Shown here: positions 1 to 64,000 of the stretch, piece after piece
How the letters are laid out: every line of letters begins with the position of its first letter
Position numbering within the stretch: the stretch's first letter is position 1
DNA from: Ruminococcus flavefaciens
GTDB taxonomy: Bacteria; Bacillota; Clostridia; Oscillospirales; Ruminococcaceae
Assembly (NCBI GenBank): GCA_023667045.1
Contig: JAMPAU010000001.1
Span: 825,176-889,175 of the forward strand
DNA: 64,000 nucleotides
Direction of reading: 5' to 3'
Position numbers and translations under genes: made by a program
Notes under the pieces: generated by a model
Told to the model about the DNA's origin: nothing
What the model saw: only the letters and a program-made list of their open reading frames with translations
Database searches by the model: none

Positions 1-243
1 TCATCAGAGCCGATAGAGATAAAAAACGCTAAGTACATACTCAAAAAATTGAAAAAATCCGATAAAAATATATTATCTAAAAGTGATTTATTACGACTTT
101 GCCGTACTTTACGTGCATATGAATTTGACGTGCCGTTAGAGATTTTGGAAGATATGAACTGTATCAAGATTGAAATTATCAAAAACAGCGAACGTGGCAA
201 ACCTAAAGAAGTTATCAAAATAAATCCGCTAATACGTAAATAG
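1..243 (+). CDS. 3' end of a DUF3987 (YfjI-type) helicase/primase-like protein, partial
   Basis: The reading frame is open from base 1 and runs into a TAG at 241-243, so this is the C-terminal 80 residues of a larger protein cut by the window edge. The tail reads NAKYILKKL, then KSDLLRLCR, PLEILEDM and a final IKINPLIRK. That order matches the end of DUF3987 proteins of mobile elements, which carry a primase- or helicase-like role in element replication. It lies just upstream of the integrase, as such genes often do. Any apparent internal TTG start at 49 is an artefact of truncation. The family call rests on a short tail, so it is moderately sure. Confidence 0.6.
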   Translation, partial: SSEPIEIKNAKYILKKLKKSDKNILSKSDLLRLCRTLRAYEFDVPLEILEDMNCIKIEIIKNSERGKPKEVIKINPLIRK

Positions 244-252
244 GAAAAAACA

Positions 253-283
253 CCGTCCAGTTGGGCATTGGACGGCATTTTCT
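253..283 (+). terminator. Rho-independent terminator after the DUF3987-type gene
   Basis: A 7-bp stem CCGTCCA/TGGACGG with a 9-base loop is followed by CATTTTCT. It starts ten bases after the stop codon of the upstream gene and precedes the integrase. Confidence 0.75.
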
Positions 284-372
284 GAAAGTAATCATAAAAA
301 GGATATTTTATGAAAGTTTCATCCAAACTTATTATAACATATCCTCTTTAAAAAATCAAGGGGGTATTTTTT

Positions 373-1602
373 ATGGCAAGCATAAAAAAACGCAACAATA
401 GTTATTTAATCCGTGTTTCATGCGGATATGATACCAACGGAAAACAGATTGTAAAATCAATGACGTGGAGACCCGACAAAGATATGACAGCCAAACAAGC
501 CGAAAAAGAAGCCAATAAACAGGCAGTACTCTTTGAAGAACAATGCAAAAACGGCATTACAGGCAGTCACAATAACATAAAGCTTGCTGATTTCTGCAAT
601 ATGTATCTCGATATTAAAAGAGACGTTCTCGCTCCACGAACATGGCACGACTACAGCAGAACCATTAACAATCTGATAATTCCTTTACTCGGTTATATGA
701 AAATGTCAGATATAAAGCCGTCGCACATACAGCAGTTTATTCAGTACTTACAGGGCAATGTAAAACTTAGAAAAGACGGTTCAGCAGATACCGAAAACCC
801 CAAACTCTCAAATGCAACCATTAAACGAAAGCTTACGGTTTTGCAGTCAATATTCAGACAGGCAGTTAAACTTGATATTATTTCAAGCAATCCGGCAAAT
901 GCTGAAAAGCTTACACTTCCGAAAATCGTAACACCAAAGGTTGAAATATTCAGCAAGCAGGAAGCAACTGAAATGCTGTCATGCCTTGAAAATGAATCAT
1001 TGCAGTTTCAAGTACTGATACATCTTGCAATAATGACTGGTTGCCGATGTGGTGAACTGGTAGGGCTGAAATTCAGCGATATTGATTATCAGACAAACAA
1101 AATCACTATTGAACGTTCTGCCTATAAAGTGTCGGGACAACCAACAGAACTTAAACCGCCGAAAGATTATGAAGTCAGAACTATAACGGTAAACAGTTAC
1201 TGCATAGACCTTATCCGGCTTTTAAAAGCTGAAAAGGAAAAACAGGCTATTGAGCAGGCAGAAACATGGCATAATGAAGATTGGTTATTTACTCAGCACA
1301 ACGGCGAAATTATGAATCCTCAAACGCCTACAAAGCAATTCAGCAAGTTTCTTAAACGCAACGGATTAAAGCACAGGAAATTTCATAGCTTACGGCATAC
1401 TTCCGCTACCCTGCTCCTATACGGCGGTGTTAATCTTAAACAGGTTCAAGAACGTCTTGGACATGGTGATATATCAACCACAAACAAATATTTACACTGC
1501 ATAGCGGAAGCCGATGAAGAAGCATCTAACGTTTTACAGAATATGCTTATCACAAAAAGAAACATTGAAACGGTTGAGAAAGAAGCAGAAAAGACTGGTT
1601 GA
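373..1602 (+). CDS. int: Tyrosine recombinase (integrase) of an integrative element
   Basis: This 409-residue protein is a site-specific recombinase that would integrate and excise the element lying to the left. The N-terminus (about 1-60) resembles the arm-binding AP2-like domain of Tn916/phage integrases. A SAM-like core-binding domain covers about 65-165. The catalytic domain shows the first Arg in TGCRCGELVGLKF, the box KFHSLRHTSA with H-x-x-R, a second His in ERLGHGDIS, and the nucleophile Tyr in TTNKYLHC. Length is normal for the family. It is transcribed toward the 3' end of the tRNA-Thr gene 130 bp away, the usual arrangement for tRNA-targeting elements. Family is certain; the target is inferred from position. 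Confidence 0.95.
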   Translation: MASIKKRNNSYLIRVSCGYDTNGKQIVKSMTWRPDKDMTAKQAEKEANKQAVLFEEQCKNGITGSHNNIKLADFCNMYLDIKRDVLAPRTWHDYSRTINNLIIPLLGYMKMSDIKPSHIQQFIQYLQGNVKLRKDGSADTENPKLSNATIKRKLTVLQSIFRQAVKLDIISSNPANAEKLTLPKIVTPKVEIFSKQEATEMLSCLENESLQFQVLIHLAIMTGCRCGELVGLKFSDIDYQTNKITIERSAYKVSGQPTELKPPKDYEVRTITVNSYCIDLIRLLKAEKEKQAIEQAETWHNEDWLFTQHNGEIMNPQTPTKQFSKFLKRNGLKHRKFHSLRHTSATLLLYGGVNLKQVQERLGHGDISTTNKYLHCIAEADEEASNVLQNMLITKRNIETVEKEAEKTG

Positions 1603-1678
1603 AAATCTGCATATTAAAGCCTTATTTCATACTTTTTGGAAAACAAAGGGCAAACAATGTACAATTTTACATAAAAAG

Positions 1679-1722
1679 AAAAAGCAGACAATTTTCAAAA
1701 TGCGAAAAATGCCTGCTTTTTG
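1679..1722 (+). terminator. Possible terminator after the integrase
   Basis: AAAAAGCAG and CTGCTTTTT form an inverted repeat with a long loop, between the integrase and the tRNA 3' end. The loop is large, so folding is uncertain. Confidence 0.35.
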
Positions 1723-1732
1723 CTTTATTTGT

Positions 1733-1808
1733 TGGAGCTGATGAACGGATTTGAACCGTCGACCTACGCCTTACCAAGGCGTTGCGCTACCTACTGTGCC
1801 ACATCAGC
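1733..1808 (-). tRNA. tRNA-Thr (anticodon GGT), probable attachment site
   Basis: Read on the minus strand the 76 bases fold as a tRNA. The acceptor stem is GCTGATG/CATCAGC, followed by discriminator T and an encoded CCA. The anticodon arm is ACGCC/GGCGT with loop TTGGTAA, giving anticodon GGT (threonine). The T arm contains GGTTCAAATCC. The 3' end faces the integrase gene, so the acceptor/T-arm half is the likely att core of the element on the left. The matching direct repeat would lie outside the window. Confidence 0.95.
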
Positions 1809-1822
1809 AATCAACATATAAT

Positions 1823-1851
1823 ATTATACAACAGGTTTCCGGAAATGTCAA
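1823..1851 (-). promoter_or_regulatory. Consensus sigma-A promoter of tRNA-Thr
   Basis: On the minus strand TTGACA (1846-1851) and TATAAT (1823-1828) are separated by 17 bp and lie just upstream of the tRNA 5' end at 1808. Both hexamers are perfect. Confidence 0.85.
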
Positions 1852-1891
1852 TAGGTTTGAAATATTTTTTTATTTTAATTATTAAAAATCC

Positions 1892-1920
1892 TTGACATTC
1901 ACTGCCGTGTGTGTTATCAT
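1892..1920 (+). promoter_or_regulatory. Promoter of the T-box/tyrS operon
   Basis: TTGACA (1892-1897), a 17-bp spacer and TATCAT (1915-1920) stand just ahead of the T-box leader and diverge from the tRNA promoter. Confidence 0.75.
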
Positions 1921-1929
1921 AGTACCATA

Positions 1930-2170
1930 AACTGTGAACGGATAAAACCTGTTAGTATACTTGCCCAGAGAAGCTTCGGTCGGTGCGAGAAGCAGAAGTA
2001 CAGCAGAGAATTACATTCGGGAGTTTCTGCATTGAAATCAAGTAGGTGCGGACGTTTTGACACGTTATAGTCTTTCGAGGTCGGATTATATCCATAGTCC
2101 GATAAACTGAGGTGGTAACACGAGTAATTTCGTCCTCAGACAGTATCTGGTGCTGTCTGGGGATTTTTTG
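1930..2170 (+). promoter_or_regulatory. T-box leader, probably tyrosine-specific
   Basis: This leader senses uncharged tRNA and controls transcription by antitermination. A Stem I apical region (GGTCGGTGCGAGAAGC) comes first. It is followed by GAGAATTACATTC, which contains a TAC triplet in the likely specifier loop. The T-box AGGTGGTAACACG is at about 2111; its TGGT would pair with a tRNA ending ACCA. The terminator stem CCTCAGACAG/CTGTCTGGGG is followed by a T run at 2163-2169. Tyrosine specificity fits tyrS downstream; the exact specifier position is inferred. Confidence 0.9.
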
Positions 2171-2188
2171 TTAAGAGGTGATATAATT

Positions 2189-2617
2189 ATGGAATTATAT
2201 TATGAGTTTGACTTGCACGAAAATCCATATGAATCTTTTGACGGAAAAAATTTCAAGGAGCTTGAAAAACTCCTCAATGAAATTATATATAAGGACAAAA
2301 CTTTCAAGGAATGCTATGGATATATTAACATAAATCATTCGGAAATTTCAATAGTTGCCTTGAAAGGTTACGGCGTATACATCAACTATTACGACGGCAA
2401 CACCATGAAACTTTCCTTACGTGACATTGACAGGCTTGATGTTTTAATTGACGTATGGCAAGATGATAATGCAGTTTCTGAGGGGCTTTTCATTGAACCC
2501 GAAAAAGCATGGAATGCAATAACAGAATATATTTCCAGCGGTAAAATTACTGAAAATATCAACTGGACAACCGAAGATGAAATAGAATCAAAAAACGGAA
2601 ATTATTTCCCGCTGTAA
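2189..2617 (+). CDS. Imm1-like immunity family protein
   Basis: A 142-residue acidic protein that is the first gene after the T-box. The ATG at 2189 is chosen because AGAGGTG lies 8 bases upstream; an earlier in-frame ATG at 2150 would fall inside the terminator stem. The C-terminal third reads EGLFIEPEKAWNAI, then EYISSGKI and ENINW, resembling the Imm1 pattern of an acidic strand, a helix and a final W. Imm1 proteins usually neutralise secreted polymorphic toxins. No toxin is nearby, and the gene sits between a tyrosine T-box and tyrS. The family call is tentative. Confidence 0.55.
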   Translation: MELYYEFDLHENPYESFDGKNFKELEKLLNEIIYKDKTFKECYGYININHSEISIVALKGYGVYINYYDGNTMKLSLRDIDRLDVLIDVWQDDNAVSEGLFIEPEKAWNAITEYISSGKITENINWTTEDEIESKNGNYFPL

Positions 2618-2712
2618 ATGAAAATATATAATACAAATCTTTTGAATAAGCATTGAAAAGTGCTGTACATACAGCATATAATCAATAATAAATATTTATA
2701 AAGGAGAATAAT

Positions 2713-3927
2713 ATGACTACTTTTGAAGAACTCCGTCGCCGTGGTCTGCTTGCACAGCTCACAGACGAAAAGGAAATTGAAACCCTCATCAACAAGGGCG
2801 AGGCTACTTTCTATATAGGTTTTGACCCGACAGCAGACAGTCTGCACGTTGGACACTTTATGGCTCTATGCCTTATGAAACGTCTCCAGATGGCAGGCAA
2901 CAAGCCTATTGTACTTCTCGGCGGTGGTACTGGCATGATTGGCGACCCCTCCGGTAAAACCGATATGCGTAAAATGCTTACTCCGGAAACTATCCAGCAC
3001 AATATCGAATGCTTCAAGAAACAGATGAGCCGTTTCATTGACTTCTCAGAGGGCAAGGCTATAGCCGTAAATAATGCCGACTGGCTTATGAATCTCAATT
3101 ACGTTGAATTGCTCCGTGAAGTAGGTGCTTGTTTCAGCGTAAACCGTATGCTCACCGCTGAATGCTACAAACAGCGTATGGAGCGTGGTCTTTCTTTCCT
3201 TGAATTTAACTACATGATTATGCAGAGTTATGACTTCTACAAGCTGTTTCAAGATTATGGCTGTAATATGCAGTTCGGCGGTGACGACCAGTGGAGCAAT
3301 ATGCTTGGCGGTACTGAACTTATCCGCCGTAAGCTCGGCAAAGACGCTTACGCTATGACTATTACTCTCCTGCTCAACAGCGAGGGCAAAAAAATGGGTA
3401 AGACCGAAAAGGGTGCTGTCTGGCTCGACCCCGAAAAGACTTCTCCGTATGAGTTTTTCCAGTACTGGAGAAACGTTGCCGACGCTGACGTTATCAAATG
3501 TCTGAAAATGCTTACTTTCGTGCCGATTGAGGAAATTGAGGAAATGGAAAAAACTCTTGAGGGTGCAGGTTTCAACAAGGCTAAGGAGTTACTCGCTTAC
3601 GAACTCACCAAGCTTGTACACGGCGAGGAAGAAGCTGAAAAAGCAAAGTCCGCATCTAAGGCACTTTTTGGCGGAAGCGGTTCTGATGAAAATATGCCTG
3701 TCGCTGAAATCTCCTCTGCTGACCTCACAGACGGAAAAATGGGTCTGCTTAACCTTATCGTAAAGGCAGGTCTTGCACCATCGGTATCAGAGGCAAGAAG
3801 ACTTGTTCAGCAGGGCGGTATTACAGTGAACGACGAAAAAATAACTGACCCTAAGTCACAGATAGCTCCGGACGGCGTTATTATCCGCAAGGGCAAAAAG
3901 GCATTCAAGAAAATTGCAGTTATATAA
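2713..3927 (+). CDS. tyrS: Tyrosyl-tRNA synthetase
   Basis: This class I synthetase charges tRNA-Tyr in the cytoplasm. The Rossmann domain carries the HIGH-type motif as HVGH in [11 protein letters not shown] (about residue 45) and the KMSKS-type motif as KKMGKT (about 233). A C-terminal S4 RNA-binding domain covers about 335-404, ending VNDEKITDP and later. The length of 404 matches the bacterial form. AAAGGAG precedes the ATG by 7 bases. Expression should depend on the T-box at 1930-2170, read through the Imm1-like gene. Confidence 0.98.
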
Positions 3928-3928
3928 C

Positions 3929-3960
3929 AAAAAAAGAGGCTTTTCACAGCCTCTTTTTTA
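3929..3960. terminator. Bidirectional terminator between tyrS and spoVM
   Basis: AAAAAGAGGC/GCCTCTTTTT forms a 10-bp stem with A and T runs on opposite sides. It can end tyrS rightward and the spoVM operon leftward. Confidence 0.9.
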
Positions 3961-3961
3961 T

Positions 3962-4045
3962 TCAGTCCTGTTCTTTTTTTATCTTGAAAATAACCCTCAG
4001 AAAACCCGAAAGAAATTTAGGACTGCGTATCACTACAATCTTCAC
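3962..4045 (-). CDS. spoVM: Stage V sporulation protein M (SpoVM), 27 residues
   Basis: A tiny gene with a GTG start preceded by GGGAGG 8 bases upstream. Its product reads KIVVIRSPKFLSGFLR and ends KKEQD. The proline-lysine-phenylalanine-leucine core and amphipathic helix match SpoVM, the peptide that recognises the curved forespore membrane and anchors SpoIVA for coat and cortex assembly. In Bacillus spoVM also follows the rsgA/thiN locus, so synteny supports the call. It is too short for normal gene finders. The spacing of 57 bases after the thiN stop suggests it shares that transcript. Confidence 0.82.
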   Translation of the reverse strand: MKIVVIRSPKFLSGFLRVIFKIKKEQD

Positions 4046-4102
4046 TATGTATCCCTCCCTTGCTGATATACTTTCATTATATTCAGCAATCGGGATTTTG
4101 TG

Positions 4103-4714
4103 CTATCTTCTTGAATGCACTATCAGTGCAAGTCCCTTTTCTACTGCAACAACAGCAGTATCGGTTATTTCGTTGCTCACTCCCAGCGGAAAACCTTGCG
4201 TAAAGACATAATCTTCAACCGGATATTTAACGCCGGTCATTTTTTTTACATGGAGCTTTTCAGTCAGTGAAAACACCGAAAAATACCAGTCGCCATGCTT
4301 TTCATAAGTCTGAGTTCCTGCACCCTGTACGGTAATGATATTGTCATTGTCATATATCGACATTCTGCAATCGTGTTCATGAGCATAAATCAACGTCTGA
4401 ATGTTCGCAAAGGTATGGTCAAACCGTCCGCCTGTAGCCCCGTAAAGCCTTATATTGTCCGCACCTCTTTCAAGGGCTAGCTTTACTGCAAGCATAGTGT
4501 CGGTGTCGTCCTTTTCGGGAATGCTCCTATAAATTTCTTTGCATTCCGGAATATCTCCGGTATATGAATCAAAGTCACCTGTCACAATATCCGGAACTAT
4601 TCCAAGCTTTACGGCATGGATAATACCCCTGTCCGCACATATCACCAAATCGGCTTCTGTATCAACAAAACTGTAATCCTTAATATCTCCGCCGGCAAAT
4701 ATTATAGTATTCAT
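4103..4714 (-). CDS. thiN: Thiamine pyrophosphokinase
   Basis: The enzyme transfers pyrophosphate from ATP to thiamine to make the cofactor thiamine diphosphate. The N-terminal domain shows FAGGD, LVICADRG and the GDFDS motif, then DTDTMLA and YGATGGRFDH. The C-terminal beta-domain ends near residue 203. The ATG at 4714 is preferred over 4723: it overlaps the rsgA stop as ATGA and has AAGGA 9 bases upstream. Rpe, often found between rsgA and thiN in Firmicutes, is absent here. It ends in TAG. Confidence 0.93.
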   Translation of the reverse strand: MNTIIFAGGDIKDYSFVDTEADLVICADRGIIHAVKLGIVPDIVTGDFDSYTGDIPECKEIYRSIPEKDDTDTMLAVKLALERGADNIRLYGATGGRFDHTFANIQTLIYAHEHDCRMSIYDNDNIITVQGAGTQTYEKHGDWYFSVFSLTEKLHVKKMTGVKYPVEDYVFTQGFPLGVSNEITDTAVVAVEKGLALIVHSRR

Positions 4715-5583
4715 AGTTCCCATTCCTTTAACTGCTTTGCCTCGTCGTACATAGTGCGGTAACTCTCATGACGGCTTGCCGAAATCTCGCCTTTATCCAG
4801 TGCCTCAATAACTTTACAGCCCTTTTCACACGTATGCGAGCAGTCACGGAAACGGCAGTCAGTATATTTTCTGAACTCTCTGAAACAGTCGGCTAATTCT
4901 TCCTTGCAGATAATATCGTAACGGTTTGTATCAAAGGTTGAAAAGCCCGGCGTATCGGCAATATAACCGCCGTCGCTGAGTTTATACAGTTGGGCATGAC
5001 GTGTAGTGTGTTTTCCTCTGCCAAGCTTTTTACTGATTTCAGCGGTCGGGATATTCAAGGCAGGGTCAACGGCATTAAGCAGGGTGGACTTGCCTGCTCC
5101 GGAGTTTCCTGTCAAAGCACTTGTCTTGCCCTTGAAAAGTTCCTTAATCCTGTCAATAGTTTCCGGATTATTATAGTCAACTTCAAAAACATCAACGCCG
5201 ATATTCCTGTATATATGGCTTATTTCTGAACTGTCGCCTAAATCGGTCTTTGTTATGACAACAACCGGAGTTATTCCCTTATATTCGGCAATAGCTATGA
5301 ACTTATCAAGAATAAGATAATTAGGAGCAGGACTGCACGTGGAAACAATAAATATAAGCTGGTCGAGATTTGCAAGAGGAGGTCGTATAATACAGTTTTT
5401 TCTTTCGAGAACTTCAGAAATAACTCCGTCGGTTATTTCAACATTGTCCCCTGTGTATAAACTTGTACCTTCATAGCGGAAAATTCCTCTTGCCTTGCAT
5501 TCATATATACCGTCAGGGGTCTCCACGGTGTAGAGACCCCCTAAGCATTTTGTTATAATTCCGCTTTTTACATCATTACTCAT
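4711..5583 (-). CDS. rsgA: Ribosome small-subunit assembly GTPase RsgA
   Basis: RsgA is a circularly permuted GTPase that checks late 30S maturation. It has an N-terminal OB fold (about 1-65), then G4 as TKTDL, G1 as GNSGAGKST and G3 as DTPGFS, in the permuted order typical of the family. A C-terminal zinc-binding region follows with cysteines in DCRFRDCSHTCEKGC. Length 290 is normal. Its ATG overlaps the pknB stop by one base (TAATG), indicating coupling. Confidence 0.97.
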   Translation of the reverse strand: MSNDVKSGIITKCLGGLYTVETPDGIYECKARGIFRYEGTSLYTGDNVEITDGVISEVLERKNCIIRPPLANLDQLIFIVSTCSPAPNYLILDKFIAIAEYKGITPVVVITKTDLGDSSEISHIYRNIGVDVFEVDYNNPETIDRIKELFKGKTSALTGNSGAGKSTLLNAVDPALNIPTAEISKKLGRGKHTTRHAQLYKLSDGGYIADTPGFSTFDTNRYDIICKEELADCFREFRKYTDCRFRDCSHTCEKGCKVIEALDKGEISASRHESYRTMYDEAKQLKEWEL

Positions 5584-7892
5584 TACTGATAACGGATATA
5601 CGGGTGATAGTTGCCGTATGCGTCATAGTAGCCGTAATCATCAGCCCAGCGGTCGAAGTCTGCCGGTAAATCGTTTATGCCCTGTTCAGTAGTGGGCTGT
5701 ACATCTGTAACAATCGGGTCTACCCATTCTGTCGGAGCTTCTGTTGCAGGTTCTACCCATTCAGTAGGTGCTTCTGTAGGAGCTTCAGTGGGAGCTTCTG
5801 TTGCAGGTGTATCGCCAAAACCGCCTACTGAATTGAATGCTGCATTAATATCTTCTGTCTGTACTGTTACAGTACCTGTTGCAAAGTTGAAGTAATACGT
5901 ACCAATCTGAGCTCTTACGCCTGTATTCATATTTGTAAGAACTACAACTACTGATACATTTTCCCCAGAGCCCTTTACGTTCTGACTTACCTGTGACATT
6001 TCCGGAACGAGAAGTACATTTGTTGAGTCTGTTGTTGTTGAGCCGTCTTCATTTGTTATTACAAAGTCGATAACGAATCTGCCGTTTGCACCCTCTGGGA
6101 AAGGAACTGTGAAAGGAATTTCGCCGTCGGGAGCTACACCGTTGCTGACATAGAATACAATCTCTGTGCCTTCGTCAACTTTTTCGCCCTTTGCGATACT
6201 CTGCTCAATAACCTTGCCCTCGTCCTCATATGAGGCTCTGAGTTCTGTTCTCGGTTTAAGACCTGCATATTCAGCGAGTGTGCAAGCGTCATCTGCAACC
6301 TGTCCTACGTAATCATCAACGCTTACCTGTCCAGCGTCAACGCCCATGCTTACATAGAGTACAATTGTAGCACCCTTGCTAACTTCTGTGCCTACTTCCG
6401 GCTCTGTGCTTATTACATAGCCTTTCTGTATTTCAGTGCTTGATGAGTTTTTCAGTTCTGCCACAAGACCACGCTGTTTAAGCTGGTCTTTTGCAAGTTC
6501 AGCGTTCATGTTAGCAACATTAGGAACTTCAACAGTTTCCATACCCTTACTTGTCTTAACTTTAAGAACGTCACCACGTTTAAACTCTGTGCCAGGGTCT
6601 ATGCTCTGCTCAAAGATATAACCTTCGTCGAGTTCATTATATTCTGAGCCTTCAAGTTCAAACTGGATATTGTTTCCGTACTGACTGACTGCTGTATTGT
6701 AATCCATGCCATAGAAATCGGGCATCTTAAAGTCATTCTGCTGATTGTCGCCCTTTATAAGTCCGCTGAGGAGAGTTGCCACGAAAATTACAGCAACGAT
6801 AATTACAACAACGACTATAGCTGTCAGCACCGGCACAACAAGTGAAGAACGTTCTTCACCTTCGCCGTCTGGGTCATCTTCATTGGGGTCATAATCTTCA
6901 TAAGCGGGCTGTCTTCTGCCTCTGTTAGCCGGAGGGTCAGCAACCTTTGTTTTCTTCTTTCCCTTGCCGTTTTCTTCGATTTCGTTTTCGTCATAAGGAG
7001 TGACATAAACATCTCCGTCGGGGTCTTCTTCGTCTTCTTCTTGATAGTAGCCGAATGTCATATTAGGATTAACCTTGAAAGCGTCAATATCGCTAATCAT
7101 CTCGGCGGTAGACTGGTATCTGTCGGCAGGGTCTTTTTCCATTGCACGCAGAACAATTTCCTCAAGACCGTCCGGAATATCAGGATTTAAGGCTCTGGGT
7201 CTTTCCGGAATATCCTGCATATGCATAACGGCAATGGCAACCGGATTGTCGCTGTCAAAAGGCTTGCTTCCTGTGAGCATTTCATACATCATAGCACCGA
7301 CTGAGTAAATATCGCTCTTTGCGTCGGTAACGTCACCGCTTGCCTGTTCGGGACTGATATAATGAACGCTTCCTATAGCCTGGTCGGTAGCCGTCTTGCC
7401 CTCTTCACGAGCAAATTTGGCAATACCGAAATCCATGACCTTTATAGTGCCGTCTGTAAACATCATGATATTCTGTGGCTTTATATCACGGTGAACAATA
7501 CCCTTGTCGTGAGCGTGCTGTAAAGCCCTGAGAATCTGTATAACGAAGTGTACGGTATCTTTCCATGTAAGGACTTTTTCTTCTTCAATATACTCTTTGA
7601 GTGTTATACCGTCAATATACTCCATGACAATATACTGGATTTTTTCTGAAAAACCCACATCATAGATTTTAACGATATTCGGGTGTGAAAGAACGGCAAT
7701 AGCCTTTGATTCATTTCTGAATCTGCGGAGGAAGTCCTCATTTTCCGCATATTCCTTTTTAAGAATCTTGATTGCAACGTCTTTGTGGTCCATTACGTCA
7801 ACACCCTTATAGACTTCAGCCATACCGCCTACGCCTATAAGCTCGGTGATTTCGTATCTTCCGTCGAGTTTTTTGCCAATGTACTTATCCAT
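5583..7892 (-). CDS. prkC: PASTA-domain Ser/Thr protein kinase PknB/PrkC
   Basis: This membrane kinase senses muropeptides or lipid II. The cytoplasmic kinase (about 13-270) shows the G-loop GVGGMAEVYKG, Lys42 in VAIKIL, HRDIKPQN and DFG in MDFGIAKF. An acidic linker leads to one transmembrane helix at about 352-375. Three PASTA repeats follow (about 385-590), then an immunoglobulin-like domain. The C-terminal tail repeats TEAP and TEWV units. At 769 residues it is longer than most family members because of that added tail. It is coupled to rsgA and sits 21 bases after the phosphatase gene. IreB at 40.3 kb is a likely substrate. Confidence 0.96.
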   Translation of the reverse strand: MDKYIGKKLDGRYEITELIGVGGMAEVYKGVDVMDHKDVAIKILKKEYAENEDFLRRFRNESKAIAVLSHPNIVKIYDVGFSEKIQYIVMEYIDGITLKEYIEEEKVLTWKDTVHFVIQILRALQHAHDKGIVHRDIKPQNIMMFTDGTIKVMDFGIAKFAREEGKTATDQAIGSVHYISPEQASGDVTDAKSDIYSVGAMMYEMLTGSKPFDSDNPVAIAVMHMQDIPERPRALNPDIPDGLEEIVLRAMEKDPADRYQSTAEMISDIDAFKVNPNMTFGYYQEEDEEDPDGDVYVTPYDENEIEENGKGKKKTKVADPPANRGRRQPAYEDYDPNEDDPDGEGEERSSLVVPVLTAIVVVVIIVAVIFVATLLSGLIKGDNQQNDFKMPDFYGMDYNTAVSQYGNNIQFELEGSEYNELDEGYIFEQSIDPGTEFKRGDVLKVKTSKGMETVEVPNVANMNAELAKDQLKQRGLVAELKNSSSTEIQKGYVISTEPEVGTEVSKGATIVLYVSMGVDAGQVSVDDYVGQVADDACTLAEYAGLKPRTELRASYEDEGKVIEQSIAKGEKVDEGTEIVFYVSNGVAPDGEIPFTVPFPEGANGRFVIDFVITNEDGSTTTDSTNVLLVPEMSQVSQNVKGSGENVSVVVVLTNMNTGVRAQIGTYYFNFATGTVTVQTEDINAAFNSVGGFGDTPATEAPTEAPTEAPTEWVEPATEAPTEWVDPIVTDVQPTTEQGINDLPADFDRWADDYGYYDAYGNYHPYIRYQ

Positions 7893-7913
7893 TTCCTCTT
7901 TTTTCCTCCTGTT

Positions 7914-8645
7914 TTATTCAGAAATTACCGCAACAGTCACATTATCACGGCCGCCCTTGCTGAGAGCTAAGTCAATAAGATTTTGCGTGACGCTATCAAA
8001 ATCAGAATTTTTAATAACATCATATATTTCATCGTCAGTGCAGTAGCCCGAAAGACCGTCCGAGCATAACATCAGATAGATTTTATTATCCTCATAATCG
8101 AGTATAAAAGTATCTGTCTGTACTGTCTGTTCCACACCGACTGCTCTCACAAGCATATGTTTCTGAGGGTGATTTTCAAGTTCCTCCTCAGTAATTCTGC
8201 CCTGTTCGTAAAGCAGTGACGCAACGTTATGGTCTGTAGTTATCTGGAAAACGCCTTCGTTCTCCACAAAGAGATAAGCTCTGCTGTCGCCGACATTTGC
8301 AATAAAAGCCGATTTATCGGTTACAAAGACAGCGACACAGGTTGTACCCATTCCAAAATTATTGAAATCCAGCTTAGCCCTTGTATAAATTACGGAATTT
8401 GCAGCTGAAACTGACGATATAAGAAGCCTGCGGATTTCTTCATCATCAAGATTTTCCCTGTAGCCGTCAGAAAAACGCTGAAAAAACTCCTCCATAGCAA
8501 TAGTACTTGCTTCTTTTCCGGCATTTTCACCGCCCATGCCGTCACATACTACGGCAAGAACATTATGACCGAAATATTCACATCGTACTGCATCTTGATT
8601 TTCGTCTCTTTTCAGACCAATATCCGTACCGGATTTGAATCTCAA
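7914..8645 (-). CDS. prpC: PP2C-family Ser/Thr phosphatase PrpC/Stp
   Basis: The phosphatase reverses PrkC phosphorylation. Metal-binding motifs of the PPM fold are visible: VCDGMGGENAG near residue 34, VGDSRAY near 117, LCSDGLSGY near 193 and GGRDNVTV near the end. The start is a TTG at 8645 that overlaps the rlmN stop as TTGA, with GGGGGTG upstream. Length 243 is typical. Gene order rlmN-prpC-pknB is standard for Firmicutes. Confidence 0.96.
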   Translation of the reverse strand: MRFKSGTDIGLKRDENQDAVRCEYFGHNVLAVVCDGMGGENAGKEASTIAMEEFFQRFSDGYRENLDDEEIRRLLISSVSAANSVIYTRAKLDFNNFGMGTTCVAVFVTDKSAFIANVGDSRAYLFVENEGVFQITTDHNVASLLYEQGRITEEELENHPQKHMLVRAVGVEQTVQTDTFILDYEDNKIYLMLCSDGLSGYCTDDEIYDVIKNSDFDSVTQNLIDLALSKGGRDNVTVAVISE

Positions 8646-9697
8646 AAATCCGCACCCCCATTCTTATTCTGTTCGACAGCATCACGTCTTAGCTGACCGC
8701 AAGCCGCCTCTATATCACTGCCGAGAGTTCTTCTCACGGTAGCGTTTATACCACGTCTGCCGAGCCTTTTCGCAAATTCTGCTACTCCGGTTCTTGCAGT
8801 GCGGTAGTTTCTTTCCTTGACTTTGTTTACGGGAATAAGATTAACGTGGCAGTTCATACCTCTCAGCAGGTCTGCCAGTCTGTCCGCATCATTGTCAGAG
8901 GAATTTACGTTGTCAATGACAGCGTACTCAAATGTAACACGCCGTCCGGTATTTTTTATATAAAACCTACAAGCCTCAAGAAGTTTTTCGATATTGTAGG
9001 CATTATTAACAGGCATAATTTCTGAACGCCCTTTATTGTCTGCACAGTGCAGTGAAACTGAAAGAGTAAGACCTAGTTTAAGTCCGGCAAGCTCATAAAT
9101 ACGTGGGACTATTCCGCACGTTGAGAGAGATACATGGCGGAGACTGAAATTATTTCCGTTCTTATCTGAAAGCAGATAAAGGAATTTCAGAACATTGTCA
9201 TAATTGTCAAGCGGTTCGCCTATACCCATAAGCACAACGCCAGAGACTTTAACGCCGGAATCCTTTTCAGTTTCGTAAATCTGCATGAGGATTTCAGAAG
9301 GGTCAAGATTGCGTACAAATCCGGCAATAGCCGAAGCACAGAACCTGCACCCCATTTTACAGCCGACCTGAGTTGATACGCATATGCTGTAGCCGTAGCT
9401 GTATTTCATAAGGACAGTTTCGACAAAATTTCCGTCAGAAAGTCTATATAGATATTTTACAGTATTATCTATGGAAGATTCAAGTCTTTTTTGTATAAAT
9501 AGTCTTTTTATACAAAATTTTCCGTCTAACTGCTGTCTGAGTTGTGCAGAAATATCTGTCATCTTGTCAAAACTGAAAACCCTTTTTAAATGAAGCCACT
9601 GAAAAATCTGTTTTGCACGGAATTTCTTTTCACCGCATTCCGTCATAATATTTTCAAGTTCAGCAAGGCTTAAACCAAGAATATCAATTTTTTCCAA
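8642..9697 (-). CDS. rlmN: 23S rRNA A2503 / tRNA A37 C2-methyltransferase RlmN
   Basis: A radical SAM enzyme that methylates C2 of adenosine 2503 in 23S rRNA. The cluster motif CxxxCxxC is in GCKMGCRFCAS, followed by MGIGEPLDNYDN and the C-terminal catalytic cysteine region near EAACGQLR. The TTG at 9697 is chosen as start: AAGGTG lies 6 bases upstream, and the 351-residue product fits the family. The upstream in-frame ATG at 9757 would lie inside rsmB. Confidence 0.95.
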   Translation of the reverse strand: MEKIDILGLSLAELENIMTECGEKKFRAKQIFQWLHLKRVFSFDKMTDISAQLRQQLDGKFCIKRLFIQKRLESSIDNTVKYLYRLSDGNFVETVLMKYSYGYSICVSTQVGCKMGCRFCASAIAGFVRNLDPSEILMQIYETEKDSGVKVSGVVLMGIGEPLDNYDNVLKFLYLLSDKNGNNFSLRHVSLSTCGIVPRIYELAGLKLGLTLSVSLHCADNKGRSEIMPVNNAYNIEKLLEACRFYIKNTGRRVTFEYAVIDNVNSSDNDADRLADLLRGMNCHVNLIPVNKVKERNYRTARTGVAEFAKRLGRRGINATVRRTLGSDIEAACGQLRRDAVEQNKNGGADF

Positions 9698-9702
9698 ATC
9701 TA

Positions 9703-11004
9703 TCACCTTACTTTTCTGAACTTTGAAATAAAAAATCCGTCGCTCCCGAAATGGCACGGGAATATTGAAGCACTGATACCGAATTTTTCGCCAAGAGGTT
9801 CGGGGAGCATAACCGGCTCTATTTCGGGGTGGTCTGCAAGAAGTTTTTCAACAACCTGCTCGTTTTCGGCTTTACGGAGCGTACAGGTCGAATAGACCAT
9901 TTCACCGCCGACCGCCAAATATTTAAGAGCGTTTTCGGCAATACTGTACTGAATTTCCGGCAGTCCGGCAAAGTCCCCGAAATCTTTGTATTTTATTTCC
10001 GGTTTGCGACGGACAACACCCAGTCCAGAACATGGAACATCACACAGAATCTTTGTAAACTTTGGCAGTTCCGGATTGAACTTCAGAGCGTCGCCTACAG
10101 CAGTTTCTATATTGGAAAGCCCTAAACGTTCAGCACCGTCACGGACGAGTTTAACCCTTTTTTCATGAAGGTCAAAAGCCATGATTCTGCCCTTGCCGTT
10201 CATGAGTTCAGACATTGTGAAAGTCTTTCCTCCTGGAGCGGAACATATATCAAGCACAAGGTCGTTTTCGTCCGGTGCAAGAGACATACAGCACAGCTGT
10301 GAAGCCAAGTCCTGAACGTGAAAATAACCTTTCTTAAAAGCTTCTGTTGAGGTAACGTCTCCGGAGAGTTCAAAGCAGTCCGGAAGAATACTCTTCTTCA
10401 CGGCTTTTATTTTTCTTAGTGAAGATATAAACTGTTCTTCTGTACATTTCAGACGGTTCATTCTCACTGTTACCGGAGGACTTCCGAGAGCGTCAGAAAG
10501 AAGATTCTCTGTTAGTTCCTCGCCGTAGTCGCTTATAAGGCTCTGCACAAATTCCGGCGGTGCTGAATACTCAATGCTGTATCTCTGCAACTTATCTTCC
10601 GGCAGATTTATGCTTTTGCCCTGTCTTATAAAGTTCCTCAGAACAGCGTTTACCATACCGGAAGCACTTTTCTTACCGAATTTTTTCGCCAGCGATACAC
10701 TCTCATTGACTGAAGCGTTGTCCGGTACGTTATCCATGAAAAGTATCTGATAAAGCCCGCACCTCAGTATGTTGAGAATCACATCGTCAAGTTTTCCGAC
10801 AGGTCTTGACGAAAACTGTCCTATAATGTAATCAAGGTAAATTTTTCTTTCGATAACGCCGTAATAAACCGCTGAACATAATTTCTTGTCACGGTCGTCA
10901 AGGTCGGAGTTTTTCAGACCGCTGTTAAGCTGTATATTTGAAAAACTTCCTCCGGAAAAAGTCTTACAGAGAAGTTTCGCTGCTAAATATCTTGAATCCG
11001 ACAT
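9703..11004 (-). CDS. rsmB: 16S rRNA cytosine-967 methyltransferase RsmB
   Basis: The protein joins an N-terminal NusB-like RNA-binding domain (about 1-140) to a SAM-dependent m5C methyltransferase. The SAM loop is DICSAPGGKTFTM and the two catalytic cysteines lie in CDVPCSGLGVVRRKP and STCTLRK. The ATG at 11004 (MSDSRYLAAK) fits family N-termini; a GTG at 11013 is the alternative. It starts within 15 bases of the fmt stop. Confidence 0.95.
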   Translation of the reverse strand: MSDSRYLAAKLLCKTFSGGSFSNIQLNSGLKNSDLDDRDKKLCSAVYYGVIERKIYLDYIIGQFSSRPVGKLDDVILNILRCGLYQILFMDNVPDNASVNESVSLAKKFGKKSASGMVNAVLRNFIRQGKSINLPEDKLQRYSIEYSAPPEFVQSLISDYGEELTENLLSDALGSPPVTVRMNRLKCTEEQFISSLRKIKAVKKSILPDCFELSGDVTSTEAFKKGYFHVQDLASQLCCMSLAPDENDLVLDICSAPGGKTFTMSELMNGKGRIMAFDLHEKRVKLVRDGAERLGLSNIETAVGDALKFNPELPKFTKILCDVPCSGLGVVRRKPEIKYKDFGDFAGLPEIQYSIAENALKYLAVGGEMVYSTCTLRKAENEQVVEKLLADHPEIEPVMLPEPLGEKFGISASIFPCHFGSDGFFISKFRKVR

Positions 11005-11015
11005 AACCGCCACCG

Positions 11016-11942
11016 TCAGCCTAACTTTTCGCCGGACGTGAGTTTCTTTCCTCTAAGGAAATCCGCCGTTTTCATGCGTTTACTGCCTTCAAGCTGAATT
11101 TCACAGAATCTGATTAAACCGCCGTCTCCGCACTTTACTGTGAAGTCTTCCGGATTAACTATAGTGCCGTTTTCAGCGGAAGAAGTTCCGGAAACTATCT
11201 CAGACTTGAAAACTTTCAGCCTTTTACCGTTCAGCATGGTAAATCCAGTAACTCCACGTATTGTATTATGGATTTTCTGAACATTCTCCGAAAAGTCCAA
11301 AGCACTCATTTCCTTGCGAATCATAGGCGAATAGCTTGAAAGTGAATCGTTCTGCTTTTCGGGAGAGAGTGTGCCGTTTTCTATCGCCTTAATAGTATCG
11401 GCGAGAACCTCACCGCCCATATTGGCAAGCCTTGTGTAAAGTTCTTGATAAGTTTCGTTTTCGCCTATTTCGGTTGATTTCTTAATGAGCATATCGCCTG
11501 TGTCAAGACCCTCTGCCATCATCATAGAAGTAACTCCGGTAATCTTTTCGCCGTTGAGGAGACACCAGTTAATAGGTGCTGCTCCTCTGTACGCCGGAAG
11601 AAGCGAAGCATGAATGTTTATACAGCAATGCTTAGGCAGTTCAAGGATTTCCTTTGGTAAAATCTGTCCGTAAGCAGTCACGACTATCAAATCCGGTGAA
11701 ATGCTTTTCAGAATCTCCAAAGCCTGCTGTGCGTCGTCGCCCTTTCTTAGAGACAACGGCTGATATATCGGTATGCCATACTCCATAGCCACCGACTTGA
11801 CAGGCGTAGGTATCATCTTATAGCCACGACCCTTAGGTTTGTCGGGCTGTGTGAAAACCGCCGGTACTTCATGCGGACTATCTGCAAGCATTCTGAGACA
11901 CGGCACGGCAAAGTCCGGCGTACCCATAAATACAATCTTCAT
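11016..11942 (-). CDS. fmt: Methionyl-tRNA formyltransferase
   Basis: It formylates initiator Met-tRNA using 10-formyl-tetrahydrofolate. The N-terminal Rossmann domain begins MKIVFMGTPDFAVP. The folate-site motif NIHASLLPAYRGAAPINW is near 110-127. The C-terminal OB-like tRNA-binding domain covers about 205-308. Length 308 is standard. It lies 7 bases after def, the partner enzyme that later removes the formyl group. Confidence 0.98.
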   Translation of the reverse strand: MKIVFMGTPDFAVPCLRMLADSPHEVPAVFTQPDKPKGRGYKMIPTPVKSVAMEYGIPIYQPLSLRKGDDAQQALEILKSISPDLIVVTAYGQILPKEILELPKHCCINIHASLLPAYRGAAPINWCLLNGEKITGVTSMMMAEGLDTGDMLIKKSTEIGENETYQELYTRLANMGGEVLADTIKAIENGTLSPEKQNDSLSSYSPMIRKEMSALDFSENVQKIHNTIRGVTGFTMLNGKRLKVFKSEIVSGTSSAENGTIVNPEDFTVKCGDGGLIRFCEIQLEGSKRMKTADFLRGKKLTSGEKLG

Positions 11943-11949
11943 ACTATAA

Positions 11950-12411
11950 TCATTCCTCCCCCGGAACGAAAAATTCTTCTACTATTTCAGTAAATACATG
12001 ACCGTCGAGGTGGTCGTTTTCGTGGTTTGTGCATTGAGCTCCGAGACCAGTGAAATCACGCTCCCACCAGTTGCCGTTTCTGTCCTGAGCTTTCAGACGG
12101 CAGTGCATAGGGCGTGTTACATAGCCCCATATATTCGGACATGAAAGACAGCCTTCCTCAACACGCTGTTTGCCCTCTTTCAGAGTAATCTCCGGATTAA
12201 TTGCCTCTATATTGCCTTCTTCAAGGTGCATTATAAAGATACGTCTGCAAATTCCTATCTGAGGTGCGGCAAGTCCTACGCCGTTAGCCTTATCAAGAGT
12301 TTCATGCATATCATCAAGCAACTGTGCAAGCTTTGCATCAAACTTCTCAACAGGTCTGCAAACTTTATGGAGTGATTCATCTTTGTCTGTTAAAATTTTT
12401 CTGAGTGCCAT
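11950..12411 (-). CDS. def: Peptide deformylase
   Basis: A metallohydrolase that removes formyl from nascent N-termini. All three motifs are present: GVGLAAPQIG near residue 44, EGCLSCP near 86 and the metal-binding NHENDHLDGH near 127. At 153 residues it is the short form. Position between priA and fmt is conserved in Firmicutes. Confidence 0.98.
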   Translation of the reverse strand: MALRKILTDKDESLHKVCRPVEKFDAKLAQLLDDMHETLDKANGVGLAAPQIGICRRIFIMHLEEGNIEAINPEITLKEGKQRVEEGCLSCPNIWGYVTRPMHCRLKAQDRNGNWWERDFTGLGAQCTNHENDHLDGHVFTEIVEEFFVPGEE

Positions 12412-12430
12412 TTTATTAAATCCTTTCTTA

Positions 12431-14878
12431 TTATTGTAATCCTGCCTCTCCGTTCATATCAGCATAAACAGAGATTTTATTCATTTCATTAAGTTTTACT
12501 GAATCTTTCAATATACTGCTAATAAAGTCTCTTATTTCTGCGGTATTCTTGCATTTCATAATAATCTGCCAGCGGTATCGACCTTTTATTCTTCCGTAAA
12601 AGCATTTAATGGGTCTGATTACCTGCACGGGCGTTTTCGGCTGAATGCTGTCAAGCTTTTTACGCATAAGCTCCCATACAGCGCAAGCACCGTTTTGTAC
12701 AGATATATCGTCATTTCCCGAAAAGCAGAATACACATATATCGCATACCGGCGGAAAAATCATTGCACGCCGTCGTGCTATTTCCTCTTTATAAAAGCCC
12801 TCATAATTCTGAGATGAAGCAAGATTTATAATGTAATGTTCCGGCACAAAAGTCTGTAACACTGCCCTGCCGGAACGTTCGCCACGACCGCTCCGCCCGA
12901 CAACCTGAGTTATCAGTGAGAAAGTGCGTTCATAGCTCCGGAAATCTCCGGCATATAGAGACTTGTCAGCCGAAAGTACCCCAACAAGCGTGACATTCGG
13001 GAAATCAAGACCCTTGCCTATCATCTGAGTACCTATCATTATATCATACTCGCCGTTGCGGAAAGCAGTGAAGTTCTTTTCATATGAATATCTCGAAAAA
13101 GTCGTGTCTGCGTCCATTCGGAGAATCCTTGCATTCGGAAAATACATATTCAGTTCATCTTCAAGTCTCTGAGTGCCAAATCCTACCATTTTAAGCCTTT
13201 TTGAACTGCAAGCCGGACACTCTGTGACAGGTTCGCACGAATACCCACAGTAATGACACATCATTCTCTCGTTTTTCTTGTGGTAGGTCAGCGGAACGGT
13301 ACAGTTAAGGCAATATACAGCCTGCCCGCAGTCAACACAGCTTATAATTGTGTGATAGCCACGACGGTTGAGCAGTAATATTGACTGTTCGCCGTTTGCA
13401 AGATTTGAATTTATCTCATCAACAAGCTGACGACTAAACCATGCCATGTTGCCGTTTTCCCGTTCTTCATTCATATCAATTATGCTTACTTTAGGAAGTG
13501 GCATATTTTGGTAGCGTTTTTTCATTTTTACAAGACGGTATATATTTTTTTCGGCAAGATAATAGCTTTCTACTGAGGGGGTTGCAGAGGCAAGCAGGAG
13601 AGTTGAGCCGTGATATGCACATCTTTTTTTAGCAATATCATGGGCATCATATCGTGGGGAAATATCCGATTTATAGGAGCGTTCGCCCTCTTCGTCCATG
13701 ATTATGAGACCTATATTGTCAAGAGGTGCAAATACCGCACTTCTCGTACCTACAACAATATCCGCCCTGCCGTATTTTATGCGTTTATATTCGTCAAGCC
13801 TCTGCCCCAGTGACAGACCGCTGTGAATTACCGCCACCCTTTCGCCGAAAAGCGACCGGAAACGTTTTAAAATCTGCGGTGTAAGGCTGATTTCCGGAAT
13901 AAGCACAAGCACTTGTCTGCCTGTCAGTACTGTACCGGAAATAAGTTTTTCAAAGACAGAAGTCTTTCCGCTTCCGGTAACTCCGTGAAGAAGATAGACA
14001 GCTGGTTTATTAGTCTGTATCTGTTCATAGACGGCATTATAAACCGCCTGCTGTTCGTCTGAAAGAACCACGCTGTTTATATCGGCTCGACCCTCTGAAA
14101 AGTCCTCGACATGACGAAAAGTTTCAGTTTCATATTCTTCTGCCACTCCGTTTCTGACAAGATTTGAAATAACCACATCAGTAACTCCGCACATATATGC
14201 AGTTTCCTTTACTGAAGCTGTCGTGTTTTCAGAAAGAAACTCGACAACCGTTTTCTGTTTTGCAGTGAGTTTGAAGTTCTCCGGAAAACTGATATAGTCA
14301 TCTGTCAGACGAACCATTCTGAGAACAGCGTCGCCGACTTTCTGCCGGAAAATATTATCTGAATCAACCGCACCGTTTTCACAGAGTTCGTCAATAATTT
14401 TTCTGCCGTTTTTGGTAATATACTCACGGATAAAATCATTTAACTGTTTATTGTCCGTAATACTGCGGAGTTCTTCAAAAAGAGCCTTTGTCTCATCACT
14501 GAGAGTTTCAGAGAGAGAGAAGTTTTCATTTAAAATAAACTTTTCCTTTGCGTTGATATTCATTGCCGGAGGTAGCATAGCCTTGACTGCATTATAATAA
14601 GTACAGAATGTATTATCGTGAAGATATAATGCAAGTTCAAGCATTTCCTCTGAAAGTACTGGTTTGTCGTCGATTGCTGAAATAATCTTCTTTAAACCCT
14701 TTCCACTGCCGGAGCGTATCTTCATAACAACGCCTGTACGGTGAGAGTTACCCTTTCCAAACGGCACAAGCACACGACAGCCACGCTCCACAGAAAGACT
14801 TTCCGGCACTATATAGCTGAAAAGAATATCAAAAGAATAAGCAGTACCGTTTACAGCCGTCTCAGCAATAAGGGACAT
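12431..14878 (-). CDS. priA: Primosomal replication restart helicase PriA
   Basis: PriA binds stalled forks and reloads the replicative helicase. A 3' DNA-binding domain occupies the N-terminus. Walker A is GVTGSGKTSVFEK near residue 300. The zinc region carries paired cysteines (CVDCG, CLNC, CHYCG, CPAC) around 520-565, and helicase motifs V/VI follow (GTQMIGKGLDFP, QVVGRSGRG). The Walker B box reads DEEG instead of the usual DEEH, an unusual substitution. Its ATG overlaps the rpoZ stop by one base. Length 815 is normal. Confidence 0.97.
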   Translation of the reverse strand: MSLIAETAVNGTAYSFDILFSYIVPESLSVERGCRVLVPFGKGNSHRTGVVMKIRSGSGKGLKKIISAIDDKPVLSEEMLELALYLHDNTFCTYYNAVKAMLPPAMNINAKEKFILNENFSLSETLSDETKALFEELRSITDNKQLNDFIREYITKNGRKIIDELCENGAVDSDNIFRQKVGDAVLRMVRLTDDYISFPENFKLTAKQKTVVEFLSENTTASVKETAYMCGVTDVVISNLVRNGVAEEYETETFRHVEDFSEGRADINSVVLSDEQQAVYNAVYEQIQTNKPAVYLLHGVTGSGKTSVFEKLISGTVLTGRQVLVLIPEISLTPQILKRFRSLFGERVAVIHSGLSLGQRLDEYKRIKYGRADIVVGTRSAVFAPLDNIGLIIMDEEGERSYKSDISPRYDAHDIAKKRCAYHGSTLLLASATPSVESYYLAEKNIYRLVKMKKRYQNMPLPKVSIIDMNEERENGNMAWFSRQLVDEINSNLANGEQSILLLNRRGYHTIISCVDCGQAVYCLNCTVPLTYHKKNERMMCHYCGYSCEPVTECPACSSKRLKMVGFGTQRLEDELNMYFPNARILRMDADTTFSRYSYEKNFTAFRNGEYDIMIGTQMIGKGLDFPNVTLVGVLSADKSLYAGDFRSYERTFSLITQVVGRSGRGERSGRAVLQTFVPEHYIINLASSQNYEGFYKEEIARRRAMIFPPVCDICVFCFSGNDDISVQNGACAVWELMRKKLDSIQPKTPVQVIRPIKCFYGRIKGRYRWQIIMKCKNTAEIRDFISSILKDSVKLNEMNKISVYADMNGEAGLQ

Positions 14879-15084
14879 TATTCACCCTGTGTGAGTGTGC
14901 TTACTATCTTACATTTACCGCTTGCTATTTCTTCAACAGCGGTTTTTACTGGTTTTTCCTCAAGGGTCTGGTCTGTTCTGTAAAGTTCTTCTGAAATTTC
15001 CCTTGCACGCTTTGCAACGGCAATAACAAGTGAATAACAACTTTCGTTTTTTGAAATAATCTGATTTACTGCTGGTCTAAGCAT
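14878..15084 (-). CDS. rpoZ: RNA polymerase omega subunit
   Basis: A 68-residue protein that helps assemble and stabilise RNA polymerase. The conserved core reads SCYSLVIAVAKRAREI followed by KPVKTAVEEI. It lies 12 bases after gmk and overlaps priA by one base, the standard order. The coaBC gene often found next in Firmicutes is missing here. Confidence 0.95.
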   Translation of the reverse strand: MLRPAVNQIISKNESCYSLVIAVAKRAREISEELYRTDQTLEEKPVKTAVEEIASGKCKIVSTLTQGE

Positions 15085-15096
15085 TTTTTCAACACC

Positions 15097-15684
15097 TCAT
15101 TCTATAATATCGACTGAAAATTCTGATTTAAGCTTTTCTGCACGCATTACTGCGAGGAAATCACTTACAGCGTCTTCAAGAGCGTCATTTACAATAATAT
15201 AATCGTACTTTTTCGATTGGGCGATTTCTCCCGATGCCTGTGCAACTCTCTGCTCAATAACATCATCGCTTTCAGTGCCTCTTTTTTTAAGTCTGCGTCT
15301 GAGTTCATTAATTGACGGCGGAGCTATAAAAATCGAAACAGCTTCTGGTCTTTTCTCCATGACTTTCATTGCACCCTGCACTTCGATTTCAAGAATCACG
15401 TCAACGCCTTTTTCAAGGTAGTCGTCAACCTCTGAAAGAAGTGTTCCGTAATAATGCTTGCAGTAGCCGGCATATTCAAGAAAAGCACCGTCTTTGATTT
15501 TCTGTTCAAATTCCTCATCAGTAATAAAGTAATAGTTAACGCCGTCTTTTTCATTTTCACGGGGGTCTCTAGTGGTTGCGGAAACAGAACAGTGATAATT
15601 GCCGTGCTTAACTATTTCTGCAAGCATAGTGCCTTTTCCACAGCCAGACGGTGCAGAAAAAATAATAAGTCTGCCTTTATTCAT
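15097..15684 (-). CDS. gmk: Guanylate kinase
   Basis: It phosphorylates GMP to GDP. The P-loop is SAPSGCGKGTML at residues 9-20, followed by the GMP-binding region SATTRDPRENEKDGVNYYF. The ATG at 15684 is chosen because AAGGAGG stands 5-6 bases upstream; the longer reading frame to 15729 runs into remA. Length 195 is normal. Confidence 0.97.
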   Translation of the reverse strand: MNKGRLIIFSAPSGCGKGTMLAEIVKHGNYHCSVSATTRDPRENEKDGVNYYFITDEEFEQKIKDGAFLEYAGYCKHYYGTLLSEVDDYLEKGVDVILEIEVQGAMKVMEKRPEAVSIFIAPPSINELRRRLKKRGTESDDVIEQRVAQASGEIAQSKKYDYIIVNDALEDAVSDFLAVMRAEKLKSEFSVDIIE

Positions 15685-15694
15685 ATAATCCTCC

Positions 15695-15928
15695 TTACTC
15701 ATTAAGCCGTGCCGCAAGAGTTTCAGCAATCAGCGACGACAATATAATATGTCCGCTGTCCATAACGATTACGGCTCTTGTTTTTCTGCCATATGTTGCA
15801 TCAATCGCCCTGCCGTCGTCACGTGCTTCCTGAACCATTCTTTTTATAGGAGCTGATTCGGGGCTTACTATCGTAACTATTCTTTCGGACGAAATCATAT
15901 TGCCATAACCTATATTTATAAATTTCAT
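15695..15928 (-). CDS. remA: RemA/DUF370 family regulatory protein
   Basis: A 77-residue DNA-binding regulator related to Bacillus RemA, which activates matrix genes and forms ring-shaped oligomers. It begins [10 protein letters not shown], with the conserved SPESAPIKR and DATYGRKTR segments. It lies between yicC and gmk, as in many Firmicutes. Whether it controls matrix genes here is unknown. Confidence 0.93.
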
Positions 15929-15936
15929 AGGTTCAC

Positions 15937-16815
15937 CTACTCAATATTCTGAATCTGCTCACGGATTTTTTCGATTTCGGCTTTCATGTCAACAACAATT
16001 TTTGTTATATTCAAATCCTGTGCCTTAGAGCCTATCGTGTTTACTTCTCTGTTCATTTCCTGTACTATGAAATCAAGTTTTCTGCCTACGGGTTCATCTG
16101 AATCAAACATACCTTTAAGCTGTGAAATATGACTGCGGAGACGTACAGTTTCTTCATCAACTGCTATTTTTTCAGCAAAGACAGCCGACTCAGTAAGTAT
16201 ACGCTGTTCGTCAATATCCTTGCCGTCAAGGATTTCTGAAATTTTCTGATAAAGTCTGTTTCTGTAATTTTCAACAGTCTGCGGTGAGAGTTCTTCAACC
16301 TGTGCTACCATTTTCAGAATAAAATCCGCTTTTGAGATTATATCGGATTCAAGTTTTTCGCCCTCTGTCTGTCGCATTTCAACGAATCTCTGTAAAGCCT
16401 CAGTTGCCACTTCTGAAATATCCGCCCATATCTGTTCCTGATTATCGGGGGCTTTCTGAACGACGAATATTTCCGGAAGTTTTATAAGCTTTGAAAGTAC
16501 CAAATCGTCTTTAAGACCGAGTTCTTCCGAGACACTCCGGAGAGCGTTTATATAGCCCTCAGCGACCGCCTTATTTATGGAGATTTCTGAATCTTTTGCT
16601 TCAATATTGTTAATAGTGACCGAAACTTCAACTTTTCCACGTGAAACAGCAGTTTTCAACAAAGTTTTCAGTTTTTCATCTATATAGCCGTAAGCACGTG
16701 GGATTCTTGAAGAATACTCATAATACCTGTGATTTACAGAACGTATTTCAACAAGTATATCACGACCGCCAAGAATTTTCTGTGCCCTGCCATATCCTGT
16801 CATGCTCTTTGTCAC
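15937..16815 (-). CDS. yicC: YicC family endoribonuclease
   Basis: First gene of the long core operon. It begins with the family signature [11 protein letters not shown] and ends with a DUF1732 domain containing [14 protein letters not shown] and KAQDLN. YicC proteins are endoribonucleases that act on RNA in the cytoplasm. Length 292 is typical. No other start is plausible. Confidence 0.95.
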
Positions 16816-16885
16816 CTTACTCGCCTGCCTTTATAAATAATATGTATTATTATACCACTAATCACCATAAAATGCAAGCATTTTA

Positions 16886-16917
16886 AGAAAAAAATAAGGG
16901 ACACCGGAGTGTCCCTT
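16886..16917 (-). terminator. Terminator of the cel48 gene
   Basis: On the minus strand a 9-bp stem AAGGGACAC/GTGTCCCTT with a 4-base loop is followed by a long T run. It lies 18 bases after the cellulase stop codon. Confidence 0.92.
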
Positions 16918-16934
16918 ATATTTCGGAATAATTA

Positions 16935-19445
16935 TCAGCCTGCAGCGTTGAGTGCGTCGCTTGTCATTGGGAATACATCAGTTGTGATTATTTCAAGGTC
17001 AACATACTGAATAGCGAGAGCATCGATAGGTGTGATGCCGTTTCCGTTGTCAACAACGTCGCCGTTCTTCTGACCCTGTTCAGAAATCTTGTATTCATTC
17101 GGGTTAGAAAGTGCCTGCATGATAAGAACAGCGTCAGCGAGAGTTACCTTACCATCGCAGTTAGTATCGCCCCAGAGAATATCGTCATCACTGCCTGATG
17201 TATCTTCTACATCTGTAAGAGGTGTAACATCAGGATAGAGGAGAGCCATAGAACCATATGACATGAGAGCGTCACCGTGGTGCCAGAATCTGTGTAACTT
17301 GTAGTAGTAGCCGTCTGTTTCGCCTGTATCATCATATACAGCCTTAGCAGCCTGATACATCGGGTCATTAGCATAGCTCTGACGGATAGATGAGAATGTA
17401 GCGCCGTTAGCGAGCTTAGAGCCGTCGGGCATTGTACCTGTGTAGCTTGTAGGAATGTAAACTGTTTCCTCGAAGATTCTCTTGAGAGAGCCGTTGTGGT
17501 CTTCAAATGCGATACCGATTTCATCACGACCGAGTTCCCACTGAGCAGAGAGAAGTCTGTTAGCGAGGTAGAGACCCTTTTCAGCAGTTGTACCGTCAGC
17601 CTTTTCTTCTAATGCACAAGAAGCGTCAACACCCTGAGCCTTAGCATAGTAGATAAGAGTATTACAGAGTGAAGAAATACAACCAACGTCGCCCATGCCG
17701 TAGCCTGTGATTGTGCAGTGGAGGCTCTGGTTGCCGTTAGGATTGTAAGTACCTGTCCATGTGTCAGGAACAACAGTGTAGTCTGTATCAGATTCACCCC
17801 AGTCGAGATTTGAAGGCATAGCGTAAGCCATTACTGTACCGTCTTCTGTTGTGTAATCAAACTGCATATTATCTTCAAACCATGCAACCCATCTCTCAAT
17901 AAGAGCTTCAAGAGCCTTTTCGAGTGAGAGACCGCCGAATGTCATATCCTTAACTTCAGCACTTACACCGTTAGTCTTTACATAGTAGTAAAGTTCTGTA
18001 AGTCTCTGCATAGGCCATACCTGGTTACCAATCCAGTGGTTAGAACCTGGGTCAGCGTATACAGGGTGAGGAATGTAAACCATGTTATAGAATGTCGGGT
18101 AGCCGTCCGGATACTTTACATAACGACCTCTGTAGGAGTTTGTACAACCACCAGCGAAAGGACCTTCAACTGACTGTAACCAGAGGTACATTTCAATCTG
18201 TCTCTTGAGAGATTCCTTGTAGTCTGCAGTAGCATTTGTGCCCTTCATACCTGCGTTAATCTTAGCATCGTCAATAAGAGCGTAAGCAGCGAGCGGGTTC
18301 TGATAGAACTGATGTGAGTGAGAAGCACCAATCTGCCAAGCCCAGTCATAGTTGCCGAGAGCTCCGCCCCATGATGTATACCAAGCCATGAGGTAGTGCT
18401 GACCGCCTTCGTCGCCGTATGTGCTGCCGTTGTTACCGCTTGCCATGATATTCTGACAACCGATAGCGTGATAATACTTATCAAACATATCGTTACGGCA
18501 CTGGTCACCCATTTTACCAGCGAGAGCTGAAACTTCATCAACGCCAACACCGAACTGGTTAGCAAAGTAAACAGCCTGAATAGCACGGTCTTCAGCGTCA
18601 GGAGCGTTAGTAAATGCGTACTGAGCAGCAACGCCAGAACCATTGAAGATACCCTTGATACCGTCCTGGTTACCGTACTTGAGTTCTTCAAGACACGGAT
18701 GCGGAACTGTCTCGAAACAGGATTCCTGCTCACCACGCTGGAATGTATTGATAAATGTGAATTTACCGTTGCCAGCACCAGCAGTAGCACCGCCGAAACC
18801 ATACCAGTCATCAACGTCTGCGAGCCAGTGCATGAGGTAGTAACCATTGTCACTGCCGTATGCTGACTTAAAGATGCTGTACATCGGGTTGATAGCATCA
18901 ACACCAACATTCTGTGTAGGATATTCATTAGGAGTATCCTTTTCTTCTGCTGTATCAGCCTTAAGTCTGTCCTGCTGCCAGATTGAGCTGTATCTTATAT
19001 CGCTTCTGCCTGCTGCATTTGACCAACCAGGAATGATAGCCTCCATAGTCTTCCATGCTTTAGCGAGGTCGCCTGTGCTGCCCTCAATCTGACCATTGTT
19101 AGCGAGAATATCGTGCATAGCAGCAACCCATGTGATGTAGGACATAGCCTCTGATGTTGTTTCATGACCATAGTCCGGAGCTTCAACACAGAGTGTTTCT
19201 ACTGAATGGTAAGGAATACCGAAAGAATCACCGCCGTTGTTCTGTGAGCTGAGATAGCCGTTTTCCACACCATTTGTGATAACATCATCATAGAGTGATG
19301 CGAACATCTTAGCATATGACTCATTAGCACCGTCTTTAGAAGCATATTCATTAGCTGCTGAAGACATAGCAGGCATGATAGCTGTAGCTGACATAACGGC
19401 AGAAAGGATACCGGCTGTTAAAGCCTTAGTCTTTTTGCTTATCAT
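16935..19445 (-). CDS. cel48: Family 48 exocellulase with C-terminal dockerin
   Basis: GH48 enzymes are processive reducing-end cellobiohydrolases and usually the most abundant catalytic subunit of cellulosomes. A signal peptide covers about 1-31 (basic start, hydrophobic core, ending MSSAA). The catalytic domain spans about 35-735; the family catalytic acid is probably the Glu in YGHETTSEA. After a short linker the type I dockerin (about 755-825) has two calcium loops: GDTNCDGKVTLADAVLIMQ and a degenerate NGNGITPIDALAIQ. The dockerin plugs the enzyme into a scaffoldin cohesin. No CBM is present. The gene is monocistronic, with a perfect promoter and a structured leader. Confidence 0.97.
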   Translation of the reverse strand: MISKKTKALTAGILSAVMSATAIMPAMSSAANEYASKDGANESYAKMFASLYDDVITNGVENGYLSSQNNGGDSFGIPYHSVETLCVEAPDYGHETTSEAMSYITWVAAMHDILANNGQIEGSTGDLAKAWKTMEAIIPGWSNAAGRSDIRYSSIWQQDRLKADTAEEKDTPNEYPTQNVGVDAINPMYSIFKSAYGSDNGYYLMHWLADVDDWYGFGGATAGAGNGKFTFINTFQRGEQESCFETVPHPCLEELKYGNQDGIKGIFNGSGVAAQYAFTNAPDAEDRAIQAVYFANQFGVGVDEVSALAGKMGDQCRNDMFDKYYHAIGCQNIMASGNNGSTYGDEGGQHYLMAWYTSWGGALGNYDWAWQIGASHSHQFYQNPLAAYALIDDAKINAGMKGTNATADYKESLKRQIEMYLWLQSVEGPFAGGCTNSYRGRYVKYPDGYPTFYNMVYIPHPVYADPGSNHWIGNQVWPMQRLTELYYYVKTNGVSAEVKDMTFGGLSLEKALEALIERWVAWFEDNMQFDYTTEDGTVMAYAMPSNLDWGESDTDYTVVPDTWTGTYNPNGNQSLHCTITGYGMGDVGCISSLCNTLIYYAKAQGVDASCALEEKADGTTAEKGLYLANRLLSAQWELGRDEIGIAFEDHNGSLKRIFEETVYIPTSYTGTMPDGSKLANGATFSSIRQSYANDPMYQAAKAVYDDTGETDGYYYKLHRFWHHGDALMSYGSMALLYPDVTPLTDVEDTSGSDDDILWGDTNCDGKVTLADAVLIMQALSNPNEYKISEQGQKNGDVVDNGNGITPIDALAIQYVDLEIITTDVFPMTSDALNAAG

Positions 19446-19496
19446 AAGTTTTTACCCCTCTCGTAAGATTTGATAAATGAAATATAATGAATTATT

Positions 19497-19572
19497 CTTT
19501 CCGTAGTGCCGGAAAGAAAATGCATACGAAAATACTTCGTACACTGTATGACGGTTTCACAGTACCGCATAC
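19497..19572 (-). promoter_or_regulatory. Leader of cel48 with three consecutive hairpins
   Basis: The about 145-base 5' leader of cel48 contains three inverted repeats in a row. They are GTATGCGGT...ACCGTCATAC (19546-19572), TACGAA/TTCGTA (19525-19541) and CTTTCCG/CGGAAAG (19497-19516). None has a T run, so they look like mRNA-stabilising or protein-binding structures rather than terminators. They do not match a riboswitch I know. Confidence 0.55.
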
Positions 19573-19597
19573 AACCCTCAAACTATTTTCATGAATA

Positions 19598-19626
19598 ATT
19601 ATATTCCACATTTTACTCTGTGTCAA
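19598..19626 (-). promoter_or_regulatory. Perfect sigma-A promoter of cel48
   Basis: On the minus strand TTGACA (19621-19626) and TATAAT (19598-19603) are separated by exactly 17 bp. The predicted transcription start is near 19591. Confidence 0.85.
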
Positions 19627-20022
19627 CAGTTTAGGGGATTTTCATTTTTGTAAAATTAATTTTTGGTGCAATGCACACAATACGGGGTGTTTTTTTGTAC
19701 ATTTTGTCCATCTGCAAAAATATCCTTTCTTTTTGAATATTAATTTTTTATTAACAGAATTTATATTTTAAAATAATTTTCTTAAATTCATCTTATTTAC
19801 AATAATCTTTCACATATTCCACACAGCAGTGTTATAATATTTACTGGGATTTTTACTATGCAGAAATTTCTTATTGTCGGGCGTTTTAGCTGAATTAATA
19901 ATTAGTTCATTATTTATTAATATTGCAGACATATTTTTCTGTCATAATAAAATGATGTATTTTTTAATTTTACTGTATATTGCCTCATGCATTAAATTAT
20001 TACAGAAAGAAAGGAGAAACTC
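19627..20022. other. AT-rich intergenic region between cel48 and the ABC operon
   Basis: No open reading frame of note. It holds a TATAAT at 19833-19838 with a weak -35, a possible start for the rightward ABC operon that would give a leader of about 180 bases. AAAGGAG precedes the ATG at 20023. I see no further structure. Confidence 0.5.
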
Positions 20023-21045
20023 ATGATTAATATTGAAAATCTTACAAAATTCTACGGCAATAACCGTGCCGTGAATAATATCAGCTTTACAATAAATGAT
20101 AATGAGATTCTTGGTTTTCTTGGTCCTAACGGTGCGGGAAAATCAACCACCATGAACATGATAGCCGGCTACCTGCCGATGTCAAGCGGTACTGTGACAA
20201 TCTGCGGAATAGACATCAACAAAGAGCCAGTAAAGGCAAAGTCTAAAATAGGCTATCTTCCACAAGACCCTCCGGTTTATCCGGATATGAGAGTAAAGGA
20301 GTATATGTCATTCTGTGCTGGTCTTAAGCGTGTGCCACGCTCAAAACGCAAGGAGGAAATACAGCGTGTTATGGAACTCCTCAGCATTACTGACGTAAAG
20401 GACAAGCTCATAAAAAACCTCTCCGGCGGTTACAAGAGACGTGTGGGTTTTGCACAGGCTATCTTAGGAAATCCCGATTTCATTATCCTTGATGAGCCTA
20501 CTGTAGGACTTGACCCTAACCAAGTAATTGAAGTGCGTAATATTATTAAAGATTTAAAGAAGTCGCATTCTGTTATTTTCAGTTCGCATATACTCAGCGA
20601 GGTAAGTGAAGTCTGTGACAGGGTTGTAATTATCAACAATGGCGATATAAGAGCTGTCGATACTATTGAAAACCTTGAAAAGTCTTTCGGCACTGCACTT
20701 GTCCTTCATATAAAGGTTAAAGGCTCAAAGACAAAATCAGCCTCTATAATCGAGATGACTAAGGGCGTAAAGGAAATCACCGATATAAGCGAAGAAGACA
20801 ACAACATATTCAGCTTTACCACACAGCTTGACGGAGACGCTGAAGAAATACGCCGTAATCTTATGTCTGAACTCATAAAGAATAATGTTGATATTGTCGA
20901 AATCTACACAGACAAGCCGAATCTCGAAAACGTATTCATTGAACTTATAAACCGTCCGGCAAAAAGCGGTAATCTTATGGATTTGGTTGACGAGATAACA
21001 CCAGAGGAAACTCCCGAACCAGACGAAAAGGAGGAAGATAAATAA
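20023..21045 (+). CDS. ABC transporter ATP-binding protein (GldA/NosF-like)
   Basis: Energy-coupling subunit of an ABC-2 type exporter. Walker A is GPNGAGKST near residue 36, the signature is LSGGYKRRVG near 134 and Walker B is FIILDEPTVGLDP near 154. The C-terminal 100 residues form an accessory domain of the type seen in export ATPases. It overlaps the permease ATG by one base. Cargo is unknown. Confidence 0.95.
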   Translation: MINIENLTKFYGNNRAVNNISFTINDNEILGFLGPNGAGKSTTMNMIAGYLPMSSGTVTICGIDINKEPVKAKSKIGYLPQDPPVYPDMRVKEYMSFCAGLKRVPRSKRKEEIQRVMELLSITDVKDKLIKNLSGGYKRRVGFAQAILGNPDFIILDEPTVGLDPNQVIEVRNIIKDLKKSHSVIFSSHILSEVSEVCDRVVIINNGDIRAVDTIENLEKSFGTALVLHIKVKGSKTKSASIIEMTKGVKEITDISEEDNNIFSFTTQLDGDAEEIRRNLMSELIKNNVDIVEIYTDKPNLENVFIELINRPAKSGNLMDLVDEITPEETPEPDEKEEDK

Positions 21046-21776
21046 TGTTTCCTATTTACAAGAAAGAACTCCAGTCGTTTTTCTATACGCCTTTCGTATA
21101 TACTCTTACGGCACTTTTCATGCTGTTGTTTACGTATATGTTCAATACATCAATAGGCAACATAGCACAAAGCACTTTTCAGTTTTCATTCACTGAAATA
21201 TTCTATGATGTAATATTCTACTTCATATTCCTTATACCGATTATGACCATGCGTACATACTCAGACGAAAGAAAATTCGGTACGGAAGTACTGCTTATGA
21301 GTTCGCCGGTAAGTGTACTGAAGATAGTGCTTGCAAAGTTCTTTGCAAATATCACTGTATTCCTTTTCATGATAGCAGGCTCAACGCTTTTCCCGATTGT
21401 TACAGCCATGAACGGCGAAGTAGTAATCAGTCAGCTTATATGTGCGTATATAGGATTCTTCTGCTGGGGTGCAATGTACATAGCACTGGGTATGCTTGTA
21501 TCGTCTTTCACAGAAAGCTCCATACTCGCCGCTATTCTTGGTGAAATAGGAATGTTTGTATTCCTTTTCATTGACGATTTCTCACAGACTGCATTTATAG
21601 CACAGTTCCCTAAATTACAGTCTGTACTTTATGCATTTGCCGCACAGCCGAGATTTGCATATTTTTCACAGGGCTTTATACGCCTATCTGATATAGTATT
21701 CTTTATCTCTGCAATCGTCGTACTTCTTGCATGGAATTTCATTTCTATCGAAAAAAGACGCTGGAACAGGGGGTAA
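21045..21776 (+). CDS. ABC-2 type permease (GldF-like)
   Basis: A 243-residue membrane protein with about six transmembrane helices, starting MFPIYKKELQSFFYTPFVY as in GldF/NosY permeases. The motif TMRTYSDERKFGTE is typical of this group. It forms the channel for the ATPase encoded just upstream and the two extracytoplasmic proteins downstream. Confidence 0.93.
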   Translation: MFPIYKKELQSFFYTPFVYTLTALFMLLFTYMFNTSIGNIAQSTFQFSFTEIFYDVIFYFIFLIPIMTMRTYSDERKFGTEVLLMSSPVSVLKIVLAKFFANITVFLFMIAGSTLFPIVTAMNGEVVISQLICAYIGFFCWGAMYIALGMLVSSFTESSILAAILGEIGMFVFLFIDDFSQTAFIAQFPKLQSVLYAFAAQPRFAYFSQGFIRLSDIVFFISAIVVLLAWNFISIEKRRWNRG

Positions 21777-21782
21777 TCAGTT

Positions 21783-23273
21783 ATGCAGAAGAAAAAATTT
21801 AATCTTTCGGGAATATTTGCAATTATACTTGCAATACTCATACTGCTGATTGCAGTTCCGATAAACCTTATATTTTCATATGCCGATAAGGTCTATGATA
21901 TGACACCAGCAGGAAAATACACCCTTAACGAAAAAACCGTACAGCTTCTTGATGAGACAGCCGACAAGCAGATAGAAATATACTATCTCTATGAGTACAG
22001 CCTGAGCATATTCCAGAGTGAGCCGGAATTTCTTCCGCTTTACCACACTCTTGACGAACTCAGCCAAAGAGACAATATAGAACTTATTACTTTTAATCCC
22101 GATGAAGAAGCTGAAAGAGCCTCAGCACTCGACCCTGCCGGTATTCTCGGAATAAACAAGGGCGATATTTTCGTAAAGTGTGGTGACGTTATCAAGAAAA
22201 TCGACCCTGACAGAGTTTTCCAGACAACATCTGACGGTATCTTCCAGTATGCCGGAGAAGAACTCATAGCAAGTGCTATAAAGGTCTGCACAAGCGGTTC
22301 ACTTCCTACTGTGTACTTCCTCACGGGTCACGGCGAAAAATCTATAAATGACAGCTATGCAACATATGCAGATACTCTGAAAACAAATAACTATGATGTT
22401 CAAGAAATGAACCTTGACGAGACAGGAGCTATTCCGGATAATACTGCTATAGTATATATTGTCGGATTAACAGAAGATATTACTAACAGCGAATTTAATC
22501 TTCTCAGTAGTTATGTTGATAACGGCGGAAGTCTTGCCGTTTTCGCATCGCCGTGCGACACAAAGGGACGTTTCACAAATCTTGACAAGCTCCTTGAAAA
22601 ATTTGAACTCGGTATAGACTACAACTATGTTACAGAAACAAACAGCGTAAACCAGTTGCAGAACATGGAGGCAAAACAGAGCGATAACTACTTCCGTGTA
22701 CAGTACACTCCGGCTACTGAAGACTTCACTGAAGATTTGACAACAGATATAAATTCCCTTATAAATCAAGGTATTTACACTGCAGGTATATCCAATACAA
22801 GAAGCGTATATGAGTATACATCTGACAGTGCATATATTGAAAAGTCCCCGATAGTACAGAATATTATGGACGCTACAACCTCAAAATATACAACGGTAAG
22901 TACTGCTATGGGCGGTGATTCGTGGTCACAAAGTGAGGCAGAAAACCTCAGCGGTGAGGAACTTTATTTCGGATACTACTCCTACAACAAGCAGACTCTC
23001 GGAAAACTTATTCTTTTTGGTACTACCGACATAATGGACCCTGAAAACCTCAACTATATGATTTCTGGTACACAGTATCTTGCTATATTCTCAAATACAT
23101 GGCTCTATGATACAGATATTGAAATGGGCATAGGCAACAAGTCAAGCACATACGATAATATGCACTTCTCCGACGCTCCGGAGGCTGAATCAGTTCTGAG
23201 GATTTTCATAATAGTTCCTATAGTAGTTGCAATTATTGGTATTGCAGTATGGCTCAAGAGGAGATATGCATAA
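21783..23273 (+). CDS. GldG-family ABC transporter auxiliary protein
   Basis: The product has an N-terminal membrane anchor (about 10-32), a large extracytoplasmic region and a C-terminal helix (about 472-490). A GldG/intraflagellar-transport-like domain is indicated by YFLTGHGEKSI and the segment around NGGSLAVFASP. Such proteins accompany GldA/GldF-type exporters and probably handle substrate at the outer membrane face. The stop overlaps the next gene as TAATG. Confidence 0.85.
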   Translation: MQKKKFNLSGIFAIILAILILLIAVPINLIFSYADKVYDMTPAGKYTLNEKTVQLLDETADKQIEIYYLYEYSLSIFQSEPEFLPLYHTLDELSQRDNIELITFNPDEEAERASALDPAGILGINKGDIFVKCGDVIKKIDPDRVFQTTSDGIFQYAGEELIASAIKVCTSGSLPTVYFLTGHGEKSINDSYATYADTLKTNNYDVQEMNLDETGAIPDNTAIVYIVGLTEDITNSEFNLLSSYVDNGGSLAVFASPCDTKGRFTNLDKLLEKFELGIDYNYVTETNSVNQLQNMEAKQSDNYFRVQYTPATEDFTEDLTTDINSLINQGIYTAGISNTRSVYEYTSDSAYIEKSPIVQNIMDATTSKYTTVSTAMGGDSWSQSEAENLSGEELYFGYYSYNKQTLGKLILFGTTDIMDPENLNYMISGTQYLAIFSNTWLYDTDIEMGIGNKSSTYDNMHFSDAPEAESVLRIFIIVPIVVAIIGIAVWLKRRYA

Positions 23274-24685
23274 TGAAAAAAGTTATCATAGCAATGGTTG
23301 CTTTGCTGGTGGTGGCAGGAGGGTCTTTCGGTGCTTTCCTTGCCGTAAAGAACAAAAGCGACAAGGAAACTCAGAAACAGGTCGCCGAACTCGCTGACAA
23401 TGTTCTTTTCAGTTTTGACAGCGAAAGCATAACGGAAATAAATTTTGATTGTCCGGACGGTCAGTACAAGGCATTATATCAAGACGAAAACTGGAAACTT
23501 GACGGCGGTGAATTTTCCATAGACCAGACATATATTCAGGCTCTGCTTACGCTTGTCTCTGATTTCACGGCAGACGCTAATTTCGGCGTGGCTGACAGCA
23601 CCAAAAAAACAATGTACGGTCTTGAAAATCCCTCTGAAACAATAACCCTTACTGACGGTACAAACAATTATAAAATATATGTCGGCAATATCACTCCCAC
23701 AAATGACTACTACTATATCATGATTGACGGCAAGGAAAAAGTATATACTGTTGATTCACTGCACGGAAGTGTTTTAAAGGCAAGCCGTATGATGCTTAAA
23801 TCAAAGGAACTTATACCATATGACAATACTGAAATAAAACAGATTACAGTAAAAAAAGACGGCAAAATCACATACGACCTAACTTATGATAAAGAAACAT
23901 CAACATGGTCTCTGACCGATGAATACTCAAATCTGCCATTCGACCAGACAGAAGTTTCTTCAATGCTTACAACTGTTACACGTCTCGAGGCTGAAGAACT
24001 GCTTGACGAATACCTTGAAGACCTCAGCAGATATGGCTTTGATACTCCTTCCGCTGAGGTAACAATAAAGGGTCTTGACGGCACTGAAAAGAATTTCCTG
24101 ATAAGCGGAAAAAATGTTGAAAATCAGACATATACGTACGTTCTTCTGAAAGACTCTAATCAAGTTCAGAAATACTACGTATCAGACCTTAATTTCGCTA
24201 ACTACACACCTCTGCACTTTATGCCGGATTCATTTACAATCGCCGGAATATACAATGTAACCGGATTTGAATTTAATTACGGCAGTATACAGGATTCTTT
24301 TGAGTTTAACATGACTGACAGAACTCTCAAAGTAAACAACACGGAAGTTGACATACAGACCGCTGAAACTTATACAACTTTCCAGAATTTCTACAACGCT
24401 TTTTCTGTGCTTATATTCACTGATATAGATATTGAGGCAACCCCCGATAACTCTGAGCCTCTCCTTACTGCTGTATATCACATAGACGACGGCACTGACA
24501 TGAAAGTTGATTTTGTAGATGCAGGCAACGACAAGTGCTATGTATTCAAGGACGATGTTTACACCGGCGGTATTATAGACATGAGCCGTATAAAAGGCAA
24601 AAACTCTGTACAGACATTCTATGAATCTTTCTGTGAAAAAGCCGGACTGTTAAAGACTGTCCATGCTAGTGCACTTGACGAATAA
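23273..24685 (+). CDS. DUF4340 domain membrane-anchored protein
   Basis: It begins MKKVIIAMVALLVVAGG, an uncleaved anchor, followed by an extracytoplasmic region with repeated DUF4340-like beta units (for example YGLENPSETITL and RYGFDTPSAEVTI). The ATG at 23273 is chosen because AGAGGAG lies just upstream and it overlaps the GldG stop; an earlier start at 23249 has no binding site. Fourth gene of the exporter operon; exact role unknown. Confidence 0.88.
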   Translation: MKKVIIAMVALLVVAGGSFGAFLAVKNKSDKETQKQVAELADNVLFSFDSESITEINFDCPDGQYKALYQDENWKLDGGEFSIDQTYIQALLTLVSDFTADANFGVADSTKKTMYGLENPSETITLTDGTNNYKIYVGNITPTNDYYYIMIDGKEKVYTVDSLHGSVLKASRMMLKSKELIPYDNTEIKQITVKKDGKITYDLTYDKETSTWSLTDEYSNLPFDQTEVSSMLTTVTRLEAEELLDEYLEDLSRYGFDTPSAEVTIKGLDGTEKNFLISGKNVENQTYTYVLLKDSNQVQKYYVSDLNFANYTPLHFMPDSFTIAGIYNVTGFEFNYGSIQDSFEFNMTDRTLKVNNTEVDIQTAETYTTFQNFYNAFSVLIFTDIDIEATPDNSEPLLTAVYHIDDGTDMKVDFVDAGNDKCYVFKDDVYTGGIIDMSRIKGKNSVQTFYESFCEKAGLLKTVHASALDE

Positions 24686-24734
24686 CATTATTTATCCCCT
24701 GCTGTTGTATACGGCGGGGGAATATGATATATAC

Positions 24735-24763
24735 TTGATTTATACGCAAAAATATGTTATAAT
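24735..24763 (+). promoter_or_regulatory. Promoter-like hexamers before the hydrolase
   Basis: TTGATT (24735-24740), a 17-bp spacer and TATAAT (24758-24763). The expected start point would fall in the ribosome binding site AAGGAG (24765-24770), so the real transcript may begin elsewhere. Confidence 0.45.
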
Positions 24764-24778
24764 TAAGGAGATGACCCT

Positions 24779-25726
24779 ATGGCTTCTGCCGGATTCCATG
24801 AATTTAGTATGCATACAACTCCTGCACGGCACTTTATAAGCGTTGCTATGAACGTCCCCGAAAATCCCATAGCAACAGTACAGATTATTCACGGTATGAG
24901 CGAACACAAAGAACGTTACTATCCTTTTATGGACTTTCTTGTGAAAAAAGGCTTTGCCGTAATAATAGCCGACAACAGAGGTCACGGAAAAAGCATAGAC
25001 AAGCCCGAAGACTTAGGGTATATTTCTTCATGTCATGAATTATATAACTATAACTCCGACTTAGGCAATAAATTTATAAGATATAATTTCCGTGATATTC
25101 CGCACTTTATAATAGCACATAGTCTTGGTTCACTTATAGCTATAACTCACCTGCAACACTTTGATGACAGAATTGACGGGCTTTTTCTGCTGGGTAATCC
25201 CTCATACAGCCGTCTTGCAACAATTGCCGGTGAGATAACCTCTGAACTCTCCGAAAAACTCACTCCACGTTACAGGAGCGAAAAAATACAGAATATGTTT
25301 GAAAGTTTCCTCAACTGAAAATTTGAAGATGTTCCGCACTCATGGATTTGCAGTAATCCAGAAGTCGTCATGGCATTCAATAACGACCCTCTCTGCAACT
25401 TCACGTATACAATAAGCGGTCTTGGTTCACTTGTAGAACTTATGAAACGTGCCTACAATGATGAAATATGGAAAAACTGCATTAATAAAAATCCCGATTT
25501 GCCGATACGCTTTATTTCGGGAAAAGACGACCCCTGTATGTTTTCGGAAAAAAGATTCTTTCAGTCGGTTGATTTCCTTAAGGACAAAGGCTACAGAAAC
25601 ATCTCACACAAACTCTATACCGGTATGCGTCATGAAGTCCTAAATGAAACCGACAAAATGCTTGTATGGAACGACATAGCCGACCACCTTATTGCATGGC
25701 ATTCTATATCTGGACAGAATATATGA
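24779..25726 (+). pseudogene. Alpha/beta hydrolase (monoacylglycerol lipase-like) split by in-frame TGA
   Basis: The N-terminal part (24779-25318) has the oxyanion segment IIHGMSEHKERY, DNRGHGKS and the nucleophile elbow IIAHSLGSL. The C-terminal part (to 25726) continues in the same frame after one TGA at 25316-25318. It supplies the likely catalytic Asp (SGKDDPC) and His (GMRHEVLNE). The bases between are fully coding (EDVPHSWICSNPEVV), so a single nonsense change splits a protein of about 315 residues. No frameshift is present. A sequencing error, recent loss or recoding are possible; selenocysteine is unlikely. Confidence 0.85.
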
Positions 25727-26078
25727 CACTGTAACAATAGTTCCGGACGAAACTAAAAAACAAAACGTTTATCATTGTAAAAAAAAAACTGAATTTTATT
25801 TTTCTTACGATATAAAGATAACCATAAACGACGAAATAATATGTGATGACTTGGGTTGCAGAGCTGTATACGGTGGCGGAAGTCATGGAAATATGTGTTT
25901 TGTACTGGTCGAAACTCTGAATACTAAAAAATTATTATGGCTTGCTTCCTTTGATAACTCAAACCCTTTTATCAGCATACAGCGTGAACAAAAAAATTTT
26001 ATCGTAACAAACAACTGCTATGAAAAATGGCTTTTTGACATATCTGATATTGACAATATAAAAATATCAATCATCTAA
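25692..26078 (+). CDS. Hypothetical protein downstream of the broken hydrolase
   Basis: A reading frame of about 128 residues that overlaps the hydrolase end by 35 bases and starts with TTG at best, with no clear ribosome binding site. It is rich in beta-forming residues, with KITINDEIICDDLG and later LLWLASFDNSNPF. I recognise no family. Translation could depend on the hydrolase, which is now broken. Confidence 0.5.
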   Translation: MHGILYLDRIYDTVTIVPDETKKQNVYHCKKKTEFYFSYDIKITINDEIICDDLGCRAVYGGGSHGNMCFVLVETLNTKKLLWLASFDNSNPFISIQREQKNFIVTNNCYEKWLFDISDIDNIKISII

Positions 26079-26096
26079 CAGAAAGGATTAAAAATA

Positions 26097-28592
26097 ATGG
26101 ACATAAACAAAACTCTTGCACAGGAATTTAACCTTAAACTTGAACACGTAAATAATACGGTTCAGCTTATCGACGACGACAAGACTATTCCGTTTATCGC
26201 ACGTTACCGTAAGGAGCTGACAGGCTCGCTTGACGACCAGATTTTACGTGAATTATATGACCGTCTCATGTACCTCCGCAACCTCGAAAAACGCAAGGCA
26301 GAAATCTCTAATGCTATCACTGAACAGGAAAAAATGACTCCCGAAATAGAAAATGCTATAAGTTCGGCGGTAACTTTAGTGGAAATTGAAGATATATACA
26401 GACCTTTCAAGCCTAAAAGACGTACCCGTGCAGGAATCGCAAGGGAAAACGGTCTTGAACCGCTCGCCGTTCTCATCATGGAACAGAACCCTCAGACCAA
26501 TCCCGAAAAAGAAGCTGAAAGTTTTATAGATTCTGAAAAGAAAATACCCGACGTGAAAACGGCTTTGCAGGGAGCTATGGACATCATCGCTGAAGATATA
26601 TCCGACGACGCTGACATAAGAAAGAAACTCCGCAAGCTTGCAAACGACAAGGGCGAAATCGTCTCAAAGGCTGTAGCCCCCGAAAAAGAAAGCGTTTACA
26701 GAGACTACTATGAATACAAAGAACCTATTGAAAAAGTCGCTAATCATCGTGTGCTTGCACTCGACAGGGGTGAAAAAGAAGGATTTTTGAAAGTCTCCGT
26801 CAGCATAGACGAAGTAAGTGCAACAGGTCTCATCATAAATAAGTATGTAAAGAATAATTTCCTATGCGGTGAACTTATAAGAACGTCGGCAGAAGACAGC
26901 TACAAGAGACTTATTTTTCCGTCAGTTGAGCGTGAGATACGTTCTGAAATGACAGCAAAGGCAGATGAGGATTCTATAAAGGTCTTTGCCTCAAATCTAA
27001 GACAGTTACTTTTGCAAGCACCTCTGAAAAACAGCATAATTTTAGGTCTTGACCCTGGATTCAGAACAGGCTGTAAAGTGGCTGTAATAGACCATACCGG
27101 AAAAGTCCTTGATACAGGGGTTATCTATCCCACTGCCGGACCTAAACAGAATATCCCTAAGTCTGCCGAAACTCTGAAAAATCTTATTCAGAAACACAAC
27201 GTTACTACTATTTCTATTGGCAACGGCACTGCATCACGTGAAACTGAAAACTTTGTCGTTGACCTGCTCAAAGAGATTCCGCAGAAAATAAGCTACATGG
27301 TGGTAAGCGAGGCTGGAGCTTCTGTTTATTCTGCCTCGAAACTTGCGGCTGAAGAGTTTCCGGATTATGACGTTTCACTTAGAAGTGCCGTATCAATTGC
27401 ACGCCGTCTGCAAGACCCTCTCGCCGAACTCGTAAAAATCGAACCAAAAGCTATAGGCGTTGGACAATATCAGCACGATATGCCACAGGCACGCATGAAT
27501 GAGGCTCTCTCCGGTGTTGTTGAGGATTGCGTAAACTCTGTAGGCGTTGACCTCAACACAGCGTCATATTCATTGCTGTCATACATATCTGGAATAAATT
27601 CAGCGGTCGCTAAAAATATAGTCGCATACCGTGAGGAAAACGGAAGTTTTACAGACCGCAAGGAACTTATGAAAGTCTCAAAACTCGGCAAAAAAGCCTT
27701 TGAACAGTGTGCGGGATTCCTCAGAGTACGTGACGGAAAAAATCCCCTCGATAATACCGCCGTACACCCCGAAAGCTATTCCGCTACTGAATCACTTCTC
27801 AAGGAATGCGGTTTCACGATTGCTGACGTACAAAACGGCGGTGTTTCCGGAATAACCAAAAAAGCTGAAGATATAGGTCTTGAAAATATAAGCCAGTCTC
27901 TCGGAATAGGCGTACCGACACTTACTGATATTATCGGAGAACTGAAAAAACCAGGTCGTGACCTCCGTGACGAACTCCCTCCTCCTTTGCTCCGCAGTGG
28001 TGACATAATGGAAGTGAAAGACCTTAAAGCAGGCATGGAACTTGTCGGCACTGTCAGAAATATTATTGATTTTGGGGCTTTCGTTGACATAGGCGTACAT
28101 ACCGACGGTCTTGTGCATATCTCGCAAATTTGTAGAAAACATATAAACCACCCTCTTGAAGCAATAAAAGTAGGACAGATTGTAAACGTCCGTGTGCTTG
28201 ACGTTGATAAAGAACGCAACAGAATTTCACTCACTATGATAACTGATGACCTCATCGCAATAAATGATATAAAAGCCGATATGGAATTTTCCGGTACTGT
28301 CCGCAGTATCGCCGATTTTGGCATATTTGTTGACATCGGTGCTGATATGGAGGGTCTTGTACATATTTCACAGATTTGCAGTAAACGCATAACTCACCCG
28401 TCGGAAGCTGTAAAGGTCGGCGATACGGTTAAGGTGCGTGTAATTGAAGTGGACACCAAAAAGAACAGAATCTCCCTCACTATGAGACCTAAAGACGAAC
28501 CGAAACAGTCACGTCCGCCTAAAAAGCGTGAGAAGAAAGGTTTTGACGCAAACAGAATCAGAAACAGCAGTTTCAAGATAAAACAGAAATGA
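26097..28592 (+). CDS. tex: Tex-family transcription accessory protein with two S1 domains
   Basis: A nucleic-acid-binding protein linked to transcription and stress tolerance. The N-terminal Tex helical domain includes IPFIARYRKELTGSLDD near residue 28. The YqgF-like domain has LGLDPGFRTGCKVAV near 318. A helix-hairpin-helix region follows (SYISGINSAVAKNIVAY). Two adjacent S1 domains lie near 645-715 (GTVRNIIDFGAFVDIGVHTD) and 725-795 (GTVRSIADFGIFVDIGADME). Standard Tex has one S1 domain and about 720 residues, so the 831-residue length is explained by a tandem duplication. A KR-rich tail ends the protein. Confidence 0.95.
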   Translation: MDINKTLAQEFNLKLEHVNNTVQLIDDDKTIPFIARYRKELTGSLDDQILRELYDRLMYLRNLEKRKAEISNAITEQEKMTPEIENAISSAVTLVEIEDIYRPFKPKRRTRAGIARENGLEPLAVLIMEQNPQTNPEKEAESFIDSEKKIPDVKTALQGAMDIIAEDISDDADIRKKLRKLANDKGEIVSKAVAPEKESVYRDYYEYKEPIEKVANHRVLALDRGEKEGFLKVSVSIDEVSATGLIINKYVKNNFLCGELIRTSAEDSYKRLIFPSVEREIRSEMTAKADEDSIKVFASNLRQLLLQAPLKNSIILGLDPGFRTGCKVAVIDHTGKVLDTGVIYPTAGPKQNIPKSAETLKNLIQKHNVTTISIGNGTASRETENFVVDLLKEIPQKISYMVVSEAGASVYSASKLAAEEFPDYDVSLRSAVSIARRLQDPLAELVKIEPKAIGVGQYQHDMPQARMNEALSGVVEDCVNSVGVDLNTASYSLLSYISGINSAVAKNIVAYREENGSFTDRKELMKVSKLGKKAFEQCAGFLRVRDGKNPLDNTAVHPESYSATESLLKECGFTIADVQNGGVSGITKKAEDIGLENISQSLGIGVPTLTDIIGELKKPGRDLRDELPPPLLRSGDIMEVKDLKAGMELVGTVRNIIDFGAFVDIGVHTDGLVHISQICRKHINHPLEAIKVGQIVNVRVLDVDKERNRISLTMITDDLIAINDIKADMEFSGTVRSIADFGIFVDIGADMEGLVHISQICSKRITHPSEAVKVGDTVKVRVIEVDTKKNRISLTMRPKDEPKQSRPPKKREKKGFDANRIRNSSFKIKQK

Positions 28593-28595
28593 TAT

Positions 28596-28625
28596 AAAAA
28601 AACGGGCGGTTTACCGTCCGTTTTC
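28596..28625. terminator. Bidirectional terminator between tex and the DUF2225 gene
   Basis: The stem ACGGGCGGT/ACCGTCCGT is flanked by an A run and a T run. It separates convergent genes. Confidence 0.88.
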
Positions 28626-28631
28626 ATGGAG

Positions 28632-29273
28632 TTACTTATACTGTACCCCTGGTATTTCTGACATCTTATGTGCAGAAGAATCGCTGTTTTTTGCAAGCTT
28701 TACCTGATACTGAGATGCAAGCAACATCAAAGGCACTTCAAAAAATCTTTCGCCGTAATCGCTTATAACCTTTTCAAACTGTCCGTTACGTCTGAGCAAA
28801 TCTGCCCTCATCAGCATGAAGTTTTTATCATCAAGTAGACGGCTGTTTTCCATAATGCTTAGAGCCTCATTGCGACATTCTTTAGCTGTTTCATTGTCTT
28901 CCGCATCATCGCATACCCAAGCACCATAAAGATACGAATACACAGCTTCGGCATAATTACGGTTTTTAATATTCACGAGTGCTTTTCTTACAAACTTTGA
29001 GACAAGCGGATTTTCAGTTTCAAGACCGCCGAGAGTTTTATATTCTTTGCTTTCAAGATAACTGCGGTCTGAATCAAGAGGAGTTTCAAGAGTACCGTTA
29101 CAGTAACTGCATTCCGGACACTCCATTACCCAGTATTCCATAGATGAACGATGAGGCTCTGGCGGTCTCAAATCCATATCCTGTGCTCCGTTCGCCTGTA
29201 CTTTGGTTATCACAGTGTGTGAAGATTCAGTACCGCATACACTGCATACGACTTTCTTTATTTCAGTTTTCAT
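28632..29273 (-). CDS. DUF2225-like zinc-ribbon protein
   Basis: A 213-residue cytoplasmic protein with two CxxC pairs: CSVCG near residue 10 and CPECSYC near 54. The remainder is helical and TPR-like (NRNYAEAVYSYLYGAW). DUF2225 proteins are common in Firmicutes and have no assigned function. It is alone on its transcript. Confidence 0.75.
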   Translation of the reverse strand: MKTEIKKVVCSVCGTESSHTVITKVQANGAQDMDLRPPEPHRSSMEYWVMECPECSYCNGTLETPLDSDRSYLESKEYKTLGGLETENPLVSKFVRKALVNIKNRNYAEAVYSYLYGAWVCDDAEDNETAKECRNEALSIMENSRLLDDKNFMLMRADLLRRNGQFEKVISDYGERFFEVPLMLLASQYQVKLAKNSDSSAHKMSEIPGVQYK

Positions 29274-29307
29274 AAAAAACTGCCCCTTTCATTATTATAA
29301 TAAGCTG

Positions 29308-29336
29308 ATTATATCACAATTAATATTTATTGTCAA
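29308..29336 (-). promoter_or_regulatory. Promoter of the DUF2225 gene
   Basis: On the minus strand TTGACA (29331-29336), 17-bp spacer, TATAAT (29308-29313). Both hexamers are perfect. Confidence 0.82.
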
Positions 29337-29357
29337 CAGACTTTTTACTATAATCTG

Positions 29358-29386
29358 TTTACAAAAAGGCTTAAATATGATATTAT
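29358..29386 (+). promoter_or_regulatory. Promoter of the GH25 lysozyme gene
   Basis: TTTACA (29358-29363), 17-bp spacer, TATTAT (29381-29386), 35 bases before the start codon. Confidence 0.65.
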
Positions 29387-29420
29387 ATAAAAAGCAGTGT
29401 TTTTTATAAAGGAGGATAAA

Positions 29421-30338
29421 ATGTCAAGAAAAAATAAAAAAATCAGAACAATTGCATTTATTGAAGCAATTCTAATTATTGTGCTTGCTGTTCCGCTGGT
29501 ACGCCTTACAATGCTGAATATTAAATCCGGAAATACAGTCCCCACTATAAATACTGAACCAGAAGCACAGACTGATTCCGGCATTGAAACAGAAGAAATT
29601 TTCTATCAGAATGACACATCACTCAGCGAAATAAATATACCTGCTCAGGAAGAAACCCCAAATGTAGTTATACCGGAAGTCCCTAAAAACAACTATTCAT
29701 TTTACAAGGACAAGGATAAAACCACTTCAATAGCCGGTATAGACGTATCAGAGTTTCAAGGCTACATAGACTGGAAACAGGTAAAGGATTCCGGCATTGA
29801 ATTTGCATTTATAAGAATAGGTTGTCGTACATATGACGACGGCGGTATTATTCTCGATAATCGTTTCAAGGAAAATCTCTACTCCGCCGACCGTGCCGGA
29901 ATAAAAACAGGCGTTTATTTCTTCTCTCAGGCTCTAACCGTCGAGGAGGCAGAGGAAGAAGCAGACGCTGTTATAAAGGCTATCGAACCTTTCAATATAA
30001 CCTACCCTGTTGTCTTTGACTGGGAAATTATAGCTGAAGACTATGCCCGCACAGACGCTATTTCTATAGAAGACCTTTCGGACTGCTGTGTTGCTTTCTG
30101 TGAGCGTATCAAAGATGCCGGATATACGCCTATGATTTACCAGAATAAAAGCACTCTGCTATTTAATGTAGACCTGCCGAGAATAAACCAATATGACATA
30201 TGGCTTGCCGAATACAATGATGAACCGACTTATCACTATGATTTCAAGATATGGCAGTATGCAAGCGACGGACACGTACCCGGAATTTCAACTGATGTTG
30301 ATATGAATGTCAGCTTTAAGGATTACAGCAAAAAATAA
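29421..30338 (+). CDS. Membrane-anchored GH25 lysozyme
   Basis: A muramidase that cleaves peptidoglycan. An N-terminal membrane anchor covers about 10-32, followed by a low-complexity linker. The GH25 domain (about 105-305) has the active-site Asp in AGIDVSEFQGYIDW and the acidic pair in VVFDWEII, ending DVDMNVSF. The ATG at 29421 follows AAAGGAGG by 6-7 bases; the in-frame ATG at 29397 has no site. It probably remodels the cell's own wall. Confidence 0.93.
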   Translation: MSRKNKKIRTIAFIEAILIIVLAVPLVRLTMLNIKSGNTVPTINTEPEAQTDSGIETEEIFYQNDTSLSEINIPAQEETPNVVIPEVPKNNYSFYKDKDKTTSIAGIDVSEFQGYIDWKQVKDSGIEFAFIRIGCRTYDDGGIILDNRFKENLYSADRAGIKTGVYFFSQALTVEEAEEEADAVIKAIEPFNITYPVVFDWEIIAEDYARTDAISIEDLSDCCVAFCERIKDAGYTPMIYQNKSTLLFNVDLPRINQYDIWLAEYNDEPTYHYDFKIWQYASDGHVPGISTDVDMNVSFKDYSKK

Positions 30339-30341
30339 AAG

Positions 30342-30375
30342 AAAAAACCTCATCGGTATGATGAGGTCTTTTTTT
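30342..30375. terminator. Bidirectional terminator between the lysozyme gene and the proline operon
   Basis: Stem CCTCATC/GATGAGG with loop GGTAT, A run before and T run after, between convergent genes. Confidence 0.9.
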
Positions 30376-30377
30376 GT

Positions 30378-31991
30378 TCAGTCGAGAGTGCTTTGAGATA
30401 ATATCTCCATTGAATTGATTTTATAACCGCCGTTGTCGTTCTTTGAGAGCCTAAATTCTACTGACTTTGAAACAGCCTTGTCCATCCATTCGGGGTGTTC
30501 TTCGACATAATCAACGTCAACGATATACTCTCCGCTGTCCTTTGATACAGAAGATACTTCCGGCGAATAAGTAAAAGTATCGGGCTTTATCTGTATATTA
30601 TATGACTGTGCTTCCTCGTTGTAATAGAACTTTGATTCAGCAGGACCTACAGTAGTATGAGTGATTTCGGGAATATCCTCGCCAAAAAGCTCAACAGCAT
30701 AATTTTCAACGTCAACCGCCGGAATGATAACTACTCCCATTCTCTCATTATATCTTGAGATTTTTTTATCGTCCAAGATAACAGACCATATTGAAGCACT
30801 TAAAATCTGGTCGTTAGGGAGTTCGGACGGATTTTCAAAAGAATTTATATCCATGATTACCGCCGGATATACAGCCTGTGCAAACTTCTCCTTTGATGAC
30901 TTGCCACCGCCGATATTTGAAATACAGGTATTTATAATAGCAATTATTCCGATTACAGCAAGTATTATACATATAAGTGCAAGGAAAGTGTATTTGCCGT
31001 TTTTTACTGCCGTATCTGAAGTCTTTTCAGTCTTTTCACTGCGTGCTGAAACTATTTCTTCGGGGTCTTCGTCAAGAATGGATTCAGACTTGCCTTCCTC
31101 TGTTGTTTTCTTTTCTGTATCTTCTTTAACGTCCTTTTTTTCTGTTTCAGATTTTTCAGTTTTTTTCTTGTTCTTCTTTCCGGAATCAGTTGGTTTATTT
31201 TGATGTTTTACTTCTTCCTGCTTGATTTCTTCTTGTTTTTCTTCCGGATTTTCAGTTTTTTCCGGCTGAATATCGGTCTTTTCGGGTACAACTTCCGGCT
31301 CAGTTACAGTTTTTTTCTGTTCTCCGGAATTAACCGCATTTTTTTTCTTTTTCTTCTTTTTCCTGCGGTTTGAAGTACTTCCGTTTTTCTTTTCCGGTTC
31401 TTTCGCCTGCTCCGGAACTTTTTCAGTTTCAGCATTTTTTTCCGGCTCAACGACCTTTTCCGGTACTTCGTCATTTATTGCAGAAAGTGCCTCGCTTATG
31501 CTTTCAAGGGTCTTTGCCGTACTCTCCTCTATCTCCTCAACCGTAAAACTGCTGTCTTCTTCAGTGTTTTCTGAAATTTCAGTTTCAGCTTCGTCTTCAT
31601 CAGAAACGTACATTAAATCTTTTACCTTTGAAAAAAAGCCTTTTTTATTTTCTGACGGTTCTTCCGGAACGCTTACCGGCTCTACTGCTTTATCTTCAGA
31701 AGTTTCCGTTTCCTGCTGACTTATTGCGTCATAGTCCGGCAAATCACCTATTACTATGCGTTTTTTCTTTTTGGGGCTATCTTCCGGAACAGAAGTCTTT
31801 TTCGGAGACGACGGCTGAAGACGTTTTAGTTTCTTTACAGCCGGACGAGATTCTTTTTCCTTGTTTATAGCGTTGAGAAGTTCGTCCGGCGACATATCGT
31901 CAAACTTGCTTTTCACACGTTTTTCTTCTTTTTTTTCCGGAATGTCCTTTTTCAGATTATTCAGTGCGTCATTAACGTCTTTTCTTATCAT
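30378..31991 (-). CDS. Hypothetical membrane protein with a long charged Lys/Glu-rich cytoplasmic region
   Basis: The first about 335 residues are low-complexity KE/PE-rich sequence with basic clusters such as RRKKKKKKKN. One transmembrane helix follows at about 335-358 (LALICIILAVIGIIAII). The C-terminal about 170 residues form a folded outer domain with conserved-looking ESKFYYNEEAQSYNIQI. It is the last gene of the operon with proBA. No family recognised; membrane topology is inferred. Confidence 0.75.
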   Translation of the reverse strand: MIRKDVNDALNNLKKDIPEKKEEKRVKSKFDDMSPDELLNAINKEKESRPAVKKLKRLQPSSPKKTSVPEDSPKKKKRIVIGDLPDYDAISQQETETSEDKAVEPVSVPEEPSENKKGFFSKVKDLMYVSDEDEAETEISENTEEDSSFTVEEIEESTAKTLESISEALSAINDEVPEKVVEPEKNAETEKVPEQAKEPEKKNGSTSNRRKKKKKKKNAVNSGEQKKTVTEPEVVPEKTDIQPEKTENPEEKQEEIKQEEVKHQNKPTDSGKKNKKKTEKSETEKKDVKEDTEKKTTEEGKSESILDEDPEEIVSARSEKTEKTSDTAVKNGKYTFLALICIILAVIGIIAIINTCISNIGGGKSSKEKFAQAVYPAVIMDINSFENPSELPNDQILSASIWSVILDDKKISRYNERMGVVIIPAVDVENYAVELFGEDIPEITHTTVGPAESKFYYNEEAQSYNIQIKPDTFTYSPEVSSVSKDSGEYIVDVDYVEEHPEWMDKAVSKSVEFRLSKNDNGGYKINSMEILSQSTLD

Positions 31992-32003
31992 TCGTCAACC
32001 CCC

Positions 32004-33251
32004 TTATCTTATCTGACCGTTGCCGTTTATAAGATACTTTACGGTAGTAAGCTCAGTAAGTCCCATTGGTCCACGTGCATGGAGTTTCTGTGTGGAAATG
32101 CCTATCTCTGCACCGAAACCAAATTCACCGCCGTCCGTAAATCTTGTTGAGGCGTTTACATAAACTGCGGCAGCGTCAACTTCTTTCTGGAACTTTTCGG
32201 CGTTTTCAAGAGACTTTGTAACAATGCATTCAGAGTGCTTTGTACCGAATTTTCTTATATGTGCTACTGCCTCGTCAACACTGTCAACGACCTTTACGGA
32301 AATAATATAGTCAAGGAACTCTGTGGCATACTCAACGTCGGTAGCCTTTTCAACGCTGTCGCCGAGAATTTCAATAGTCCTGTCACAGCCGTACATCTTA
32401 ACGTTATGTGCCTTGAAACGCTCTGCAATCATGGGCAGGAACTTTTCAGCACAGTCCTTATGTACGAGGAGACTTTCAATAGCGTTGCACACAGACGGAC
32501 GCTGTGTTTTGCCGTTGTCGGCAATGTCAACTGCCATTTCCAAGTCTGCTGAACTGTCAACGTATACATGACAATTGCCTGTGCCTGTCTCGATAACCGG
32601 AACTGTAGCATTGTTAAGTACCGCCTGTATAAGTCCGGCACTGCCACGTGGGATTAATACATCAAGATACTTGTTGAGTTTCATAAGTTCGTTGGTAGTC
32701 TCACGTGAGGTATTTTCCACAACCTGTATTATATCAGCCGGAAGTCCTGTCTCCTCAACAGCCTTACGCATGATAGCACCGAGACACTTATTTGAGTTGA
32801 TAGCCTCTTTACCGCCTTTCAGTATAACAGTGTTTCCGGCTTTAAGACAGAGTGCTGCCGCATCTACTGTAACGTTAGGTCTCGACTCAAAGATAATGCC
32901 GATTACACCGAGCGGTACACGTGTTCTTAATATTTTCAGACCGTTAGGGCGTACAAATCCCTCAATAGTCTGTCCGATAGGGTCGTTGAGGGCTATAAGC
33001 TGGTCAACACCCTTTGCCATGCCTGCAATACGTTTTTCGTCGAGTTTAAGCCTGTCCTGCATGGATTCAGACATACCGTTTTCTTTAGCGTTCTGTAAAT
33101 CTTTTGCGTTTTCGGCAATAATCAAATCAGTGTTTGCCATAAGTGCCTTAGAAATCGCTGAAAGAGCGTTGTTTTTCTGCATAGTTGAAGCAGAAGCTAT
33201 TGACGGTTCTGCATTTTTAGCATTAAAGCCGAGAGTTTCAGTGTAATTCAT
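32004..33251 (-). CDS. proA: Glutamate-5-semialdehyde dehydrogenase
   Basis: Second enzyme of proline synthesis, reducing glutamyl-5-phosphate with NADPH. The ALDH fold shows IFESRPNVTVDAAALCLK and the catalytic Cys in QRPSVCNAIESLL. The ATG at 33251 is 6 bases after GAGGTG. Length 415 is standard. It lies 30 bases after proB. Confidence 0.98.
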   Translation of the reverse strand: MNYTETLGFNAKNAEPSIASASTMQKNNALSAISKALMANTDLIIAENAKDLQNAKENGMSESMQDRLKLDEKRIAGMAKGVDQLIALNDPIGQTIEGFVRPNGLKILRTRVPLGVIGIIFESRPNVTVDAAALCLKAGNTVILKGGKEAINSNKCLGAIMRKAVEETGLPADIIQVVENTSRETTNELMKLNKYLDVLIPRGSAGLIQAVLNNATVPVIETGTGNCHVYVDSSADLEMAVDIADNGKTQRPSVCNAIESLLVHKDCAEKFLPMIAERFKAHNVKMYGCDRTIEILGDSVEKATDVEYATEFLDYIISVKVVDSVDEAVAHIRKFGTKHSECIVTKSLENAEKFQKEVDAAAVYVNASTRFTDGGEFGFGAEIGISTQKLHARGPMGLTELTTVKYLINGNGQIR

Positions 33252-33281
33252 AATAATCACCTCATAGATATTTTTGTTTTT

Positions 33282-34070
33282 TTAAGCCTTGAAAAAAGTA
33301 CCCAGTTCCTTGTCCTCGAATAAATCATAAAGCAAATCGGGATTTTTGCCGTTCATGATAACCATATCAATGCCCGCATTGGAGGCTATTTTTCCGGCGT
33401 TAATCTTTGTGGACATTCCGCCAGTGCCGAGACTTGTTCCTGCACCTCCGGCAACTCTTTCGATTTCGGGAGTTATCTTTTCAACGTAAGTTATCGGCTT
33501 TGCGTTAGGATTTGTGCGTGGGTCGTCATCATAGAGAGCGTCAATATCCGAAAGTATCAGTAGTAAATCAGCCTCTGCAAGTTCTGCAACCAGTGCTGAC
33601 AGTGAATCATTTTCGCCTATTTCCAGTTCAAGCTCGTCAATGGCGATAGTGTCGTTTTCGTTTACTATCGGGATAACGCCCATGCTTATAAGGGTCTCGA
33701 TAGTATTCTTGAAGTTACTGCAATGATTGGGATTGCTTATAATGGTTTTTGTGAGAAGAATCTGTGCCACAGTAACGCTGTACTTTTCAAACATATCATC
33801 ATATATATGCATAAGTTCGCACTGTCCCACAGAGGCTACAGCCTGTTTCATGCGTGTATCTTTAGGTTTGGCAGGAAGTCCGAGTTTGCCTGCTCCGAGA
33901 CCTACCGCACCAGAAGACACCATTATAATTTCACGTCCGGAGTTATGCAAATCGGATATTACACGCACAAGGTTAGTCATACGGCGGATATTAAGCTTGC
34001 CAGTACTGTGTGCGAGTGTGGACGTGCCAAGTTTTATGACTATTCTCTTTTTTTCAGAAATATTCCTCAT
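33282..34070 (-). CDS. proB: Glutamate 5-kinase, short form without PUA domain
   Basis: First enzyme of proline synthesis. The amino acid kinase fold shows VIKLGTSTL at the N-terminus, MVSSGAVGLG, NENDTIAIDE and TGGMSTKINAG. The ATG at 34070 follows AAAGGAAAG; the frame is open further upstream into the neighbouring gene but that part does not fit the family. At 262 residues it lacks the C-terminal PUA domain found in longer homologues. Confidence 0.97.
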   Translation of the reverse strand: MRNISEKKRIVIKLGTSTLAHSTGKLNIRRMTNLVRVISDLHNSGREIIMVSSGAVGLGAGKLGLPAKPKDTRMKQAVASVGQCELMHIYDDMFEKYSVTVAQILLTKTIISNPNHCSNFKNTIETLISMGVIPIVNENDTIAIDELELEIGENDSLSALVAELAEADLLLILSDIDALYDDDPRTNPNAKPITYVEKITPEIERVAGGAGTSLGTGGMSTKINAGKIASNAGIDMVIMNGKNPDLLYDLFEDKELGTFFKA

Positions 34071-34084
34071 GATTATCTTTCCTT

Positions 34085-35035
34085 TTAGTTTACTTTGTTT
34101 TTTGGCGTGCCGTTCTGCCAAGCCTTTATATTGTCGCATACTATACCAACAAGACGGTTTCTTGTCTCGAATGATGCCCATGACGTATGCGGAGTAATAA
34201 TGCAGTTACGGGCGTTTTTTAAAGGAGTGTCCGGCGACATAGGCTCTTTTTCAAGAACGTCAAGATATGCTCCGGCTATTTTTCCGCTGTTGAGTGCTTT
34301 AGCAAGGTCTTTTTCGTTGACAACCGCACCACGTGAAGTATTAATCAGTACAGCGGATTTTTTCATATGAGAGAGCAGTTCAGCGTTTACAATACCCTTT
34401 GTCTGTTCGGTCAGCGGACAGTGGAATGTCACAAAGTCAGCCTTTTCAACGGCGGATATTATATCGGTCACTTCATATGGACAGTCAAGCGGTTTAGTGC
34501 GTGTGCTTACGACAATATTCATGTCAAAAGCCTTTGCGAGTTCAGCAACTTTCTTTCCGATTGAACCATATCCAACAATGGCGAGAGTTTTTCCGGCGAG
34601 TTCAGCCATTGGTATCGGGAAATACGAAAACGACGGAAATCTTTCCCATTCGCCTTTTTTAACAGCAGTATCATAATCACGAATTTTGTTACAGTAATCA
34701 AGTATGTATGCAAAGGTCTGCTGTGCAACGGCGTTGGTGGAGTAAGAACCTGCATTACATACAGTTATATTTTTTTCAGTGGCATACGGTATATCAATAT
34801 TGTTGTAGCCTGTCGCAAAAAGTCCTATATATTTAATGTGGGGGCAACTGTCGATTACTTCTTTTGTAATCATCACCTTATTGCAGAGGACTATTTCAGC
34901 GTCGCCTATATTGTGTGCGGTTTCTTCCGGAGAAGTAAGCGGAATTATCTTCACCTCGCCGAGTTCTTCAAGGGGTGCTGTTGAAATATCTCCGCTTATA
35001 TTCACGGTGTACCAGTCTAAAACAGCTATTTTCAT
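34085..35035 (-). CDS. D-2-hydroxyacid dehydrogenase (glycerate dehydrogenase-like)
   Basis: NAD-dependent reductase of 2-keto acids. The NAD fingerprint is GYGSIGKKVAELA near residue 150. The catalytic residues are visible as Arg in NTSRGAVVN, Glu in DVLEKEP and His in ITPHTSW. Length 316 is typical. Substrate could be hydroxypyruvate or another keto acid; the proline operon context does not settle it. Confidence 0.93.
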   Translation of the reverse strand: MKIAVLDWYTVNISGDISTAPLEELGEVKIIPLTSPEETAHNIGDAEIVLCNKVMITKEVIDSCPHIKYIGLFATGYNNIDIPYATEKNITVCNAGSYSTNAVAQQTFAYILDYCNKIRDYDTAVKKGEWERFPSFSYFPIPMAELAGKTLAIVGYGSIGKKVAELAKAFDMNIVVSTRTKPLDCPYEVTDIISAVEKADFVTFHCPLTEQTKGIVNAELLSHMKKSAVLINTSRGAVVNEKDLAKALNSGKIAGAYLDVLEKEPMSPDTPLKNARNCIITPHTSWASFETRNRLVGIVCDNIKAWQNGTPKNKVN

Positions 35036-35038
35036 GGG

Positions 35039-35383
35039 TTATTCCTCCTTGCTGTCAGAAGATTCCGGCTCACTGTCGGGAGCAGGTTCTTTTTTCTTGA
35101 AAATTATTGAAGTGACAAAAGCCGATATTAAAAGTACTACTTCTGCCATTCCTACGGCATAGAAAAGAGCTTTTCCCTCTGAAAGCCATATTATCAGCGA
35201 AGCAGGTATAGCAATAGCCATTATAAGCTGATAGGGGGACTTTTCCTTTATAAATCTCAGCACAAAAAATATCAGTGAAACAACACAGAATATAGCATGA
35301 AGACTGAAAGGAAACGGAAAAAGTGCCGGCTGGTCGATTTCGGCAGTCTGAGCCATAGTTATACATAAATCGGAAATATTCAT
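35039..35383 (-). CDS. Small hypothetical membrane protein
   Basis: About 114 residues with three predicted membrane helices (HAIFCVVSLIFFVLRFI, LIMAIAIPASLIIWLSE, VVLLISAFVTSIIF) and an acidic tail. The start at 35383 follows GGAGG by 8 bases. It heads the operon with the dehydrogenase, proB and proA. No family recognised. Confidence 0.75.
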   Translation of the reverse strand: MNISDLCITMAQTAEIDQPALFPFPFSLHAIFCVVSLIFFVLRFIKEKSPYQLIMAIAIPASLIIWLSEGKALFYAVGMAEVVLLISAFVTSIIFKKKEPAPDSEPESSDSKEE

Positions 35384-35633
35384 TGTTTTTTCCTCCGACC
35401 GCAAAAAAGCGGTGACTGTTCTTTAACGGCGTACAGTCATGCCGGAATATGTTAAAAAAATCCGCTTTCTAAAGTATAACATAAATTGCAGAAAAATTCA
35501 ACTGCTTTTTAAAAAAAGATTGACAAACAATGTCACATTATGAATATCCATGAAAAACTGTGAAAAAGCAAGAAAACAAATGATAAATAACAAAAAACTG
35601 AAAAAATAATGAGTTTTCGTCTTTAGACGGTAC

Positions 35634-35662
35634 TTGAAGTTCATATGAACTTATGTTATAAT
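35634..35662 (+). promoter_or_regulatory. Promoter with overlapping palindromic operator, DUF1836 gene
   Basis: TTGAAG (35634-35639), 17-bp spacer and TATAAT (35657-35662). A perfect 16-bp palindrome AAGTTCATATGAACTT (35637-35652) fills the spacer and would block RNA polymerase if bound. The downstream HTH protein may be the repressor. Confidence 0.7.
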
Positions 35663-35692
35663 CATATCATCATGTAAAAGGAGTTGAAGAAC

Positions 35693-36277
35693 ATGAACCG
35701 CTATATTCCCGGTACAACACTTAAATTCAGCGAACAGGCACGAGACGAGGCTTTTTCAATAATTTCACCAGTACTTGAAGCTACAGGAGGACTTACACTT
35801 TCACAGCTTTCAAAGCTTACAGGTCTTACAGGCTCTACTATACAGAACTGGATAAAACGTGGCTGGGTTGCCACCACACACGGCAAGAAATATTCAAGGA
35901 AACAAGTATTGAGAATACTTCTCATAAATATGCTGAGAAATTCCATGAAACTGGAAGACATCGCACGCCTTATGGAATACGTAAACGGCGACGTTGAAGA
36001 CACTTCCGATGACATAATTGACGATGACGTATGGTACAATATACTTTGCAGGATTATTTTTACTGCTGAAGACGAAGGTGCTTTTGATGCGGGTTCAGTC
36101 AAGAAACTTATTTCCCGTGAGTTAAAGCAGTGTACTCATGAAATACATATACGTTCAGACGAATATAAATTACATAATGCTATGTTTGTAATGATTATGG
36201 GCTACAGAAGTTCATGCCTTAAAAATGAAATGGATAAGGTTCTTACTGTAGTACTCAACGAAATGCAGAATAAATAA
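35693..36277 (+). CDS. DUF1836 (MerR-like HTH) regulator
   Basis: The N-terminal half contains a winged helix-turn-helix (LTGSTIQNWIKRGWV near residue 43) and the DUF1836 pattern up to YSRKQVLRILLINMLR. The ATG at 35693 lies 9 bases after AAAGGAG. A palindrome in its own promoter suggests autoregulation. The C-terminal half is helical. It is followed 14 bases later by an SPFH gene, probably on the same transcript. Confidence 0.85.
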   Translation: MNRYIPGTTLKFSEQARDEAFSIISPVLEATGGLTLSQLSKLTGLTGSTIQNWIKRGWVATTHGKKYSRKQVLRILLINMLRNSMKLEDIARLMEYVNGDVEDTSDDIIDDDVWYNILCRIIFTAEDEGAFDAGSVKKLISRELKQCTHEIHIRSDEYKLHNAMFVMIMGYRSSCLKNEMDKVLTVVLNEMQNK

Positions 36278-36291
36278 GGAGATATATTATT

Positions 36292-37245
36292 ATGGCTAAG
36301 GTACATGAATTAAACAGCGACGGCTCTGTAAAAAGAAACTTCAAAGGAGTAAAATGGGCAGTAATCGGAATTGCAGTACTTATAATATGTGGTGCGTCAT
36401 TTACGATAGTTCCGGCAGGTAACACAGGCGTAGTCCTCACGCTCGGCAAGGTCTCTGAGACTTCTTTTCAAGAGGGCGCACACTTTAAAATACCTTTTGT
36501 TCAGACAGTAGAAAATATGTCAAACAAGATTCAAGTATACGAAACACCGGCTTCTGCCGTATCAAAAGACTTACAGACGGTAAGCAGTACACTCGCCGTA
36601 AACTACAGGCTTGTTTCTGACAAATCAGACGATATGTACAAAAATGTAGGTCTTGACTATCAGACGATTCTGATAACTCCAGTGGTACAGGAGTGTTTCA
36701 AGTCTGCAACTGCCAACTACACCGCCGAACAGCTTATTACAGAACGCCAGACAGTCGCCGACGACGTAAAAACCGCCCTTGAATCAAAGCTAAAGGATTA
36801 CGGCATATACATAGAAAAATTCAATATTGTAAACTTCGACTTCTCGGAGGAATTTAACAACGCTATCGAGGCTAAACAGGTTGCAGAACAGAACCTCCTC
36901 AAAACCAAAACCGAACAGGAGCAGGCTATTGTTATCGCAAACGCTGAGGCAGAAAAGAAAGTTATCTCCGCAAAAGCAGAAGCAGAGGCTATTATGGCTG
37001 AAGCTCAAGCTAATGCTGACGCTAATGAACTCCTTGAAAAATCTCTTACTCCTAAGGTTATAGCTTATCAGCAGATTCAGAAATGGAATGGCGTAATGCC
37101 TAAAGTTGCCGGAAATGACGGCGGATTCCTTTTCAATATTGACCTTGATGACCTTGAAACATCATCATACACTGCACCGTCATATACTGAACCCCAATAC
37201 AACGAATCGGCAGACGATACATACGTTGATGTACCGGAACAATAA
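36292..37245 (+). CDS. Prohibitin-like SPFH domain membrane protein
   Basis: A single membrane helix (about 24-44) is followed by an SPFH domain beginning VPAGNTGVVLTLGKV. A long helical coiled-coil segment (about 195-255) is rich in AEAEKK and AEAQANA. SPFH proteins form membrane microdomain scaffolds and often modulate proteases. The tail has repeated SYTAP/SYTEP units. Confidence 0.9.
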   Translation: MAKVHELNSDGSVKRNFKGVKWAVIGIAVLIICGASFTIVPAGNTGVVLTLGKVSETSFQEGAHFKIPFVQTVENMSNKIQVYETPASAVSKDLQTVSSTLAVNYRLVSDKSDDMYKNVGLDYQTILITPVVQECFKSATANYTAEQLITERQTVADDVKTALESKLKDYGIYIEKFNIVNFDFSEEFNNAIEAKQVAEQNLLKTKTEQEQAIVIANAEAEKKVISAKAEAEAIMAEAQANADANELLEKSLTPKVIAYQQIQKWNGVMPKVAGNDGGFLFNIDLDDLETSSYTAPSYTEPQYNESADDTYVDVPEQ

Positions 37246-37265
37246 TAGACAAAGGATAAAATACA

Positions 37266-37439
37266 ATGCAGAAATTTATGTCACTCGTGCTTTCGGCAAC
37301 AATGTTTGCATATATGGCTTGTGCTGAAACACCACAGAAAAATACAAACAACACATTCCCCGAAAAAGTAAATTCCGATACTGCCGTAAATCAGACAGAG
37401 GAAACAGAAGAAACTCTGGTGATTCTGGAAAACAAATAA
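37266..37439 (+). CDS. Small putative lipoprotein, 57 residues
   Basis: A short gene with AAAGGAT upstream of the ATG. The product has an N-terminal hydrophobic stretch ending in a lipobox-like AYMAC at Cys19, then a polar T/E-rich tail (QTEETEETL). It lies 20 bases after the SPFH gene and ends just before a terminator. No family recognised. Confidence 0.6.
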   Translation: MQKFMSLVLSATMFAYMACAETPQKNTNNTFPEKVNSDTAVNQTEETEETLVILENK

Positions 37440-37447
37440 AATAAAAA

Positions 37448-37484
37448 TACGGACATACTCACAAAAAAATATGTCCGTATATTT
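37448..37484 (+). terminator. Terminator of the DUF1836/SPFH operon
   Basis: The stem TACGGACATA/TATGTCCGTA is followed by TATTTATG. The T tract is short, but the position right after the last stop supports it. Confidence 0.7.
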
Positions 37485-37515
37485 ATGAAAAATATAATCA
37501 AACAAGGAGAATATT

Positions 37516-38262
37516 ATGAAAAAAATTATCACTTTATTACTGGTTGTCTCTATGCTCTCATGCACAGCGTGCGGAGACAAGACTTCTGAAAGTGAATCCT
37601 CCATAAAGGACAGTTCCGGCAGTACGTCGGTTGTAGAGGACAGCGGACAGCAGGAAGAAAGCGTTTCAAAGACGGCGGAAGAATCCGAAAACGAAGAAGA
37701 AACTGATAAGGAAAGTTTCTATGATTTTTTCGGATTGAGTGTCTCCACACCTGAAAATCTTGAGTATATAGACTGGGGTGGACAAGGCTATTATAACTGG
37801 GGACGAAAAGGTGAAGCAGAAGAAAAATTATATTTTGCTATTATTATTTTTGGTATGGATTATGCTGATTATTATGACCCTGAAAGTTATTCTTCCGAAG
37901 ATGTGTGGGAAATACTGGACAATGAATTTGAACTTAATATAGACAACTACTACAGCATATATAAACTCAGTGACGCAGAAGTAAGCACAGAAGAAAATAT
38001 TGATTTTCTTGGAGCGGATTTTATACGTTCTACAGGAAGCAGACATCTCAAAAATTATGATAAAGAAGAATATGATATACTCTATTCTGCCTGCTATGGA
38101 GCTCTTGACTTCCCAGCATACGGCACTACTCCCGAATGCAAAAAAGTGCCGATTATGTTTGTGGCTTTTTCTGATACGGACAACGATGAAGTTAGGACTG
38201 AAATGGACAGAATCATTGACAATGTAGCAGAAAACTCATCATGGATTTCTGAGGGCGAATAA
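37516..38262 (+). CDS. Putative lipoprotein
   Basis: The N-terminus MKKIITLLLVVSMLSCTACG is a lipoprotein signal with a lipobox at Cys19. A serine/glutamate-rich linker precedes a globular domain with many aromatic residues (DWGGQGYYNWG). AAGGAG precedes the ATG. I do not recognise the family. The gene is flanked by two hairpins that share an ACGGAC stem. Confidence 0.75.
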   Translation: MKKIITLLLVVSMLSCTACGDKTSESESSIKDSSGSTSVVEDSGQQEESVSKTAEESENEEETDKESFYDFFGLSVSTPENLEYIDWGGQGYYNWGRKGEAEEKLYFAIIIFGMDYADYYDPESYSSEDVWEILDNEFELNIDNYYSIYKLSDAEVSTEENIDFLGADFIRSTGSRHLKNYDKEEYDILYSACYGALDFPAYGTTPECKKVPIMFVAFSDTDNDEVRTEMDRIIDNVAENSSWISEGE

Positions 38263-38267
38263 TAAAT

Positions 38268-38300
38268 ACGGACGTACCCTTTTTTGAGTACGTCCGTTTG
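38268..38300. terminator. Terminator between the lipoprotein and PdaA-like genes
   Basis: Perfect 10-bp stem ACGGACGTAC/GTACGTCCGT between convergent genes. A T run lies inside the loop; the flanking tracts are moderate. Confidence 0.7.
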
Positions 38301-38306
38301 TGTGTG

Positions 38307-39047
38307 TTATACTGTGAAACCCTGCTCTCTGAAATTGTCGATAACATCGCCGAGTATTTCGGCATTTGTAGCCGACACTGAGTGCAGGAGCAGTATTTCA
38401 CCGCCGTGTGCTGATTCTGAGAGTTTTTTTATACTCATCGCCGAGTCTGGCTGACTGTCGGTTTTCCAGTCCACATACGCAAAACTCCAGAATACTGTCT
38501 TGTAACCGCACTTCTGAATTGTCTCCAGAGCCTGTTCGGAATACTCACCGCAGGGACAGCGGAAATACTGCATCTGATAGCCGTAGTTGTTCATAACAAA
38601 GTCGTGCAGGGACATTATTTCTTCTTCTGCCTGTTTTTTGGAGAGGGTCGGCAAGCTTGCGTGTTTCATGCCGTGATTGCCCAGCACATGACCTTCATCA
38701 ATCATACGCTGTACAAGAGCTTTTTCTTTCTGAGCGTAATCGCCAGTCAGAAAAAATATCGCCTTGACGTTCTTCTCTTTCAGCGTATCAAGAATCTTTT
38801 CAGTGTAACCGTTTTCATAACCTTGGTCGAAAGTTATAATTATACGGTTTTCATCTCCCGAAATCGCACAAGCGTCATATTCGCCGAAACGGTCGTTGAA
38901 TGCAAGAGCGTCTGTCGGGCGGTTTTTGTCGTCAACAGCCGTGCCTTGTCCGTAACCTATCTTTGTATTGTCAACTGCATACACAGAAGTACACGGAATC
39001 ATTCCAGCCGTAAGCACCGCCAGTGCAGGAAATGCTTTTTTCATCAT
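38307..39047 (-). CDS. PdaA-like polysaccharide deacetylase
   Basis: A secreted NodB-fold enzyme. The signal peptide ends near TSVYA (residue 24). Catalytic motif 1 is IITFDQGYENGYT (the TFDxGYE form of PdaA-type muramic acid deacetylases), motif 2 is LGNHGMKHASL and later RCPCGEYSE. PdaA helps make muramic-delta-lactam in spore cortex; a general wall role is also possible. Start may be the second Met at 39044. Confidence 0.88.
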   Translation of the reverse strand: MMKKAFPALAVLTAGMIPCTSVYAVDNTKIGYGQGTAVDDKNRPTDALAFNDRFGEYDACAISGDENRIIITFDQGYENGYTEKILDTLKEKNVKAIFFLTGDYAQKEKALVQRMIDEGHVLGNHGMKHASLPTLSKKQAEEEIMSLHDFVMNNYGYQMQYFRCPCGEYSEQALETIQKCGYKTVFWSFAYVDWKTDSQPDSAMSIKKLSESAHGGEILLLHSVSATNAEILGDVIDNFREQGFTV

Positions 39048-39151
39048 AGGCGTTTAGTTCCTTTTGAAGATTGCGGATTACTTCCGCAAAAGTATTATAA
39101 CCGCACGGCAGAATAATATAACAAGAAAAAATATGAAATTTTAATAAATTA

Positions 39152-39180
39152 TTGCAAATAAAATACTGCTATGATATAAT
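39152..39180 (+). promoter_or_regulatory. Promoter of the small basic protein gene
   Basis: TTGCAA (39152-39157), 17-bp spacer and TATAAT (39175-39180), followed by CCGGAGG and the ATG at 39209. Confidence 0.75.
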
Positions 39181-39208
39181 AAAATAAAAAAACCGGAGGT
39201 TTTGAATA

Positions 39209-39364
39209 ATGAAAGTAAGTCTGAAAAAGAAAGCCAGAATCAAAATAAAAGACAAAAAAATCAAAGTAAAGAAAAAGAAATCAGAATCCCGTGAAAAAAA
39301 AGTAGATTTAGGATTTGAAATACTTGAACTTATATTAGATATACTTGAAATGATTTTTGACTGA
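39209..39364 (+). CDS. Small very basic protein, 51 residues
   Basis: A short gene with its own good promoter and a strong ribosome binding site (GGAGG, 9-10 bases before ATG). The first 30 residues are mostly Lys/Arg (KIKDKKIKVKKKKS) and the last 20 form a hydrophobic-acidic helix (FEILELILDILEMIF). Its 3' end overlaps the convergent CPBP gene by 35 bases. It could bind nucleic acid or membranes; no family recognised. Confidence 0.6.
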   Translation: MKVSLKKKARIKIKDKKIKVKKKKSESREKKVDLGFEILELILDILEMIFD

Positions 39365-40094
39365 TTTTTTTATATCTTCTAACCATAAACAATATGGAAA
39401 TTCCCATGCCAAGAATTGAAATAAAAAAATATGGATTGATAAGTTCTGCCGGAGTATCTGCACTTACAAGATTTTCAATCAAAGGATATGCAGTTGTCGC
39501 AAAAAGATTATTCATAGCATGAGCTGATATTGTATATGCTATATTTCCGGTCAAGCAGTATATTGCAGTATAAAATATAGCATTTCCGAATGTACGTAAT
39601 GTTTCCGGAGTATTTCCGAAATGCAAGACAGTAAAAATCAAGGCACTTAAAGTCCCTGCCACAAAAATACCGGCTGATTTTCTGCCAAAATTAATCATGC
39701 CGTATCTGAATATGATTTCCTCAGCAACAGGCACAAGCGTAAATGTAGCAATATCCGTAAGCAAGGAAGTTTCATGAAATTCATCTTCAGCAGAAAAAAC
39801 CGAAAAGAAAAACTGTGTACTGAAAATCAACCAGCAAAACCTAAATACAAGCACCAACAGCATAAACTTAATATCCGGCTTTTTAAATGCCTCTTTCACA
39901 TTCATACCCTTTGCATTAAGATACAGAATAGCTATTATTATCTGTACAGCAGTTCCGGCAACAGTATATGTAGTCTCGGCATTGATTTCTGAGAATCCCA
40001 AAGCCATTGTAAGTACAATTATTAACAATACCGGAATAAGAAAAACAAGCAGTACAAGCTTTACTTCTGAACATAGTGCGGAAAAAACTTTCAT
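39330..40094 (-). CDS. CPBP family intramembrane protease
   Basis: A multi-pass protein of the CAAX-protease/bacteriocin-processing group. Motif 1 is PVAEEIIFRYGMIN (EExxxR), motif 2 is FTVLHFGN and motif 3 is HAMNNLFA. Length 254 is normal. Members process signal peptides or protect against bacteriocins. No bacteriocin gene is seen nearby. Confidence 0.9.
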   Translation of the reverse strand: MKVFSALCSEVKLVLLVFLIPVLLIIVLTMALGFSEINAETTYTVAGTAVQIIIAILYLNAKGMNVKEAFKKPDIKFMLLVLVFRFCWLIFSTQFFFSVFSAEDEFHETSLLTDIATFTLVPVAEEIIFRYGMINFGRKSAGIFVAGTLSALIFTVLHFGNTPETLRTFGNAIFYTAIYCLTGNIAYTISAHAMNNLFATTAYPLIENLVSADTPAELINPYFFISILGMGISILFMVRRYKKISQKSFQVYLI

Positions 40095-40183
40095 ATTGTT
40101 ATGCTCCTTTAAATCAATAAAATTTACATCTCCTATAATATAATATTAATTAAAGCTTGTCAAGCCCGTGCAGTTATGATAAA

Positions 40184-40214
40184 ATAAAAAACGACAGCCT
40201 GTTACGCTGTCGTT
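40184..40214 (-). terminator. Terminator of ireB
   Basis: On the minus strand the stem ACGACAGC/GCTGTCGT is followed by a T run. It lies about 70 bases after the ireB stop. Confidence 0.85.
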
Positions 40215-40282
40215 GTGCTTTTGTGGTAAATGCTGATTTTCCGGAAAATCTCCGCACTTGTCCGTGCGTTGTCCATAAATAA

Positions 40283-40528
40283 TCATGAGTTGAGATATGA
40301 ACTTACAAGAACTTGCAAAAGCTCATCACGGTCGATATGACGGATTAAGTTTCTTGCATTGTTGTAGGTTGTTATGTAAGTAGGGTCTTCGGACAGAATA
40401 TATCCTACAATCTGACTAATCGGGTTATAGCCTTTCTGCATAAGAGCGTCATAGATGATAGTGAGATTTTTCTTGAGTTCCTTTTCCTTGTCATCATTCA
40501 CGGAAAAAGTCATTGTTTTATCATTCAT
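40283..40528 (-). CDS. ireB: IreB family regulatory phosphoprotein (UPF0297)
   Basis: An 81-residue protein starting [17 protein letters not shown], with the family core [19 protein letters not shown] and a C-terminal [13 protein letters not shown]. In Enterococcus IreB is phosphorylated by the PASTA kinase IreK and affects cephalosporin resistance; the PrkC homologue here is at 5.6-7.9 kb. The ATG at 40528 follows AGGAGG. The longer frame upstream to 40597 has no site. Confidence 0.92.
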
Positions 40529-40854
40529 TAAAAAAGCCTCCTGACGATTGAAAGTTACTTCCAGAAAAACTTTCCGGAAGCAAGGGCAGATATTCAAGCA
40601 AGCATATGCACGGAAAATAAAGTTTCTTCAGAAGACACAAAATAAATGCACTGGTTTTCATGTATCCTAAAAAATACTTTTTACTTAAAAGCATAAAACT
40701 GTACTCAAAAATTCCCCCATTATATTATACATTAATTCAAGAGATATTGCAAGTCCGGAAAAATAATTTCTGACGGTTTGACGGTAATTATAAACAACTT
40801 TTATATATTCTGCACAATATGTAGCGTCCGGAGAGTATCCGGACATCAGGAAAA
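40529..40854. other. Intergenic region with the ireB promoter and one hairpin
   Basis: It holds the ireB promoter on the minus strand (TTGCAA 40747-40752, 17-bp spacer, TATAAT 40724-40729), giving a leader of about 190 bases. A perfect stem GTCCGGA/TCCGGAC (about 40828-40846) lies after the DUF1540 gene. No gene is seen. Confidence 0.6.
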
Positions 40855-41043
40855 TCAGTCGCAGTTACAGCAACCTGTCCTCTTGACAAAGGAATTGCAG
40901 TCGGTACATTCCGGAACGGTCGGGTTTTCTTCGTGAGTGCCTACTGTGATACAACCGAGTGAGCAGTAGTTTTCTGTCACCATATTGTGCTGACACTGCT
41001 TGACAGTGCATTTGATGTGGTCATTTTTCTGCTTGTTTTCCAT
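40855..41043 (-). CDS. DUF1540 cysteine-rich protein
   Basis: A 62-residue protein with a DUF1540 pattern: IKCTVKQCQHN, YCSLGCITV, CTDC and a final GCCNCD. The spacing of cysteines suggests metal binding. The ATG at 41043 is 9 bases after AAGGAG. Function unknown; such proteins are common in spore-forming Clostridia. Confidence 0.85.
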   Translation of the reverse strand: MENKQKNDHIKCTVKQCQHNMVTENYCSLGCITVGTHEENPTVPECTDCNSFVKRTGCCNCD

Positions 41044-41137
41044 TATGAACATCTCCTTAAGATTATTTGTCCGGCTTTATTAGCCATTAATATTATATCA
41101 CGGACAAGGCTGAAATATTCAAGGAAAAACAAAAATT

Positions 41138-41671
41138 TTATTTATACGGCTCAATAACGGCTTCGGAACACTTCTCAATTATCTTAAGGACAGGTTCTAT
41201 GCCGTAATCACAATATCTGAAATATGTATAATAACCGCCGTGTATAAGATATGTCATTACCATTTTTCTTTCGATACTGGGGTTGTATTCCGGATAGGAC
41301 TGTTTTATAAGTTCGGTAACGCCTGTTTCAAAGAGTTCAATAAAGCGGTTGCATCTGTTGCCCTCAAAGAGTATTTTAATAAGCTGTTCATTTGCGGAAA
41401 GAGATATAGTAAGTTCACGTATAAAAAGTTTATTATCCTTGAATACAGCGTCGGGGTGTTCAATATTTGTGAGTGCAGACTTTATGACATCTTTTTCAAG
41501 AGACTCTGACAGTTCGTATATATCATGATAGTGCAGATAGAAAGTTGCTTTGTTTATCTGTGCCATTTCGGCAAGCTCTTTGACAGTAATTTTTTCAAGC
41601 GGTTTGCGTGAGCGTAAGTTAAGAAACGCATTTATTATACTGCGTTTTGTTTTTTCTACCCGTAAGTCCAT
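41138..41671 (-). CDS. TetR/AcrR family regulator
   Basis: The N-terminal HTH reads TVKELAEMAQINKATFYLHY, the recognition-helix pattern of TetR proteins. The remaining residues form the ligand domain with a DUF-type C-terminus (VMTYLIHGGYY). It diverges from glgB. An inverted repeat ACAGTC-N8-GACTGT at 41704-41723 in front of its own start is a likely operator. Ligand unknown. Confidence 0.9.
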   Translation of the reverse strand: MDLRVEKTKRSIINAFLNLRSRKPLEKITVKELAEMAQINKATFYLHYHDIYELSESLEKDVIKSALTNIEHPDAVFKDNKLFIRELTISLSANEQLIKILFEGNRCNRFIELFETGVTELIKQSYPEYNPSIERKMVMTYLIHGGYYTYFRYCDYGIEPVLKIIEKCSEAVIEPYK

Positions 41672-41703
41672 AGATTTTCCTCCTTAATAGATATTTTTCG
41701 ACT

Positions 41704-41723
41704 ACAGTCTATTATGCGACTGT
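41704..41723. promoter_or_regulatory. Candidate TetR operator
   Basis: Inverted repeat ACAGTC, 8-base spacer, GACTGT, 33 bp upstream of the TetR start and just left of the glgB promoter. Geometry fits a TetR dimer. Confidence 0.5.
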
Positions 41724-41739
41724 TATCAAAAAATGCTTA

Positions 41740-41768
41740 TTGAAATTTACATAACGCCAATATATAAT
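41740..41768 (+). promoter_or_regulatory. Promoter of glgB
   Basis: TTGAAA (41740-41745), 17-bp spacer and TATAAT (41763-41768), about 50 bases before the ATG. Confidence 0.75.
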
Positions 41769-41821
41769 TATATTATAACCTAACAAAGAAAAAATGTCAA
41801 TCAGAAACGGAGAGATTTTTA

Positions 41822-43636
41822 ATGGATATTTACGGATTCTATAAGGGCGAGATATTCAATGCCTATGAGTATCTCGGCGTACACTACTCGAAAAAGGGAT
41901 ATGTCTTTAGGACTTACGCTCCCAATGCCTCAAAGGTCTCACTCATCGGGGATTTCAGCGATTGGAAGGATATACCTATGAAAAGAGTTGAGGACGGTCG
42001 TTTCTTTGAGCTGACCTGTCCGGAGGCTAAAGAGGGTATGCGTTATAAATACCGTATATATGATAAAATGAACAATTTCATTGACCACTGCGACCCCTAC
42101 GGCTACTCTATGGAAGTACGTCCCGGTACGTGTTCAGTTATAAGGCGTATCGACAATTATAAATTCCATGACGCAAAATGGCTCAGTCAGCGTACCGACT
42201 GCAAAGACAAACCTATGAACATCTATGAGGTACATTTAGGTTCATGGAAACGCAAGCCCGAAGACCAGAGAGATGACGGCGATGAAAACGGCTGGTACAA
42301 TTATTCCGAAATTGCTGACAGGCTTATAGATTACGTCCTTGAATACGGCTACAACTTTATCGAACTTATGCCGGTCAGCGAACACCCCAGCGATGAATCA
42401 TGGGGCTATCAGATAACCGGATTCTTTGCACCGTCGTCACGTTACGGCACGCCTAAACAGCTTATGGAGTTTGTAGACAAGTGCCACAAAAAAGGCATAG
42501 GCGTTATTGTGGACTTTGTACCAGTACACTTTGCAGTTGACCACTATGCACTCACTGAATATGACGGCACTCATCTGTATGAATTTCCCGACAACGATAT
42601 GGGCTACAACGAATGGGGCAGCCGTAACTTCATGCACTCCAAAGGAGAAGTGCGTACCTTTATACAGTCTTCCGCTAACTACTGGCTCGAAATGTATCAT
42701 TTTGACGGTCTCCGCATGGACGCTATCAGAAATATGATTTACTGGCAGGGAAACGAACACAGAGGAGAAAACAGAACCGCTATAGATTTTCTGAAAAATA
42801 TGAATACCGGACTAAAAACACGTCACCCGTCGGCTATACTTTCGGCTGAAGATTCTTCATCATATCCGTGTGTTACAAAGCCGGTAAACGAGGGCGGTTT
42901 AGGATTTGACTATAAGTGGTGTCTCGGCTGGATGCATGATTCACTGGAATATATGCAGTGTCCACCTATGTACCGCAATAATGACTACCACAAAATGACT
43001 TTCTGTATGCTGTATTTCTACAATGAAAGATTTATACTTCCGCTGTCGCATGACGAGGTTGTACACGGCAAGGCTACAATCACGCAGAAAATGAACGGCG
43101 ACTATGAAGAAAAGTTCCCTCAGGCAAGGGCTTTTTATATGTTTATGATGTCTCATCCTGGAAAAAAACTCAACTTCATGGGCAACGAAATAGGACAGTT
43201 GCGTGAATGGGACGAAAAGCGTGAACAGGACTGGGATATGCTGAAATACCCTATGCATGATTCTTTTCACCAGTATATGAAAACTTTAAATAAATTATAT
43301 CTTAAATATAATGCCCTGCACTATGATTACGACCCGACTAATTTCACATGGGAAGACTGCAATTCTCCAGACCGCTGTGTATACGCAATAAGACGTAAGA
43401 GTGCTGACGGCGATATTCTGACAATTGTTAATTTTTCAGACTGGTATCAGAAAGACTACAGCGTTACGGTCGGCGAGGACTACAGCGTTGAATTGCTTCT
43501 TGATTCTGATAATCAGATTTACAGCGGACAAACCCCCGACGGCAAAACGGAATTTGCCTACGTTGAAGACCGTCTTGAAATGAACATTCCGGCATACAGC
43601 GGAAGAATGTTCCTGCTCAGAAAAAACAGGAAATAA
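41822..43636 (+). CDS. glgB: 1,4-alpha-glucan branching enzyme
   Basis: A GH13 enzyme that adds alpha-1,6 branches to glycogen. An N-terminal CBM48 domain (about 15-105) precedes the barrel. Catalytic motifs are the nucleophile Asp in FDGLRMDAIRNM, the acid Glu in LSAEDSSS and the Asp in PLSHDEVVHGK. GGAGAG precedes the ATG. At 604 residues it is the shorter GlgB form. It lies alone, away from other glycogen genes. Confidence 0.97.
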   Translation: MDIYGFYKGEIFNAYEYLGVHYSKKGYVFRTYAPNASKVSLIGDFSDWKDIPMKRVEDGRFFELTCPEAKEGMRYKYRIYDKMNNFIDHCDPYGYSMEVRPGTCSVIRRIDNYKFHDAKWLSQRTDCKDKPMNIYEVHLGSWKRKPEDQRDDGDENGWYNYSEIADRLIDYVLEYGYNFIELMPVSEHPSDESWGYQITGFFAPSSRYGTPKQLMEFVDKCHKKGIGVIVDFVPVHFAVDHYALTEYDGTHLYEFPDNDMGYNEWGSRNFMHSKGEVRTFIQSSANYWLEMYHFDGLRMDAIRNMIYWQGNEHRGENRTAIDFLKNMNTGLKTRHPSAILSAEDSSSYPCVTKPVNEGGLGFDYKWCLGWMHDSLEYMQCPPMYRNNDYHKMTFCMLYFYNERFILPLSHDEVVHGKATITQKMNGDYEEKFPQARAFYMFMMSHPGKKLNFMGNEIGQLREWDEKREQDWDMLKYPMHDSFHQYMKTLNKLYLKYNALHYDYDPTNFTWEDCNSPDRCVYAIRRKSADGDILTIVNFSDWYQKDYSVTVGEDYSVELLLDSDNQIYSGQTPDGKTEFAYVEDRLEMNIPAYSGRMFLLRKNRK

Positions 43637-43639
43637 TTA

Positions 43640-44131
43640 TCATAGTCCCCATAGTATATTCAGACTTTCATCTGTCATGGACTGCTTTCTGTTTATACTT
43701 TCATATATTTTGTTTCCGTCCTCTGATATGACTGAATAATTTCCAGTATAGGTAATTGTATTTCCGACAGTATCAATTGCAACCGAAAGCTCAAATCTCT
43801 GAACATTCCACCAGTCATGCTGAAAACAATCTGCTGTAACCGGCTTTTCCTCTGACAGTGCCAGTATATTAAACTTATAACTTCCGTATCTTCCGGCACG
43901 GAATGCAATTTCTGCCGTTCCGTTGTCGTTTACCGTGATTTTTCCGGAATCCGAAAGTTTTATTTTATCTTCCACAAGCGGATATACTTCATCATCAATT
44001 TTAACCAGAACACTTCCTTTTATCCTGTCACCTAAATATACCCTGTAATAAAAAGGTTTATGTACAACACATATTATTATCAGAATTATAATAAATATTC
44101 CGGTTATCCGTAAGAATCTGATTTTTTTCAT
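43640..44131 (-). CDS. Hypothetical membrane-anchored protein
   Basis: A 163-residue protein with an N-terminal hydrophobic helix (ITGIFIIILIIICVV) and an outer domain rich in beta strands. The stop is four bases from the convergent glgB stop. No family recognised. It is the first of the small accessory genes that fill 43.6-54 kb. Confidence 0.65.
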   Translation of the reverse strand: MKKIRFLRITGIFIIILIIICVVHKPFYYRVYLGDRIKGSVLVKIDDEVYPLVEDKIKLSDSGKITVNDNGTAEIAFRAGRYGSYKFNILALSEEKPVTADCFQHDWWNVQRFELSVAIDTVGNTITYTGNYSVISEDGNKIYESINRKQSMTDESLNILWGL

Positions 44132-44174
44132 TACTTATCCCCTAAGCCTCAAAATATCTATAAATGTGTATTTA

Positions 44175-44204
44175 AAAAAAGCCGGAAATATTTCCGGCTT
44201 TTTT
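44175..44204. terminator. Strong bidirectional terminator
   Basis: The palindrome GCCGGAAATATTTCCGGC is flanked by A6 and T6. It follows the broken gene at 44210 on the minus strand. Confidence 0.9.
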
Positions 44205-44209
44205 GTATA

Positions 44210-44863
44210 TTAATTTTTATTCATGACATGGGAAATAAACTCGTCCGGCAGAGTGAGACCGTATTTACTGACGTATTCTGCTGTGTTGCTTTCCCAGTAG
44301 TAATAGCCGTCTGAATACATAGTAGGACCAAACAAAGTGACTTCCGGCTTGAAAGGGTGCTGATAAACTCCTGCTCTGGTCAAGTATACATTGTCTGTTT
44401 TAAGATATTCAAGAACTTTATCGGGTACGGAATAGCCCTCTCTTACATGGTCGTAAATGCTGTCATGACCGGCGTGTATTTCCTTATATGGTGTTAAACA
44501 ACGACGGCTTTCCAGTTCTTTCAGTATTTCACGGCGTTAAATTTCATTGTCTGTTTTTACTTCATGGTATGGAACGTTCATAACAACAACATCACACATA
44601 CAAGCACCTGTTATTTCGGTTGCCGGATTTTCAGAACGTTTCCAGCCTAACTTACGCACCTTTTCGGAAACTTCCGCATAGTCTCCGGCGAGTTTCGGAT
44701 TTATCATTTTCACTTCACGCTCAATGAAAGAATCGTCCATCATTTCGATTTTTATAGTACTGCCCTTTGAAAGTCTCTCGCCCTCATCAAGCTTAACATT
44801 AAGATTTAAAACTTCTCCCTCATTGTCCTCATACGGACAACCGAAAACATCTGTTATTTTCAT
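44210..44863 (-). pseudogene. Hypothetical gene split by an in-frame TAA
   Basis: The 5' part (44537-44863) gives a 108-residue protein ending EVKTDNEI. After the TAA at 44537-44539 the same frame stays open for 107 more codons (REILKELESRRCLTPYKE ... LPDEFISHVMNKN). That second part has no ATG, GTG or TTG near its beginning, so it is most simply the tail of one protein of about 216 residues. The first codons overlap the ADP-ribosylglycohydrolase stop as ATGA. Family unknown; the acidic aromatic tail resembles immunity-type proteins. Confidence 0.6.
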
Positions 44864-45843
44864 AGTCTAAACAACTCCAAATTTTCAAATTTTTCAGCCA
44901 GTTCCTCCAGTTCGGACTTTTTACGCAAAACATCAAGCCATCTTTCCGGAATATCTTCATAGCCATACAGAATACCTGCAAGGCTACCCGTTATACCGCC
45001 GATAGTATCGGTATCATAGCCCATATTAATGGCTGTCAGCACAGCACTTTCATAATTATCCGTATTAAGAATGCTATATAATACAGACTCAAGAGTTGCT
45101 ACGACATAACCATTGTCTTCTGTAATATCCGTATCTTTGATATTAACGAAATCCGTATTTAGAATTTTCCTATGTGCGTGTACAGCATATTCTGAAAAAT
45201 ATTTACTGTAATCAATTTTCAGAATATTTTCAAACGCAAGTATCTTATTGTCAAAATGAATAATAGTTCTCATAAATTCCGTATAAATAAAACAGCTCAT
45301 CTTGCTTATATCGTGTGCGTGAGTAACTGAAGAAGCTTTACCTATAAAATCAGCAGTTTCCTTTTCCGGCATATCGGTTTTTATGATGTACAGCGAAAAC
45401 GGCAATATACGCATTAAAGAACCGTTGCCGTTATCATAAATTCCTGTACCTCCGCACTCAATAGCAAAACAGCCGTCTTTATAGCGTTCGAGAGATTCAG
45501 AAACACACCCACCAAGACCAAACGCCATATCAATTGAACAATATTGATTATGTTCCCACCAGTTCAGAAAATTCTGCATTATGTCATCATAGTCCACTCT
45601 GCCATTGTTTTTTACTATAGAATCCATTCCGGCAATAAGCATTGAAGTGTCATCGCTCCATGCACCAGAGGGAATTATTTCACTCCACTGGCTTTTGAAA
45701 GGAAGAAACCAGTCACAACCTATCATATCAAGCAGGCAAAGACGACGTACTTCGGCACGTGTAAGAAATTCCACAGGCACTCCCAGTGCGTCGCCGACTG
45801 CAAAACCTATCAGAGAATCTTTAGTAATATTTTTATTATTCAT
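44860..45843 (-). CDS. ADP-ribosylglycohydrolase family protein
   Basis: DraG-type hydrolase that removes ADP-ribose from targets. Magnesium-site motifs are GFAVGDALGVPVEF, WSDDTSMLIAG and GYDTDTIGGITGSLAG. Length 327 is normal. It is translationally coupled to the broken gene downstream. Such enzymes can act as immunity to ADP-ribosylating toxins, which would fit the neighbourhood, but no toxin is seen. Confidence 0.92.
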   Translation of the reverse strand: MNNKNITKDSLIGFAVGDALGVPVEFLTRAEVRRLCLLDMIGCDWFLPFKSQWSEIIPSGAWSDDTSMLIAGMDSIVKNNGRVDYDDIMQNFLNWWEHNQYCSIDMAFGLGGCVSESLERYKDGCFAIECGGTGIYDNGNGSLMRILPFSLYIIKTDMPEKETADFIGKASSVTHAHDISKMSCFIYTEFMRTIIHFDNKILAFENILKIDYSKYFSEYAVHAHRKILNTDFVNIKDTDITEDNGYVVATLESVLYSILNTDNYESAVLTAINMGYDTDTIGGITGSLAGILYGYEDIPERWLDVLRKKSELEELAEKFENLELFRL

Positions 45844-45869
45844 AATAAAATATCCTTTCTGCTTATAAA

Positions 45870-46145
45870 TTAAAATTCTGCCGGAAAACTTTCCGTCACA
45901 AGACTATACCATTCGGAATTTTTTATCTCGTCCGGAAAAGCTGTCCGTGAAACCGGCTTATCTCCGATATTAAAAAATTTTCTGTAACCGTTTTTATTGT
46001 TAAGATAGTCGTATACTGTATTAAATTCAAGCTCGCACTCCTCGCATATGACGGAACACTTCCCCGACTTGAAATTATAGATAATTTCCATTCGTCCGTA
46101 ACCTCTGCACAGCGGACACTCTCCCACATGATATACCTGCTCCAT
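45870..46145 (-). CDS. Small zinc-ribbon-like hypothetical protein
   Basis: A 91-residue protein with two CxxC pairs: GECPLCRGYGRM and VICEECELEF. GAGGT precedes the ATG. The pattern is a treble-clef or ribbon zinc site. No named family recognised. Confidence 0.65.
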   Translation of the reverse strand: MEQVYHVGECPLCRGYGRMEIIYNFKSGKCSVICEECELEFNTVYDYLNNKNGYRKFFNIGDKPVSRTAFPDEIKNSEWYSLVTESFPAEF

Positions 46146-46160
46146 ATTTATTACCTCGTC

Positions 46161-46562
46161 TTACTTGTAACCGTATACTATAAATATATTATTTTTCTCT
46201 GTATACGGAATGTTATATTTTTCAAGAATAGTTATTAATTCCTGTGTTTCGTCAATGACTTCCGGCGGTATGAGAAGCCCACGATGTTTAAGGATTACCG
46301 GCTTTATTTTCACCCACTCAATAAGGACGTTTTCTGTCAGTAAAAATGTTTCATACCAGTCGCCGTAATGATAAATACCCTTGTTTACGTCATCGCCTGT
46401 TGAATGGTCAATATCAATATATTTTATGTCATACGGCGGAGGAAAAGGCATATCATTCAGCATGGAATTTATCAATTCATTCCACTTTGTGTTGTTCATG
46501 TAACTGCATAAGTTTCTTCTTTCAAGAATATTCAAGACTTTATGTTTTAAATTATCAGCCAT
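46161..46562 (-). CDS. DUF6678-like protein, possible immunity protein
   Basis: The segment NNTKWNELINSMLND, followed by PFPPPYDIKYID and later LIEWVKIKP, matches my memory of DUF6678. Such genes occur as orphans in polymorphic toxin loci. The ATG at 46562 is preferred to an upstream ATG at 46604 in the preceding gene. Length 133. Role not established. Confidence 0.6.
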   Translation of the reverse strand: MADNLKHKVLNILERRNLCSYMNNTKWNELINSMLNDMPFPPPYDIKYIDIDHSTGDDVNKGIYHYGDWYETFLLTENVLIEWVKIKPVILKHRGLLIPPEVIDETQELITILEKYNIPYTEKNNIFIVYGYK

Positions 46563-46566
46563 TATT

Positions 46567-46944
46567 TCACTTCCAAAAACAAACAATAATATATCCCCAC
46601 ACAACCATAAAAAATATCTCCGTTAAAAACGAAAATATATAAACACGGACTTTCTTTTCAAGTTTTTTTATTTTCTGCACTCTGTACGCAACAACCAATA
46701 TAAAAAGTACAGCGAGAATAATTCCGGAAATACCGGTTATCCATATATCATTAAGGTCTACATAATGGAGTTTACCGCCGTTGTCGTCTGGGTTGTTGTG
46801 ATATGTAAGATATTCATTTAAGCTAAAAGCAAAATTTCCGATATTCAATAAAGCTCCTGTTCCGAAAAATCCCGACAAGAGCGTGGAAAGATACGCATAG
46901 GTTTTAAGTTCTGTTTCTTTTATTTCTTTTTCTGTGATTCTCAT
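46567..46944 (-). CDS. Hypothetical membrane protein
   Basis: A 125-residue protein with about three hydrophobic helices (LLSGFFGTGALLNIGNFAF, GISGIILAVLFILVVAY, FLTEIFFMVVWGYIIVC). The ATG at 46944 follows GGAG by 7 bases. It is coupled to the gene at 46949. No family recognised. Confidence 0.65.
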   Translation of the reverse strand: MRITEKEIKETELKTYAYLSTLLSGFFGTGALLNIGNFAFSLNEYLTYHNNPDDNGGKLHYVDLNDIWITGISGIILAVLFILVVAYRVQKIKKLEKKVRVYIFSFLTEIFFMVVWGYIIVCFWK

Positions 46945-46948
46945 TGTG

Positions 46949-47326
46949 TTACTCCTCAATAAGCTTTACGGAAATATCCCTGCACCACACATCAAAGGAA
47001 ATATCCTGCTCAAAGCTTGTGAAAAGAAAATGTCTGTAGTCGTAAGTTTCATGGTATTCTATTGTCAGACCACTCCAGAAGCCATTAAGTATATCAAAAC
47101 TCATCTCCCCTACAATGTCGATTAGTTTAACGTTTATTTTGTATTTGTGTTCCCTGTCCGTAAGAACCATATCTATGCAGTCGATATAATCAAAAGTCTT
47201 TTCATAGTCAAACTCTTTACCGTAATTAAGGCTTACAATATTCCCGAAATGATAAAAACCGTGATAATTTCTGGGAAGTTTTTTCAGCAGTTCTTCCATG
47301 CCCTTTATCTGTGTAAGATGTTTCAT
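46949..47326 (-). CDS. Hypothetical protein, immunity-like
   Basis: A 125-residue soluble protein with aromatic-rich strands (PRNYHGFYHFGNIVSLNYG, HETYDYRHFLFTSFEQD). AGAGGT precedes the ATG. The size, aromatic content and neighbours suggest an immunity or small-ligand protein; this is inference only. Confidence 0.55.
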   Translation of the reverse strand: MKHLTQIKGMEELLKKLPRNYHGFYHFGNIVSLNYGKEFDYEKTFDYIDCIDMVLTDREHKYKINVKLIDIVGEMSFDILNGFWSGLTIEYHETYDYRHFLFTSFEQDISFDVWCRDISVKLIEE

Positions 47327-47409
47327 TTTTTACCTCTCATAAATAAAATTAAAAACAAAATTATATTATGGATAATTATATCATGTTATACAGTAAAAGT
47401 CAACGAAAA

Positions 47410-47447
47410 ACCCACAGCAGAAGTATTTTTCCGCTGTGGGTCTTTCT
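47410..47447. terminator. Terminator of the sigma/dockerin operon
   Basis: Stem ACCCACAGC/GCTGTGGGT with flanking A and T tracts, 18 bases after the dockerin protein stop on the minus strand. Confidence 0.85.
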
Positions 47448-47458
47448 ATTTATTTAAA

Positions 47459-49726
47459 TTAAGTATTAATAGGTTGTTTTTCTTCCAGTGTCCACATCTG
47501 AATCTGCAATGCGTCTTTGGGTGTAACACCATCGCCAGTATTACAAACGTCCGCATTATATGCACCCTTTGTGGTAAGTTTATATTCGTTAGGATTTGAA
47601 AGCGACTGCATTATAAGCACTGCATCTGCCAGAGTAACTTTGCCGTCCTCATTTGCATCGCCGGAACGTTCTTCATCAAAAACACTGATATTTTCATCAT
47701 AGTTAATTGAATCAAAATCGTCTTCCTTAGCTCTTATAAGGCTTTCAATATGAGCCTGATATGCACTTCCGGAATCAGCGATTTCTTCGGTATGTTCCAT
47801 TATATAGAACTGTCCTGCTGTAAGTTCGTACAGAGTAGGTATATCATCATGGACTCCGTAATTTTGGTCAATGTTGTTCCATACTTCTACCGGAAGGATA
47901 CTATGTTCTGCTGTTATTCCTGAAGCTATATCGCTCCAGTAAATATTCATGTCGAAATAGTCGATGTAGTCAACTGCTCCGTCCATATTTACATCGGGAG
48001 CCGGACGAGTGCCGTTTTCAATTTCTGAACAGAATGTATCATAGAACGGATTGAATATATCCATATCAAGATAAATCTGACGGTCGTTTTCTATGTCTAC
48101 TGCCGGTCCTGTATTATCGCTTACTTGTATACCGATTAATTTAGCACCGTTTCTCATAGTCAGCGGTAAATTATAATATGCTTCATAATCCTCGATATTG
48201 TTCTTGCAGTATTCTAATGTGAAATACTCCGGCTTTATTTCTATATGATTTAAAATGTAAGACGCTACTTTATCCTCAAACCACATTCTGTTATAATGGT
48301 ACGGAACAAGGTGTTCTGACAAATAGTAGAAGAAAGTATTGCACCTTTCAATTTCTTCTTCTGTAAGAATTTCATAAAAATACTGCTGAGTTTCTTCACT
48401 GTTTGGTCGTCTGCAATATACTTCCATGCAGTAAACATCATCAATATCAAGCTCACCGTTTCCGTTAATATCAAAGTCTATCGTACCGTTCTGATAAAGT
48501 TCGTCCATCAGATAATATTCAGCCTGAAGGTACATCACATGATAGTACATACGCATAGGGAAACAATAAGCCGGTATCTCCTTATACTCTGTGAAATTAA
48601 TCAACTGTTCTTCAGATATAAGCGGTGCAATGTCGGGGTCGTAATATGCAGGGTCGAGGTATTCCATTCTGATGTTGCCGTCCACTATGAAGTAACGCAT
48701 AAGGCTTAACGTATCATCAAAGTTAACCTCTCCGTCTCTGTTATAGTCAGCTATGCTTTCGATACGCTGAATTATTTCAGGGTCTATATTCTCCTTGTAA
48801 GAATAATACTGTGAGCAGTAGGAATCGAGCAGGTAGCAGTCCATGATGTCAAATTCGCCGTTGCCGTTGATATCGACATCAAGTTCACCGCTTTCCATTT
48901 CAGCGAAGATTGTATCTTCACCAGACCAGTATCTGCTGGGATTAACGCTGAAATCCACAGTTGATGCATTGCTTATCACGGGTACAGCCGAAAGCGACAT
49001 TGCAAGTGCTGTCGCAAAAGATGAAAGTTTTTTCATTTTCAAACTTCTCTCATAATAAATATCTTGTGACGTAATTGTAGTTTCCGTCACGCTTGTGTAA
49101 GTTTGTGTTTCTGTGCTGATAGTTGTCTGTGTTGTTGTTTTAGCAGTTGTCTGCTTTATAGTGTTGGTGGTAGTTGCTTTTGACGTTTTAGCGGTTGTTT
49201 TCTCTGATGTACTGGTAGTTGTTTTTGACGTTTTAGTGGTTGTTTTCTCTGATGTACTGATAGTTGTTTGTGTAGTTTCCTGTAAATCTTCTGAATGTGT
49301 GTCTGTAGGAACTGAAGAAATTTCTTCAGAAGCTGTGGCAACGCTTATATTATTATCCGTAAATAAATCATCTGGTGCTGTTGTTGCTGAATAAAATACA
49401 GCCGGACTGCCTGTAGTATTAGAGGTTGAAACTGTTACAGACAGAGTGACATTGTTTTTTTCTGTTACAAAAGCAGTGGTCTGTGTAATAACCGGTATAT
49501 CATTTTCTGAAACATCTTGACTATCTATAACAGCAGGATAATCATAATCCATAGCATTTTTTAAAGAATGATTATTCCACAAGCCTAAACCAGCAATAAT
49601 AACAGCACACAATCCCGAAACTGCAAATGAAGTCCTTTTTATAAATTCCGTCCTTCTGTGTTTTTTTTCAAGAATAGCGTCACCTTTTTTGAATACTCTT
49701 TCTGCTATATCCTCATAGTTCTTCAT
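47459..49726 (-). CDS. Anti-sigma-like membrane protein fused to a multi-EF-hand dockerin protein
   Basis: The start at 49726 (MKNYEDIAERVFKKG) overlaps the sigma factor end by 14 bases and follows GAGAGGG by 8. Residues 1-31 are cytoplasmic and basic, a membrane helix spans about 32-50, and a Thr/Ser-rich stretch runs to about 225. At residue 231 a second N-terminus-like sequence appears: MKKLSSFATALAMSLSAV ending NAS, a textbook signal peptide, with GAGAAG 7 bases ahead of its ATG (49036). The rest holds several calcium-loop-like units (DINGNGEFDIMD, DYNRDGEVNFDD, DINGNGELDIDD, DVNMDGAVDYID). It ends in a dockerin with GDANEDGKVTLADAVLIMQ. Either one fused sensor or two proteins in one frame. 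Confidence 0.75.
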   Translation of the reverse strand: MKNYEDIAERVFKKGDAILEKKHRRTEFIKRTSFAVSGLCAVIIAGLGLWNNHSLKNAMDYDYPAVIDSQDVSENDIPVITQTTAFVTEKNNVTLSVTVSTSNTTGSPAVFYSATTAPDDLFTDNNISVATASEEISSVPTDTHSEDLQETTQTTISTSEKTTTKTSKTTTSTSEKTTAKTSKATTTNTIKQTTAKTTTQTTISTETQTYTSVTETTITSQDIYYERSLKMKKLSSFATALAMSLSAVPVISNASTVDFSVNPSRYWSGEDTIFAEMESGELDVDINGNGEFDIMDCYLLDSYCSQYYSYKENIDPEIIQRIESIADYNRDGEVNFDDTLSLMRYFIVDGNIRMEYLDPAYYDPDIAPLISEEQLINFTEYKEIPAYCFPMRMYYHVMYLQAEYYLMDELYQNGTIDFDINGNGELDIDDVYCMEVYCRRPNSEETQQYFYEILTEEEIERCNTFFYYLSEHLVPYHYNRMWFEDKVASYILNHIEIKPEYFTLEYCKNNIEDYEAYYNLPLTMRNGAKLIGIQVSDNTGPAVDIENDRQIYLDMDIFNPFYDTFCSEIENGTRPAPDVNMDGAVDYIDYFDMNIYWSDIASGITAEHSILPVEVWNNIDQNYGVHDDIPTLYELTAGQFYIMEHTEEIADSGSAYQAHIESLIRAKEDDFDSINYDENISVFDEERSGDANEDGKVTLADAVLIMQSLSNPNEYKLTTKGAYNADVCNTGDGVTPKDALQIQMWTLEEKQPINT

Positions 49727-50267
49727 AGCTGAAACCCTCTCTTTCAAGCTCTGATTTAAGAGATTTTTTTGCCCTGTAAAGCAAATAAGTAATCTGACGA
49801 TTAGTTTTATGCATAATCTTTGCGGTCTGTGAAGTGTCAAACTCCTCAAAGTATACCAGATAAAGCACCTGCTTGTAATCTGAATTAAGCTTTTCCATTG
49901 TCTTATGAAGTATAATTTTCTGTTCGTCTTTTATATAATTGCTTTCGATTTCTTCCTTGTCAGCAAGACTGTAAAAATCGTCAACCGGAACTGAAACATT
50001 TTTCGAGTTTTTTCTTATATAATCGACTGCCGTAAATCTTCCTATTGAGTAAAGCCAAGTTTTAAATGTGCTTTTTCCCGAAAATTTAGGTTTTTTTACA
50101 TAAAGCTTGATAAACACTTCTTCCGCAATTTCTTCAGCGATACAAATATTGTCAGTAAAACTTCCTATATACAAAACCATTCCATCTCTGTATTCACGGA
50201 TTATCTCAGTAAGAGCATTCTTATCACCTTCAAGAAAACGGCGGTAGCTACTTGCACCGTTATCCAT
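49713..50267 (-). CDS. ECF-type RNA polymerase sigma factor
   Basis: A 184-residue group IV sigma factor. Region 2 includes AEEVFIKLYVKKPKFSGK and FKTWLYSIGRFTAVDYIR; region 4 includes KLNSDYKQVLYLVYFEEF and an HTH ending TNRQITYLLYRAKKSL. It would direct polymerase to a specific regulon and is likely held by the membrane protein encoded next. Its own upstream region carries an ECF-like promoter, suggesting autoregulation. Confidence 0.92.
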   Translation of the reverse strand: MDNGASSYRRFLEGDKNALTEIIREYRDGMVLYIGSFTDNICIAEEIAEEVFIKLYVKKPKFSGKSTFKTWLYSIGRFTAVDYIRKNSKNVSVPVDDFYSLADKEEIESNYIKDEQKIILHKTMEKLNSDYKQVLYLVYFEEFDTSQTAKIMHKTNRQITYLLYRAKKSLKSELEREGFSYEEL

Positions 50268-50302
50268 GTATTTCCCCTTTCCGAAAATATATCTTCACTA
50301 CT

Positions 50303-50330
50303 TAGTCGTACAGCTATGGAAATTGTTGCA
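50303..50330 (-). promoter_or_regulatory. ECF-type promoter of the sigma factor operon
   Basis: On the minus strand TGCAAC (50325-50330) with the AAC core, followed by an AATTT tract, a 16-bp spacer and CGACTA (50303-50308). No sigma-A hexamers overlap it. The arrangement fits ECF promoters and autoregulation. Confidence 0.55.
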
Positions 50331-50383
50331 GTTATTTTCAAAAAAATTTTTTTATGGATTTTCCTGCTTATAATATTGCATAA

Positions 50384-50410
50384 AAAACTGCCGTATATTC
50401 CGGCAGCAGC
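50384..50410 (-). terminator. Terminator of the SUKH gene
   Basis: Stem CTGCCG/CGGCAG; on the minus strand it is followed by T6. It lies about 20 bases after the SUKH gene stop. Confidence 0.8.
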
Positions 50411-50425
50411 TTTTATTTATGTAAT

Positions 50426-50905
50426 TTAAATGTCGTGTAAAAGGTCGTTTATAAACTCAGTAAAGCTTCCGGCGAGTTTATCTGAAACTTTAATAATGTT
50501 ATCATAGTTAAAATCAAGGCTTTTGTCTTTGTCATAGTCGTAAATCTCGGTCTCATCGCCGAGCAGTTCATGCGAACACTGATAAACCGGTAAATTATCA
50601 TCATTCAAGTCAATGCATATGCTGTCGCCGTCAAAAGTCGAGGCAAACGTAAAAAATCCGAACGGAAATATATTAGCTCCGGCAACGTAATTGATGTTCT
50701 CGTCATACAGACGATTAATGCCATAGAATACAAAATCAGAAAATTCAAACTCACCGTCCGGCATAGCAGTGGTGTATACTTCCGTGATAATATCCGGCAG
50801 TCTGTCAGAAGAAATTTCTTTAAATTTAAGTAATTCGTCGTCATTCGGCTTTATAAAAGATATGCCGTCAATTTTTTTCAGAAAATTTAAAAATATGTTT
50901 TCCAT
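50426..50905 (-). CDS. SUKH/SMI1-KNR4 family protein, likely immunity protein
   Basis: A 159-residue acidic protein with the SUKH fold pattern: an N-terminal helix, ANIFPFGFFTFAS, DGDSICIDLND and a C-terminal SFTEFINDLL. SUKH proteins neutralise a broad range of contact-dependent toxins. GGAGC precedes the ATG. No toxin gene adjoins it, so it may be an orphan immunity gene. Confidence 0.8.
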   Translation of the reverse strand: MENIFLNFLKKIDGISFIKPNDDELLKFKEISSDRLPDIITEVYTTAMPDGEFEFSDFVFYGINRLYDENINYVAGANIFPFGFFTFASTFDGDSICIDLNDDNLPVYQCSHELLGDETEIYDYDKDKSLDFNYDNIIKVSDKLAGSFTEFINDLLHDI

Positions 50906-50930
50906 AGTTCCGCTCCTTATTGATATAATA

Positions 50931-50966
50931 AAAAACTGCTCACAGAAAGATTTCCGGAGCAGTGAA
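50931..50966 (-). terminator. Terminator of the yjdF locus
   Basis: Stem ACTGCTC/GAGCAGT followed on the minus strand by T6, nine bases after the ancestral yjdF stop. Confidence 0.85.
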
Positions 50967-50974
50967 AAAGCAAA

Positions 50975-51388
50975 TCAGTGACCTTTGTGTTTAGCTTTTT
51001 TCTTCTGCTGTTTTAGTTCAAACTGATACTGCTTTTCCTTTTCACGTTTTTCTTTGCGGAAATCACGGCGTTTAGTCTGCATTGACTCCTGCTGTAATTT
51101 TAGTGCCTGTTGTGACTTTGTACCTATGCTGACGTTCTGCATCTTTTTTTACTTCACGCTGTAAACGTTTCGGATTTTTTGAAGATTCCCTTACAGTGAC
51201 GGCAACCTCCGGACTGAATTTAATTCTGCTGTAATACGTAAGAATAAAAGAATAAATTTCCACCGGATTAGGTTCTGCTCCGAAAGTCACTTTACAGATA
51301 GACATTTTTTCAGCAGTTACATTTTCAAAAATACCTGTCCAAAACTGCCCATCAAAAAAACCGTGAATGTTCCATGAGTTTTTCCCAT
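50975..51388 (-). pseudogene. yjdF: yjdF (DUF2992) with two frameshifts
   Basis: The gene starts at ATG 51388 after AAAGGAGG. Reading MGKTHGTFTVFF then needs one extra base in a T run to continue as DGQFWTGIFENVTAEKMS, so a 1-base deletion broke it. The middle (KVTFGAEPNPVEIYSFIL to NPKRLQREVKKDAERQ) is intact as a 77-codon frame at 51072-51305. A second frameshift after AERQH is needed to reach GTKSQQALKLQQES and the Lys-rich end QQKKKAKHKGH. The parts are in the order of Bacillus YjdF. Both shifts could be errors, but two together suggest a decayed gene. Confidence 0.85.
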
Positions 51389-51419
51389 AGAAACGCCCTC
51401 CTTTTTAAATGATGACAAG

Positions 51420-51522
51420 GAATGGACGACCTAAGGAGGAAGGTTACTTACATATGAAAAAATGCGTCCGGACTACCTACCGGCTCTGTGCTTGCACACG
51501 TTGTGTTTTTATCCCTGTCTAT
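51420..51522 (-). promoter_or_regulatory. yjdF-motif riboswitch (azaaromatic sensor)
   Basis: The leader upstream of yjdF contains GACAGGGATAAAAACACAACG, then GTGTGCAAGCAC, CCGGTAGGTAGTCCGGACGC and later TAACCTTCCTCCTTAGG, which fits the yjdF RNA motif as I remember it. That class binds azaaromatic compounds and controls yjdF, probably at translation because the 3' part faces the ribosome binding site. Conserved blocks look intact even though the gene is not. Confidence 0.78.
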
Positions 51523-51528
51523 GTAAAT

Positions 51529-51557
51529 ATTATAATGTATAATCAGATAAAAGTCAA
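51529..51557 (-). promoter_or_regulatory. Promoter of the yjdF riboswitch
   Basis: On the minus strand TTGACT (51552-51557), 17-bp spacer and TATAAT (51529-51534), immediately upstream of the riboswitch. Confidence 0.8.
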
Positions 51558-52651
51558 TCTGTTTCAATTATGGCTTTTCCGTTTTCATAGTCAACGGTAA
51601 TTTTAATGCCGAAAAGATAATAATAGTCCGCAATTGTGAGACTGCATAAATCTTCACTTAAATACTCATCTATTTCACCCTCCGGAATAAACAGCTCACC
51701 ATTTTTATAAACCGAAAAAATACTGTAATCATAGCCATTGCCTTTGGTGCGTATTATTGTTATTTTGTCATCACCTTTTTCAATGCGGAGTTTGTCGCCA
51801 TTTGGATTAAATGTATACCCTGATAATTCGCATAAAGTCCGGAGCTGTTTAAATTCCATTTCTTCATGTAATGGCACAGTATCCTGAATAGTATATCCAC
51901 GATTATACGTTCCCTTTTCTAAAAAAGCAACCTGTCTGTCGTCTGAATATACCGATATTTTGCCAATATTTTTATAGACTTCCCAGCCTGAAAAACGCTT
52001 TTCGGCAATATAAATAAAATCCTCCTTATCCGTGACTTGCGGTATTTGTTCAGTACGGAATTTAAGTTTACCGAGTTCCTCACCGTCTTTATCAACAAGA
52101 TATATTGCCGGAATAACTGATGTATCAAAATCATCGCCGATAATTCCGCAATCAGACAAAACAGCTTTGTCATTCTGTACCACACTGAATGCACGTTCTG
52201 CAACAGGTCTTATGTCCTCATATTCCGGAACATTAACATAAAATCCCGCATATCGTTCACCGTATGAGCTTATATCATAGAAATATTTAAAATCAAATTC
52301 AAAGTCTTCTAATGGTTCATATAATTCCGGCTGTGAAATAAGTTCCTGCACGCAATAATCGTCTGCAATGCAACGTGTTCCCATAACCATGCCCCTGACA
52401 AAATGATATACATGAAATTCAAGCCCGTTTTCGTCCGCATACACCTCAACATCAACTTTATTTTCTGTATCAGATTTTTCATTCAGATGATTATGCTTCT
52501 CACATGGATATTTTTCATTCGATACAAACGTAAATTCTTTATGGTAGCGGTTTTCAAGATATTTAATAACATCTTCTTTGTTCATATCCTTACTGCAACC
52601 CGTCAGCGTAAAAGCCATAAAGCACAAAATCAATAAAATAAATTTTTTCAT
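51554..52651 (-). CDS. Putative lipoprotein with copper-amine-oxidase-like C-terminal domain
   Basis: The signal MKKFILLILCFMAFTLTGCS ends in a lipobox at Cys19. The C-terminal about 90 residues (LCELSGYTFNPNGDKLRIEKG and the YYYLFGIKITVDYENGKAI end) resemble the small stalk domains called copper amine oxidase N-terminal domains in Clostridia. The middle is unrecognised. The ATG overlaps the stop of the preceding gene by one base. Confidence 0.7.
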   Translation of the reverse strand: MKKFILLILCFMAFTLTGCSKDMNKEDVIKYLENRYHKEFTFVSNEKYPCEKHNHLNEKSDTENKVDVEVYADENGLEFHVYHFVRGMVMGTRCIADDYCVQELISQPELYEPLEDFEFDFKYFYDISSYGERYAGFYVNVPEYEDIRPVAERAFSVVQNDKAVLSDCGIIGDDFDTSVIPAIYLVDKDGEELGKLKFRTEQIPQVTDKEDFIYIAEKRFSGWEVYKNIGKISVYSDDRQVAFLEKGTYNRGYTIQDTVPLHEEMEFKQLRTLCELSGYTFNPNGDKLRIEKGDDKITIIRTKGNGYDYSIFSVYKNGELFIPEGEIDEYLSEDLCSLTIADYYYLFGIKITVDYENGKAIIETD

Positions 52652-52965
52652 TATTCACCGACTTCCGTAAAAACACACGACAAATCTTTTTCCGTCCGGA
52701 TTATATCATCAATAACAGAAATAATTATATCTTTTTTCATTTCGGAAACAAAAACAGGTTTGTCAGCTAAAAAATACCTGCCCGAAAGAAATTCGCCTGT
52801 TGACTGATTTTTCCGTGACAGGCTTAATAAATTCTGATATGTAAAAAAAGTTGCACACCACTTTGTGCCGTCGCTCAACTCAAAGACAACATCAGAGTTT
52901 GTATCGTGTTCATCATAGCCGTCTGCCCATTCTTCAAACTCATACCATATGCTTTTTATTTTCAT
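52651..52965 (-). CDS. Hypothetical protein, immunity-like
   Basis: A 104-residue protein beginning MKIKSIWYEFEEWADGY, then VVFELSDGTKWCATFFTY and RYFLADKPVFVSE. Similar short genes lie beside immunity genes in Firmicutes from memory; I cannot name a family. AGGAGC precedes the ATG. It is coupled to the lipoprotein. Confidence 0.6.
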   Translation of the reverse strand: MKIKSIWYEFEEWADGYDEHDTNSDVVFELSDGTKWCATFFTYQNLLSLSRKNQSTGEFLSGRYFLADKPVFVSEMKKDIIISVIDDIIRTEKDLSCVFTEVGE

Positions 52966-53420
52966 AATATGCTCCTGTCAGTCAATTCATATACAAAGAA
53001 AACTGCCGGATTGCTCTGACAGTTTTCTTTTTATAGGTGTGTGTAAGTACCTGCGTTGTGTGAGACGCAGAGGAAATTTTTTTATTTAAACAACGTTTAA
53101 TCTTGTTGTGATTATATTATAATACCTATGGAGCGAAATTGCAATAACAAAAAAGTGCCGTTTTGCTTACGGAAATATTCCATTCAGTTACAGAAAAATG
53201 ACAATTATGACAATTCCATTAGAATGGCAGAAATTTCTTTGTTGCATTCTGAGAGTTTCTGCATAAAATAAAGTAAGTGGGGATTCTGATATATACCGTT
53301 CCGGAGTGGCTGATTTATGCCCGTGACTTGCTTTGGAACACCGGCATAAATCAGAATACTGCTTTTCATATAGATTAAAAGGACTGCCATATTACTGACA
53401 GTCCTTTTTTATGATTATTA
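52966..53420. other. Structured intergenic region, no gene
   Basis: Minus-strand promoter TTGCAA (53139-53144), 17-bp spacer, TATAAT (53116-53121) for the gene at 52965. Its leader has a stem CTGCGT/ACGCAG (53051-53070) and a stem GAAAACTG/CAGTTTTC (52998-53027). To the right are GCAGAAA/TTTCTGC (about 53226-53263) and a perfect 12-bp inverted repeat CTGATTTATGCC/GGCATAAATCAG (53310-53354, 21-base loop). A reading frame of 61 codons here has no ribosome site and is not called. Confidence 0.6.
53377..53410. terminator. Terminator of the membrane protein gene at 53421
   Basis: Stem GGACTGCCA/TGACAGTCC with one mismatch, flanked by A and T tracts, 17 bases after the stop on the minus strand. 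Confidence 0.8.
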
Positions 53421-53900
53421 CTAATTTATACGGTCATACGGATAACCCTTAGAATCTTTTAATTCTAAATCATGTTCATAAACTTGCGAAACTTTTATAC
53501 GTTGATGATTTTTATCAATCAATTCACCATATCTTCTATCATATCTATATTTATTTCCAAACATATCTTCATAAGTATCAAAATCAAATATCTCGTCATC
53601 TTCTTCAGTACGTTTAGGGTACACACAAGTCATAGGGTCTGAAGGAGTATTAGACCAAATAGGACTAAGCAACCAGCCCAAACCATAAATTACAGGTTTA
53701 ATTAATAATATTCCACCAACAATTAATACAATCTCTGGTCCGAACATATCGGCTAACGCTAAAGCAAAAAGACCTATAACAATAAATTTTAAACAAGCAT
53801 GGTCTACAATAAATTCAAAAATTGCTCTTCCTGCTAAAAATATTAAAAGACCAACTCCAGTTATTACCGCAAGAGTTATTGTAACCACCAATATCTCCAT
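53421..53900 (-). CDS. Hypothetical membrane protein
   Basis: A 159-residue protein with hydrophobic helices in the first 95 residues (ILVVTITLAVITGVGLLIFL, IVIGLFALALADMFG, IVLIVGGILLIKPVI) and a charged cytoplasmic or outer tail. The ATG at 53900 follows AAAGGAGG; the longer frame to 53990 is not needed. No family recognised. Confidence 0.7.
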   Translation of the reverse strand: MEILVVTITLAVITGVGLLIFLAGRAIFEFIVDHACLKFIVIGLFALALADMFGPEIVLIVGGILLIKPVIYGLGWLLSPIWSNTPSDPMTCVYPKRTEEDDEIFDFDTYEDMFGNKYRYDRRYGELIDKNHQRIKVSQVYEHDLELKDSKGYPYDRIN

Positions 53901-54033
53901 AATTTTACGCCTCCTTTCTGTAATATAATATTTAAATATTTGTGCAATATTTTTTATACACTTATTGTACACCCCCCCGAATTTTGTCAAGCGTTTTCAG
54001 ATAACTTTATGAAATATGCACAAAAAATAATTA

Positions 54034-54063
54034 AAAACTGCCATATACTGACAGTCTTTTTTG
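54034..54063. terminator. Terminator after the spoIIID remnant
   Basis: Stem ACTGCCA/TGACAGT with one mismatch, followed by a T run. Very like the hairpin at 53377. Confidence 0.65.
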
Positions 54064-54070
54064 TTTAATA

Positions 54071-54238
54071 TTAATATTTCATTTTGTTTTCCGCAATCTT
54101 TTCATATTTAAGTTTGGTAGCCATTCCGCCACGTATGTGACGTTCCTGCTTGTTTATTTCGAGTATATCCTTAACCTGTGCATAAAGTGCCGGATTTTCC
54201 TTTTTAAGACGTTCGCTCACATCTTTATGTACGGTAGT
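54071..54238 (-). pseudogene. spoIIID: 3' half of spoIIID, truncated inside the HTH
   Basis: The minus-strand frame reads TTVHKDVSERLKKENPALY, then DILEINKQERHIRGG and MATKLKYE, ending NKMKY. This is the C-terminal half of SpoIIID, the mother-cell sporulation regulator, whose recognition helix contains STVHKDV. Upstream of the first Thr the frame turns to unrelated sequence and there is no start codon. The break coincides with the 3' end of the next gene (stop at 54253), so an element boundary lies at about 54238. The 5' half is not in the window. Confidence 0.8.
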
Positions 54239-54252
54239 ACAAAAACAGAACG

Positions 54253-55932
54253 TCAGTCTTGTTTTACCATACAGGACTTCTTACAGAATGCTACCCCGTA
54301 CTTAATGATTTTCTGATAGCCGTCGTTTATAAGTTCCGTCTCATAGCGGTACGCCTCAATCTGCTTTAAAGCCTCGTCGCACCAGTATTCAAGTTTGGTG
54401 AACTCCTTTGTCGCCTTGATTTCAATAATAACCGCTAACTTATGTCTGCGACGTTCCAAAAGCATTAAATTAGGTCGTCCGTCTCCGCTTTCACGGTTGG
54501 ATTTGAGCGTATACCCCTTGAACCCCGACAATAAACCAGTTAAAAAGCCGTGATAATAGTTCTCCTGCTCATCGTGGAAACTGATTGTCTCGTCCAGCCA
54601 GTCGCAAATTGTATCTTCAATAGTTTCAATGTCTTCTGAAATAAGGGCGTTGAATAAGTCACTGCGTGAATCTGCTACCGTCTTTTCCTTGAACCACTGC
54701 ATTATAGTTCTTTGATATATACTTTTCACTTCAACGTTAGGTATAACCATAGTAAGATATATAATACTGTCACGTAATTCTGTCTTAATCTGTTTGAGAT
54801 ACCCCGTAAACAATAAGAAACTCCATATATGTTCGCTGTTCACGTCAATATCTGAATAAACAGTATCTTCACATATAGGTACAGTTATACTACCGCCGTT
54901 CATAAGCTCCTCGACCATTTCACGTGTTTCCTCGCCCGATTCCCTTATCAGCTTATAAATGATACTGTTGGAGCTGGTGTTGCTCCAGTACGGCTGACAT
55001 GAAATCTGCTCACCTTCATTTACAGAAGTAATATACTGCAATACGCTCCACGGATTATAAATACCTGTATTTCCAAATAAATAGCCGTCATACCACAAAC
55101 GCATTTCAGGTATCTTGTCTTCTAACCCATACTCTTTTGCAAGTCTGCATATTTCATTTTCAGTGAATCCAAAGTATTCAGCAAATTCACTATTCATTAC
55201 AGAGTATACCTTGAGATTATTAAGTCCCGTGAATATACTTTCTTTTGATATACGCAGACAACCTGTCAGTATAGCAAATTCAAGGAAATTATTTGTCTTT
55301 AATGCACTTTCAAACGCTGAACGGAGCAGGTTTATCATCTTGTCATAAAAGCCATTGAAATAGGCGTTTTCAAGCGGTACGTCATATTCATCAATCAGAA
55401 TGATTACATTTTTATTGTATGCTTTGCAAAGGCACTTCGACAAAAAGCCGATTGCCTTACTATAAGCTGAATAATCTGCATTAATGTCAAGGAAAGACTT
55501 ATATCTTTCTTTTTCCTCATTGTCAAGCACATTTGCATTGTAAACTATAGCCTTATGCCTTGAAAACTCATCTTTTATAATGTCCTTATACGTTGAATAA
55601 GCTGTATCAAAATCGGGTTGTTTCATACCTTTAAGTGAGAGACTTATAACAGGATATTGTCCCATATGTTCAAGGCACTGCTCACCTGCTCCCATAATAT
55701 TAAGTCCCTCAAAAAGATATGAGTTATTATTGTCGGTCTTTTCAAAAAACCTCTGTAACATACTCATATTCAAGGTCTTGCCGAATCTTCTCGGACGTGT
55801 AAACAGTGTAACCTTTGAACCACTGTCAAGTATATCTCTTATCATAAGTGTCTTATCAACAAAATAGTAGTTCTTTCTGATAATTTCTGAAAAATCCTCT
55901 ATGCCTATCGGTATTTTCTTACACTCTGCCAT
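54253..55932 (-). CDS. AAA-ATPase-like protein with PD-(D/E)XK nuclease domain (DUF1703 type)
   Basis: A 559-residue protein beginning KKIPIGIEDFSEIIRKNYYF, the start of the AAA-ATPase_like family. The modified P-loop is FTRPRRFGKTLNMSM and Walker B is VIILIDEYDVPLENA. The C-terminal nuclease-like domain shows GDGRPNLMLL and VIIEIKATKEF (D...ExK). The ATG at 55932 follows GGAGG by 8 bases. The family is multi-copy in gut anaerobes and its function is unknown. It forms the left edge of the region that cuts spoIIID. Confidence 0.9.
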   Translation of the reverse strand: MAECKKIPIGIEDFSEIIRKNYYFVDKTLMIRDILDSGSKVTLFTRPRRFGKTLNMSMLQRFFEKTDNNNSYLFEGLNIMGAGEQCLEHMGQYPVISLSLKGMKQPDFDTAYSTYKDIIKDEFSRHKAIVYNANVLDNEEKERYKSFLDINADYSAYSKAIGFLSKCLCKAYNKNVIILIDEYDVPLENAYFNGFYDKMINLLRSAFESALKTNNFLEFAILTGCLRISKESIFTGLNNLKVYSVMNSEFAEYFGFTENEICRLAKEYGLEDKIPEMRLWYDGYLFGNTGIYNPWSVLQYITSVNEGEQISCQPYWSNTSSNSIIYKLIRESGEETREMVEELMNGGSITVPICEDTVYSDIDVNSEHIWSFLLFTGYLKQIKTELRDSIIYLTMVIPNVEVKSIYQRTIMQWFKEKTVADSRSDLFNALISEDIETIEDTICDWLDETISFHDEQENYYHGFLTGLLSGFKGYTLKSNRESGDGRPNLMLLERRRHKLAVIIEIKATKEFTKLEYWCDEALKQIEAYRYETELINDGYQKIIKYGVAFCKKSCMVKQD

Positions 55933-56005
55933 TATAAACACCTCCATCAATCCATTGATTATATTATACCACAAATACCGCCGAAAATCAATACATACTG
56001 CAAAA

Positions 56006-56036
56006 AACGGCAGATAAAAAAATCCGCCGTCTTTCG
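56006..56036 (-). terminator. Terminator of the serine recombinase gene
   Basis: Stem ACGGC/GCCGT with adjoining pairs; on the minus strand it is followed by T6. It begins just after the recombinase stop. Confidence 0.55.
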
Positions 56037-57524
56037 TTAATAATTCAACTCTATGTTTACATTGCCGTTTTCGTCTGTAGTGATACCTTTTATTAAAGTC
56101 CTGAGTTCTGCATTAGTCATATTGGCTACTGACGAGTATTTTTCAAAATTCTCCGAAAGCATACGATAAAGCTGATAAAGTTTTTTCTCCATATTCTCCG
56201 GAGTTTCTATAAAATCAAGTTTAAGTTTGATTTCGCAAATCTGCCTGTCAATATCTGCTACTTTCTTTTGCATTTCTTCAAATTTAATAATATTATGCAT
56301 ATACAAATTTATATTCTTCTGTCTTAAATCTTGCAGGTTGTCAAGCTGTTTTCTGAGTTCAATCTCTGGACTTTCAGGCTGTCTTTTCTGATACTGGTTC
56401 ATAATACTTTCAACAAATTTCTTCCTGTCCTTAATCAGTGACTGAAAATAATTGTCAATGTTTTCAATCAGTTCATCTTCCATAATCATAGTCTTATTTT
56501 TACAATATTCCGCACCGTAACGGTTACGACCACTGCAACCCCAGTACGTCCTTGTATAGTCTTTACGCTTGTTCTGTATACGTCTGAACGAATATCCACA
56601 ACACTCACAAGTAATAAGCGTACTGAATAAATGCTTGTTACTGCGTTTCTTGTGAATAGTCTTCTCAAGTCCAGTATTGTTGGAATTGTTGATAGTCTGT
56701 GCCTTTTCCCATAATTCCAAAGGTATTATACGCAGACTGGAATTTTCAACTTCAATCCATTCAGATTTATCTCTTTTTATGCGTTTTTTGGTAATAAAGT
56801 TTTCAACCTCTGTCTTGCCGTTAATCACATACCCTGCATAAATCTTATTTTTCAGTGTTCTGCTGACTGCCGTTGTACTCCACTGACGACCTTTCGCACT
56901 TTTAATACCCCTTTCATTCAGAATTTTTGCAATCTTGTGAGTACCATTTCCTCCATTAACATACAAGTCAAAAATTTCCTTTACAACTTTCGCCTGTTCT
57001 TCGTCTATCGCCATATTGTATTTCTCACCATTTATCTTGATATAACCATAACAGGAATTGGGAACAGTACCCTTTGAAGCGTTTACTCTCTTGCTGAACT
57101 TGATACGCTTTGACAGATTGGCTGATTCTTGCTGAGAAATCATTCCGCCTAAAATCAACATAAGCTCATCGCCATCAATCGTATTCATATCCATAGTAAT
57201 AAACTTAACATTAATTTTATAGCCTGTCAGTTGACGTATACATTTTATAAGGTCAAGAACGTTACGTGAAAACCTTGAAATATCTTTTACAAGCACACAT
57301 TTAAATATACCTTTCTCGCTGTCCTTTATCATCTGACTAAAACCAGGTCTTTTTTCGATTGATGTACCTGTTATGCCCTGGTCTGAATATATATGAACCA
57401 AATTTAAATTGTTTTTTTCTGCATAGTCAACAAAAAACTTTTTTTGTGTCTCAAATGACCCATTCTGACTTTCTTTATTAGTAGACACACGGCAGTATGC
57501 TACAACATTCTCCATATTATCCAT
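56037..57524 (-). CDS. Large serine recombinase
   Basis: Site-specific recombinase of the phage/transposon integrase type. The N-terminal catalytic domain has the Ser in YCRVSTNKESQNG and Arg residues in VKDISRFSRNVLD. A recombinase domain follows (GTHKIAKILNERGIKS), then a zinc ribbon (CECCGYSFRRIQ and a later YWGCSGRNRYGAEYC) and a coiled-coil motif. Length 495 fits. AGGAGG precedes the ATG by 8 bases. It is the best candidate for the integrase that cut spoIIID, 1.8 kb from the break. Confidence 0.95.
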   Translation of the reverse strand: MDNMENVVAYCRVSTNKESQNGSFETQKKFFVDYAEKNNLNLVHIYSDQGITGTSIEKRPGFSQMIKDSEKGIFKCVLVKDISRFSRNVLDLIKCIRQLTGYKINVKFITMDMNTIDGDELMLILGGMISQQESANLSKRIKFSKRVNASKGTVPNSCYGYIKINGEKYNMAIDEEQAKVVKEIFDLYVNGGNGTHKIAKILNERGIKSAKGRQWSTTAVSRTLKNKIYAGYVINGKTEVENFITKKRIKRDKSEWIEVENSSLRIIPLELWEKAQTINNSNNTGLEKTIHKKRSNKHLFSTLITCECCGYSFRRIQNKRKDYTRTYWGCSGRNRYGAEYCKNKTMIMEDELIENIDNYFQSLIKDRKKFVESIMNQYQKRQPESPEIELRKQLDNLQDLRQKNINLYMHNIIKFEEMQKKVADIDRQICEIKLKLDFIETPENMEKKLYQLYRMLSENFEKYSSVANMTNAELRTLIKGITTDENGNVNIELNY

Positions 57525-57552
57525 AATTTTTACCTCCTTGAATTGCGGTAAC

Positions 57553-57581
57553 CTGTCCGCACATAAACTCTATGCGGACAG
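57553..57581 (-). other. Hairpin before the large recombinase gene
   Basis: Perfect 9-bp inverted repeat CTGTCCGCA/TGCGGACAG with an 11-base loop, 15-70 bases upstream of the recombinase start and after the small gene at 57596. No T run on the minus strand; could be an attenuator or a protein site. Confidence 0.5.
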
Positions 57582-57595
57582 ACCACATAATTTTT

Positions 57596-57775
57596 TCAGC
57601 TTGCGAGTTCTTCTTCCATTACCTGTTTGCTGATAATTACAGCAGAGTTTTCATTCTCGATATCGAAATCCAACTGTCTCTCAAAAGAAATCGTTATGAC
57701 TTCTTCCAGTTTCTTAATGAAACTCTTGACATCTTTGCTTGATGTCGGGTTGTTCAAAAAATTATATGTATTCAT
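57596..57775 (-). CDS. Small hypothetical protein
   Basis: A 59-residue acidic protein beginning MNTYNFLNNPTSSKDVKSF. The ATG at 57775 is preceded by AAGGAGG. It lies between two recombinase genes and may act with them; no family recognised. Confidence 0.6.
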   Translation of the reverse strand: MNTYNFLNNPTSSKDVKSFIKKLEEVITISFERQLDFDIENENSAVIISKQVMEEELAS

Positions 57776-57846
57776 AATGTGCCTCCTTGTCAATTCTGTT
57801 TAATAATATGAACCGAAATTGTCCGATATGAATTAATATATTCACT

Positions 57847-58452
57847 TTAATCAGAATTTCTTTTTATAAGATTATAATATGTACCTTTTTTAAGTCCCAA
57901 TTCTCGCATTGCATCAACGGGGCGAATAATACCCCTGCTGACCTTTTCCATAACGCTGTCCCATTCGGGTGGCTTTTCTGCACGTGGTCTGCCGAACTTT
58001 ACCCCTCGCTGTTTTGCCGAGTCGATACCCTCACGCTGTCGCTGTCTGATTTTGAGACGTTCCGCTTCTGCCATACTGCCGAGTACCTCAATAAGAATCG
58101 TGTTAATCATATCCATTACCCATTCCTGCTCTGCCGAAAATTCTGCCAGTGTGGTCGGTATGTCAAGTATTTTCACACGTATGCGGTGTTCCTTGAAATA
58201 CTCCAGTTCTTTCTTGATGTCCGCCTTGCTTCTGCTGAGACGGTCAAGCTCCTTGACCACAAGAGTATCGCCACTTCTCAGCATAAAGTTTTTCAGCGAA
58301 GCATACCCCTCACGCTTCATATCCCTGCCCGACTTCTTGTCAATTATGATGTTATGCTCGTCTACTCCGTACTCTTTTAACGCCTGCACCTGCCTGTCGG
58401 CGTTCTGTTCCTTGCTTGATACCCTCGCATATCCATAAACCCTGTTTTCCAT
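57847..58452 (-). CDS. Small serine recombinase (resolvase/invertase)
   Basis: A 201-residue protein with the resolvase fold: GYARVSSKEQNADRQ with the catalytic Ser, VVKELDRLSRSKADI with the catalytic arginines, and AEAERLKIRQRQREGI at the long helix. The C-terminal HTH reads RPVDAMRELGLKKGTYYNLI. The ATG at 58452 follows GGAGG by 8 bases. It could resolve or invert DNA in the element. Confidence 0.95.
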   Translation of the reverse strand: MENRVYGYARVSSKEQNADRQVQALKEYGVDEHNIIIDKKSGRDMKREGYASLKNFMLRSGDTLVVKELDRLSRSKADIKKELEYFKEHRIRVKILDIPTTLAEFSAEQEWVMDMINTILIEVLGSMAEAERLKIRQRQREGIDSAKQRGVKFGRPRAEKPPEWDSVMEKVSRGIIRPVDAMRELGLKKGTYYNLIKRNSD

Positions 58453-58595
58453 TCTTATGACCTCCAAACAGTCTATAATAGTCTACGCTACTTTTTGGAC
58501 GTTCATAATATATTTTCTGGACTTTTATATGCGGTTTTTCAAGCCTTTTCCGACAGTCCATAAAACTATACTTTTATGAACTGTTCTCCCAATAC

Positions 58596-59237
58596 TTATG
58601 AATCTCCTATGATTTTACTTAAAAGTCTCAGCTTATCCATATTAACTTTGTCATCTGAAATAAGATTCTGTTTAAGTATATTATAAATATATATCAACTT
58701 GTCTGAATCAAGACTTTCAAGCTGGTCTTTCATAACAATCTGATTATAATATCTCAAAAAACAGAGTTCTTCACGGAGTTCATTAGCTTGATACTGGTTC
58801 TCACTGCAACAGCCTTTTCTCTCGATACTGCGGATTACCGTATTGGGAACGAAGTTCTCTATCCTGACATACCCCTTTGTCAACGCCCTTGAAAGTGTAA
58901 TTGTACGGTGACATATACTTTTATCGCCTGTAATTATACCATCAAAAACATTGTCGCCAAACATACTATACAAACGCCTTGAAGCCTTGCTCCTTGCACT
59001 GCGGACGGTATGCTGGGAAATATCATAATACTTCTCAACGTCAACTGCCCTCATATTAATGTAATGTATCATCTGCCTTGTCATCTCCGTATCGCACCAC
59101 GCACACGATATTACCGCTGTTTTCATCTCATTCAAAGCCGTCAGCCTAAGCGAACCGTACTGCTCACGCTCCTCGTCAGTCTCTGACTGAATAAGATTCT
59201 CTGTTTCTCTCATCTTATCGAAAAAATTCTGTGACAT
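58596..59237 (-). CDS. Hypothetical protein with sigma region 4-like HTH
   Basis: A 213-residue protein. Near residues 75-100 the segment VEKYYDISQHTVRSARSKAS looks like a sigma-type helix-turn-helix. The rest is helical with IRSIERKGCCSENQYQ and a C-terminal helix. The ATG at 59237 follows GGAGTTG. Possibly a regulator of the element; no family named. Confidence 0.6.
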   Translation of the reverse strand: MSQNFFDKMRETENLIQSETDEEREQYGSLRLTALNEMKTAVISCAWCDTEMTRQMIHYINMRAVDVEKYYDISQHTVRSARSKASRRLYSMFGDNVFDGIITGDKSICHRTITLSRALTKGYVRIENFVPNTVIRSIERKGCCSENQYQANELREELCFLRYYNQIVMKDQLESLDSDKLIYIYNILKQNLISDDKVNMDKLRLLSKIIGDS

Positions 59238-59662
59238 TCTATCAACTCCAATCGCTTTTGTAATCGCCCGATTTTTATTTATTTTTCCGTCAGATACCCC
59301 CAAACAGCGTACTGTACGGAATTTGCAAAGCAAAAATCAGCTTTTGATTGATTTACAATCACTTAAATAATTATATCTCGCAATCGTTATGTAACACCTA
59401 ATAAAACTTGAATTTTCAGTTGCATCACTTTTATTGCTTTTATCTCCGTACATCAAAGTAACGCCTTAATATACCGTCTTTTTTCGCCTTGCTCTCACTT
59501 CTGACTACCCCATACTACAGATTTTTACAGGACAAAAACGCAGGGAAAAAACTGAAAATATCTACATCATTTGTAGCACAAATCAGCATATTTTGATATA
59601 TCATCTGTAGGACAAGAAAATCCTGCCGAACCCCTAAAGGCTCGACAGGATAACTCCGTCTT
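59238..59662. other. Intergenic region with one terminator
   Basis: It contains the terminator at 59614-59651 and otherwise AT-rich sequence. Short repeated words TATCATCTGTAGGACA and CATCATTTGTAGCACA lie at about 59567-59616. I see no gene or promoter I can defend. Confidence 0.5.
59614..59651 (-). terminator. Terminator of the gene at 59663
   Basis: Stem ATCCTG-CGA/TCG-CAGGAT with one mismatch; on the minus strand a T run follows. Confidence 0.75.
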
Positions 59663-60232
59663 TTATTTAAGAAATGTATGTTTTGTAAGTCTGAAACGCT
59701 TATGGAACTGCACCGCTGAACCGTCTTTATCAATGAGCATTGCCGTCTTGTCAACTGAATTTACAATTGCACCCCACTTTATATGCGGTATGTAGTCCTT
59801 TTCGATTTCTTCAAGTGTCCCGTCCATAACAATCGCCGTCATCTCCTCACAATACTTGTCAGTACTTTCAATAATACCTACCATTATGTCAAGAAAATCA
59901 GGACGATTTATCTTGAAAAGTGCATCAAATCTGTATCTGCAATTATCTTTTACAATACACAAAACTATCGCCTCTTTGTAGACATTAGGTGCAATGGACA
60001 AGTGGTTAATTATGCGGTATGTCTTGATATACGGTACTTTCTCAATGTAATCTTCAATATACAGATTACGTGGAAAACGTCTCATAAACCCCAAAAAAGT
60101 ATATTCACCGAAGCTGTCGAGTATAACTGTACCTCTTCTGACATACGCTTTTCTGTAACTGTCTTTCTCAGTATAATCGAAAAAATACTCTTTTGGTGGA
60201 ACTGGTGTCGGCTTGAAATTTTTTATAATCAT
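59663..60232 (-). CDS. Hypothetical protein
   Basis: A 189-residue protein beginning MIIKNFKPTPVPPKEYFF. The ATG at 60232 follows AAGGAG by 7 bases; longer frames upstream lack a site. It has a mix of strands and acidic helices (ESTDKYCEEMTAIVMDG, GAIVNSVDKTAMLIDKDGS). No family recognised. Confidence 0.6.
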   Translation of the reverse strand: MIIKNFKPTPVPPKEYFFDYTEKDSYRKAYVRRGTVILDSFGEYTFLGFMRRFPRNLYIEDYIEKVPYIKTYRIINHLSIAPNVYKEAIVLCIVKDNCRYRFDALFKINRPDFLDIMVGIIESTDKYCEEMTAIVMDGTLEEIEKDYIPHIKWGAIVNSVDKTAMLIDKDGSAVQFHKRFRLTKHTFLK

Positions 60233-60412
60233 AGCATTACTCCTTAATAATATATTCATTATATAGTATTCTGCCTTAACAGTCGTCTTGATAATTTTAA
60301 GTCTGCATAAAAAATAACCGTTTAAAAAGTACATCTCGGAACGGTTTCAGTAAAACAAGATACAACATTATCAGACAGAATTTCAAATTTAATCTACTTG
60401 AAAATAAATTCA

Positions 60413-60748
60413 GATAACATTGAAACAGTTAAATACAAACTTAAAACAGTGTAAGATTTCATTAAATCAACTTTAGATAACTTCATAACAGATAAAGATA
60501 ACATTAAAACAATTAAATATGAACTCAAAACAGTGTAAGATTTCATTAAAACAACTTTAGATAACTTCACAACAGAAAAAGATAACATTAAAACACTTAA
60601 ATGCAACTTCAAAACAGCGTAAGATTTCATTAAATCAACTTTAGATAACTTCACAACAGATAAAGATAACATTAAAACACTTAAATGCAAACTTAAAACA
60701 GCATAAAATTTCATTAAATCAAATTTCAGATAACTTCAAAACGGCTGA
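60413..60748. repeat. Four tandem 84-bp repeats
   Basis: The word GATAACAT recurs at 60413, 60497, 60581 and 60665, exactly 84 bp apart, and the intervening bases match with a few substitutions per unit. The unit length is 28 codons. A minus-strand frame of 106 codons is open through the array but lacks a ribosome binding site. The opposite frame reads like a charged coil (DNIKTLK, DFIKSTLDNF) with a TAA at the same place in every unit. Probably non-coding or the remains of a repeat protein. Confidence 0.85.
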
Positions 60749-60810
60749 TTAAAGCATTGAAACAACAAATCCAAACTCTAATCAAAAAAGATAAAATTGA
60801 AACAACAGTT

Positions 60811-61518
60811 TTACCTTACTTTACAGAATCCTGTATCAGTCAGCTTAAAAATATCATTGTACACCAGACAGTGCCTTTCGTCGTACTTCTTTGAAATATG
60901 ATAATGCCCCGAAAACCATAGTCTGTAGTCAAGTCTGGAACTTATTTCTTCAAAGTAGTCTGTCAAGAAGTTGGAATTATAGTCCATACCCCTGAAAATC
61001 TCTGTCTGAATGCTCGTGGGGAGCGAGTGCGTTACGACAATATTCACCTTCCAGTTGTTCATATCAAGCGACTTTCTGCCTTGTTCCATTTCCTTTGAAG
61101 ACGGCATTTCCTCAAGCCATATTGAACGTCCTAACTTGCGATATTCCTTGTCGTGACTTTCCGCACCGCCAAAGGCAAATATCTTTTTTCCGTCAATCTC
61201 AAAAACACTGCCTCTGCAAAGATGTATTATATTCTCCGTGATTCTCTGCACCTTACCACCGTGCCAGTACTCTGTAGGATATTCTTTCAGCAAGTCGAAA
61301 TTCTCGTGATTGCCGTCAATCCACAAGGTAGTCCAAGGCTTACTGTCAAGCCATTTAAGCCAGTAACGTTCTTCGTCTGAATTATCCCACACCAAACCGA
61401 AATCTCCGCATATTACCACATAATCCGAGCGTGACAGTCTCCTTTGCATAGGAAAAAGATGTGTGCTGAATTTGTGAATATCATAATCGCCGTGAATGTC
61501 TCCGGTTACAAAAATCAT
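60811..61518 (-). CDS. Calcineurin-like metallophosphoesterase
   Basis: A 235-residue phosphoesterase with the metal motifs VTGDIHGDYD, VVICGDFGLVWD, IDGNHENFD, VVTHSLPTS and FSGHYH. The ATG at 61518 follows AAAAGGAGAG. Substrate unknown; in this setting an RNA end or nucleotide is plausible. It lies 232 bases after the Thg1-like gene and on the same strand, with a hairpin GCCTGAGAT/ATCTCAGGC (about 61612-61643) between, so it may be a separate transcript. Confidence 0.92.
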   Translation of the reverse strand: MIFVTGDIHGDYDIHKFSTHLFPMQRRLSRSDYVVICGDFGLVWDNSDEERYWLKWLDSKPWTTLWIDGNHENFDLLKEYPTEYWHGGKVQRITENIIHLCRGSVFEIDGKKIFAFGGAESHDKEYRKLGRSIWLEEMPSSKEMEQGRKSLDMNNWKVNIVVTHSLPTSIQTEIFRGMDYNSNFLTDYFEEISSRLDYRLWFSGHYHISKKYDERHCLVYNDIFKLTDTGFCKVR

Positions 61519-61749
61519 AAAAAACTCTCCTTTTGAAATCTTCATTTTTGAGCGTTAAAATACCCCCGAAAAACAGCTAAATTTTATGGCTTGTCTCGGC
61601 GGTATTTTAAAGCCTGAGATACCAGTTTTCAGACATCTCAGGCGAAATCTTAGCATTTTTTGAGTAAAATACCCCTTGAATACCATTGCGACTACAGAAC
61701 TAAATTACCCTCAATTTAACTGGCAATTTCTGATACCCCTATATATCAT

Positions 61750-62520
61750 CTACTTTTCTCGAAAATAAACGCAGTCCTCAACATAGTCCCTGTCTTCGCT
61801 GAAAACTGGTATTTCCATGTCAAGCACCCACTTCATTCTCAGTGCCTCGTTAGCCGTACCCTTGTTGATTACAAAAGGCTTTTTTATACAGCATACCCCT
61901 CTTTGCAAATTCAGCGGAAAGGCATTCCAGTCAACATTTTTCTCCGACAAAAGCATTTTTACCGCCTTACTGCTGTTCACGCCGAGCAACTGTTTATGGC
62001 TGAAATATGCCTGAGCAGTCGCCTAAACTGAGTTACGGATTGCGTCCTGTTGTCGCCATATCATATAGTTGTTGACTTCCTCTTTCGGTATACTGAAAGC
62101 CCTGCTGTCAAAATTAGCCTTATCAATGCGGTCTTTGTAGATACCGTCCACATTTTCGACCGCCTTTCTGAAATACTTGTTAAACGCAGAAGTAGCTATA
62201 CTTGCGGTTATACTGCAAATTTTCAGCAGTCCGTTACTGAACCAAGCATCTGTATCAAGTTTCTGATAGTCGCACATAACAAGGGAAATTTCGTCCGACT
62301 GAGTGTAGCCTATTACGCAACCCTCGACATTCTCGCAAAGTTCTTTCATAGTCTGATACATAACATTCGTCAGAATATCGTCAAAAGGTCGGACAAATCC
62401 CCTCGTAAAGCTATGGAAACCCTTTCCGTCAAGACGTATGATTACAGGCGTTCTGCGTGTCAAATAGTACCTTGTAATGTTTTCATAGCCTTTCATTCTG
62501 TCGCCGAGTTTATCGCCCAT
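61750..62520 (-). pseudogene. Thg1-like 3'-5' RNA polymerase with one in-frame TAG
   Basis: Thg1 family enzymes add nucleotides to tRNA 5' ends in the 3'-5' direction, either the G-1 of tRNA-His or as repair. The first 165 codons hold the fingers/palm motifs PVIIRLDGKGFHSFTR and GYTQSDEISLVM with the metal-binding acids. The frame stops at TAG (62023-62025) after QQDAIRNSV and continues at once as ATAQAYFSHKQLLG through VCCIKKPF to a final TAG at 61750. Read through, the product has about 256 residues, the usual bacterial length. Glutamine would suit the position in homologues as I remember them. Its ATG overlaps the RNA ligase stop (TAATG). Confidence 0.85.
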
Positions 62521-63425
62521 TATGTCTCCTCCCTCTTTTTAATAATCTCTTTAGCAAGTCTTATTGCAACTCTGTTTGAGTACTTGCCGAAATTCTCAAC
62601 CTGATTTACAATGTCGGGAACTTCCTTAACGCAGTCCTGATATACCGCCAAAGGAAGCGTTTTGTAAATAGTTTTCATATCCTTTGCGGAAAAATCTTCG
62701 GACAGAATACCCTCGTCAACCAGTTTGTAAAGTATTTTCTCAACCCTCGCTGGCGTTACGACTGTTGCTGTCAGTTCTTCAAGACGTTTCTTCTCCTGTT
62801 TTTCTTCGGGACTTTCGGACGGACGGTGGACTTTCTTCTTACGTATCTCGCTGAATCGCTCGTGTACAATCTTTGTATATGCTACATCTTCCGAACCCTG
62901 TTTCTTAATAACGATACCTTCGCCGATTTGTCCACCCATTTCGGTCTTGCCCACAAAGTGCTTGTAATCTTCCCAGTCGGTAAACTCGCCCTCATAGAAA
63001 ACAGGTACATAATTAAGCCCCAGTTTTTCAGCAAGACTTTTTACCTCGTTCTGCTGTAACCAGCACTTATTTTCCGTATCAAATACATCAAAGCAGTAAA
63101 TTGTGTTATAGCACTCATCGGGATATTTAACAGCGTGCTTTACAAGCCACTCCCCGAACATACGCAGTCTCTCGCCGAGTACCGACTTTACAAGTACCTT
63201 GTCGAGTTTCTGCACCCAGTCATAGTAACCTCTCAACGTGTTTTCAGCGGAAAGTATCTAGTTACGGCTGAAACATTGCAGTGAATCCGTCTCGCTGTCG
63301 TACTGAAAGCTGACGTTTGAACCGTCGATTTTTTCCTGAATAATAATCCTGTCACCCTTGTAAAATCTGTCGCCTACCCCTCTGTCGAGAACCTCAATCT
63401 CCATATAGTGTTTGTGTTTCAACAT
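62520..63425 (-). pseudogene. RNA ligase (Rnl2-like) with one in-frame TAG
   Basis: An ATP-dependent RNA ligase. The ATG at 63425 follows AAAGGAGG. The nucleotidyl-lysine motif I is IQEKIDGSN near residue 40, motif III is IYCFDVFD, motif IV is EGIVIKK and motif V includes YTKIV. After CFSRN a TAG (63258-63260) interrupts the frame, which continues as ILSAENTLRGYYDWVQ with no shift. Read through it is about 301 residues. Without readthrough the active-site Lys is separated from motifs III-V, so neither piece could ligate. It is the first gene of the pair with Thg1. Confidence 0.87.
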
Positions 63426-63505
63426 AATATTTTCCTCCTTTAGAATATTATAAAATACGTCTGTTCCGTCTGAGCCACATTTTTTGAAAAATTTTCCGGA
63501 ATCTC

Positions 63506-63534
63506 TTGTAAAATATCACAATATAGTGTATAAT
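63506..63534 (+). promoter_or_regulatory. Promoter of the XRE regulator gene
   Basis: TTGTAA (63506-63511), 17-bp spacer and TATAAT (63529-63534), 80 bases before the start codon, in the divergent region facing the RNA ligase. Confidence 0.7.
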
Positions 63535-63614
63535 TTATTGTATCACATAAAATCGATTCTGACAATGGATTGCATTACAGGATTGTACTCCACATTTCTG
63601 AAAGGGGAATTTAC

Positions 63615-64000
63615 ATGAAGAAAAGCAATGAATATATACAGGAAGAACAAGCATGGCAAAAGGAATTTTCCGAAACTTTGAAAAAACTTATGGAAAGAGA
63701 TAAAAAAGATAAGAATTTATCTGCAAATAAACTGGCAAGCAAAATCGGAATAGATTCCAAGTCTATTTACAATTATCTCTCCGGACAAAGTACTCCTACA
63801 ATAATTACCCTTATGCGACTTGCAGACCATTTTGGTGTAGACATAGACAAGCTTGTTACAGGCATGAAAACAGGTGTACAGTATTCTTCGAGAAAAGAAA
63901 TATACAAGCTCGCAGAACGTCTCAGCGGAATTGATATGACTATCAATGACTTTGACAGTCTCGATAATAACGGCTGTCAGTCTGTATCAGTTACAATAAA
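63615..64000 (+). CDS. XRE family transcriptional regulator, partial
   Basis: The reading frame runs off the window edge. After a charged N-terminal helix the HTH reads LSANKLASKIGIDSKSIYNY followed by LSGQSTPTIITLMRLADHFG, a clear XRE/Cro fold. GGGGAAT precedes the ATG. It is divergent from the RNA ligase gene and is the obvious candidate to control the RNA-repair cassette. Confidence 0.92.
   Translation, partial: MKKSNEYIQEEQAWQKEFSETLKKLMERDKKDKNLSANKLASKIGIDSKSIYNYLSGQSTPTIITLMRLADHFGVDIDKLVTGMKTGVQYSSRKEIYKLAERLSGIDMTINDFDSLDNNGCQSVSVTI

Follow-up and report, generated by a model that had tools for sequence, protein, structure and literature searches.

Does a sigma-factor operon of Ruminococcus flavefaciens whose second gene ends in a dockerin encode a membrane-bound regulator, a secreted cellulosomal protein, or both? 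The question arises within the window, the 64,000-nucleotide stretch of DNA analysed here, and bears on cellulosome control in Ruminococcus, which itself appears to be an open question. In the excerpted text of PMC12484212, RsgI is the only regulator mentioned, and the excerpt of PMC11557425 describes RsgI suites as confined to Acetivibrio-type cellulosomes.

The first gene of the pair encodes a short protein with sigma-70 regions 2 and 4 (Pfam Sigma70_r2, 6.8e-11; Sigma70_r4_2, 2.9e-9), which scores 86.1 bits against the NCBIfam sigma70-ECF superfamily model (cut-off 42.9) and is thereby identified as an ECF sigma factor. Upstream lies the putative promoter TGCAAC-N16-CGACTA, the sole match in the window at up to one mismatch, where chance gives a mean of 0.19 and 17 of 100 shuffles contained one match. 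Exact promoter hexamers were found in 10 of the 57 sigma upstreams, out of 82, that were usable for comparison, those of the window and its nine closest relatives among them, against a shuffled mean of 0.3; other sigma subgroups have, by eye, similar upstream motifs of their own. The second gene, ORF2, begins inside the end of the sigma gene. Among ORFs of the first N-terminal type, that of the window, an overlap of 8-17 nt recurs in 78 of 82; sigma scores in part of the survey are mixed, as the query included both window proteins, and the overlap values are unaffected.

ORF2 has the layout of a transmembrane anti-sigma factor, overlapping the sigma gene and carrying a single N-terminal helix by hydropathy. 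The main elements described in a first-pass annotation of this DNA, namely the ECF sigma factor with its promoter and overlapping membrane partner, and within that partner a basic end, one helix, a Thr-rich stalk and EF-hand loops, were all recovered (Table 1). The stalk spans 170 aa, 29% of them Thr; by pattern, 12-residue EF-type loops begin at five places, residues 285, 327, 419, 578 and 690. The dockerin reported at the C-terminus is likewise genuine and of the R. flavefaciens type: its calcium-loop repeats match PF00404, as expected of a type I dockerin, and it matches solved group I dockerins (5m2o_B, 6.8e-15; 5m2s, 2.2e-11). Since the window genome contains 12 cohesin and 96 dockerin matches (dockerin E <= 0.01, some below cut-off), possible partners for this dockerin exist, and judged by its gene content the host genome looks cellulosomal.

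Table 1. Features of the sigma/ORF2 locus, in positions of the window.
Feature	Position	Strand	Basis
Putative ECF-type promoter TGCAAC-N16-CGACTA, upstream of sigma	50303..50330	-	motif and conservation
ECF sigma factor, 184 aa	49713..50267	-	Pfam and NCBIfam
Sigma/ORF2 overlap, 14 nt	49713..49726	-	ORF coordinates
ORF2, predicted anti-sigma/dockerin fusion, 755 aa and stop	47459..49726	-	ORF; ATG at 49726
Basic N-terminus, residues 1-31 (presumed cytoplasmic and sigma-binding)	49634..49726	-	
Membrane helix 1, residues 32-50	49577..49633	-	hydropathy
Thr-rich stalk, residues 56-225	49052..49561	-	composition
Shine-Dalgarno zone of nested start, weakened in window	49043..49051	-	GAG AGA AGT
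Internal in-frame ATG, residue 231, predicted nested protein start	49034..49036	-	ORF frame
Nested signal peptide MKKLSSFATALAMSLSAVPVISNAS, residues 231-255	48962..49036	-	by pattern
Nested secreted EF-hand/dockerin protein, 525 aa and stop	47459..49036	-	predicted
EF-hand loop DINGNGEFDIMD	48839..48874	-	pattern
EF-hand loop DYNRDGEVNFDD	48713..48748	-	pattern
EF-hand loop DINGNGELDIDD	48437..48472	-	pattern
EF-hand loop DVNMDGAVDYID	47960..47995	-	pattern
C-terminal type I dockerin (first loop 47624-47659)	47477..47665	-	PF00404 and solved dockerins

The key feature of the locus, absent from the first-pass annotation, is the predicted nested start. An in-frame ATG is followed directly by a putative signal peptide at residues 231-255, so that ORF2 holds what reads as a complete gene for a secreted protein. 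In relatives, this candidate gene retains, within the fusion, a Shine-Dalgarno, an ATG and a signal peptide of its own. Specifically, a Shine-Dalgarno energy of -5.8 kcal/mol or lower precedes the nested ATG in 67 of 73 loci, which supports a nested in-frame gene at the level of the family; the ATG and hydrophobic segment are present in all 73 by selection. In first-type ORFs, 49 of 52 nested ATGs reach -5.9 or lower, compared with 43 of 778 other in-frame ATGs, a comparison that carries a mild bias in that the nested ATG was taken as the one with the best Shine-Dalgarno among ATGs with a hydrophobic segment, although nearly all loci had a single candidate. The putative Shine-Dalgarno is conserved at the nucleotide level. 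At -4, 47 of 48 Arg codons are AGG, a codon that makes up 18% of Arg codons across whole ORFs, and entropy is 0.75 bit at -15..-9 against 1.73 upstream (50 non-redundant loci); the residues encoded there vary between groups (ERS, RRV, EGS, EGR, EEG, EGG, EEV). A separate secreted product is likely in relatives. An RNA structure gating the nested start was also considered and set aside, the five loci folded giving inconsistent z values (-1.9, -0.8, -2.2, 0.0 and 0.4).

The window copy departs from this pattern. It reads GAG AGA AGT where close relatives such as locus L078 read GAA AGG AGT, two synonymous changes that leave E-R-S intact and weaken the Shine-Dalgarno: its pairing energy is -2.9, and a longer anti-Shine-Dalgarno gives -5.4, which 12% of the other internal ATGs equal or surpass. 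A working nested start is therefore not claimed for the window copy, whose inner start is uncertain. Five further loci have a weak Shine-Dalgarno, and in these and the window copy the fusion may be the dominant product. In the full-length chain, the nested signal peptide would add another hydrophobic segment, oriented the wrong way. This segment could place the dockerin inside the cell or hinder insertion, and represents the main physical difficulty of the fusion.

The in-frame join is also kept. Across the genus, 73 loci (window included) carry the C-terminal module behind the stalk, 71 of them in frame; they were drawn from the window, 80 fetched regions, many picked for long frames, and 40 C-terminal-profile matches, among the matches listed. 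Of 125 genomes of the genus, at least 97 have the N-terminal profile (E <= 0.001) and at least 65 the C-terminal one (E <= 1e-8). In the wider order, a search of 295 genomes with the C-terminal profile (E <= 1e-15) hit a single genome, that of the window, in a table that held, among the rows listed, one other genome of the same genus; a comparison of the C-terminal part with phage records gave no match. Assembly or sequencing error as the source of the fusion was ruled out, as the arrangement recurs in many genomes. In the last 25 codons before the nested ATG, the 71 loci (L129, at a contig end, and L130, with a broken frame, were left aside) contain no in-frame stop in 1775 codons, against 154 and 85 stops in the alternative frames; the in-frame zero is partly by construction, because many loci were fetched for long frames. 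To control for this bias, 40 loci with shorter frames were added, holding 44 first-type ORFs; the module was present in the same ORF in none of these and as a separate gene behind in none, and 8 of the 44 were followed within 199 nt by another dockerin-bearing ORF, four with weak profile scores. Of the 40 loci retrieved with the C-terminal profile, 19 are stand-alone modules and 19 are in frame with an N-terminal part; the other two are the truncated L129 and the out-of-frame L130. A sigma-like ORF is present in 20 of the 21 that are not stand-alone (all but L129) and in 0 of the 19 that are. Pooled over 26 pairs of relatives, dN/dS is 0.15 for the dockerin and 0.55 for the stalk, including 0.53 for its last 24 codons, up to the Shine-Dalgarno. 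Throughout, family members are related, and p-values overstate their independence.

These data bear on the strongest alternative, rated as rather unlikely, in which the locus consists of two separate parts, an anti-sigma factor with its stalk and a C-terminal half that is only secreted, the in-frame join being a by-product of lost stops. The distribution of the dockerin agrees with such a division. In a profile search, all 52 first-type ORFs with a nested start had a terminal dockerin and none of the 31 without a nested start did, the profile having been built from 36 nested members themselves; with the Pfam dockerin model at E <= 0.01, the figures are 31 of 36 nested ORFs and 1 of 30 others. 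The dockerin thus accompanies the predicted secreted product whether or not that product is fused, which argues that the secreted protein is its main user. The 19 stand-alone secreted versions of the module, the Shine-Dalgarno and signal peptide that it possesses, and the awkward topology of the fusion point the same way, as do the separate dockerin ORFs that follow 6 of 31 non-nested first-type ORFs within 205 nt, two of them encoding GH9 proteins, and those behind 8 of the 44 control ORFs. Against mere juxtaposition stands the frame itself: where the module lies beside an anti-sigma part, 71 loci have it in frame, and the two unfused cases seen are L065, where a stop separates an EF-hand-bearing anti-sigma ORF from a secreted dockerin gene, and L130, where the frame between the two parts is broken. 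The absence of the module as a separate gene from the 44 control ORFs, the coding constraint on the stalk right up to the Shine-Dalgarno, and the retention of E-R-S in the window copy while its Shine-Dalgarno weakened are also at odds with separate parts. So regular an in-frame join speaks for an additional, anchored role, and frame conservation together with the coding constraint speaks for production of the fusion too. The first-pass annotation had set its sensor against a dockerin produced only as a separate secreted protein; half of that stands, in the secreted product that is likely in relatives, and the other half is opposed by the conserved frame.

The converse alternative, a single RsgI-like sensor whose dockerin reads cohesins and whose signal peptide and Shine-Dalgarno are relics, with no secreted twin, appears doubtful. 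The synonymous weakening of the Shine-Dalgarno in the window, with residues kept, would fit it, and in locus L099 the EF-hand part sits directly on the stalk without a signal peptide; however, L099 also lacks the dockerin. L065, considered as another clean dockerin-less EF-hand fusion, was rejected, its separate secreted dockerin gene lying directly behind in the same frame, so that L099 alone remains. Relics are also hard to reconcile with Shine-Dalgarno nucleotides conserved in 67 of 73 loci and with a signal peptide that has a dN/dS of 0.25 (26 pairs of relatives, pooled) and, in 70 of 71 loci, a loose AxA-like pattern, scored without a control.

The nested module is not tied to one kind of N-terminus. 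It occurs behind three N-terminal types, in 58 loci (the window type), 10 and 3. For the two other types, the adjoining upstream ORF reads as a sigma factor in 12 of 13 loci, and the four such ORFs tested all carry both sigma regions, 2 and 4. In a C-terminal tree (FastTree, 94 rows, five labels), the N-terminal types interleave, with at least 12 changes, although the tree is a rough guide because many of its branches are long. Among the 37 ORF2-type N-termini compared, none matched a curated anti-sigma family above cut-off, and Sigma_reg_N (PF13800) matched 3 weakly (best 0.013). The RsgI N-terminal domain was not among their matches at E <= 1. Outer modules of the ORF2 family were limited to dockerin, EF-hand and one DUF, and no carbohydrate-binding or hydrolase module was found. 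That the N-terminus belongs to some other membrane protein co-transcribed with sigma is very improbable, for all the lack of an above-cut-off family match and the weakness of PF13800, given that sigma and ORF2 overlap, by 8-17 nt, for 78 of the 82 first-type ORFs and that a similar layout occurs with two further sigma lineages.

The first-pass annotation had proposed scanning for the promoter motif near cellulosome genes. Some 240 nt ahead of a gene with a cohesin domain, the motif is indeed present in the window genome (gene at G000:C24 1134399-1135346) and in one of the 12 relatives searched (G026). The gene is orthologous in the two (PF00963, 6.9e-11), and the hydrophobic leader of its protein resembles a lipoprotein signal (lipobox). 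Over the 13 genomes, an extended motif with one mismatch allowed has 14 sites (13 exact), of which 11 precede sigma genes and 2 the cohesin-domain gene; 2 of the 13 genomes have no site, and the backward control gave 2 sites. In G026, the site at the cohesin-domain gene is followed by a fragment matching the beginning of the sigma gene (5' end), so the promoter was probably copied there. By eye, a housekeeping-like -35/-10 lies nearer the start of that gene than the motif copy does. A third exact promoter match (G000:C24:1400960) was set aside; by eye it seems to fall inside a gene. Six further sites matched the promoter motif with one mismatch. The cohesin-domain gene with this promoter ahead of it lends the link to cohesins some support, and dockerin-based sensing as first proposed is possible; the part of that proposal which fares less well is the allocation of the dockerin to the sensor, as the terminal dockerin tracks the nested start.

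Taken together, the locus is probably, with modest confidence, an ECF sigma/anti-sigma operon under its own control, whose anti-sigma gene runs in frame into a gene for a secreted EF-hand/dockerin protein and yields dual products. This arrangement of a membrane-anchored anti-sigma/dockerin fusion and a secreted twin appears to recur across related species. One mRNA would give rise to both forms. The fusion would hold its presumed sigma-binding end in the cytoplasm and, beyond the helix, expose the Thr-rich stalk and EF-hand/dockerin part outside, while the secreted twin would join the cellulosome. The two would compete for cohesins; as the twin filled them, the anchored copy would report cohesin occupancy by sensing those left free. 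Its engagement could trigger proteolysis and free the sigma factor, which would use the TGCAAC-N16-CGACTA promoter to transcribe the operon and, in the window genome, the cohesin-domain gene. A more specific version, tentative but possible, is that of a self-referencing sensor, in which a tethered dockerin receptor and its secreted twin from one gene gauge free cohesins and tune cellulosome supply. The cohesin protein under the same promoter would then be part of the supply that is tuned, and the internal Shine-Dalgarno, variable between relatives, would set the ratio of the two forms.

The ORF2 family offers a concrete candidate for cellulosome regulation in Ruminococcus, in which a regulator and a cellulosome part may share one reading frame. 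If this is true, annotation that assigns one protein to each frame would overlook half of the gene's output. A search of open-access literature returned no description of a sigma circuit with a nested secreted dockerin start. A figure legend in PMC3672088 describes an extracellular R. flavefaciens protein with a dockerin as its sole detected module. The closest known system is SigI/RsgI of Clostridium (Acetivibrio) thermocellum, described in the excerpted texts of PMC12203970 and PMC11557425 as a sigma factor with a membrane-spanning partner and an outer module, tied to the control of cellulosome genes. The window pair shares this plan of sigma factor, membrane-spanning partner and outer module. 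It differs in its ECF sigma factor, in an outer part made of EF-hands and dockerin rather than a CBM, in the nested secreted start, and in N-termini that lack a match to the RsgI N-terminal family. In Bacillus thuringiensis, RsiP is, according to the excerpt of PMC8844934, the membrane partner of an ECF sigma factor, with a signal-peptidase site and activation through signal peptidase. ORF2 is similarly a membrane partner of an ECF sigma factor that holds a signal-peptidase site, but this site is a predicted one and lies in the nested signal peptide, far from helix 1. To our knowledge, the known group I dockerins of R. flavefaciens are found on secreted enzymes or scaffoldins. The window dockerin matches them in sequence (PDB 5m2o, 5m2s), yet its frame continues from a membrane regulator. 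Finally, the locus resembles in-frame nested bacterial genes, which produce alternative N-terminal proteoforms, in offering two protein lengths from one reading frame; it would differ, with no such case met in the open-access literature searched, in pairing a secreted short form with a membrane-bound long form within a sigma circuit.

Dockerin-bearing and glycoside hydrolase genes also occur as separate units behind sigma/anti-sigma pairs elsewhere in Ruminococcus. At four of the loci compared with that of the window (L200, L218, L224 and L221), a putative anti-sigma ORF with the window-type N-terminus is followed, 10-132 nt behind, by a separate ORF that carries a dockerin (scoring 75-92 against the profile), and at two others a separate GH9 gene follows a sigma/anti-sigma pair, its ORF starting 118 nt (L067) or 203 nt (L037) downstream. 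At L130, a copy in which the module is unfused, the frame difference between stalk and dockerin ORF reflects either a frameshift or a sequence error.

In G117, L097, L191 and L192, about 50 kb of the same contig separates the sigma gene from the anti-sigma/dockerin ORF. A recombinase-like ORF lies directly 3' of sigma and transfer-like genes adjoin the anti-sigma/dockerin ORF, the kinds of gene being judged by eye; insertion of a mobile element at the sigma/anti-sigma overlap may lie behind this arrangement.

The cohesin-domain protein of loci L173 and L190 looks, from its sequence matches, like a circularly permuted cohesin: residues 157-237 match positions 56-139 of the cohesin profile, its C-terminal half, and residues 252-306, behind them, match N-terminal parts of solved cohesins. 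Its G026 counterpart, an orthologue of the window-genome gene behind the same ECF-type promoter, has the same order by eye.

Within the window, SUKH-like and ADP-ribosylglycohydrolase genes lie near the sigma/anti-sigma-dockerin locus, a resolvase-type recombinase adjoins the AAA-ATPase-like/PDDEXK_9 gene, and a GH48 gene, whose product has a weak C-terminal dockerin match, lies about 30 kb from the locus.

Coordinates of the features discussed
Feature	Position	Strand	Evidence
GH48 protein	window 16938-19445	-	GH48 match 4e-174
ADP-ribosylglycohydrolase	window 44863-45843	-	
SUKH-like protein	window 50429-50905	-	SMI1_KNR4 match below cut-off
AAA-ATPase-like/PDDEXK_9 protein	window 54256-57524	-	
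Cohesin-domain protein	L173:1900-2844	+	cohesin profile and solved cohesins
Cohesin-domain protein	L190:2255-3247	-	cohesin profile and solved cohesins
L130 copy, stalk and dockerin ORF in different frames	G034:C1:3284600-3289000
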